Positions 1 through 36,349 of a stretch of 36,349 nucleotides of DNA are shown piece by piece; position 1 is the stretch's first letter, and each line of letters opens with the position of its first letter. A model generated the notes under the pieces. The model searched no databases. It saw only the letters and a list, made by a program, of their open reading frames with translations, and was not told where the DNA came from. Origin of the DNA: a bacterium (lineage in GTDB: Bacteria; SZUA-182; DTGQ01); NCBI GenBank assembly GCA_023512255.1, contig JAILZY010000030.1, positions 1 through 36,349 of the forward strand, in the 5' to 3' direction. Made by a program: the position numbers and the translations under genes.

Positions 1-75
1 ACAACCATAAACCCTCGAAGGGGCTTAGCTCTTATTAGGGTTATGTCTCTCAATGGTAGCTAATAAATAAGAGCG
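1..75. repeat. Interspersed repeat family C, copy 1 (cut by window edge)
   Basis: Positions 3-75 are identical over 73 bases to 11235-11307. The unit ends in ATAAGAGCG, the inverted partner of CGCTCTTAT at the other end of the complete copy (11206-11307). An internal pair, GCTCTTATT and AATAAGAGC, could also form a hairpin. No coding potential is seen. The left end lies outside the window. A small non-autonomous mobile element is the likeliest reading. Confidence 0.75.
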
Positions 76-206
76 AAGCGCGTAACACAAGTGGGCAAGT
101 GGGTAACACAAGTGGGTAGCGGATATCAATTAAGCTATCAATTGTAGTAGTAGACTTTGTGCGCCTGCCCACAGCTTGCGCACTTTGTTAGCGAAAAGAC
201 CACTTA
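76..206 (-). repeat. Interspersed repeat family A, inverted copy
   Basis: Read on the minus strand this begins TAAGTGGTCTTTTCGCTAAC, followed by AAAGTGCGCAA, as in the copy at 35903. It continues through an ACAATTGAT segment to a CACTTGTGTTACGCGC end. It directly abuts the family C repeat and seems to lack its second terminal inverted repeat. It has no coding content. Confidence 0.65.
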
Positions 207-279
207 CCTTGCTGATCCGGTGAGTGAGCAGCTCTTGGCGCCTTTTGGGATGACGAGGCTTGCGGGGTTTTTAAGCCGA

Positions 280-1242
280 TTAGGCTCTCTTTTGGCGGTA
301 TTTCTTTTTATATTGCTCAAAATCCCATCCTTGCAGGAATTTTCTAGCCGCAAGGACCCCTGACTCGAATAGCCGCCTGCTTTTTTCCCTCGACAGGTTG
401 AATTCCGTGGTTCCAACACCAAGGGTAGGAATGGGAATCGTGCGGGCAAACTGGGCTTCAGCCAGGTGATAGGCGTCGTGGGCTTCCATCATGGTCTCAA
501 AGAGCGCGGCAAACATAGTGATGGGGCCGTTGATGCTCTTTGGCTTTCCATCAGTTGAGCCAACCAGCTTAAAGCCAAAGGTAGGCCAGGGAGGATTATC
601 AGTGCCATCATCCATGAGCCAGACAGGAAAATTGCTCAGGATGCCGCCATCAACGATATAGCAAGTGGTGCCGGTGGTATCCTTTAGGATAACGGGCTCA
701 TAAAAAAATGGAATACTCATGCTCATTCTAACTGCCAAAGCTACATCAAGCTCATCGGGCAATATCCCGTAATCGACAATATCACGTGGGAGGATCAGCA
801 TTTTGCCTCTGGTTATGTCTGCGGCAATTACCTGTAGCTTATAGCGAAACCGAGGATCATTTTTGTACTCATCCATGATCAGGTCCTTGAATTTTTTCAC
901 CCTTCCCCTTGGAGCGCGATCGAGAAGGTCTTGCAGCCAGGATTCAAAAAATTTCCCCTCATAGATTCCCTTTTCAAAACCAAGGCTCAGAGCTGGTCCT
1001 AAGCCAGGCAGTTTGTCCAGCCATCCCTTATCCTGAAATTTTCGGTAATCCAGCCGTTGGATGATGTTTTTTAAATCTCCTGCTGTATAGCCGGCAGCAA
1101 TCAGACAAGCAACAATAGCTCCGGCTGAGGTACCGGCCACATTTTCGAATTGAAATCCATGCTCTTCAATAACGGAGACTGCTCCAACAAGAGCGATACC
1201 TTTTACTCCACCACCTTCAAAAACGGCATCAATCTTATTCAT
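280..1242 (-). CDS. Patatin-like phospholipase (RssA-type)
   Basis: A 320-residue patatin-family serine hydrolase, expected to cleave acyl ester bonds of lipids with a Ser-Asp dyad. The oxyanion loop GGGVKG is at residues 10-15. The nucleophile elbow GTSAG is at 37-41 with Ser39, and the catalytic Asp lies in the DGG motif at 198-200. Length fits stand-alone bacterial patatins. There is no signal peptide or membrane segment, so a cytoplasmic or peripheral location is likely. The ATG at 1242 is preceded by AAGGAG about 12 bases upstream. The gene stands alone on the minus strand, diverging from dnaK across about 940 bases. The substrate cannot be read from the sequence. Confidence 0.9.
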   Translation of the reverse strand: MNKIDAVFEGGGVKGIALVGAVSVIEEHGFQFENVAGTSAGAIVACLIAAGYTAGDLKNIIQRLDYRKFQDKGWLDKLPGLGPALSLGFEKGIYEGKFFESWLQDLLDRAPRGRVKKFKDLIMDEYKNDPRFRYKLQVIAADITRGKMLILPRDIVDYGILPDELDVALAVRMSMSIPFFYEPVILKDTTGTTCYIVDGGILSNFPVWLMDDGTDNPPWPTFGFKLVGSTDGKPKSINGPITMFAALFETMMEAHDAYHLAEAQFARTIPIPTLGVGTTEFNLSREKSRRLFESGVLAARKFLQGWDFEQYKKKYRQKRA

Positions 1243-1453
1243 AGCTTACTTATTCTCCTTATTTTTTTCTTTTTCCTGATCGTGCTTTGTTTTAGTATAG
1301 CATAAAATAAAATTATTATCTTGAAAAAATATCGCTTTTGGATAAAAAGGTTGATTCATATCGTCATTATCAGTATGATAAAAGATCTTCTGACTATCGG
1401 ACACATTTTATCTTCCAGTTTTGTATATGCACTGTAAGTGCCAAGCATTTCAT

Positions 1454-1527
1454 GTCATTCCCGCGTAGTGCGGGAATCCAGAGGATTGCTGCAGCCATAC
1501 ATGGATTACCATTTTTGCGGGAATGAC
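1454..1527. repeat. Inverted-repeat element family D, copy 1
   Basis: A 74-base element bounded by GTCATTCCCGC (1454-1464) and its exact reverse complement GCGGGAATGAC (1517-1527). A second GCGGGAATCC word lies just inside the left end. It resembles the small palindromic intergenic repeats found in many bacterial genomes. Transcribed, it could form a long hairpin. Confidence 0.75.
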
Positions 1528-1902
1528 GATAAAAGTGTCGGTAGTGAAAAGATCTTCTGACAAGAGGGGAAGGGGGTGAGGGGGCTTTGTGTGTATTCCC
1601 TTGGGAGCGTCGCATGCGACGTAACATCGAAGTTGTGTCAAGGAGAAAAGATTGGGTGCTTTAGGATTTAACCTATTGATAATATGAGATAATAATGGTA
1701 TACTGCAAATTGGTATTTATTTTGCATCTTCGATCAGAAAGATAAAGATGTCCGAAATATGAATATTTACTATCTTAACTATGTTAAAATAATGACAGGA
1801 TAATTCCTGACTTTGAATAATATATGGGGGGAAATATAAGATTAGAGCCTAACATTATCTATACTGAATCTATACTGAGAAGAGCGAGATCTTCAAAATG
1901 TC

Positions 1903-1968
1903 CCTCCCGCAAAAAGCGGAAATCCCTGATGCTGTCCTCTGGATTCTAAGCTTCCGCAAGGCGGGAGG
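1903..1968. repeat. Inverted-repeat element family D, diverged copy 2
   Basis: It is bounded by CCTCCCGC (1903-1910) and GCGGGAGG (1961-1968), with inner GCGG..ATCC and GGATT..CCGC words in the same arrangement as the element at 1454. It is a diverged relative rather than an identical copy. Confidence 0.55.
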
Positions 1969-2127
1969 AAACAAAGAGGAACAACGTTTGGTAGTAATAT
2001 ATTAATATTGGTATTATAGGTGATAATACTAGAGCCGGGCTATTTAGGGGATGAGTAGCGATCGCAATCGCCAAGCCCACAGATAGCCCTGCGGCGTATA
2101 AAGCGACAGGATAGGATAAAGATGAGA

Positions 2128-2146
2128 CTTGCCCGGATTGGGCAAG
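2128..2146. promoter_or_regulatory. Palindrome upstream of dnaK, possible operator or leader hairpin
   Basis: CTTGCCC-N5-GGGCAAG is a perfect 7-base inverted repeat about 40 bases before the dnaK ATG. It is neither the CIRCE operator (TTAGCACTC-N9-GAGTGCTAA) nor an exact HspR HAIR site (CTTGAGT-N7-ACTCAAG), though its outer CTTG/CAAG matches HAIR. Either a repressor site or an RNA hairpin is possible. Confidence 0.4.
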
Positions 2147-2185
2147 ATCAGAAAATCAAAAGATCAACCAAGGAGGTAGCCGATT

Positions 2186-4105
2186 ATGGCCAAGGCAGTT
2201 GGAATTGACTTAGGTACGACGAATTCCTGTATAGCTGTGATGGAAGGAGGAAAGCCGGTAGTTATCGCCAATGCTGAAGGGGGGAGGACTACTCCCTCAG
2301 TTGTGGCTTTCACCGAGGATGGTCAGCGTCTGGTGGGGCAGATAGCCAAACGCCAGGCAGTGATTAATCCAGAATCCACGATTTTTTCAGCCAAGCGGTT
2401 CATTGGCCGAAACTATAATGAAGTGGGATCAGAGATCAAGATTGTTCCCTACAAGGTAGAGCCTGGCCCTAACAATGCGGTTCGGTTTAATATTAGGGGT
2501 AAGCAGTATGCGCCAGAGGAGATTTCGGCTTTGGTGTTGCGCAAACTGGTGGATGATGCCTCCAATTATCTAGGTGAGCGGGTCAAGCAGGCGGTTATAA
2601 CTGTGCCGGCCTATTTTAATGATGCTCAGCGTCAGGCAACCAAGGATGCAGGGAAAATCGCCGGGCTTGAGGTACTAAGGGTGATCAATGAGCCGACAGC
2701 AGCCGCTCTGGCTTATGGCATGGAGAAGAAGAAAAACGAGACCATCATGGTTTTTGACCTTGGCGGAGGAACCTTTGATGTTTCCATTCTGGAAGTAGGC
2801 GAAGGGGTCTGCGAGGTTCGATCGACTTCAGGTGATACTCACCTGGGTGGCGATGATTTCGACAAGGCCATTGTTGATTGGCTGGCTGAGGAATTTCGCC
2901 GTGAGCAGGGGATTGATCTTCGGGGTGACCGCCAGGCCTTGCAGCGGCTCTATGAGGCTGCGGAAAAAGCCAAGTGTGAGCTCTCGAGCATGGCCCAGAC
3001 CACAATCAATCTTCCCTTCATCACTGCTGACGCCAGCGGGCCAAAGCACCTATCCATGACCTTGACTAGGGCCAAGTTTGAACAGCTGACCCACCATCTG
3101 GTTGAGCGCTGTATGGGGCCGGTCAGACAGGCCTTAAGTGATGCCAAACTGACCGAAAACGACATTGATGAGGTGATTCTGGTGGGCGGAGCCACCCGTA
3201 TGCCTGCGGTTCAGGAACTGGTGCGTAAGTTGACTGGCGGCAAGCAGCCGAACATGTCGGTTAACCCTGATGAGGTTGTGGCTGTTGGGGCAGCCATTCA
3301 GGCCGGAATCATTCAGGGAGAGGTGCGGGATGTGCTCCTGCTGGACGTAACGCCTCTGTCCCTTGGTGTGGAAACCCTTGGCGGAGTCATGACCAAGCTG
3401 ATCGAGCGAAACACCACGATCCCGACCAGAAGGTCTGAGGTTTTCTCAACTGCCGAAGATAACCAGCCGGCAGTGGATATTGTAGTCCTGCAAGGAGAGC
3501 GGCCAATGGCCAGGGATAATCGTCAACTTGGCCGCTTTAAGCTGGAAGGCATTCGTCCGGCACCTCGTGGAGTGCCTCAGATCGAGGTTACTTTCGATAT
3601 TGATGCCAATGGGATCTTGAATGTTTCGGCTAAGGACCGGGACACGGGCAAGGAACAGAAGATCACTATCAGCGGATCGACTAACCTGGACAAGAGTGAG
3701 ATCGAGCGTATGATCCGCGATGCCGAGGCTCATGCAGCCGAGGACCGAAGCCGCAAGGAAGCCATTGAGGAGCGCAATCAGGCTGACTCTCTGGCCTATC
3801 AGGTTGAGCGGATGCTGCGTGAGTTGGGTGATCGGGCTCCGGTCCATGAAAAGGCACGCTGTGAGCAGCTGATTGCTGATATCCGCCAGGCTATCAAGGA
3901 TGAGGCGCCGGTGGAGAGGATCAGGCAATTGAAGAGCGATCTGCAGCAGGCTTCCTATAGTCTAAGTGCTGCTGCCCAGCAGGCTGGAGTTGGTGGTCCG
4001 GCGACGGGCACGGGTACAGGTACAGGCTCAGCCGGAGGAGCCAGAGGTGGCGGCCAGCCTTCAGGCGGTGAAGATGTAATTGATGCTGAGTTTACCGAAA
4101 AATAA
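2186..4105 (+). CDS. dnaK: Chaperone protein DnaK (Hsp70)
   Basis: The ATP-dependent Hsp70 chaperone that binds exposed hydrophobic segments of client proteins in the cytoplasm. At 639 residues it is full length. The N-terminal nucleotide-binding domain shows [10 protein letters not shown] near residues 6-15 and the second phosphate motif [10 protein letters not shown] near residue 190. The substrate-binding domain and helical lid follow. A Gly/Thr-rich linker precedes the acidic tail ending [12 protein letters not shown], typical of bacterial DnaK. The ATG at 2186 has AAGGAGG at 2170-2176, nine bases upstream. It leads a block with grpE, a J protein and a CbpM-like adapter, so all parts of the Hsp70 cycle are encoded together. 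No CIRCE operator is present; see the palindrome at 2128. Confidence 0.98.
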
Positions 4106-4146
4106 TCTAGCGCTTGAAGGAGTAGACTATCTTGAAGGAGCAGACT

Positions 4147-4803
4147 ATGAAGAGACGGCAAGAAGAAAAATCTCAGCAGATTCAAGAACAAAGGGCAGAT
4201 AAGCCAAAGGAAGAAGAGGCCGGACCGCATCCTGTCCGGCCTGCTGAGAGTCTGGCTGAGGAAGAAAGCGAAGCTATCGCCCAACAGAAGGAGGCTATCA
4301 GAGAGGAAGAGGCTGCGGCCCGCAAACAGATTGATGAATTAGACCAGATGGTAGCTAGTCTGAGACAGCAGCTCCAAGAGATGGAAGATCGCTGGAAGAG
4401 AGCGGCTGCGGACCTTGACAACTACCGCAAACGCTTTGATCGGGAGCTTGAGCGGCTTCGATTTGCTGAGCGGGATTTTGTTCTTCACGAGTGGCTGGCA
4501 GTGGTGGACAATATGGAGCGGGCCCTTCGGGCTGCGGAAAATGCCTCGGATAACCCCTGGTATCAGGGTATGCAGGCTATCTATCAACAGATGCATAGCA
4601 TTCTCCATAAGTTTCGAGTAACCCCAATTAATCCGAAGGGGGAATTCTTTGATCCGCAGCGGCATGAGGCCGTAGCTACGGTTGATCTGGAAGATCAGCC
4701 TGAGGGGATCATTGCCGAAGTGGTTGAGCCTGGCTACATCATTTGTGATCGTATTCTGCGGCCAGCAAAAGTTATTCCGGTGAGGCATCAGGCCAAAAAG
4801 TAA
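4147..4803 (+). CDS. grpE: Nucleotide exchange factor GrpE
   Basis: GrpE releases ADP from DnaK and so resets the chaperone cycle. The 218-residue protein starts with a charged Glu/Lys/Gln-rich segment. A long coiled-coil helix follows (about residues 60-110), carrying the conserved WKRAAADLDNYRKR dimer region. The C-terminal beta domain ends with the family's typical VVEPGYIICDRILRPAKV segment. I chose the ATG at 4147 because AAGGAG at 4135-4140 lies six bases before it; an upstream in-frame TTG at 4132 would overlap that site. The gene follows dnaK by 41 bases, and those bases contain a duplicated ribosome-binding segment. Confidence 0.95.
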   Translation: MKRRQEEKSQQIQEQRADKPKEEEAGPHPVRPAESLAEEESEAIAQQKEAIREEEAAARKQIDELDQMVASLRQQLQEMEDRWKRAAADLDNYRKRFDRELERLRFAERDFVLHEWLAVVDNMERALRAAENASDNPWYQGMQAIYQQMHSILHKFRVTPINPKGEFFDPQRHEAVATVDLEDQPEGIIAEVVEPGYIICDRILRPAKVIPVRHQAKK

Positions 4804-4832
4804 GGCGAAAAGTAAGGTTACGAGGGTAATTA

Positions 4833-5819
4833 ATGGCCATTAAGTTTCAGGATTATTATCAGGTATTAGGTGTTCCCCGCAATGCCTCGCAGGATGAGAT
4901 TCAGCGCGCCTATCGAAAGCTGGCCCGAAAATATCATCCTGATATCAACAAGAGCCCGGACGCGGAAGAGCAGTTTAAGAAGATCAGCGAGGCTTATGAG
5001 GTACTGAAAGACCCGGAAAAGCGCAGGAAATACGACATGCTTGGAGAAAACTGGCGTGCGGGTCAGGATTTCACACCCCCGCCGGGTTGGGACTTTTGGA
5101 CCAGCCGCGCTGGCACTGGGGGAGGATTTAATTTCAGTGACCTTGGGGGACTTGGCGGAAGAAATTTCAGCGACTTTTTCGAGGCCCTGTTTGGAGCAGG
5201 TCTGGGTGGTTTTCGAACCGCTGGACGAGCCAGAGCAGAAGGCTGGACAGCTCGTGGCCAGGATCGGGAGGCCGAGATTACTATTTCTTTGGAAGATGCC
5301 TATTATGGGGCCAAGAAAACTATTTCTCTGGAATCCCTAAAACCAGATCCGACCACAGGCCACATGCAGCGTACTACCCAAAACCTTGAGGTTACGATTC
5401 CGGCGGGGATAACCGATGGCCGTCGCATCCGGCTCAGTGGTCAGGGGGAGCCAGGGATTGGCGGTGGCCCACCTGGGGATTTATACCTTCTGGTGCATAT
5501 TGCTCCCCATCCAGTTTTCCAGCTAAAAGAATATGATTTGATCGTGGAAGTGCCGGTAGCGCCCTGGGAGGCAGCCCTTGGGGCTCAGGTTGAGGTGCCA
5601 ACTATGGAGGGGACAGCCAGGGTAAAAATTCCACCTGGGATTCAGAGCGGACAGCGGCTGCGACTGCGAGGCAAAGGGCTAGCTAAGCCAGGAGGAGAAC
5701 GGGGCGATTTGTATGCCTTGATTCAGGTAGCAGTGCCTAAGACATTAAATCAAAAAGAGCGGGAGCTTTTTGAGGAACTGGCTAGGCACTCCTCTTTTCA
5801 GCCGAGGCAGCGATCGTAA
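4833..5819 (+). CDS. cbpA: DnaJ-family co-chaperone, CbpA type (no zinc finger)
   Basis: A J-domain protein that stimulates DnaK ATP hydrolysis and delivers clients. Residues 5-70 are a J domain with the HPD motif at 35-37. A Gly/Phe-rich stretch (about residues 80-140) follows, then the two beta-sandwich C-terminal domains. The CxxCxGxG zinc repeats of true DnaJ are absent and the length is 328 residues, so this is class B (CbpA-like). It lies between grpE and a CbpM-like gene, which supports the CbpA assignment. It is the only J protein in the window, so it may serve as the main DnaK partner here. That is inference. Confidence 0.92.
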
Positions 5820-5831
5820 GGGGGAAAAACC

Positions 5832-6152
5832 ATGGGAGAAGAACATCGTTATGAGATCGTGGTTCGGTGTTTGAATCAAGGTTTTCCCGGCCTGTTTCGC
5901 TTGTCTGATCTAGCCCAGATAGCTGGCCTGCATCCAGACCTTGTCAGGCGGTTTCTGACACTTGGACTTATTGAACCGGCTAGGCTCTGGCCAGAGCCTC
6001 TATTTACCGATGAGGCGATCTTGCGGATCAGCCGTATTCTCAGGCTGCGCCGGGACATGGGGGTGAATCTGGCCTCTGCGGGCATTATCCTTGATTTGCT
6101 CGATCAGATCGAGGAGCTCAAAAGAGAGCTTGACCGTCTGCGAAGGCTATAA
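5832..6152 (+). CDS. cbpM: CbpM-like chaperone modulator (MerR-type helix-turn-helix)
   Basis: A 106-residue MerR-like protein. A winged helix-turn-helix (about residues 20-70, with LIEP and an LFTDEAI segment) is followed by a C-terminal helix rich in Leu, Glu and Arg. The pattern LGLIEP..LFTDEAILR..RILRLRRDMGVNLAS..LDLLDQIEELKREL closely matches E. coli CbpM, which binds the J domain of CbpA and restrains it. It starts 12 bases after the J-protein gene, with GGGG upstream of the ATG. Actinobacterial dnaK operons carry HspR, a MerR-type repressor, in the same place, so a DNA-binding autoregulator is the main alternative. Confidence 0.82.
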   Translation: MGEEHRYEIVVRCLNQGFPGLFRLSDLAQIAGLHPDLVRRFLTLGLIEPARLWPEPLFTDEAILRISRILRLRRDMGVNLASAGIILDLLDQIEELKRELDRLRRL

Positions 6153-6182
6153 GCTAGACTATAAGGCTTGACGGGGCTATAA

Positions 6183-6240
6183 GGCTAAGACTATAGATAC
6201 AGAACAGAAAGGCTAAGACTATAGATTAAGACTATAGATA
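6183..6240 (+). repeat. Short tandem-like repeats before htpG
   Basis: The word TAAGACTATAGAT occurs at about 6186, 6214 and 6227; the first two copies are extended by a preceding GGC. Related GCTAGACTATAAGGCT lies just upstream. They fill most of the gap between cbpM and htpG. No promoter consensus was identified inside them. Confidence 0.6.
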
Positions 6241-6288
6241 CATAGAGACAGAAGATAAGATATAGTTTCTCAAGGAGGTTATATATCC

Positions 6289-8175
6289 ATGCCAATTGAT
6301 GTGGGAGTAAAGGGTGTCGAAACCTATCAATTCCAGGCCGAGGTAAAAAAGGTTCTGGACATAGTTATTCATTCTCTGTATACCGATCGAGAGATCTTTA
6401 TCCGCGAGCTGATATCCAATGCGGTTGATGCCCTTGAAAAGTTTCGGCATGAGAGTTTGCTTCACAAAGAAGTGTTTGACGGACACCTCTCGCTTGAGAT
6501 TTTGATCAATACGGATGAAAAAGCCCATACTCTAACCATTATCGATACTGGGATCGGCATGACCCACGACGAGCTGATCACTAACCTAGGCTCTATTGCC
6601 CACTCAGGATCTCAGCAGTTTCTTGCTCAACTGGCTGAGGCGGCTCGACAGGATATCAACCTGATCGGTCAATTTGGGGTTGGCTTCTATTCCGCCTTTA
6701 TGGTGGCTGATCGAGTAAGGGTTCAGACTCGCAGCTTCCGGCCCGAGGAGCGGGGATGGGAGTGGGTGAGTGATGGATCTGGCACCTACACCATAGCCCC
6801 GATGGATGGGCTTCGCCGGGGAACTAAGATTATTCTTGAGCTAAAAGAAAATGCCTACGAATTTGCAGATCCTGAGGTCATCAAACGGGCCATAAAGCGC
6901 TACTCGAACTTTGTTCCCTTCCCCATTCTGGTCAGGGGAGAGCGGGTCAACACCATCCAGGCCATCTGGACCCGCAACAAGAGCGAAATCAAGGATGAGG
7001 AGTACACCGAGTTTTACAAATTTATCGCTAACGCCTTCGATGAGCCTCTGTATTTTCTCCACTTTAGCGCTGATGCCCCCTTGGCTATCAAGGCTCTTTT
7101 ATTTGTCCCCAAGGAGAACCTTGAGCGGTTCGGCTTTGGCAGGATGGAGCCAGGGGTGGATCTCTACTGCCGCAAGGTGCTAATCGCCAAACATCCCGAA
7201 GGACTTCTGCCAGAGTGGATGAGGTTTTTGCGGGGAGTGATCGACAGCGAAGATCTGCCCTTGAATATATCTCGAGAGACTCTGCAGGATAACACCATTG
7301 TCAGAAAGATCAACCAGGTGATCAGCAGCCGTTTCCTCAAGTTTCTTGAAGATGAAGCCAGAGATAATCCGGAAAAATTCAACAATTTCTGGAACACCTT
7401 TGGCATATTCCTAAAAGAGGGCACGGTTAATGATTTCCAGCATCAGAAGGAGATTGCCAGGCTGCTGCGCTTTGAGTCATCTAAAACCGAGCCAGGCAAA
7501 CTAACCTCGCTGGCTGAGTACGTCGAGCGGATGAAAGAAGGGCAGAAAGTGATCTATTATCTCAATGGCCCATCACGGGAGATCATCGAGTCTGGACCCT
7601 ACCTTGAAGCTTTCCGCAACCGCGATCTTGAAGTTATCTACACCCATGATCCTATTGATGATTTCGTTATGAGCAATCTGCATGAATTCGAGGGCAAAAA
7701 GCTCCTTTCTGCTGATCAGGCTGATCTTGAGCTGCCAGAGGAGAAAAAAGAGGGAGCAAAAGGGGAAGAGGTGAAGATAGGCGAGTCTTTGAGCCCTGAT
7801 CAGATAAAATCTTTAACTGCCTGGCTCAAGGAGATTTTGGCCAATCGGGTCAAGGATGTGGTCGAGTCTCACCGCCTAGTGGACAGCCCGGCCATTGTGG
7901 TCAATCCGGACAGTGGTCTGAGCAGTGCCATGCGAAGGGTCATGCAGGTTGTGGATAAAAAGCTCAGCCAGGAGCTGCCCCACCTGACCATGGAGATAAA
8001 CCCCCGGCATCCCCTGATCCGCGGTTTGGATAGGTTACGAGCTCAGGATCCAGAGTTTGCCAAGATCGTAGGTGAGCAGATTTTCGATAATGCTCTAATC
8101 GCCGCTGGCCTTCTGGCCGAACCAAGGAACATGGTGGATCGGATGTACCGCATTCTGGAGCGAGTTACCCAGTAG
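6289..8175 (+). CDS. htpG: Chaperone protein HtpG (Hsp90)
   Basis: The bacterial Hsp90, an ATP-dependent dimeric cytoplasmic chaperone that acts on late folding intermediates, often with DnaK. At 628 residues it is full length. The N-terminal GHKL ATPase domain shows NAVDALEK near residue 44, DTGIGMT near 86 and GQFGVGFYSAFM near 127. The middle domain has the ISRETLQ segment with the ATP-contacting Arg, and the C-terminal dimerisation domain is complete. AAGGAGG lies 11 bases before the ATG at 6289. It sits 136 bases after the cbpM-like gene and probably belongs to the same heat-shock region. Confidence 0.97.
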   Translation: MPIDVGVKGVETYQFQAEVKKVLDIVIHSLYTDREIFIRELISNAVDALEKFRHESLLHKEVFDGHLSLEILINTDEKAHTLTIIDTGIGMTHDELITNLGSIAHSGSQQFLAQLAEAARQDINLIGQFGVGFYSAFMVADRVRVQTRSFRPEERGWEWVSDGSGTYTIAPMDGLRRGTKIILELKENAYEFADPEVIKRAIKRYSNFVPFPILVRGERVNTIQAIWTRNKSEIKDEEYTEFYKFIANAFDEPLYFLHFSADAPLAIKALLFVPKENLERFGFGRMEPGVDLYCRKVLIAKHPEGLLPEWMRFLRGVIDSEDLPLNISRETLQDNTIVRKINQVISSRFLKFLEDEARDNPEKFNNFWNTFGIFLKEGTVNDFQHQKEIARLLRFESSKTEPGKLTSLAEYVERMKEGQKVIYYLNGPSREIIESGPYLEAFRNRDLEVIYTHDPIDDFVMSNLHEFEGKKLLSADQADLELPEEKKEGAKGEEVKIGESLSPDQIKSLTAWLKEILANRVKDVVESHRLVDSPAIVVNPDSGLSSAMRRVMQVVDKKLSQELPHLTMEINPRHPLIRGLDRLRAQDPEFAKIVGEQIFDNALIAAGLLAEPRNMVDRMYRILERVTQ

Positions 8176-8619
8176 GGTGGTACAATAGGCGATACACAGC
8201 AGGGTGGCCAAATAGGGGAGGAGAGTGCAAGAAGAAAGATTTTTTCAACCTTAATTTTCATGCCTCATCAAGTTTAATTTTATCTTTTTCTCCCCTGACA
8301 CCCTCTCCAATCCTCCATCAAGGCGGGAGAGAGTATGAGAGGGACTTCCCCTTCCCATAAAATATAGATGGGGGGGCGGGGTTGACCACAAGAGATTTTT
8401 CTTGCCTTGCTGTTAGCTTTTTAGTATAGTTATTAATATTTCGAGTTTCTTTTAGTATTTTCGAATTGTCGAACAGGGGTTTTCTTCAGGCTTCTTTGGG
8501 CAACACTTCTTTGGGCAACATCTTGTTTTTTTTCTTTTTCAGCAAGCCAGGTGATAATTTTTCATCTCTATTCAGCTTCTTATCCGGCATGAGAAAAGGT
8601 TTAAGGGGGGATGAAAAAG
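8176..8619. other. Intergenic region between htpG and the SCP2-like gene
   Basis: About 440 bases without a gene. The clearest structure is a perfect two-unit tandem repeat, CTTCTTTGGGCAACA, at 8491-8505 and 8506-8520. A poly-G tract near 8371 and T-rich tracts near 8400 and 8525 are present. No clear terminator hairpin was found for htpG. Confidence 0.5.
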
Positions 8620-9102
8620 ATGGGTAATTGGCTCCAGAGGCAGTTTCAGCAGTGGCAATTTCGAAGAGCAAAGAGAAAGTTTCAACAATGTGTGGCTGGA
8701 GAATCAGCCGAGACCTTTCCGCAGGTTCTTTTTCATCTGATAGATCTGCTCTTTAAGATGAATCCTGATTTTAGGAAAAGTATCCAAGGTTTTACCGGAA
8801 GCTACCAATTCAAGAGTGAAGACAGACGGGTGGCTTTTTTGGCCACCTTCGACCATGATCGGCTAACCATCGAAGAGACCATATCTGCTGAAGCTGATAT
8901 CACTATAACCTTCAAAGACAGTCGGGGTATTATCAATACCTTAATTTCCCCCAGGAAAGATATTCTGAAAACTCTTCGTGAAAATGAAGTGGCTCTCCAG
9001 GGAAATCCAAACTATTTTTATAAACTTGGATTTTTAACTGATCACATTCAATTGGCTCTGAACGAGGAGGGTTGTCTCAGTAGCCACAGTCAATCTCATT
9101 AA
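8620..9102 (+). CDS. SCP2-like (sterol carrier protein 2 fold) domain protein
   Basis: A small soluble protein of 160 residues. After a basic amphipathic N-terminus (about residues 1-30), the rest resembles the SCP2 lipid-binding fold. It has the typical F.G.YQFKSEDRRVAFLATF strand pattern, a DITITFKDSRGI segment and a final helix ending PNYFYKLGFLTDHI. SCP2 domains hold hydrophobic ligands, but the ligand here is unknown. I prefer the ATG at 8620 because AAGGGGGG (8603-8610) lies nine bases before it and directly touches the alternative ATG at 8611. The next gene, a radical SAM activase, begins 21 bases downstream, so the two are probably co-transcribed. Confidence 0.6.
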   Translation: MGNWLQRQFQQWQFRRAKRKFQQCVAGESAETFPQVLFHLIDLLFKMNPDFRKSIQGFTGSYQFKSEDRRVAFLATFDHDRLTIEETISAEADITITFKDSRGIINTLISPRKDILKTLRENEVALQGNPNYFYKLGFLTDHIQLALNEEGCLSSHSQSH

Positions 9103-9122
9103 CCTGTTGAGGTGCACAAACA

Positions 9123-10009
9123 GTGAGCCGTCCGTTGGTTATTGATATTAAAAAGCAAGCTCTCCCCAGTAGCTCAGACATGCAAATCACCATTTTTTTT
9201 TTAAAGGTTGTCAACTAAATTGTTTATGGTGCCATAGCCCGGAAGTTATTGATCCAGATATGGAAATCGGTTTTTACCCATCAAAATGCCTTGCTTGTGG
9301 AAGTTGCGTGGAGGTTTGCCCAGTCAGAGCGTGCAGCCTTGATAATCCCGGCCGAATTGACCGACAGCGCTGCAAGCGATGTGGTCGATGCACAGAGGTT
9401 TGTTCTGGTTTTAGTTTACGGCGCATCGGCACCTACTATCCAGCCGAGAAGATTCTTGAGCTTGTGCTCCAGGATCAGATTTTTTATCGTAGCCAGCCTG
9501 GTTGGGTAATTTTGTCGGGAGGAGAGCCGACCCTTTATCCTAGTTATATCTCGACTCTCCTCAGGATGCTGAAAGAGAAGAGGATTTGTACCGTTATTAA
9601 AACCAACGGGCTTTTCGACGCTACCGAATTTCAGGAAATCATCCTTGAGTTTGTTGATCTTATTTATTTTGACATCAAACTGGTGCACCCAGGTCTTCAC
9701 TGCCTCTATACTGGACAGAGGAACGAGCAGATACTGGACAATCTGACCCTGCTCATGAAGCTTTGTCCTAATAAGGTGGTTCCCCGCATTCCCCTTGTTC
9801 CTGGCATCACTACCACTGATGAAGCCCGCCAATCTATGTCCAACCTATTTCAGAGATTGGGCATCAAAGAATATGTCCTCCTGCCGTATAGTTCTCTTGG
9901 CCATAGTAAGCTTCAGAATTTGGGTAAATTGCCCCTCATGCCCCATACTCAGGCTGGTGCGGAGAATCTGAGCTGGAGACAGGAGGGCAAACCGGTTGCG
10001 ATTCCGTGA
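9123..10009 (+). CDS. Glycyl-radical-enzyme activase-like radical SAM protein, interrupted by a frameshift in a T10 run
   Basis: Radical SAM enzymes of this group use a 4Fe-4S cluster and S-adenosylmethionine, typically to install a glycyl radical on a partner. The main frame carries CQLNCLWC (CxxxCxxC, from 9209). Two ferredoxin-like Cys clusters follow (CLACGSCVEVC and CKRCGRCTEVC), then SGGEPT and the C-terminal RIPLVPGI and LPYSSLG segments. This frame has no good start: it is closed by TAG at 9170, and its first ATG (9260) lies after the radical SAM cysteines. The missing N-terminus (PLVIDIKK...ITIFF) is in another frame from GTG 9123, with GAGG upstream. The frames meet at ten T (9193-9202). 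The DGPGIR motif usual before the cysteines is replaced by SSSDMQI. No glycyl radical enzyme is nearby. Confidence 0.75.
9193..9202 (+). other. T10 homopolymer at the frameshift point
   Basis: Ten consecutive T join the two halves of the radical SAM gene. Eight or eleven T would restore one frame reading I-F-F-K-G-C or I-F-F-F-K-G-C. A sequencing or assembly length error, a real mutation, or polymerase slippage on the homopolymer would all fit. Confidence 0.85.
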
Positions 10010-10176
10010 ATTCTCTTTGGGCTAGAAATCGCCGACTGATGATTAGACAATCGTCGGCTGATGATCTGAAAAGCCACAAAACAGAAAAAAATCGTATCGT
10101 TCCGAATAATACTCCTTGGCCAGCCGATAACCGTAATAACGAGATTTAATTCGGAAGAGGAATCCCACGAATAGGG

Positions 10177-10251
10177 GTCCCTGGCCTTGGGGTCCGTCCT
10201 CCTTGCGCTTTTAAGCGTACAGATAATCCCTAAGGCCAGGGACTTTTATTT
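10177..10251 (+). terminator. Terminator-like long-stem structure (possible structured RNA)
   Basis: GTCCCTGGCCTT (10177-10188) pairs perfectly over 12 bases with AAGGCCAGGGAC (10232-10243), followed directly by TTTTATTT. The stem and U-rich tail fit intrinsic termination. The 43-base loop is long for a terminator and holds its own CGCTT/AAGCG hairpin (10206-10217). It probably ends transcription from the SCP2/radical SAM pair, but a structured non-coding RNA is possible. Confidence 0.6.
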
Positions 10252-10363
10252 AAGCTCTTCCAGATATTAGATAGATAGACAAAATTCCCTAATAATAGAC
10301 AAAATCTCATATTTTCTTCTCATCAAGAGTTTTTATCTCCACTTTCGGAGATGAAAAAATCGC

Positions 10364-10392
10364 TTGACAGAAAAATCAGTTAAAATTATTAT
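10364..10392 (+). promoter_or_regulatory. Sigma-70-type promoter for rubrerythrin
   Basis: TTGACA (10364-10369), a 17-base spacer and TATTAT (10387-10392) give a near-consensus housekeeping promoter about 130 bases before the rubrerythrin ATG. No operator was recognised beside it. Confidence 0.7.
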
Positions 10393-10524
10393 ATCCTTCT
10401 TTGATATTTTTTTATCTTTTTTCATCATAGACCTGACCTAGAGGAGAGGCAAGAGGGGAAAATACCGCTTGCTCTGAGAGCGGGGATCGCCGATTAATCC
10501 TGATCGAGAGGAGGAGCAGTTATC

Positions 10525-11097
10525 ATGAGTATTAAGGGACTCAAGACAGAACAGAATATTTTGGCTGCCTTTGCCGGAGAATCACAGGCTAGAAATCGCT
10601 ATACCTACTTCGCTAGCCAGGCCAGAAAAGAGGGATACATTCAGATTGCGGATATATTCGAGGAAACCGCTAATCAGGAGAAGGAACATGCTAAACGACT
10701 CTTTAAGCTACTTGAGGGGGGAGAGGTTGAAATTCGGGCTGCTTTTCCGGCAGGGGTCATCGGCACAACGGCAGAAGCCCTGAAAGCCGCTGCTCAGGGA
10801 GAACATCATGAGTGGGAGTTTATGTATCCTTCTTTTGCTAAGACGGCCAGAGATGAGGGGCTTGAGAGCATTGCCAAGATATTCGAGGCTATTGCTGTGG
10901 CTGAAAAACAGCATGAGAAGCGCTACCTGGGGCTTTTGGCAAATATCGAGTCGGGCACGGTGTTTAAAAAGCAGGAGGCTGTTGTCTGGCGATGTCGCAA
11001 TTGTGGCTACCTTCACCAGGGGAAAGAGGCGCCTGCCTCCTGTCCGGCCTGTGCACACCCACAAGGGTATTTTGAGCTGCTGGCAGAGAACTGGTAA
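10525..11097 (+). CDS. rbr: Rubrerythrin
   Basis: A non-haem di-iron peroxidase that reduces hydrogen peroxide in anaerobes, using electrons passed through its own rubredoxin-like centre. The 190-residue protein has a ferritin-like four-helix domain (residues 1 to about 145). The iron ligands lie in EKEH and EKQH motifs plus further Glu residues such as those in AFAGESQARNRY. The C-terminal rubredoxin-like domain has CRNCGY and CPAC, the four Cys ligands for one iron. GAGGAGGAG lies before the ATG at 10525, and a strong promoter is at 10364. A separate rubredoxin gene 370 bases downstream is a likely electron donor. Confidence 0.97.
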   Translation: MSIKGLKTEQNILAAFAGESQARNRYTYFASQARKEGYIQIADIFEETANQEKEHAKRLFKLLEGGEVEIRAAFPAGVIGTTAEALKAAAQGEHHEWEFMYPSFAKTARDEGLESIAKIFEAIAVAEKQHEKRYLGLLANIESGTVFKKQEAVVWRCRNCGYLHQGKEAPASCPACAHPQGYFELLAENW

Positions 11098-11116
11098 TGC
11101 TGCTGATTTGAATAGC

Positions 11117-11332
11117 TATGCTTTGGCGCTTTTTCTCCGAGCCCTTGATTTTACTAGATTTGCTATTAGAGGTAACTTTCAAGGATTTCAAGGCGTTAAA
11201 AAATTCGCTCTTATATATCAGACACCATTATCAGAACCATAAACCCTCGAAGGGGCTTAGCTCTTATTAGGGTTATGTCTCTCAATGGTAGCTAATAAAT
11301 AAGAGCGTAAAAATTTTTGCAAAAGTGTAGAT
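11117..11332. repeat. Interspersed repeat family B, copy 1, interrupted by a family C element
   Basis: The left part (11117 to about 11205) matches copies at 17729 and 23538: a GCTTTTTCTCC end and a core AACTTTCAAGGATTTCAAGG. The right part (about 11308-11332, TTTTTGCAAAAGTGTAG) matches the right end at 23641-23656. A family C element separates the two. AT-rich words flank the insert on both sides (TTAAAAAATT and TAAAAATTTT) and may be a target duplication. Confidence 0.6.
11206..11307. repeat. Repeat family C, complete copy
   Basis: The 102-base element begins CGCTCTTAT and ends with the exact reverse complement ATAAGAGCG. Its last 73 bases equal positions 3-75 of the window. Its left end, ATTCGCTCTTATATATCAG, recurs alone at 14376-14394. 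It carries no gene, so it is probably a non-autonomous miniature element. Confidence 0.7.
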
Positions 11333-11464
11333 AGCAGAGTAGATTAAAAATTTTCATGCATAATCCGGGTTTAATTCTGCCGAGAAACAACAGCAGCTCT
11401 TTTGCTGCGGTGAGGTAATTTTTTAGTCGGCAAAGTCGGTCGATTAGGAAAAGGGGTTGACATC

Positions 11465-11626
11465 ATGAGAAAGTATGTCTGCGATGTATGTGGCTATATT
11501 TACGATCCTGCGGCAGGTGATCCGGACAGCGGCATTGCACCTGGGGTAGCCTTTGAGAATCTGCCGGATGATTGGGTCTGTCCTGTTTGTGGAGCCCCGA
11601 AGAGTGAATTTTCTCCGCTAGATTAG
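11465..11626 (+). CDS. Rubredoxin
   Basis: A 53-residue one-iron electron carrier. It begins [20 protein letters not shown] and has the second pair [11 protein letters not shown] near its end. CxxCGY and CPxCG supply the four Cys ligands, and length and spacing are standard for rubredoxins. AAGGGG lies about ten bases before the ATG. It lies downstream of rubrerythrin, so passing electrons to that peroxidase is the likely job. The two are separated by nested repeat elements, so the rubredoxin may have its own promoter. Confidence 0.96.
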
Positions 11627-11654
11627 GTTCCCAAGTTGGCCCAGCCTTATCCTA

Positions 11655-11773
11655 AGTGGTTCTCTTGCTAACAAAGTGCACAATAAGGGTGGACACAAGG
11701 TCCGCCCCTACAATTTATTAGGTAATTACCCTACAATTGATTTGGTAATTTCGCACTTAGCGATAGAACCACT
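11655..11773. repeat. Interspersed repeat family A, copy with both ends
   Basis: AGTGGTTCTCTTGCTAAC followed by AAAGTGCACAA forms the left end. The right end, TTTCGCACTTAGCGATAGAA followed by CCACT, is its imperfect inverted repeat. The interior holds GTCCGCCCCTACAAT and a second CCTACAATTGATTTGGTAA unit. The same organisation is found at 35903-36044 and partly at 27416-27520 and 76-206. It has no coding capacity. Confidence 0.7.
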
Positions 11774-11997
11774 GAAGTAGGATTTTCTTATCATAGCTTA
11801 TATTTTCTTCTCGTAAGAGAGGCGGCAGGAAATAAAAGTATGACTGCCAGGGAAATTGAAGTATGACCTGTATCGCATTCTCCTAAGGTTTTGGCGTATA
11901 TGGCGTATATTATGCTATATTATTCCTGCAATCTATATTATTTTTACAACTGATGATAATGTCTGGTTTTGGATCAGAAGGAGGAAAAGGCCCTCAG

Positions 11998-12684
11998 ATG
12001 CCTCAACATTTGCAACGGGAAATTGAAAAGCTTAAACGAAATATTCTCTCGCTCAGCACCATTGTTGAGGAGAGTGTTCAAAAAGCGGTCAGGTCAATTG
12101 AACAGAGAGACACCAAACTGGCCATGAGCGTAATTGAAAATGATCTCAAAATTGATCAGATCGAAGTGGATGTGGAAGAGGAGTGTCTGAAGGTGCTTGC
12201 TCTCTATCAGCCTGTGGCCATTGACTTGCGGTTTATTGTGGCTGTGTTGAAAATCAATAACGATCTAGAGCGGATCGGAGATCTAGCGGTTAATATTGCC
12301 GAGCGAGCCACTTTTTTGGCTACGCAGCCGAAAGTGGATATTCCGTTTGATCTGGCTGGCATGGCCGAGAAGGCTCAATTAATGTTGAGGCGGAGTCTGG
12401 ATGCCTTGGTGAATATGGATTCTCAGCTTGCCCGCGAGGTCTGTGCCTCGGATGATGAAGTAGATGCTCTAAATCGTGACATGTATGCTTATGTCCAAGC
12501 AGGGATTACCCGCCATCCTGAAGAAGTGGAGTGCCTGATTCATCTTTTGTCAGTCTCCCGCCATCTTGAGCGAATAGCCGATCATGCCACTAATATCGCC
12601 GAAGATGTAATATATATGGTCGATGGTGAGATTAGCAGGCATAAAACCGATGAATATAAGCCACAAACGGGGAAATCCTCCTGA
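11998..12684 (+). CDS. phoU: Phosphate signalling protein PhoU
   Basis: PhoU links the Pst phosphate transporter to the PhoR/PhoB two-component system and represses the Pho regulon when phosphate is plentiful. The 228-residue protein is two PhoU three-helix repeats with the conserved metal-site signatures ENDLKIDQIEVDVEE, NNDLERIGDLAVNIAE and SRHLERIADHATNIAEDV. The start at 11998 (MPQHLQREIEKLK) matches the usual family N-terminus and has AAGGAGG at 11978-11984, though the 13-base gap is long. An in-frame ATG at 11953 would add 15 residues but has no ribosome site. No pst or phoB/phoR genes are in the window. Confidence 0.92.
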   Translation: MPQHLQREIEKLKRNILSLSTIVEESVQKAVRSIEQRDTKLAMSVIENDLKIDQIEVDVEEECLKVLALYQPVAIDLRFIVAVLKINNDLERIGDLAVNIAERATFLATQPKVDIPFDLAGMAEKAQLMLRRSLDALVNMDSQLAREVCASDDEVDALNRDMYAYVQAGITRHPEEVECLIHLLSVSRHLERIADHATNIAEDVIYMVDGEISRHKTDEYKPQTGKSS

Positions 12685-12783
12685 CTGCTAATTGCTAGCC
12701 ATCCTGTATCGACTGTATTTGCTTAGTTGATATTTGCTTATTACTAGCTTTGCGCATAATAGAAGGTAAACGCCCATGGCTAC

Positions 12784-12848
12784 CATTCGTGAGAGGCCGG
12801 AATCCGAGGAATTTTTACCTCTCGATTCCCGCTTTTGGCGAGAGTGAC
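12784..12848. repeat. Diverged inverted-repeat element, family D-like
   Basis: CGGAATCCGAGG (12798-12809) pairs with CCTCTCGATTCCCG (12818-12831) apart from small mismatches. The right end GCGAGAGTGAC is a decayed version of the GCGGGAATGAC end seen at 1517-1527. Confidence 0.4.
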
Positions 12849-12905
12849 GGAACGGTGATTTAGCTGACTTTTCAATGAAAATGGCCATGAGCGAAGGTAA
12901 AAAGC

Positions 12906-12932
12906 TTGACAAGAAGAGCGAAGTATTATAAT
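12906..12932 (+). promoter_or_regulatory. Candidate sigma-70 promoter upstream of the porin gene
   Basis: TTGACA (12906-12911) and TATAAT (12927-12932) are both perfect consensus hexamers, but the spacer is only 15 bases. If used, the mRNA would carry a leader of about 300 bases before the gene at 13238. Confidence 0.4.
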
Positions 12933-13237
12933 TTATTACAAGTTTTTCACTTAATTCACGCTTGGTCGGCTGTTTTAGGATTGTTCATTTTTTTCGAGCA
13001 AACTTGGGATGAGAAGTATCCCATACCATGACCAGCACCAGGCTCAATGGCAAGTTAGTGGGTGCTTATTGTAGGTGAGCTTAGATAGAAGGAGTAACTT
13101 AGATAAAGGGGGGTGGAAAAAATAGATAGAAAAAGTATTGGTCAATCTCGCTGCTTTTTTAGCTTGTTATTTATGGTTATGTAAGGGAAACAATAGCTAA
13201 ACAAAGACTAGGTTAGAGTAGGGAGGAACGAAACGAG

Positions 13238-14242
13238 ATGAAAAGAGATAATATGTTGCGTACGGTTTTTGGATGTGTGCTTTTGGTGTTTGCCCTGATT
13301 ATGGCTGCTCCACTCCAGGCGGCTGAGAAGCAGCTTGAAATTGGCGGAACCATAGATGTGGATTTATTCGGCTCAAAGGCGAAAAATACCGACAACCAGA
13401 GTGATCTCAAGTTGGACCTATTTGAGCTTTCCATTGACAGTAAGCTCGATGAGCGGGTTTCAGCCCATGCTGTAGTCAAGTACGAGGAAGGTGACCAACA
13501 AGATTACACTCTGGCAGTGGACGAGGCTTACATGACTTTGTCCAAGCTGGTTGATCAGCCCCTGACCATAATGGCTGGAAAGTGGGCCCTTCCCTTTGGT
13601 GTGTTTAACAGTCACCTGACCAGTTATCCCTTGCCCCAGGATGCCTTTGAAATTAATGCTCCGGCAGTAAGCTTTATCTTTAGTCCGGAGGAAGTAGAAG
13701 GGATGGATATTTCTATAACTGGCTACTCAAGTAAAGAGGCCAGGTTTGCAGATCCAGCCGCTGCACCTGAGAATGATTTTGGCAACTATATTCTAAATGC
13801 CTCTTATGCCCAAGGGGAACTATTCAATCTGAGCGTTTATTTTGATTCAGAGCAGGGAGTAGGAGAGCGCAATGATTCTATGGGGGCTAGTCTTTCAGCC
13901 ACCTATATGGATACGGTAACCTTGGATGCAGAGTATATTACTGCCCTAAAGAGGGATCAGGATCGTCCTAAGAATTTGGCCTATTCTGTGGCCGCAGCCT
14001 TCAAGCCCCTGCCGCTGCTTGAGTTGGTTGGCCGGTTTGAAGGGTATGATGATGATGTGGATGGTAGTCAGTCTTATGATCCTGATACCCTAGAAGGGTT
14101 AGAATATCGAGTCAGTGTCGGGCTCAATTATGAGCTTCATGAGCATGCCACCCTGATGACCGAGTATCGGATTATGGAAGTTGAGAAAGAAGAAGAGTCG
14201 AATATCAAGGATTGGACTGTTAGATTAAGAATCGAGTTTTAG
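13238..14242 (+). CDS. Outer-membrane beta-barrel protein, LbtU-like porin
   Basis: A 334-residue secreted protein. Its N-terminal signal peptide (KRDNMLR, a hydrophobic stretch, then PLQA|AEK near residue 28) is followed by alternating beta strands. It ends in Phe within RLRIEF, a typical outer-membrane insertion signal. The pattern from GGTIDVDLFGS through LSIDSKLDERVSAHAVVKYEEGD and MAGKWALPFGVFNSH resembles LbtU-type siderophore porins as I remember them. That name is given at family level only; the substrate is unknown, and a general porin is possible. GGGAGG lies upstream of the ATG. A strong terminator follows. phoU lies upstream, but a link to phosphate uptake is only a guess. Confidence 0.65.
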   Translation: MKRDNMLRTVFGCVLLVFALIMAAPLQAAEKQLEIGGTIDVDLFGSKAKNTDNQSDLKLDLFELSIDSKLDERVSAHAVVKYEEGDQQDYTLAVDEAYMTLSKLVDQPLTIMAGKWALPFGVFNSHLTSYPLPQDAFEINAPAVSFIFSPEEVEGMDISITGYSSKEARFADPAAAPENDFGNYILNASYAQGELFNLSVYFDSEQGVGERNDSMGASLSATYMDTVTLDAEYITALKRDQDRPKNLAYSVAAAFKPLPLLELVGRFEGYDDDVDGSQSYDPDTLEGLEYRVSVGLNYELHEHATLMTEYRIMEVEKEEESNIKDWTVRLRIEF

Positions 14243-14325
14243 GTGAAGCAGGCTTAAAGGCGCCGAGCCATTTGGCTGTACGGACTGCAGTGGTTATTTT
14301 TTATTGATTATTTGTAGATTTATTT

Positions 14326-14369
14326 ATGGGTGAGAGGGGGGGATATCCTCTCTCACCCATTTTTTTTTA
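14326..14369 (+). terminator. Rho-independent terminator after the porin gene
   Basis: ATGGGTGAGAGGGG pairs with CCTCTCTCACCCAT across a short GGATAT loop and runs into nine T. The U-run is on the plus strand only, so it serves the porin gene rather than the convergent mutM. Confidence 0.88.
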
Positions 14370-14375
14370 TCTTAG

Positions 14376-14394
14376 ATTCGCTCTTATATATCAG
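14376..14394. repeat. Solo left end of repeat family C
   Basis: ATTCGCTCTTATATATCAG is identical to 11203-11221, the left end of the complete family C element. No second end was found nearby, so this is a remnant or an independent terminal fragment. Confidence 0.5.
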
Positions 14395-14408
14395 CTGCGA
14401 AAGTTCAA

Positions 14409-15233
14409 TCACCTTCTTCTTTGGCACTTTGGACAAAAGCAGGTGCTTCGGCCCGATACCCTAATCCTTTCTATCCTGGTGCCGCACTGGCGGCAGGGGA
14501 GATTGGCCCGGCCATAAACCTGATGGTAGTATTGATATTCTCCCTGCTTTCCCGATGAGTCAACATAATCGCTGACCGAAGACCCCTGATGCCAAATAGC
14601 AGCTTGAAGGACCTGCTGCATTTTTTGATAGAGAGTGGTGGCTTCTTCAGTGGACAAATGATCCGCGGAGGATTCAGGATGAATTTTCGCCTGGTGGAGA
14701 ATCTCATCCACGTAGATGTTCCCAAGCCCCCGCAAGAAAGCTTGATTTAGCAGCACAGATTTGATCTTCCCTCGCTTGCCAGCAAGCCTGGCTAAAAATG
14801 AGGGTAGGGAAATCTCCAAGGGGTCTGGTCCGACAAAGTTGCCATCGCGCCATTTTTTCCATTCCCCAGCAGTCATAATATGGATGTAGCCAAATTGGCG
14901 AATATCCCGATACCGCACCTCTATCTTTCCGCCATCGAGAGAGAAAATGACATGGGTGTGTTTGGGAATGGGCTCCTCTGGCAGGCTGACCAGCAGTTGG
15001 CCGGTCATTTTCAGGTGAATTCTGACATACCAGTTGGGTGAGAATTCCAAAACGATGTTTTTCCCCCAGCGGAAGATATTGGTTATGGTTTGGCCGATCA
15101 AATCTTCAGTCGACCCTAGCCCTTCGGTATGGATAATCTTAGGCAGCAAAACCTTAATCTCAGAAACCTTTCTGCCCAAAATATGGGGTCGCAGACTTCG
15201 GACAATGGTTTCAACCTCTGGCAACTCAGGCAT
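14409..15233 (-). CDS. mutM: Formamidopyrimidine-DNA glycosylase (Fpg/MutM)
   Basis: A base-excision repair enzyme that removes 8-oxoguanine and ring-opened purines and nicks the abasic site. The mature N-terminus PELPEVETIVRSL provides catalytic Pro1 and Glu2. The C-terminus carries the zinc finger CRQCG...CFCPKCQ, and the preceding LNQAFLRGLGNIYVDEILH helix is the helix-two-turn-helix. The start must be the ATG at 15233, because the Pro after Met is essential. An upstream in-frame ATG at 15344 would add 37 residues that could not be part of an active enzyme. At 274 residues the length is standard. It is transcribed away from the TPR gene and converges with the porin gene. Confidence 0.96.
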   Translation of the reverse strand: MPELPEVETIVRSLRPHILGRKVSEIKVLLPKIIHTEGLGSTEDLIGQTITNIFRWGKNIVLEFSPNWYVRIHLKMTGQLLVSLPEEPIPKHTHVIFSLDGGKIEVRYRDIRQFGYIHIMTAGEWKKWRDGNFVGPDPLEISLPSFLARLAGKRGKIKSVLLNQAFLRGLGNIYVDEILHQAKIHPESSADHLSTEEATTLYQKMQQVLQAAIWHQGSSVSDYVDSSGKQGEYQYYHQVYGRANLPCRQCGTRIERIRVSGRSTCFCPKCQRRR

Positions 15234-15315
15234 ACCATCTCCCAAAAGCAGATTAAAGCTGCATAAAATTCTACCATAATATAAGAGAGCAGCAAAATCA
15301 AGTCGGGATTTGTGC

Positions 15316-15345
15316 TTGACACGGCCTCTTTCCCTATGGTACATT
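15316..15345 (+). promoter_or_regulatory. Candidate promoter for the TPR-protein gene
   Basis: TTGACA (15316-15321), an 18-base spacer and TACATT (15340-15345), four of six -10 positions. It is about 55 bases before the start at 15401, in the gap between the divergent mutM and TPR genes. Confidence 0.5.
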
Positions 15346-15400
15346 GAACCAAAACTTTACTGAATAATTTATACTTTTTGTCCGTATGGAGGAATGTGTT

Positions 15401-17461
15401 ATGAGTCAAAAGAGGCGACCTGTTTTTTCCCTCTTAATCTTTATACTTATGGTTAGCTTTATTAGTTTTGCTTATATCACTTTGGCCTGGGTAGCGGTGG
15501 CTGGTGCGCAGGCTTCTATCCCCAAGGAGGCCAAAGAGCATAATCAGAAAGGGAATGAGTATTGTGAGAAGGGAGAGTTTGCAAAAGGAGTAGCTGAATA
15601 TGAGAAAGCTGTCAGTCTGGCCCCAAACTTTACCGATGCCTTATATAATGCCGGGCTAACCTATTATATGGACCTGAAGGATTATGCCAAGGCGATCTTC
15701 TACTTTAGGCGGTTTCTTCAAGTCGAGCCTGACTCTGCCGATGCCAAGCAGGTAAAAAAATGGCTGGCTGAGGCTGGCCAAAAATTAGCTGCGGCCAAAA
15801 GTTCTTCTCCCAAAGCCGCCACTCAGCAAGAGCAAAAAACTCAATTAGCCCAAGCCAAAAGCACATCTTCGCCATCAATTCAGGGGGCTGAGCAAAAGAG
15901 CGTCCTAGCAACATCGCCTTCTACAGCAGCCGCCCTGCCGCGACCTGAAGCATCACCCACCCCCGGTGGGGCTGATCAGACAGCCCAGGGGCCAGAATCC
16001 AAAGAGGGTAGCGCTCAGGCCACAGCTCAGGCCACTTTACAGCCCACTTTAGAAGAAACTGCTCAGCCAGCGGCTCGGGCTGGGGAAACACAACCAGCTC
16101 AACAAGCCCCAATTTCTACTCCCCTTGAGGTTTCTGCTCAAGGGGCAGGGCAAGGACAAGGGCCAGAGCTGAAAGTTGAGCCGCAGCCCACTCCTTCTGA
16201 GCAGCAGGCAGCAGCTTCTCCTGAATTGAAAGCCCCTGAAATGAAAGAACAACAGCAGACCGCCGTTGCTCGCTCGCCACAGGAAGAGGCAAGGCTATAT
16301 AAGGAGCAGGGAAATGAATACAACAGCCAGGGCAAGCCTGAAGAGGCAGTCGCCGCCTATCTGAAAGCCCTAGAAATTTATCCTCAATATACGGATGCTT
16401 TATATAATATTGCCAAGACCTACGACTTTAGTCTGAAGGATTATGCCAAGGCGATTTATTATTATCAGCAGTTTTTGCAGTACGAGACACCGAACAGTCG
16501 GGATGCGGCTCAGGTAAAAATATGGTTGAGGAGAGCAGAGGAAGCTTATCAGGCCCAGAGCAAGCAGCAGAACAGGCTGGCCGCAGAATTGCAACCGGAG
16601 GGTGGACAGACAGCGACCTCAGCCCAGCCCAAATCCGCAGCGCCAGCTTTGGCAGCCACTAAGTCTTCCAGGGTAAGGGCCTTGGCTAGAGGAAAGAAGC
16701 AGAGAGATTTCTACTTCAAGGAATTTCTCTCATCCCCTTCTCCATCCTCATCGTCGGCCAAGGAAAATGAAAAGGATACGGCCGAGACCGATAGCCTCAA
16801 GAAGGCGAAGGCGGCTGAAATTCAGAAAGCAGAGCTTCAGTCGGCTATTATTTCTCAATCTCCCGAAACTTCTCAATCTCCCGAAATCGCTGCTCAGCCC
16901 TCTGATTCGGCAGCCGCTAAGATACCCTCTGCCTCACCGTCGGCCCCGGTTATGCAGCCCTCTGAGCAGAACCTGGCTACCCCTATCCCACAGGTCGGAG
17001 TGCAGGTAGGGGGGCAGTCTGGGCCATCTCCTGTGAATTTGGCCCAGTCATCTGCTGGCCGGGAAATACTTATTGAAACGGTCATTCCTAGAGATTTTCA
17101 GGCTCCTGACCTGATCCCTCTGGTTATGGATCAAATGCAGAAGGAGATCACTGAAATTCTTGCTCAGGCCGGAACGGAATCTCCTGAAAAACTGGCCCAG
17201 TTATATTTATCCAAGGTCCAGAGCGATATTTTGCCCTCCGGTGAAAGGGTCTCTTATCTCCGATTAGGAAGTAAGGAACTTGCTGATCTGCCCTATATTC
17301 GGATCTTGACTGAGGAAGAAAAACAGGAGATGGAGAAGGAAAAATGGGAGTTGATCAGAACCAGAAAATCACCAGCCAGATTGAAAGAGGTGCTGACTGT
17401 TTTGCGTGATGGATACAGGGTTATTCCCCACAACACATCGAAGGAGGAGTCTGGGAAGTGA
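15401..17461 (+). CDS. Secreted TPR protein with duplicated repeat module
   Basis: A 686-residue protein of unknown function. An N-terminal signal or anchor (RRPVFSLLIF... to GAQA, about residue 38) suggests periplasmic or membrane location. A TPR module follows (about residues 45-125). After a Gln/Pro/Ala/Ser-rich linker a second copy appears (about 300-385), sharing FTDALYN/YTDALYN and LKDYAKAI. Another low-complexity linker leads to a C-terminal domain with EILIETVIPRDF and a charged end. The two modules share a stretch of about 23 identical bases (near 15676 and 16435). ATG 15401 has GGAGG at 15388-15392; the in-frame ATG at 15386 overlaps that site. Its stop overlaps the next gene's start. 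Confidence 0.8.
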   Translation: MSQKRRPVFSLLIFILMVSFISFAYITLAWVAVAGAQASIPKEAKEHNQKGNEYCEKGEFAKGVAEYEKAVSLAPNFTDALYNAGLTYYMDLKDYAKAIFYFRRFLQVEPDSADAKQVKKWLAEAGQKLAAAKSSSPKAATQQEQKTQLAQAKSTSSPSIQGAEQKSVLATSPSTAAALPRPEASPTPGGADQTAQGPESKEGSAQATAQATLQPTLEETAQPAARAGETQPAQQAPISTPLEVSAQGAGQGQGPELKVEPQPTPSEQQAAASPELKAPEMKEQQQTAVARSPQEEARLYKEQGNEYNSQGKPEEAVAAYLKALEIYPQYTDALYNIAKTYDFSLKDYAKAIYYYQQFLQYETPNSRDAAQVKIWLRRAEEAYQAQSKQQNRLAAELQPEGGQTATSAQPKSAAPALAATKSSRVRALARGKKQRDFYFKEFLSSPSPSSSSAKENEKDTAETDSLKKAKAAEIQKAELQSAIISQSPETSQSPEIAAQPSDSAAAKIPSASPSAPVMQPSEQNLATPIPQVGVQVGGQSGPSPVNLAQSSAGREILIETVIPRDFQAPDLIPLVMDQMQKEITEILAQAGTESPEKLAQLYLSKVQSDILPSGERVSYLRLGSKELADLPYIRILTEEEKQEMEKEKWELIRTRKSPARLKEVLTVLRDGYRVIPHNTSKEESGK

Positions 17462-17712
17462 GCTACCGGTATGAAGAAGAGATAAAAGCCTCTTTGCGAG
17501 AGACAAATAGAGAATTTAGACGGCTAGAAAGCCTTCATAAGCAGTATGAGCAGGAGTTGGAATCTTTAGCCAGAAGCCGCTACCTGAGTCAAGATCAGGA
17601 AGTAAAGAAAACGGAATTGAAGAAATTAAAGCTTCAGGTTAAAGATCGCATGGCTCAGATTATCCGTCAATACAGCAGCAGCAAGCAGTCAGATTCAGTG
17701 ATTAGTGAATAA
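17458..17712 (+). CDS. Small DUF465/YdcH-like coiled-coil protein
   Basis: An 84-residue, highly charged helical protein. The arrangement EFRRLESLHKQYEQELESL followed by LKKLKLQVKDRMAQII resembles the DUF465 (YdcH) family, whose role is not known to me. The GTG start at 17458 overlaps the TGA of the TPR gene by four bases, with AAGGAGG upstream, so translational coupling is likely. It ends the two-gene unit, and a family B repeat follows. The DUF465 name rests on the pattern alone. Confidence 0.68.
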   Translation: MSYRYEEEIKASLRETNREFRRLESLHKQYEQELESLARSRYLSQDQEVKKTELKKLKLQVKDRMAQIIRQYSSSKQSDSVISE

Positions 17713-17728
17713 TTGACCAATAATTTAC

Positions 17729-17846
17729 TATACTTTTGCATTTTTCTCCAAACCCTCGATTCGACCATATTTGATTCGACCAGATTTGATATGAAAGATA
17801 ACTTTCAAGAAGTTCAAGGCAGGGAGAGATTTTGCGAAAAAGTATA
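17729..17846. repeat. Interspersed repeat family B, copy 2
   Basis: About 118 bases, bounded by TATACTTTTGCATTTTTCTCC on the left and TTTTGCGAAAAAGTATA on the right. The outer TATACTTTT and AAAAGTATA are inverted repeats, apart from a small internal offset. The core AAAGATAACTTTCAAGAA is shared with 23538-23656. It occupies almost all of the gap before ilvD, so the ilvD promoter or leader may be supplied by the repeat. Confidence 0.62.
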
Positions 17847-17871
17847 ATTTATAAAAAATTTGAGGGTAAAG

Positions 17872-19527
17872 ATGAAGAGTGAAACCATTATCAAAGGATT
17901 AGAGAGAGCACCACATAGGGCCTTGTTGTACGGAACCGGATTCCCCAAGAGTGCACTTGATATGCCGAAGGTAGGAATTGCCTCATCCTTTACGGACCTG
18001 ATTCCGGGTCATGTGGGCATGAGAGAGCTAGAGAGATGGATTGAGAAGGGGATTCACACCGGCGGAGGGTATGCATTTTTGTTTGGTATTCCCGGCATCT
18101 GCGATGGAATCGCTATGGGGCATGAGGGGATGAAATACTCTCTGCCTTCGCGGGAGTTAATCGCTGATATGGTTGAAACTATTGCTTCGGCGCATTGTCT
18201 GGATGGATTGATCCTTCTGACTAACTGTGATAAAATCACTCCTGGCATGTTAATGGCTGCGGCCAGACTTGATATTCCAGCCATTGTGGTTACAGCCGGG
18301 CCGATGCTTTCTGGGCGCTACAGGAAGAGAAGACTCTCTTTGGTGCGCGATACCTTTGAGGCTGTGGGCAAGTGCCAGCAGGGGTTAATTAGTGAGGAGG
18401 AAGTTGCTGCGCTTGAGATAGAGGCTTGTCCTGGGGCAGGCTCCTGCCAAGGGATGTATACGGCTAATACTATGGCCTGCATAACCGAGGCTCTTGGGAT
18501 GTCGCTGCCAGGATGTGCGACTGCTTTGGCTGTTTCGGCCAAGAAGAAAAGACTGGCCTTTGAAAGCGGCCGTCGGGTGGTTTCCTTGATCAGAGAAGGA
18601 ATTACCCCGCGGCAGATCATGACTAGGGCGGCATTTGAGAATGCTATTCGGGTTGATCTGGCTCTTGGCGGATCGACCAACACGGTTTTGCATATTCCGG
18701 CCATTGCTGCGGATGCGGAAGTTGATACTCCTCTTGAGCTCTTTGATCAGTTGAGTAAGGATACGCCTCACATTGCTAGTCTTCGACCTGCTGGTGAGCA
18801 TTTTATGGAGGACCTTGAGTACGCGGGTGGTATTCCGGCGATCTTGAAGAGACTTTCCACCAAGCTCAAAGACAATCCGACGGTTTGCGGCCAATCCATA
18901 CTTCAGATTTCTGAGCAGGCTGAAATCTTCGATGAGGAGGTAATTCACTCTCTGGACAATCCTTATCATGCTGAAGGAGGAATAGCAGTTTTGCGGGGCA
19001 ATTTGGCCCCTGATGGAGCGATTGTCAAGCAGTCGGCAGTCAGTGAAAAAGCTATGCGCTTTAGCGGGCAGGCTCGGGTTTTTGATTCTGAAGAGAGGGC
19101 CATGCAAGCTATTATGAATAGAGAAATCTCTGAGGGCAGTGTGGTTGTTATCCGATATGAAGGGCCAAAGGGAGGTCCCGGGATGCGCGAGATGCTCTCT
19201 CCTACGGCTGCCCTGGTTGGCATGGGGCTAGCTGAATCAGTGGCTTTGATCACCGATGGCCGTTTCTCGGGTGGAACGCGGGGGCCCTGCATCGGCCATG
19301 TTTCGCCAGAGGCTATGGAGGGTGGGCCGATTGCTCTGGTTCAGGATGGTGATCGGATCACGATTGACATTCCGGCCAGGCGGCTGATTTGGGAAGTGGA
19401 TGATGAGACCGCAGCCTTGCGGCGCAGGCAATGGAGCGCTCCGGCAGGTCGCATCCAGAAGGGCTATTTGAAGCGCTATGCGCACCTGGTAACCTCAGCC
19501 AATACGGGGGCTGTTCTGAGAACATAG
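17872..19527 (+). CDS. ilvD: Dihydroxy-acid dehydratase
   Basis: It converts 2,3-dihydroxy-isovalerate and 2,3-dihydroxy-3-methylvalerate to the corresponding 2-keto acids, the third shared step of valine and isoleucine synthesis. The Fe-S and metal site residues are visible in [10 protein letters not shown] (near residue 118) and [18 protein letters not shown] (near 186). GGSTNT and [11 protein letters not shown] (near 461) are also present. At 551 residues it is full length. I chose ATG 17872 with GAGG six bases before it; an upstream TTG at 17860 in the same frame has no ribosome site. It is the first gene of the ilv run. Confidence 0.97.
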
Positions 19528-19651
19528 GCAAGATTTTGATAGCCTAGGCAAGTGAGGAAAATATATTTTATTTAAAATTTTATTTAAAATCCGCCTTTAT
19601 TTTTTCCCACCCTATGAGAACTCATGTATCACAAAATGAGGGGAGCGACCT

Positions 19652-21319
19652 TTGAAAATCAGCGGATCAGAGATATTTATTCGCAGTCTGAAAGAGGAAA
19701 AGGTAAGCCATATTTTTGGCTTTCCCGGTGCAACGATTCTGGGTATTTATAACCAGCTTCTGGACTCAGACATTCAGCATATTCTGGTTCGGCACGAGCA
19801 GGGAGCGATTCATGCCGCTGATGGCTATGCCCGTGCCTCTGGAAAGCCTGGCGTATGTTTGGTTACCTCAGGTCCAGGAGCCACTAACACCGTAACCGGT
19901 GTGGCCACTGCCTTTATGGATTCCATTCCGGTCGTGATCTTTACTGGCCAGGTACCCACCAGTATGATTGGCAACGATGCTTTTCAGGAGGTGGATATCG
20001 TTGGTATAACCCGCTCGATCACCAAGCATAATTACCTGGTCAGTCAGGTCAAGGATCTAGCCAGGATTATCAAGGAGGCCTTCCATATTGCCACTACTGG
20101 AAGGCCTGGGCCGGTGCTGGTGGATCTGCCCCGCGATGTGCTCATGGATGAGGCCGAGTTCCACTATCCTGCCGAGGTTTCGATTCGTGGCTACAAGCCA
20201 AATTATATCGGACATCCCAAACAGATCGAAGCGGCCCTTAAGTTAATCGCCAAAGCCAAGCGTCCCGTGATTTACTCTGGCGGAGGAGTTATCCGCTCAG
20301 GGGCCAGGCAGGAGCTGCTCGAGCTGGTTAATAAAACCAATATTCCAACCACCAGCACCCTTATGGGTCTTGGCGGCATCCCTGGCGATCATCCCCGGTT
20401 TTTGGGAATGCTCGGCATGCATGGGACTAAATACGCCAATCTGGCCGTTACCGAGTGCGACCTTCTGATTGCCATCGGCGCCAGATTCGATGATCGGGCC
20501 ACGGGAAAGCTTGAAAAGTTTGCCCCAAAGGCTAAGTATATTCACATTGATATTGATCCTGCCACCATTAGTAAAAATGTTCGGGTTCATATCCCGATTG
20601 TCGGTGATGCCAAGCTGATTCTGCGGGAAATTAACAAGGCTGTGGTGCCGGGTGATTATTCGGCCTGGATTGAGCGGATCGAAGAGTGGAAAAGAGAATT
20701 TCCGCTTTCCTATCAACAGGATGATGAGATTATTAAGCCTCAGTATGTGATTGAGCAGATTTATGATCTGGTCAAGGACAGGGCCATCATTGCCACTGAT
20801 GTAGGGCAGCATCAGATGTGGGTGGCTCATTACTATAAATTCAATGATCGCAGGATGCTGCTAACCTCAGGAGGGCTTGGAACCATGGGCTATGGACTTC
20901 CGGCAGCTATTGGGGCTCAGGTTGCCTGCCCAGACAAGCTGGTGTTTGATATTGCTGGAGATGGCAGTTTTCAGATGGTCCTTCAGGAGTTGGCTACAGC
21001 GGTGCAGTATAATCTGCCGGTCAAGGTAGCGATCATTAATAATCAGTGTCTGGGTATGGTCCGGCAGTGGCAGGAGTTGTTCATGAACAAGCGCTACTCA
21101 GGGGTATGCTTAAAGTGTGCGCCGGATTTTGTCAAATTGGCTGAAAGCTATGGAGCTGTAGGCTTGCGGGCTAGCAAGCCAGCTGAGGTGCGTCCAGTGC
21201 TCAATGAGGCTATTTCGGTTAATAAGCCAGTGGTCATTGATTTTCGGGTAGCTTGTGAGGAAAATGTTTTTCCTATGGTCCCGGCAGGCGCTGGAATTGA
21301 GGAAATGTTATTATCATAA
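19652..21319 (+). CDS. ilvB: Acetolactate synthase large subunit, copy 1
   Basis: A thiamine-diphosphate enzyme that condenses pyruvate with a second pyruvate or 2-ketobutyrate, the first shared step of branched-chain synthesis. The catalytic Glu49 lies in [14 protein letters not shown]. The ThDP/Mg motif GDGSFQM...INNQ is at about residues 436-462, and the QWQELF segment with the conserved Trp is present. At 555 residues it is full length. The start is a TTG at 19652 with GGGGAG upstream and the usual N-terminus [16 protein letters not shown] close homologue, copy 2, lies 25 bases downstream. Whether the two copies differ in substrate preference cannot be read here. Confidence 0.96.
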
Positions 21320-21344
21320 GGTATCATAAGGTGAGGTTTTCCCT

Positions 21345-23039
21345 TTGAAAAAAACAGGTGCCAAAATATTTGTCGAAACTTTGCTTGAGCATGGTGTGAA
21401 TACTATTTTTGGTTATCCAGGTGGAGTGCTGCTGCCGATTTACGATGAACTCTATCATGCTCCGATCCGCCATATTCTAACCCGACACGAGCAGGGAGCT
21501 ATCCATGCTGCGGATGGCTATGCTAGGGTGAGCGGTAAAGTAGGGGTCTGCATGGCTACCTCTGGTCCCGGTGCCACTAACCTGGTTACTGGTCTGGCTA
21601 CAGCCTTTATGGATTCCGTCCCTGTGGTGGCTTTTACCGGCCAGGTTTCAACCCACCTTTTGGGCAATGATAGCTTCCAGGAGGCGGATATCTACGGCAT
21701 CAGCATCCCGATAACCAAGTATAACTACCTGGTCAAGGATACGGCCAGATTGAAAGAGGTCATGTATGAGGCCTTTTATCTGGCCACAAGTGGACGGCCC
21801 GGTCCAGTGTTGATTGATCTTCCCAAGGATGTCCAGACCACTCAGATTGACGAGCCAAAGCTCCCTGAGCTAACCCTGCCGCTCAAGGGACCGCACTATA
21901 CTCCTGAAGAAAGAAAAAGGCAGCTTGAGCTGATTCTTTCCCTAATCAGCAAGGCCGAGCGCCCGGTAATTTATGCCGGTGGTGGGGTAATAAAGTCTGA
22001 AGGAGCAGAGAAGGCTTTGCGGCATTTGGCTGAGAAGGCTAAGATTCCGGTAACTACCACCCTGATGGGCAAGGGAGCTTTTCCAGAAACGCACCCTTTG
22101 AGCCTGGGGATGCTCGGCATGCACGGAACCCGGTATGCTAACTATGCAGTGGCCAAGTGCGATCTTCTGATTGCTGTCGGTGCTCGGTTTGATGACCGGG
22201 TAACTGGAGAGCCATCCACCTTTGCCCGAGAGGCAAAAATAGTTCATCTAGATATCGATCCCGCTGAGGTTGGTAAGATCATCCAGGTTGATGCCTATCT
22301 CATTGGTCAGGCTAAAGACCTCCTGCAGGAGCTGGCCGAGGGGATTGAGCCCCAAGGGTTAGCATCTCATGAAGAGTGGCTTTTGCAGATTGACCAGTGG
22401 AAGAGGGATTTCCCTTTGAGCTATCCGAAGAAGGAGGGTGTGATTAGCCCCCAGTATGTGGTTGAGCAGATTTACGAGAAGACCCAAGGTGAGGCAATCA
22501 TTACCACTGAGGTGGGGCAAAATCAGATGTGGGCAGCTCAGTATTACAAGTGTAGTCGGCCAAGGAGCTTTATCAGCTCAGGAGGTCTTGGGACTATGGG
22601 CTATGGATTTCCGGCAGCCATCGGGGCCAAGATCGCCTGCCCGGACCGGATCGTGTTTGATATTGCCGGAGATGGCAGCTTTCAGATGAATATTCAGGAG
22701 CTGGCTACAGCCGTCTACAATAAAGTCAATGTCAAGGTAGCTATTTTGAATAATGGTTTTTTGGGCATGGTCCGTCAGTGGCAGGAACTTTTCTATGGCC
22801 GTAGGTATTCTCAGACTAGACTCAGTGGAAACCCTGATTTTGTTAAGATTGCCGAAGGATATGGCGCGCTCGGTCTGCGGGTGGAAACTCCTGAGGAGGT
22901 GCCTTTGGCCATTGAGCGGGCTATAGCTGAGGATCGGCCAGTAGTGATTGATTTTCATGTTGATCCTGAGGAGAATGTCTACCCGATGGTTCCGCCCGGT
23001 GGAGCCATTAATGATATGCTGGATAGGAAAGAAAAGTAG
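21345..23039 (+). CDS. ilvB: Acetolactate synthase large subunit, copy 2
   Basis: Second full-length large subunit, 564 residues, with the same Glu49 ([14 protein letters not shown]), ThDP motif GDGSFQM...LNNG (about residues 441-467) and QWQELF segment. It differs from copy 1 at many positions, so the duplication is old or one copy was acquired. For example it has FGYPGGVLLPIYDEL, the more common form, where copy 1 has [15 protein letters not shown]. The start is a TTG at 21345. The stop TAG (23037-23039) touches the ATG of the first small subunit with no gap, so that subunit is likely its direct partner. Confidence 0.96.
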   Translation: MKKTGAKIFVETLLEHGVNTIFGYPGGVLLPIYDELYHAPIRHILTRHEQGAIHAADGYARVSGKVGVCMATSGPGATNLVTGLATAFMDSVPVVAFTGQVSTHLLGNDSFQEADIYGISIPITKYNYLVKDTARLKEVMYEAFYLATSGRPGPVLIDLPKDVQTTQIDEPKLPELTLPLKGPHYTPEERKRQLELILSLISKAERPVIYAGGGVIKSEGAEKALRHLAEKAKIPVTTTLMGKGAFPETHPLSLGMLGMHGTRYANYAVAKCDLLIAVGARFDDRVTGEPSTFAREAKIVHLDIDPAEVGKIIQVDAYLIGQAKDLLQELAEGIEPQGLASHEEWLLQIDQWKRDFPLSYPKKEGVISPQYVVEQIYEKTQGEAIITTEVGQNQMWAAQYYKCSRPRSFISSGGLGTMGYGFPAAIGAKIACPDRIVFDIAGDGSFQMNIQELATAVYNKVNVKVAILNNGFLGMVRQWQELFYGRRYSQTRLSGNPDFVKIAEGYGALGLRVETPEEVPLAIERAIAEDRPVVIDFHVDPEENVYPMVPPGGAINDMLDRKEK

Positions 23040-23528
23040 ATGAGACATATTATCTCGGTCTTAGTAAGGAATCATCCTGGAGTATTGTCGCATGTGGTTG
23101 GGTTGTTTACCCGTCGCTCATACAATATTGAGAGTCTAGCTGCCGGCGTAACCGAAAATCCTGAAATTACCCGAATAACCATTGTCGTTACCGGAGATGA
23201 CCGGGTGCTGGACCAGGTCATGAAGCAGGTAAATAAGCTGGTCGATGTATTGAGCGTGAGTGATCTGAAGTATGATCAGGCTATCACCAGGGAGCTTGCG
23301 ATTATCACCGTCAAGACCACACTCCAGACCAGAGGGGCAGTAATCGAGATTGCTAATGTCTTTGGGGCCAAGGTGGTTGACATGTCTGAAGACACCATTA
23401 CCCTTGAGCTTTCGGGGACAGAGCGGGTGCTTCAGAACCTGGTGCGTCTCCTGAAGCCCTTTGGTATCAGCGAAATGGCTAGAACCGGTATGATCGCTTT
23501 GGCCATGAAGAGCAGCGAAGAGCAGTAA
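23040..23528 (+). CDS. ilvN: Acetolactate synthase small (regulatory) subunit, copy 1
   Basis: The ACT-domain subunit that activates the large subunit and confers valine feedback inhibition. The 162 residues show an N-terminal ACT domain (SVLVRNHPGVLSHVVGLF, residues 6-23) and the usual C-terminal domain ending with MARTGMIALA. Asn11, Gly14 and Asn29, positions tied to valine binding in E. coli IlvH, are all kept, so inhibition by valine is predicted. Its ATG follows the ilvB copy 2 stop directly. A family B repeat separates it from small subunit copy 2. Confidence 0.95.
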   Translation: MRHIISVLVRNHPGVLSHVVGLFTRRSYNIESLAAGVTENPEITRITIVVTGDDRVLDQVMKQVNKLVDVLSVSDLKYDQAITRELAIITVKTTLQTRGAVIEIANVFGAKVVDMSEDTITLELSGTERVLQNLVRLLKPFGISEMARTGMIALAMKSSEEQ

Positions 23529-23537
23529 ATAATCAAC

Positions 23538-23656
23538 TATAATTTTGCACTTTTTCTCCAAGGCCTCGATTTTATTTGGCTCGATTTTACTTGGTTTGGT
23601 ATGAAAGATAACTTTCAAGAATTTCAAGGCAGGGGAGTTTTCTGCAAAGGTGTAGT
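23538..23656. repeat. Interspersed repeat family B, copy 3, inside the ilv operon
   Basis: It has the same plan as copy 2: TTTTGCACTTTTTCTCCAA at the left, the core AAAGATAACTTTCAAGAATT, and TCTGCAAAGGTGTAG at the right. Lying between two co-directional ilvN genes, it would be transcribed as part of the operon mRNA and could add a hairpin. Confidence 0.62.
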
Positions 23657-23698
23657 AAATAGAGTGATTAAAGTGATTAAGATTGAGGGAGAAAGCTC

Positions 23699-24247
23699 GT
23701 GCGCCATACCATATCTGTATTTGTGGAGAATAAGTTCGGGGTGCTGGCTAGAATTGCTGGTCTATTCAGTGCCAGGGGATTCAATATCGACAGCTTGTCA
23801 GTGGGCGAGACCACTGATCCGACCGTTTCAAGGATGACCATTCTCACTAGCGGCGATGATCAGATCATCGAGCAGGTGATCAAGCAATTGCGCCGACTGG
23901 TAGATGTGATTAAGGTCATTGATCTGACCCAGAGCGACTATGTGGAGAGGGAGATGGTCTTAATCAAGGTGGATGCCCCCTCGGCTCATCGGGCTGAGAT
24001 TTTGCGGATTTGCGATATCTTCCGTGGCAAGATCGTTGATGTCAATCCTAAAACTATGACCATGGAAGTTACCGGAGATGAGGGGAAAATAAATGCCCTG
24101 ATTGATCTGCTGAAGCCGATCGGCATCAAGGAAATCGCCAGAACCGGAAAGGTGGCTATGGCTAGGGGAAAACAGGATAAGAATTTGGCAGGCAAGGGCC
24201 AAGGTGGAATGCCGCTGGAGGAGGTGGTGAGTGAGGAGAAAACGTGA
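23699..24247 (+). CDS. ilvN: Acetolactate synthase small subunit, copy 2
   Basis: Second ACT-type regulatory subunit, 182 residues. It starts at GTG 23699 ([23 protein letters not shown]). It keeps Asn11, Gly14 and Asn29 of the valine site and the C-terminal [17 protein letters not shown]. Its C-terminus is extended by about 20 charged and Gly-rich residues relative to copy 1. The last 17 bases overlap the following outer-membrane protein gene if that gene starts at 24231. The four-gene order B-B-N-N suggests separate duplication of each subunit or rearrangement of two BN pairs. Confidence 0.94.
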
Positions 24248-25061
24248 GGTGATAATGGTGAGACGACCGACCACAGTCTTGATGTTGGCCCGAGTAGTAG
24301 TTATATGCATCGTAGCCATCATTATGGCTGGAGATTATGTCTCTGGTGAAGTTAATGTCTATCTGAAAATGGAAGATTTTACCTGGAAGGAATATGATCA
24401 GGATGGATCACGGCTTTTAAAAGAATCTGGGCCGCGTATAGGTTTGGGAATAGTGGGTAGGAATTCACCTAGATCTGGCCCTGGCCCTCATTGGATCCTG
24501 ACGGGTAAATTTGAGATCTTAGGCGGCAGTGTTGACTATGACGGCCAAACTCAAGATGGCACACCAGTAACCACCGATGTTGATTATGCTGGTATTAGGC
24601 CAGAGTTAAACTTGGGGCCAAGATTCATTTTCACCGATACTTCCTCTGTTGAGCCATTTTTTGGGTTTGGTTGGATGAATTGGGAAAGAGACATCAAAAG
24701 TAGAGGCTATGCCAAGGGATATAAGGAAGAGTGGACATCCACTTATACCCTATTGGGTCTAAAAAATGACTTTCTCCTCTTTAGCGGCCTTAGGCTATTG
24801 ACTGAATTTCAGGTCAAATTTCCCCTGGATAACAAAAACGTAGCTGACTTAGGAGGATTAGATATCCATCTTGAACCTGGTCGAAAGCCTTTTTTCTATG
24901 CTGAAGCTGGTCTTGCCTGGCCCAGGTTGAAAGCCAATATATTTTATGAAACGATGAGATTTTCAGCATCCGATGAAGTTATAGTAGATGAATACTGGGT
25001 TTTCCTTCAGCCAAAATCAGAAGCTGAGATTTTCGGGATAAGTCTTGGGGTAATATTTTAA
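24231..25061 (+). CDS. Predicted outer-membrane beta-barrel protein (unknown family)
   Basis: A protein of up to 276 residues with an N-terminal basic segment and hydrophobic signal ([19 protein letters not shown]). Amphipathic, aromatic-rich beta strands follow ([31 protein letters not shown]), and the C-terminus ISLGVIF ends in Phe. I do not recognise the family; OmpA/OprF-type small barrels are the nearest shape. Two starts are possible: GTG 24231 with GGAGGAGG before it, overlapping ilvN copy 2, or ATG 24255 with GAGG five bases upstream. It sits between ilvN and ilvC in the same direction, an unexpected place for an envelope protein. Confidence 0.68.
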
Positions 25062-25097
25062 TATCGTACTTGAAGGGTAACGTAAGGAGGTTATTGT

Positions 25098-26087
25098 ATG
25101 GCTAAGATGTACTATGAGCAGGATGCTGATTTGCAGCATCTTATGGGCAAGACCATTGCCATAGTCGGTTATGGAAATCAGGGGGCTGCCCAGGCCAAGA
25201 ATCTTAGGGACAGCGGTCTTTCGGTCATTGTCAGCGATCTTAAGGGAAGCCCGCAGTGGGCGCAGGCGGAAAAAGATGGCTTTTCAGTCATGACTACCAA
25301 AGAGGCGGCGGCTAGGGCCGAGGTGATCCAAGTCCTTGTTCCCGATCAGTATCAGCCGGAAGTGTATGCTCAGGATATTAAAGAGCATATGACCAGCGGT
25401 AAGGCTTTAGTGTTTTCTCATGGCTTCAATATCCACTTTGGGCAGATTGTGCCTCCTGCCGAGGTCGATGTTTATATGGTTGCCCCTAAGGGGCCGGGAT
25501 TTTTGGTTCGGGAAATGTATGAGCAGGGCAAGGGAGTGCCGGCCCTGATCGCGGTTCAGCAGAACGCTACTGGCAAGGCCAAGGATTTAGCTCTGGCCCA
25601 TGCCAAGGGGATCGGAGCGACTAGGGCAGGGGTTTTGGAAACCACCTTTGCCGAGGAAACGGAAACGGATCTGTTTGGCGAGCAGGCTGTTTTGTGCGGT
25701 GGGCTTTCGGAGTTGATCAAGGCTGGCTTTGATACCCTGGTCGAGGCTGGATATCAGCCGGAAATCGCTTATTTTGAGTGCCTCCATGAGGTAAAGCTGA
25801 TTACCGATCTCATCTATGCCAAAGGGATCACTGGGATGCGGCAGGCAATCAGTGATACTGCCGAGTACGGGGATTTGACCCGCGGCAGCCGAGTAATTAA
25901 TGAGGATGTGCGCGATGAGATGCGGATGATTTTAGCCGAAATTCAATCTGGAGAATTTGCCAGAGAATGGATTCTCGAGAATAAAGCTAACCGTCCAGTG
26001 ATGAATGCTCAGAGGAGAATCCAAAAAGAACACTTGATTGAGCAGGTCGGCCAAAAAATCCGAGGGATGATGAGCTGGCTAAAGTAG
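25098..26087 (+). CDS. ilvC: Ketol-acid reductoisomerase, class I
   Basis: It isomerises and reduces acetolactate or acetohydroxybutyrate, the second shared branched-chain step. At 329 residues it is class I. The dinucleotide site [17 protein letters not shown] starts at residue 24, the Mg site lies in [13 protein letters not shown], and [10 protein letters not shown] and SDTAEYGD are typical. After beta strand 2 the sequence is [10 protein letters not shown], where NADPH enzymes usually have a GLR-x-GS loop. The phosphate-binding Arg is replaced by Leu48, the later Ser by Gln53, and Asp47 stands at the strand end, as is common in NADH enzymes. AAGGAGG precedes the ATG. Confidence 0.96.
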
Positions 26088-26102
26088 ACAAGTGAACCAG
26101 CG

Positions 26103-26771
26103 ATGCGTATTCCAATAGCTAAGCAGGGCTTTCCTTTTATTTTGTTTTTTGCTGCCTTGACAGGTGTAGCTCTGCTGGCAGGGTTTCCCCTGGCAGCAGG
26201 GCTTATTTTTTTCCTGACCTTGTTTGTCATCTTTTTCTTTCGGGATCCGGAGCGTAAGGCGCCAGAGGATGAGCATCTGATTGTTTCTCCTGCTGATGGC
26301 AAGCTGATTCAGATTCGTCAGATTCCGGCAGGGGAGGTTTTGGCCGAGCCGGCTGTTTGTCTTAGTGTCTTCATGTCTCCTTTCAATGTTCATGTCAATC
26401 GGATGCCTTTTCAGGGAAAGATCCTAAAAAAAATCTATAACCCGGGCAAGTTTCTCCCTGCCTACCGGCAGAAGGCCTCACTCTTGAACGAGCAGGTGTC
26501 GGTCCTGGTTGATACCGATGGCGGGCCGATCAGAATGACCCAAATCGCTGGTCGATTGGCTCGTCGAATCGTCTGCTGGGCGCAGGAAGGAGATACCCTG
26601 GCCCGGGGCGAGCGGTTTGGTATGATTAAATTTGGCTCTCGGGTCGATCTTTGTCTGCCTAGGGAAAATACGGTGATCGTAATTCGCCTTGGAGATCGGG
26701 TCAAGGCTGGAGAGACTGTCTTGGCTCGCTTTTCCTCCCTCTCGCCTAGGTTGAATAAGCATGATGAATAA
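26103..26771 (+). CDS. psd: Phosphatidylserine decarboxylase proenzyme (small, Psd-B type)
   Basis: It makes phosphatidylethanolamine from phosphatidylserine at the inner membrane, using a pyruvoyl group formed by self-cleavage. The 222-residue protein has two hydrophobic segments near residues 10-46 (a membrane hairpin). SPADGK and SPFNVHVNR motifs follow, then FGSRVDLCLP, where cleavage is expected between Gly178 and Ser179. The short form without the longer N-terminal region is typical of many non-enteric bacteria. It begins 15 bases after ilvC, so it is probably in the same transcript. A pssA partner often sits next to psd but is not in this window. Confidence 0.95.
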   Translation: MRIPIAKQGFPFILFFAALTGVALLAGFPLAAGLIFFLTLFVIFFFRDPERKAPEDEHLIVSPADGKLIQIRQIPAGEVLAEPAVCLSVFMSPFNVHVNRMPFQGKILKKIYNPGKFLPAYRQKASLLNEQVSVLVDTDGGPIRMTQIAGRLARRIVCWAQEGDTLARGERFGMIKFGSRVDLCLPRENTVIVIRLGDRVKAGETVLARFSSLSPRLNKHDE

Positions 26772-26811
26772 GCAGGATTGGAGATAGAACTATTACCAAA
26801 GAGAGATTTTC

Positions 26812-27399
26812 ATGGAAGTTCAAGATCAACTTGTAAAAATATTTTATCGGAGTATAGAGGCCAAAGAGGCTTTCTTGAAATCAAATCTTGAGCTTGTTGA
26901 AACTGTAGTTTTGCGGCTTGTGCTTTCTCTTCAGAGCGGAGGCAAGGTTTTGCTGTTTGGAAACGGCGGCAGTGCGGCCGATGCCCAGCATCTGGCTGCT
27001 GAGTTTGTCAACCGCTTTTTATACGACCGCCCAGCCCTGCCGGCCATTGCCCTGACTACGGATAGCTCGGTTCTGACCAGTATCAGTAATGATGCCGATT
27101 ATAGCCAAATCTTCAGTCGTCAGATCGAAGCCCTGGGGAAGGCAGGGGATGTGGCTATCGGCATCAGCACCAGCGGCAACTCACCCAATGTCCTCTTAGG
27201 GCTCCAGAAGGGAAAACAGATGGGACTATACACTGTGGCCTTCTCAGGTGGGGATGGAGGCAAGATCAAGACCGCGGCCGATGTCTGCCTCACAGTGCCG
27301 TGTCGGGAAGTGCCTCGCATCCAGGAGGTCCATATTACCCTTGGCCACGCCATCTGCGAGCTGGTGGAAGCGGCTATCTTTCCGAAAGGGATTAAATAA
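26812..27399 (+). CDS. gmhA: Phosphoheptose isomerase (SIS domain)
   Basis: It converts sedoheptulose 7-phosphate to D-glycero-D-manno-heptose 7-phosphate, the first step of heptose synthesis for the LPS inner core. The 195 residues form one SIS domain with FGNGGSAADAQHLAAEFVNRF (residues 44-64), SGNSPNVLLG, and the active-site region QEVHITLGHAICELVE near the C-terminus. Length matches GmhA. It follows psd by about 40 bases, so two envelope genes are adjacent. A generic SIS-domain sugar isomerase is the main alternative, but the motifs fit GmhA well. Confidence 0.93.
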   Translation: MEVQDQLVKIFYRSIEAKEAFLKSNLELVETVVLRLVLSLQSGGKVLLFGNGGSAADAQHLAAEFVNRFLYDRPALPAIALTTDSSVLTSISNDADYSQIFSRQIEALGKAGDVAIGISTSGNSPNVLLGLQKGKQMGLYTVAFSGGDGGKIKTAADVCLTVPCREVPRIQEVHITLGHAICELVEAAIFPKGIK

Positions 27400-27415
27400 C
27401 ACGCCCATATACATT

Positions 27416-27520
27416 GTGGTCCTTCGCTAACAAAGCGTGCAATTTTGGCGAACACAGAGGGCCGCCCCTGCGATTGATTGGGTAATTGGATCTGCTCTCG
27501 TACTTGGCGAGAAACCAATT
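27416..27520. repeat. Interspersed repeat family A, diverged copy
   Basis: It has the left end GTGGTCCTTCGCTAACAAAG, the internal GGCCGCCCCTGCGATTGATT, and a right end ACTTGGCGAGAAACCAATTA. It lies 16 bases after gmhA, between gmhA and the next gene of the run. Confidence 0.6.
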
Positions 27521-27562
27521 AGGCACAACCTCTGCGATAAATATGAGCTAATAAAAAGAATC

Positions 27563-27585
27563 TATACTTTTGCACTTTTTCTCCG
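27563..27585. repeat. Repeat family B left-end fragment abutting a start codon
   Basis: TATACTTTTGCACTTTTTCT followed by CCG matches the left end of the family B copies and runs to the base before the ATG at 27586. The gene's normal ribosome-binding region therefore consists of repeat sequence. Confidence 0.55.
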
Positions 27586-28599
27586 ATGAGTCGAAAGCCA
27601 TTTTCTCCTCTGCCAGTTGAAAAGCTCAAAACCAAACCCCTAGCCGAGCGAAAGAGCAAGGTGAATGTGGAGCTGTTTGCTCGGGCCGTAGGGTATGGTC
27701 AGAGTGTTTCGCAATTTCTTGATGGACTGCCGAAGATTTTGGCGGCTAAGGATCTCCTTGAGATTGCCGACCGGGTAGCCCAGGCAGTCAGGAAAGAGAA
27801 GGGCGTGATCCTGGCCCTTGGGGCCCATGTGATTAAGTGCGGCCTAGCTCCTGTGCTGATAGATTTGATGCAACGGGGTGTGATCAGCGGCCTGGCCTTT
27901 AATGGGGCCGGGGTTATCCATGACTATGAGTTAGCCATTCATGGCCAGACCTCGGAAGATGTCGATCAAGCCATTGTCAGGGGAGAGTTTGGCATGGCTG
28001 AAGAGACTGCTGTCCAGCTCAATCAAGCTATCAATGAAGGAGTGAATGCAGGATGCGGCCTTGGTGAGGCTGTGGGTAAATACTTGACTGAGCGCAATCC
28101 TCCCTTTGTCAACTTCAGTCTATTTGCGGCTGCCTATCGGCTGAAGATTCCGGCAACGGTCCATGTAGCCATCGGGACAGACATTATCCATATGCACCCT
28201 GAGGCTAGGCCAGATCTTCTGGGGAAGGGAAGTATGCTGGATTTTCGGCTATTTTGCTCAGCTATCACCTCTTTGCATCAGGGCGGAGTGTATTTCAATA
28301 TCGGCTCGGCAGTGATCCTGCCCGAAGTTTTCCTAAAAGCCCTGACCTTGGTCAGAAACCTTGGCTATCCTTTGACTGACTTTACCACTGTGAACCTGGA
28401 TTTTATTCAGCACTACCGTCCCATGACTAATGTGGTTCGAAGGCCCATCATCGGGGGCGGCCAAGGATATTCGCTGATCGGCCATCATGAGATCATGATT
28501 CCTTTGCTGGCTGCTGCTATTTTTGATCGGCTGGGACCTTGCCCTGACCACAAAATAGGCCAAATGCTGCCTGAGCCGCCAGAAAGCAGGTGTGGATAA
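27586..28599 (+). CDS. Deoxyhypusine-synthase-like protein of unknown function
   Basis: A 337-residue soluble protein with alternating helices and strands. Segments such as VILALGAHVIKCGLAPVLID and FNGAGVIHDYELAI recall the NAD-binding deoxyhypusine synthase superfamily. The late GSAVILPEVFLKAL also fits. However, I do not see the SWGK(I) segment carrying the catalytic Lys of true deoxyhypusine synthase, and bacteria normally lack eIF5A. A different reaction is likely and should not be inferred. No ribosome site is visible before ATG 27586, which directly follows a repeat fragment. It lies between gmhA and tlyA. Confidence 0.6.
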   Translation: MSRKPFSPLPVEKLKTKPLAERKSKVNVELFARAVGYGQSVSQFLDGLPKILAAKDLLEIADRVAQAVRKEKGVILALGAHVIKCGLAPVLIDLMQRGVISGLAFNGAGVIHDYELAIHGQTSEDVDQAIVRGEFGMAEETAVQLNQAINEGVNAGCGLGEAVGKYLTERNPPFVNFSLFAAAYRLKIPATVHVAIGTDIIHMHPEARPDLLGKGSMLDFRLFCSAITSLHQGGVYFNIGSAVILPEVFLKALTLVRNLGYPLTDFTTVNLDFIQHYRPMTNVVRRPIIGGGQGYSLIGHHEIMIPLLAAAIFDRLGPCPDHKIGQMLPEPPESRCG

Positions 28600-28608
28600 G
28601 AAAGGGCT

Positions 28609-29394
28609 ATGAAGCGCCGGGAGCGGGCTGATAAACTCCTCTGCGAGCAGGGTCTTGCGCCGAGTCGGCAGAAGGCCAGAGCTCTGATTATGGCTGGCTG
28701 TGTGTTGAGTGGAGAGGTGAGGGTTGAAAAATGCGGTCAGATGCTACCTGCCGATTGTCTGCTCAAGGTTAGGGAAGCCGATAATCCCTATGTGAGTCGA
28801 GGAGGGTTAAAACTAGAGCATGCCCTGCGCCGATTTGCCCTGGATGTGCGGGGAAAAAGAGCCCTGGATGTCGGAGCCTCAACCGGTGGCTTTACCGATT
28901 GTCTGCTCCAGCATGGAGCTGAGCAGGTTTATGCCGTAGATGTCGGCTATGGCCAGATGGATCCAAAGATAAGAAGCGATCAGCGAGTGGTTCACCGTGA
29001 GCGGGTAAATATCCGGCATGTGGTCCAAGCTGATTTTCCCTTCCTTTTTGAGCTGATCACTATTGATGTGTCGTTTATCTCCCTGCGCCTTGTGCTGCCG
29101 CCAGTTAAGGAACTTCTGGCTGATGGGGGAGAGATCGTAGCTTTGGTCAAACCGCAGTTTGAGGTCGGCAAGGGGCAGGTAGGCAAAAATGGTGTTGTAC
29201 GCGATAGCAAAAAGCATGAGCAGGTTTTGCGCGAGATCATTGACTGTGCTCAAAATCTCGGCCTATGTTTTCGAGGTCTTGCGGCTTCGCCAATCAGTGG
29301 AGCCAAGGGAAATCTGGAATTTTTTCTCCATCTGGTCAAGTCAAACGAGCGGGCCAGCCAGGAGATGATCGAGCAAGCCATTTGCCAGCGGTAA
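28609..29394 (+). CDS. tlyA: TlyA-family rRNA methyltransferase (hemolysin A-like)
   Basis: An S-adenosylmethionine-dependent methyltransferase; characterised TlyA proteins add 2'-O-methyl groups to 16S and 23S rRNA. The 261 residues have an N-terminal S4 RNA-binding domain (about 1-65, ERADKLLCEQGLAPSRQKARALI). A FtsJ/RrmJ-like Rossmann domain follows, with the SAM motif ALDVGASTGGFTDCLL, IDVSFISL and VALVKPQFEVG. The older name hemolysin reflects early work and is not a reliable function. It begins ten bases after the preceding gene and is last in the run before a terminator. Confidence 0.94.
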   Translation: MKRRERADKLLCEQGLAPSRQKARALIMAGCVLSGEVRVEKCGQMLPADCLLKVREADNPYVSRGGLKLEHALRRFALDVRGKRALDVGASTGGFTDCLLQHGAEQVYAVDVGYGQMDPKIRSDQRVVHRERVNIRHVVQADFPFLFELITIDVSFISLRLVLPPVKELLADGGEIVALVKPQFEVGKGQVGKNGVVRDSKKHEQVLREIIDCAQNLGLCFRGLAASPISGAKGNLEFFLHLVKSNERASQEMIEQAICQR

Positions 29395-29588
29395 TTTTTA
29401 TACTGCGCGAATGGGTGAATCCTTAACTTTTCTTTTGGTCATCTCAAGCAAAGTGAGAAGACTCATACTGATAAAATCGAAGAGTATCACCGCAAGGCTG
29501 CAAAATGTGCAGAGGTTTTGGTTCCTTATTGTGTGAGCCCCCACTTCATCATAGGAGCCTATGTTTCAGGTGCGGAGGGCGAAATTGA

Positions 29589-29645
29589 AAAAGGCCCGCT
29601 TATCTTCAGTAAGCCTTCTACTGAAGAAAGGCGGGCCTTTTTTAC
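29589..29645. terminator. Bidirectional terminator between convergent genes
   Basis: AAAAAGGCCCGC at the left pairs with GCGGGCCTTTTTT at the right. An inner stem CTTCAGTA/TACTGAAG closes a short loop. T-runs face both strands, so it can end tlyA transcripts on the plus strand and the Gly/Tyr-rich gene on the minus strand. Confidence 0.88.
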
Positions 29646-29665
29646 CTACAGCCTGCCTGATTGGA

Positions 29666-30529
29666 TCAGAGCAGAATTCCAGCCGATGCTCCTGTGGTGG
29701 TACCGGTGGTGGATGATGATGAGGTGGTAGTATTGCTACTATTTCCCCCGCTGCCAAAGAGAGAGGGGAAGAGCTGGCTATAGAGGCCACCGATCCCCAG
29801 GGTCGAGGCGATCTGGAGGAAAGGTACCTGGTATTGGATGCCGCCGGGTGTGGTAATCGTATAATACAGGTTCTGGAGACCAAATGGGCTGCTAAGAGAG
29901 CTTAATCCTCCAAGACCATAGTAGGAGCTCAAGGATGAATTCAGCCCTCCGTACAATCCCCCCAAGCCTCCCAATCCACCCAAGCTGGCCAGACCGCTCA
30001 AGCCGGCAAGACCACCCAGAAGCCCTCTTCCGTAAAGTCCAGAAGCCGCGGCAAGACTATAATAATATGGCAGCAACAGGCTTAAGCTGCTCCCCCCAAG
30101 ACCATACAGTGAGCCATATCCTCCCCCTCCGTACAGCCCGTAGCCTCCTCCGTATCCAGAGTACAATAGCGAAGGATAGCCTCCATAGGCGGCGGAGTAG
30201 CTGCTTCCACCATAGGAGCTGCCACTGCTGCCACCATAGAGGCTACTGTAGCCGTAATAAGGATAGCTGCTGCTGCCATAGGCCGAATAGCTTGGGTAAT
30301 ATCCGTAGTAGGCTGAATAACCTGATAGTGGTGCATAACTTGTGGTTGGATAAGAGTAGGCACTGGTTGATGAGCTTGTGCTCGTACCTGTATATGGCGA
30401 TGTATAGTAAGCATAGGGATAGATTTGAGCTAAGGCTAGCGATGATCCGAATAGCCAGCAGATAGCTGAAAGAGAAATAATCACAATCCTGATCGTCCAA
30501 AGTGGAGACTTCCAAAACCGAGTATTCAT
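29666..30529 (-). CDS. Gly/Ser/Tyr/Leu-rich secreted protein, unknown function
   Basis: A 287-residue low-complexity protein. A signal peptide (RIVIISLSAICWLFGSSLALAQ) ends near residue 35. A Tyr/Ser/Pro-rich segment follows (about 36-110), then a Gly/Tyr/Leu-rich segment with GGLYGG and GLGGLGG repeats (about 110-215). A more ordinary region comes next (FGLQNLYYTITTPGGIQYQVPFLQIASTLGIGGLYSQLF), then a Ser/Thr-rich tail. The composition suggests a surface or self-assembling protein, but this is inference. I chose ATG 30529 with AGAAGG about ten bases before it; an upstream in-frame ATG at 30598 has no such site and would place 23 residues before the signal. It is bounded by the terminator at 29589. 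Confidence 0.78.
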   Translation of the reverse strand: MNTRFWKSPLWTIRIVIISLSAICWLFGSSLALAQIYPYAYYTSPYTGTSTSSSTSAYSYPTTSYAPLSGYSAYYGYYPSYSAYGSSSYPYYGYSSLYGGSSGSSYGGSSYSAAYGGYPSLLYSGYGGGYGLYGGGGYGSLYGLGGSSLSLLLPYYYSLAAASGLYGRGLLGGLAGLSGLASLGGLGGLGGLYGGLNSSLSSYYGLGGLSSLSSPFGLQNLYYTITTPGGIQYQVPFLQIASTLGIGGLYSQLFPSLFGSGGNSSNTTTSSSSTTGTTTGASAGILL

Positions 30530-31039
30530 GTTCTTAAGCCTTCTTGTGAGATAGTTATAGTTATAGAGAATTTGCGAAAAAGAGCACACAAGCCACAAGA
30601 GCCGTCATCTTAAAGTTAGAGCGAAAAAGAGAACGACAAGCTTATTATTCAGAGTCTGCCGGTATAAGGAAAAAATTTTCTCATCTCCTGATCTAGCAAT
30701 AACGAAGGCTCAGAGTCTGTCGGTGGACGGAAAGAATACGGATATGACATAGTTGATATCACCCCCCCAAGAAAAAGATAAGGCCCCTGAAAAATACTTC
30801 CTTGCTTTGCGGCTATTGTAATTAAAATCGCCTCATTCAAGAGCCAGTGGTTTGAGCTCTGTTCAATTAGCCAGTGGTTTTAGATCCGCTTAATTAGCAT
30901 AATTGAACTTTTTGTTTTGTAGTGAAATGCAAACCTTGTGCCGAGCTGTTCGGGCAGGCTTAGCTGAGTATTCAGAGTATGCATTCAAGGGATGAGGGGA
31001 GTTTGACTATGCAAAATAATTCATGATATGCAATTTGTT
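30530..31039. other. Intergenic region between the Gly/Tyr-rich and sulfatase-TPR genes
   Basis: About 510 bases with no gene. Two partial direct repeats are visible: CAGAGTCTG(C/T)CGGT at about 30650 and 30711, and AGCCAGTGGTTT at about 30841 and 30869. No clear terminator or promoter consensus was identified. Confidence 0.45.
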
Positions 31040-33667
31040 TCAGTTTTGACCCTCTGTGAACTGTCCTTGCCGTATCTGCTGAGCCCGCTCAAGCAATTGG
31101 GCCGCTAGGGTAAAGTCAGGTTTCAGGCGCAGCGTCTCCTGGTATTCTTCAATAGCCTGATCGATCATCCCCTTAGTATCATAGGCCGTAGCCAGGTTGA
31201 AATGGGCTTGAGCTGAGCCAGGAGCAATCTTGACTGCTTTCTGATAAATGGCAATGGCCTGGTCTAGGGCCTGCTGATGAAAGTAGATGGTTCCGATGTT
31301 CAGATAGGCATCGACATAATCTGGCTTGGCTTTTAGGGCTCGATGGTAGGATTCAAGGGCTTTATCTGTCTGGCCTTTCTGTCCATAGGCTACACCTAGA
31401 TGGAAGAAGGCTTCGGGATTATTCGGATCGAGGGTCAGGGCTTTTTGGATTTCCATAATTGCCTGATCCTCCTGATGGAGGCTGTAGTAGGCAATCCCAA
31501 GGTGAATTCTGGGTTTGACCTGATCGGGCAGGGCCTGGACAGCCTTTTGAAGCTCTACCGCTGCCTGATCAGGTTTTCCGGTCAGGAGGTAGAGATCGCC
31601 AAGCTCAAGATGAGCAGTCTGATAGCTTGGCTTGAGCCGAAGGGCGGTCTGAAGCTCTTCGATTGCTCGCTCAAGACTGCCAGAGCGAGCATAGAGGAGC
31701 CCAAGATTATAGTGAGCATCAGCAAAATTGGGATCAAGAGCCAGAGCCTTTTGAATTTCAGCCCTGGCCTCCTCAAACTGCTGGTTGAAGAGGTAGGTTG
31801 CGGCCAGGAGGCTGTGCACCTCCTTGTGATTTGGATTGAGGCGGAGCGCCTCTTTAAATTCAGCCTGAGCCTGCGCCAGATTCCCCTGAGCAGCTAAAAG
31901 CATGCCTATCTGCCGCCGGGCATCAAGATAAGTGGGATCAAGCCGGAGCGTCTCCTGGTATTCTCGAATAGCCAGATCGGTTTTTTTCTGCCTCTCATAG
32001 ACCAGGCCGAGCATAAAGTGGGTGGAGATATCATTCGGGTTAGCCTGAAGGACCTGTTGAAAGGCCTCGACTGCTTCAGTTAGCTCTCCCTTGGCGTAAT
32101 GGGAAAATCCAATATCAGCCTGATCTGCCACCAGGATGAAATCCTTGGGGTCAGGGAGGCTCTCTTTTGCTTTCTGGCTGCTCAGGTCTGGTTTTTCACT
32201 CCATACGTAGCCAAGGCTTTGGAGCCTTTGCCGCTGCTCGCTGCTTAGGCTGGTCTGGATAGCTGATCCTGGCTGATAGAGGCTGGGTAGGGATTTTTGC
32301 ATGGCCAGAAGCCTTGCCTTGAGGCTTTCTGCCTTGGGAGCTGGCTGATCAGCCGCCAGCAGGTTATTGTTCTCTCCAGGATCCTGCTCAAGGTGATAGA
32401 GCTCAGGCTTTGGGGCCAGAATGTATTTCCAGGTGCGGGTACGAAGGCCGAAAAGAGGGCTTAGGCCATGATTGAGCCTCGGATAGAGGGATTCACAGTA
32501 TAGGTCAAGATCGTCTGGTGGGGCAGCAGAAGCAGGAGTAGTGGCTTTGGCGGCCATAACTGGATAGAGACTCACCCCCTGCATCATTTCAGGCCCATTC
32601 CCTGCCGATCCTAGGGTATTTTTCTCTCCGGCAGCCGTGGTAGTGCTGGCCGCTTTTGGCATCGGCACCTTGAGAAGCTCCAGGATAGTGGGCATAAGAT
32701 CAATAGTTCGAACCAAGCCGCTTACCTTGCAGCCACGGGGAAGTTTGGCCGGATAGCGGAAAATCAGGGGAACGCGCAGCGTGGAATCATAGATAAAGAA
32801 GGCATGGGTCCGCTCTCTGTGCTCTCCTAGACCCTCGCCATGGTCAGAGGTAAAAACGATTAGGGTATGGTCGAGCACGCCGAGCTGCTCCAGTTTGTCC
32901 AATACCTGGCCGAGGCACATATCCGTATAGGCGATCTCACCATCGTAGGGATTTTCCCTATACTTACTGCCGAAGGGCTCAGGGGGCGAGTAGTCCGCAT
33001 GGGGATCAAAGTAGTGGATCCAGAGGAAAAATTTTTCCTGATAGTGCTGATCAAGCCACTGGATAGCTCTTCGGCTGGTCTCCTCTCCTCGCCGCTCGTT
33101 ATGAAGGATTGATGGGCCGCCTGCTTGGTTCTGTGAGCAGTCATCGTCATAGACCTCAAATCCTTGATTTAGGCCAAAGCATGAGTCAAGGGTATATGAG
33201 CTGACCATAGCTGCTGTTCGCCAGCCGTGCTGCTGCAAAATTTCGGCCAGGGTAGTTGCTGACTGATTCAGAATAAAGGTCCCGTTGTTTCGCACCCCGT
33301 GCGACGGGGGATAGAGACCGGTGAAAATCGACACATGAGAGGGAAGAGTGATAGGCACCGGCGTAAAGGCCTGGGTAAAGAGTATGCCATCTTTGGCTAG
33401 CCGGTCGATTCGAGGAGTTTCGACCTTAGAATAGCCATAGCAGCCAAGATGATCAGCCCGTAGCGTATCGATGGTAACCACCAGGAGATTGATCGGTCGA
33501 TCAGGCAAAGGTGCCTGCCGACGAGAGCAGGCGGGAAGAAAAGCAAGCCCTACTCCCACCGCGGCAGTCATAAATAGCACCACGGGTGACATTGCCCACA
33601 CTAGGGCAGCAGCTACAAGATTACACAAGAGAGTCTTTATCTGTAGCCTGATCGTGAGCCTGATCAT
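31040..33667 (-). CDS. Sulfatase-like (alkaline phosphatase superfamily) protein with ten TPRs
   Basis: An 875-residue two-part protein. Residues 10-45 are hydrophobic, and Cys47 in LPAC could be a weak lipoprotein site. The sulfatase-fold domain runs from about 58 to 460, with the metal motif VVTIDTLRADHLG (Asp67), TLPSHVSIFTGLYP and the second metal site FTSDHGEGLGEH. The position of the formylglycine Cys/Ser in C-x-P-S-R is Thr107 here (TLPSH), so sulfatase activity by the usual mechanism is doubtful. Phospho-group transfer or hydrolysis is an alternative. Ten 34-residue TPRs fill about residues 515-860. AAGGAG lies eight bases before the ATG. It is probably anchored at the membrane facing the periplasm. 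Confidence 0.88.
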   Translation of the reverse strand: MIRLTIRLQIKTLLCNLVAAALVWAMSPVVLFMTAAVGVGLAFLPACSRRQAPLPDRPINLLVVTIDTLRADHLGCYGYSKVETPRIDRLAKDGILFTQAFTPVPITLPSHVSIFTGLYPPSHGVRNNGTFILNQSATTLAEILQQHGWRTAAMVSSYTLDSCFGLNQGFEVYDDDCSQNQAGGPSILHNERRGEETSRRAIQWLDQHYQEKFFLWIHYFDPHADYSPPEPFGSKYRENPYDGEIAYTDMCLGQVLDKLEQLGVLDHTLIVFTSDHGEGLGEHRERTHAFFIYDSTLRVPLIFRYPAKLPRGCKVSGLVRTIDLMPTILELLKVPMPKAASTTTAAGEKNTLGSAGNGPEMMQGVSLYPVMAAKATTPASAAPPDDLDLYCESLYPRLNHGLSPLFGLRTRTWKYILAPKPELYHLEQDPGENNNLLAADQPAPKAESLKARLLAMQKSLPSLYQPGSAIQTSLSSEQRQRLQSLGYVWSEKPDLSSQKAKESLPDPKDFILVADQADIGFSHYAKGELTEAVEAFQQVLQANPNDISTHFMLGLVYERQKKTDLAIREYQETLRLDPTYLDARRQIGMLLAAQGNLAQAQAEFKEALRLNPNHKEVHSLLAATYLFNQQFEEARAEIQKALALDPNFADAHYNLGLLYARSGSLERAIEELQTALRLKPSYQTAHLELGDLYLLTGKPDQAAVELQKAVQALPDQVKPRIHLGIAYYSLHQEDQAIMEIQKALTLDPNNPEAFFHLGVAYGQKGQTDKALESYHRALKAKPDYVDAYLNIGTIYFHQQALDQAIAIYQKAVKIAPGSAQAHFNLATAYDTKGMIDQAIEEYQETLRLKPDFTLAAQLLERAQQIRQGQFTEGQN

Positions 33668-33719
33668 AGTTTTATCTCCTTATATTTTTTGCATATTTTC
33701 TGCACTTTTTGTATTCTTT

Positions 33720-34481
33720 CTACAGGCTACAGGGATCGTCTAGCCTAAGAGGCCGATCAACCCAGAGCGCCTCACCATACTTGACATTAATCAATGAGCC
33801 AAAATAGCGGCACCTTGACTCTACATGGAATGCATAATCAGAAACCCCAATGGTTCGATAGGGTTGGCTGTCCTCTTCAGAAGGAAAGATCTGCGATCGG
33901 TAGGCTGATAGGGCTTCCATCTTCCGGGGGAATTCAGCGGTGATATCGACCACAAAGGTAGGGATCAGGGGTTGATGAGCAGGATAGTAGTAAATCCGTC
34001 GAGGATAGTGGGGGGGATAGCCAAGGTCTAGTTTGGCTAGTCTGGCCTGGAAGAAAGCTTGCTGAACGATCCTGCCTGCAGCAGCATGATCCGGGTGCCA
34101 GTCCTCAAAGTATGGGGCAAGGATAATTGAGGGCCGAAGCTTTCGAATCAGGCGGGCAGCGGCCAGGATCTGGTCATAACCTGCGGTTAGGCGACTGTCG
34201 CCAAGATTGAGATTTTCTCGCACATCCACAGCCAGCAGCCGGCTGGCCTGGGCTGTTTCCTGGGCCCTGAGCTGCGCTGTTCCTCGCGAGCCCATCTCCC
34301 CGCGGGTCAAATCCGCAATGCCTGTCCGGTAGCCCCTATTTTTCATTTTGATGAGTAAGCCTCCAAGGCAGATTTCTACATCATCGGGATGGGCGCCAAA
34401 GGCCAGGAGGTCAACCGAAGGAGACTCTTTGTTTGCTGCCTGCTGCTGATGGCCAAAAAGGGTATGGTGCTCTGGCGTCAT
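33720..34481 (-). CDS. bshB1: PIG-L family deacetylase, bacillithiol BshB1 type
   Basis: A zinc-dependent deacetylase expected to remove acetyl from GlcNAc-malate, the second step of bacillithiol synthesis. The metal motif AHPDDVEI is near residue 34. LTRGEMGSRGT and HPDHAAAG are also typical, and length (253 residues) suits BshB1. I chose ATG 34481 with GAGGAG about ten bases upstream; an in-frame ATG at 34562 would overlap bshC. The gene follows bshC on the same strand, which is the main support for the bacillithiol role. Without it, another PIG-L deacetylase would be possible. bshA, the glycosyltransferase, is not in the window. Confidence 0.88.
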   Translation of the reverse strand: MTPEHHTLFGHQQQAANKESPSVDLLAFGAHPDDVEICLGGLLIKMKNRGYRTGIADLTRGEMGSRGTAQLRAQETAQASRLLAVDVRENLNLGDSRLTAGYDQILAAARLIRKLRPSIILAPYFEDWHPDHAAAGRIVQQAFFQARLAKLDLGYPPHYPRRIYYYPAHQPLIPTFVVDITAEFPRKMEALSAYRSQIFPSEEDSQPYRTIGVSDYAFHVESRCRYFGSLINVKYGEALWVDRPLRLDDPCSL

Positions 34482-34512
34482 GAGATTTTTTCTCCTCAAA
34501 TCTTTTTTTAAA

Positions 34513-35847
34513 TCAGCCTGAAATTTCAAGCTGATAGTGGTAAAAATAGTTTTCAAGCTCAAGGGCCTGGATAGCTGTCAAAAAATCCGGGCCATAGTGA
34601 CTGAGAAGGTAGAAGATATTGAGCTTTCGCTCCTGGGGATAATCGTCCCTGAGGATGCAGGATGAGCGATCATGAAGAGTAGCGCTGAGTCGAGGCAAAA
34701 TGATCGGCATCTTGAGGCCGAAATACTCATATACGCCCTTGATCTGGGCTAAGTAGCCGATCTCGGCCGGGCCAGCCAGATAGCAGAGGGTGGGGAATAG
34801 AAGCTCGGAGAAAACAGGCCGAAGGTAAACATTGGGGCTAAAGCGCTCGGGTTGGAGCTGAAATAAATCTTGCAATTGCTCACGGGAATAGGCCTGGTTT
34901 TCAGTATGAAAGAGCTTACCATCCCAGATAACCTTCTCACGGCGCTGTCCCTGGTAGAGAAAGAATGGGCATTGCTGAGGATGATGTGGCAGTTGGCGGC
35001 GAAAGCCGCGTCGCTCAAGCTCCCGGCCTGCCTGATCGACTATTTGGGGAAGTGCCAGGGGATCATCAGCCAAAATTTTTTCCCACAAGGGTTTGGCTAG
35101 CCGCTTTATGGCGCCGTGGTTTGGCTCGATCAGAATCAGCCCCCAAGGGCCGAAGAGGGTCAGCATCAGCCGGGCAAACCACTCACCCAAGGTGGCGGAT
35201 TGGGCCAGGCTGTTTTGGATGATCTGCTCAACCCATTGACAATAGCTGGTCGGTGAGAGGAGCTTCTTTAATTCTTTCAAGAATGAGGCCAATTTTTTCC
35301 CACGCAGGGGAAGGAGTCCGATCGGCTGCTTAAAGTGACCGCGGCGGGGCCGAATGGACAATCTAAGGTAGCCTCCGTTGTTTCCAGACTCATCAGGCCA
35401 GAAAAGTGAGGTAGCCTCCTCAGGGTTGTGGTCTTCTGAAGCGATCCAGAAGATCGGAATTGTGATTAGATTGAAAACCTGCCTGATTTCCTGGGCCTTT
35501 TGCAGGCAGGATATAGTCTTATAGATAGTATACAGAGGGCCGGTCAAGAGGCCTGGTTGCTGGCCGCTCATAATGACCAGGGTTTTCGGATCATTCAGGT
35601 GGGCGATCTGGGCCAGGGTTTCAGCTGTCGCACCCAGCCTTTGGTGATAGTCGTGGAGATGGGCAGTGAGAGTTTGGCGATGGGAAAATGCCTGCTTTCG
35701 GAGAGAGGCGATCTTCTCATTCACCTGATCTTGATTAAAGTGCAGGAAGGATGAAAAACTGCTTGGCTCTTTCGCGTAGGCATTGAGGAAGGTGCCTGCG
35801 GGGAGAATTTCAGAAAAGTTAATCTTCTCTTTTATCCTAACCTGCAT
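34513..35847 (-). CDS. bshC: Bacillithiol synthase BshC, shortened form lacking the coiled coil
   Basis: A putative cysteine-adding enzyme for the last step of bacillithiol synthesis. The core shows MSGQQPGLLTGPLYTIYKTISC, PIFWIASEDHNPEEA, LRPVFSELLFPTLCYLAGPAEIGYLAQ and MPIILPRLSATLHD, all typical. Family members are about 530-550 residues and carry a helical coiled coil of about 100 residues after the RLSATL region. Here only about ten residues separate LHD (residue 393) from the normal C-terminal PQERKLNIFYLLSHYGPDFL (404 onward), giving 444 residues in an intact frame. AGAGG lies five bases before ATG 35847. It overlaps or abuts bshB1, so the two form an operon. Confidence 0.88.
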   Translation of the reverse strand: MQVRIKEKINFSEILPAGTFLNAYAKEPSSFSSFLHFNQDQVNEKIASLRKQAFSHRQTLTAHLHDYHQRLGATAETLAQIAHLNDPKTLVIMSGQQPGLLTGPLYTIYKTISCLQKAQEIRQVFNLITIPIFWIASEDHNPEEATSLFWPDESGNNGGYLRLSIRPRRGHFKQPIGLLPLRGKKLASFLKELKKLLSPTSYCQWVEQIIQNSLAQSATLGEWFARLMLTLFGPWGLILIEPNHGAIKRLAKPLWEKILADDPLALPQIVDQAGRELERRGFRRQLPHHPQQCPFFLYQGQRREKVIWDGKLFHTENQAYSREQLQDLFQLQPERFSPNVYLRPVFSELLFPTLCYLAGPAEIGYLAQIKGVYEYFGLKMPIILPRLSATLHDRSSCILRDDYPQERKLNIFYLLSHYGPDFLTAIQALELENYFYHYQLEISG

Positions 35848-36275
35848 ATTAGCCTCTGTCGCTTTAGGGTAATTGCATGAAAATTTAAGTGGTTTTTTCG
35901 CTAAGTGGTCTTTTCGCTAATAAAGTGCGCAATTTGGGCGGGCATAGAGGCCCGCCCCTACAATTGATTTGGTAACCCCTACAATTGATTGGGTAATGAT
36001 CCGCCGCGCACTTGTGTTGTTACGCACTTGGCGAAAGAACCACTAAGTGGTCTTTTAGCTAAGTGCAAGAGTAGATCTCGATTCTCCCCTCTATCTTCTT
36101 CTTAGGGTGATTATACAATGACTATCATTTGCCTGACAAGAGATTCATCAGAGGGCATGTTGGAGATGTTTCACAATTCTATGGAGAGAGCACGATATTT
36201 GACAATAAAACTAAAAACTAGGGAAGGGTAGGGAGGAGATCAGCTTTTTATTTCCCTGAAGATCTTGGATAACAG
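35848..36275. other. Intergenic region upstream of bshC
   Basis: About 430 bases. A family A repeat occupies 35903-36044, with a partial end-like copy (AAGTGGTCTTTTAGCTAAGT) following at 36045. The remaining 200 bases hold no clear gene. TTGACA occurs near 36199 but has no good -10 partner. Confidence 0.5.
35903..36044. repeat. Interspersed repeat family A, longest copy
   Basis: The left end AAGTGGTCTTTTCGCTAATA continues to AAAGTGCGCAA; the right end TACGCACTTGGCGAAAGAAC continues to CACT and is its imperfect inverted repeat. The inside has GGGCGGGC/GCCCGCCC, able to form a hairpin, and two tandem CCCCTACAATTGATT(T/G)GGTAA units. It is the mirror of the copy at 76-206. Confidence 0.72.
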
Positions 36276-36349
36276 ATGTTCCCCATGTTTAAATTAGGAG
36301 GAGGAGATAAGCCGCAGGGGAAGGGTATTGAGGTAAAAGATAATAGTAT
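36276..36349 (+). CDS. Possible 5' end of a gene running out of the window
   Basis: An open frame begins ATG TTC CCC ATG TTT and stays open for 24 codons to the window edge (MFPMFKLGGGDKPQGKG...). The ribosome site is weak, and the open length is too short to be significant. It is recorded only because it is cut by the edge. Confidence 0.2.
   Translation, partial: MFPMFKLGGGDKPQGKGIEVKDNS

Follow-up and report, generated by a model that had tools for sequence, protein, structure and literature searches.

The split activase gene and its surroundings

The window, the whole stretch of 36,349 nucleotides analysed here, carries on its forward strand a set of heat-shock genes (dnaK, grpE, dnaJ, an hspR-like gene and htpG; 2186-8175), followed 3' by a gene for an SCP2-fold protein of 163 aa (protein X; 8611-9102), an activase gene divided between two reading frames, and a rubrerythrin gene. 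The main frame of the activase (9203-10009, forward strand) combines a radical SAM domain with a 4Fe-4S ferredoxin-like insert. It scored 206.1 bits against TIGR02494 (curated cut-off 174.35, E 6.7e-61), matched PF04055, and also holds two ferredoxin-like cysteine motifs, and on these profile matches we identify the protein as a glycyl-radical-enzyme activating protein of the TIGR02494 family. Directly 3' of the gene lies a very stable hairpin (10169-10251, z -5.2) containing GTCCGTCCTCCTTGCGC, which includes an anti-Shine-Dalgarno-like CCTCCTT and is identical at the same place in the other available genome of the genus; the hairpin is present as a single copy in the window and had no Rfam match.

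A TAG at 9170-9172 closes the main frame 5' of a run of ten T (T10; 9193-9202, forward strand), and between this TAG and an ATG at 9260 the frame has no ATG, GTG or TTG. The sole complete ORF that can be annotated in it, 9260-10009 (249 aa), therefore excludes the CxxxCxxC radical SAM motif at 9209-9232, so that the cysteines expected of a TIGR02494 activase are not part of a translatable ORF. They can be reached only from the N-terminal frame, which begins at GTG 9123, is translated as VSRPLVIDIKKQALPSSSDMQITIFFLKVVN* and ends at a TAA at 9216-9218; it aligns with the N-terminus of an intact orthologue (VNRPLVIDIKRHALAGSSGIRTTIFF), and T10 is the point where the two frames join. An earlier sequence-only reading of this DNA had placed the CxxxCxxC motif in a main frame with a stop at 9170 and no usable start, had located the N-terminus in another frame from GTG 9123 that meets the main frame at ten T, and had predicted that eight or eleven T would restore a protein of about 295 residues. 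All of this is borne out: the first start after the TAG is ATG 9260, the orthologue uses the same GTG, and the computed products are 294 aa with eight T and 295 aa with eleven. A T10 run alone is not rare, as shuffling the window 100 times gave at least one in 13 cases, but across the genome just six A/T runs reach ten or more, four of them within genes. The position of this one coincides with the meeting point of two homologous reading frames.

Orthologues, constraint and eroded motifs

The phylum is represented by only nine genomes, one of which (G002) belongs to the same genus as the window's own genome (G000). A family-wide search identified an intact activase orthologue in G002, a protein of 294 aa with 73% identity, the same GTG start and a TIGR02494 score of 243.9 bits. 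The gene order htpG, protein X, activase, rubrerythrin is common to both genomes, as is the order of the heat-shock genes. At the site of the break G002 reads ATCTTTTTCAAA with its frame unbroken (codons ACC ACG ATC TTT TTC AAA GGC, where the window has ATC ACC A-T10-AAA GGT), and the homologues of G001, G003 and G008 have RTTVF(L/F)KGC at the eight-T length. All four genes are unbroken and none has a T run. Because both G002 and these more distant homologues have the eight-T length, the alignment indicates that the ancestral length is eight T, that the window carries a net insertion of two, and that the T run is private to its lineage; with eight T, the window's protein would be identical in length to that of G002. 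The lesion that disables the gene is absent from the orthologue, as expected of a pseudogene.

The main mark of programmed frameshifting is a conserved slippery site (GeneTack criteria, PMC3711429), and a conserved slippery run, expected also of programmed transcriptional slippage, was not found among these homologues. The sequence-only reading had raised RNA-polymerase slippage on the run as a genuine control switch, to be judged by the conservation of the run in related genomes. With the comparison made, the T run is not conserved and the G002 tract is interrupted, so that the chief argument for a regulatory switch falls away. RNA polymerase could still slip on U10 (+1 or -2) and yield some in-frame mRNA, as either a harmless rescue or a switch. 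RNA polymerase is known to slip on long T runs (PMC1088944, PMC6260861, PMC5574713): many bacteria are prone to slippage at A/T runs of nine or more (PMC1088944), poly(T) provokes more slippage by the E. coli polymerase (PMC6260861), and Blochmannia vafer has eight genes with homopolymer frameshifts that are possibly rescued in this way (PMC3017870). The conservation of the main frame would also fit. Against this stand the private run and the unbroken sister gene, a +1 product one residue longer than every homologue, the loss of motif residues described below and the lack of an enzyme to activate, and we consider slippage of this kind unlikely.

Compared with G002, the main frame has a dN/dS of 0.148, near the values for protein X (0.143) and grpE (0.137), which indicates that the activase has been constrained through most of the period after the two lineages split and that the break is either young or not real. 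If real, then, it is probably young relative to the split. No second lesion, either another stop or another indel, was seen in the activase. The window copy does show a relative-rate excess over G002 (31 changes versus 15), and MutL shows the same asymmetry (57 versus 32), so that the excess is partly lineage-wide; we dropped it as proof of activase decay and give it little weight relative to the kind of residues that have changed. A mutator lineage was also considered and rejected, as the genome has an uninterrupted MutL gene.

More telling is which residues have changed. Like the pyruvate formate-lyase (PFL)-activating enzyme (PDB 3c8f, 3cb8) and other TIGR02494 proteins, the window copy has the CxxxCxxC motif and the GGE segment, and it shares the ferredoxin-like 4Fe-4S insert with the larger TIGR02494 activases. 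It differs from them in the split frame, in the missing partner enzyme, in the lost DGPG loop and in three substituted motifs (GIR to DMQ, CHN to CHS, GGVT to GWVI). The DGPGIR site before the cluster loop, characteristic of TIGR02494 activases, is DGPGIR or NGPGIR in all outgroups, GSSGIR in G002 and SSSDMQ in the window; the DGP was thus already absent in G002, and the window has further lost the GIR. Ten sites that are invariant among the outgroups are altered in the window copy and two in G002, and the ten include all three substituted motifs, of which GIR to DMQ precedes T10 and the other two follow it. Everything downstream of the break had been described as intact, which is accurate for the reading frame under its low dN/dS and not for these strongly conserved residues. 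The related view that long-standing decay is unlikely gains from the dN/dS and is weakened by the erosion of the motifs.

Homopolymer runs elsewhere in the genome

There are 51 A/T runs of nine or more in the genome, and since codon-usage scoring was too weak for most of them, we classified them by homologues instead. Three of the four coding runs of ten or more break the frame of their gene, namely the activase T10, a T11 in a rhomboid gene and an A10 in a DksA/TraR-like gene, while an A10 in tgt leaves that gene open. Of about 20 coding runs of nine, 18 lie in Pfam-matched genes that stay open and two disrupt a gene, in one case for a peptide-binding protein and in the other for a sensor kinase; about 19 family-supported genes in total are open across long A/T runs (9-10). 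Homologues of the four additional broken genes align gap-free at a shorter run length: 9 versus 11 in the rhomboid gene (L046 1024-1034), 9 versus 10 in the DksA/TraR-like gene (L048 275-284), and 8 versus 9 in both the peptide-binding protein and sensor kinase genes (L076 718-726, L092 694-702). All five broken genes carry net insertions of one or two, among runs of nine or more, the lengths that the search covered. They are also all of dispensable types, in numbers too small for a test, and the frames of Tgt, RbfA, SMC, TatC, MurJ, GreA and HemA are unaffected by their own runs of 9-10.

In the sister genome G002, by eye, the frame changes at T9/A9 runs at L132 710-718 and 1814-1822, 1.1 kb apart, in CsgG-like-looking and repeat-domain-looking proteins. 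Also in G002 (L106 708-716), the orfA of an IS3-type transposase meets orfB at an A9 run, which is the known recoding arrangement. An apparent excess of homopolymer breaks in G000 over G002 (p about 0.05) was rejected on account of the at least two A9/T9 frame changes in G002, and such breaks are thus not special to one assembly.

The main rival to a real mutation is a consensus error, in which T10 arose in sequencing or assembly and the true tract of eight (or eleven) T leaves an ordinary, unbroken gene in the cell. The assembly is a draft of 172 contigs, the main frame shows purifying selection, and the breaks are concentrated at the longest runs in otherwise open genes, as an error confined to such runs would produce; the pattern also fits slipped-strand mutation. 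Homopolymer-error-prone platforms mostly shorten runs, whereas all five cases here are insertions (among runs of nine or more, the lengths searched), and the runs of 6-8 nt inside the window's intact ORFs (30 A/T and six G/C, about 36 in all) are harmless, unlike what such platforms would leave. An error would also not account for the erosion of the activase at conserved motifs. We regard an error as a realistic explanation that is nevertheless less probable than a real mutation, which is slightly favoured because the 30 A/T runs of 6-8 are unaffected, the five breaks are all insertions in dispensable genes, and the partner enzyme is lost. The sequence-only reading, which had offered error, decay or slippage and took a length error as the simplest, is partly supported: the run is off its ancestral length by two, the preference for error gives way slightly to mutation, and the switch is unsupported.

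Programmed -1 ribosomal frameshifting, a route that the sequence-only reading had not raised, was considered as well, as the run provides a U_UUU_UUA heptamer (9197-9203, forward strand) that conforms to X_XXY_YYZ in the phase of the GTG frame, with the main frame at -1 to it, so that a shift would join the two. We found no stable structure downstream of the run (z +0.5), where a stimulatory structure would be expected, and no Shine-Dalgarno-like stimulator just upstream. The heptamer is not conserved in G002, its product would be one residue longer ahead of the cluster loop, and in E. coli U_UUU_UUA is far less shift-prone than A_AAA_AAG (PMC5009743). The four other broken genes would have to be restored by shifts in different directions, so there is no common ribosomal mechanism, and we consider such recoding very unlikely. 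Some activase could be rescued by leakage, through RNA-polymerase slippage or a -1 shift on this heptamer, but the data lend this no support.

An activase without a detectable partner enzyme

Activases of the TIGR02494 family are expected to share a genome with a glycyl radical enzyme, and we found no match to the PFL-like (PF02901) or Gly_radical (PF01228) domains in G000 or G002, both ~97% complete; both domains are present in G001 and G003, and the controls gave the expected result. The gene order glycyl radical enzyme, protein X, activase occurs in G003 and G008, where the activase motif is the canonical (D/N)GPGIRTT. In G001 the glycyl radical enzyme adjoins protein X and the activase lies on a different contig. 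Protein X thus occurs with the activase, the glycyl radical enzyme or both in five genomes: it adjoins the enzyme in G001, G003 and G008, and it adjoins the activase in the two genomes of the window's own genus, which lack the enzyme (L042, L044 and L019; 8611-9102 and 9123-10009 in the window). Protein X matched no Pfam family at cut-off, and its Foldseek matches were to UbiJ-SCP2 and alkylsulfatase SCP2-like domains. Protein X, with its sterol carrier fold, may bring a hydrophobic substrate.

Taken together, we believe that an activase gene already orphaned of its enzyme partner in this genus was broken recently, when slipped-strand mispairing lengthened a T tract, a reading to which we give a probability of about one half. 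On this reading, an ancestral stretch coding for I-F-F-K at the length of eight T would have become an uninterrupted T run through synonymous third-position changes in the window's lineage, and replication slippage would then have brought the run to ten T. A ribosome starting at GTG 9123 would stop eight codons past its arrival at the run, and the downstream ORF would lack the iron-sulfur cysteines, leaving no working activase except through RNA-polymerase slippage leakage. With the partner enzyme gone, the insertion would have been tolerated. We infer that the insertion lies in the DNA of the cell rather than in the consensus only, that it happened recently, and that loss of the partner made it tolerable. 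In favour of this reading stand the intact 73% orthologue, with its identical gene order and GTG and its shorter, interrupted tract, the missing glycyl radical enzyme, the altered motifs, the low dN/dS and the further homopolymer breaks; against it stand the lack of a second lesion in the gene, the lineage-wide part of the rate excess and the intact MutL, which gives no sign of a mutator.

Two further possibilities assign the tract a function, and both appear very unlikely. The run could serve phase variation, with slipped-strand mispairing switching the gene on and off, and a tract of such length can indeed have a high mutation rate. It is not conserved in the sister species, the activase is not a surface or modification gene, and its target enzyme is absent. 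Alternatively, the SCP2-activase pair of this genus could have outlived its enzyme and been recruited beside the heat-shock genes for a different role, with full-length activase in the window's species made only from T10-slipped mRNA and its level set in this way.

The closest known cases are the singletons classed by GeneTack as "indel mutation or sequencing error" (PMC3711429), which likewise consist of one gene with a frame break at one A/T run and no conserved frameshift site among homologues; unlike these, the window's activase also has a missing partner enzyme and altered motif residues. The poly(A)/poly(T) frameshifts of Blochmannia and Buchnera are similar in that each genome has several net A/T-tract indels in genes that are open apart from them, the tract being interrupted in a relative whose gene is intact, and they are possibly rescued by transcriptional slippage (PMC3017870). 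In contrast to those genomes, the window's genome is not AT-rich or reduced (48-50% GC in the window, 3.8 Mb). The orphan activase most likely shows a homopolymer frameshift of the ordinary singleton kind, not a genetic switch, and one sister genome with an interrupted tract is enough to undo the chief case for programmed recoding. Of more interest is that a genus with no detectable glycyl radical enzyme retains the SCP2-activase pair under purifying selection.
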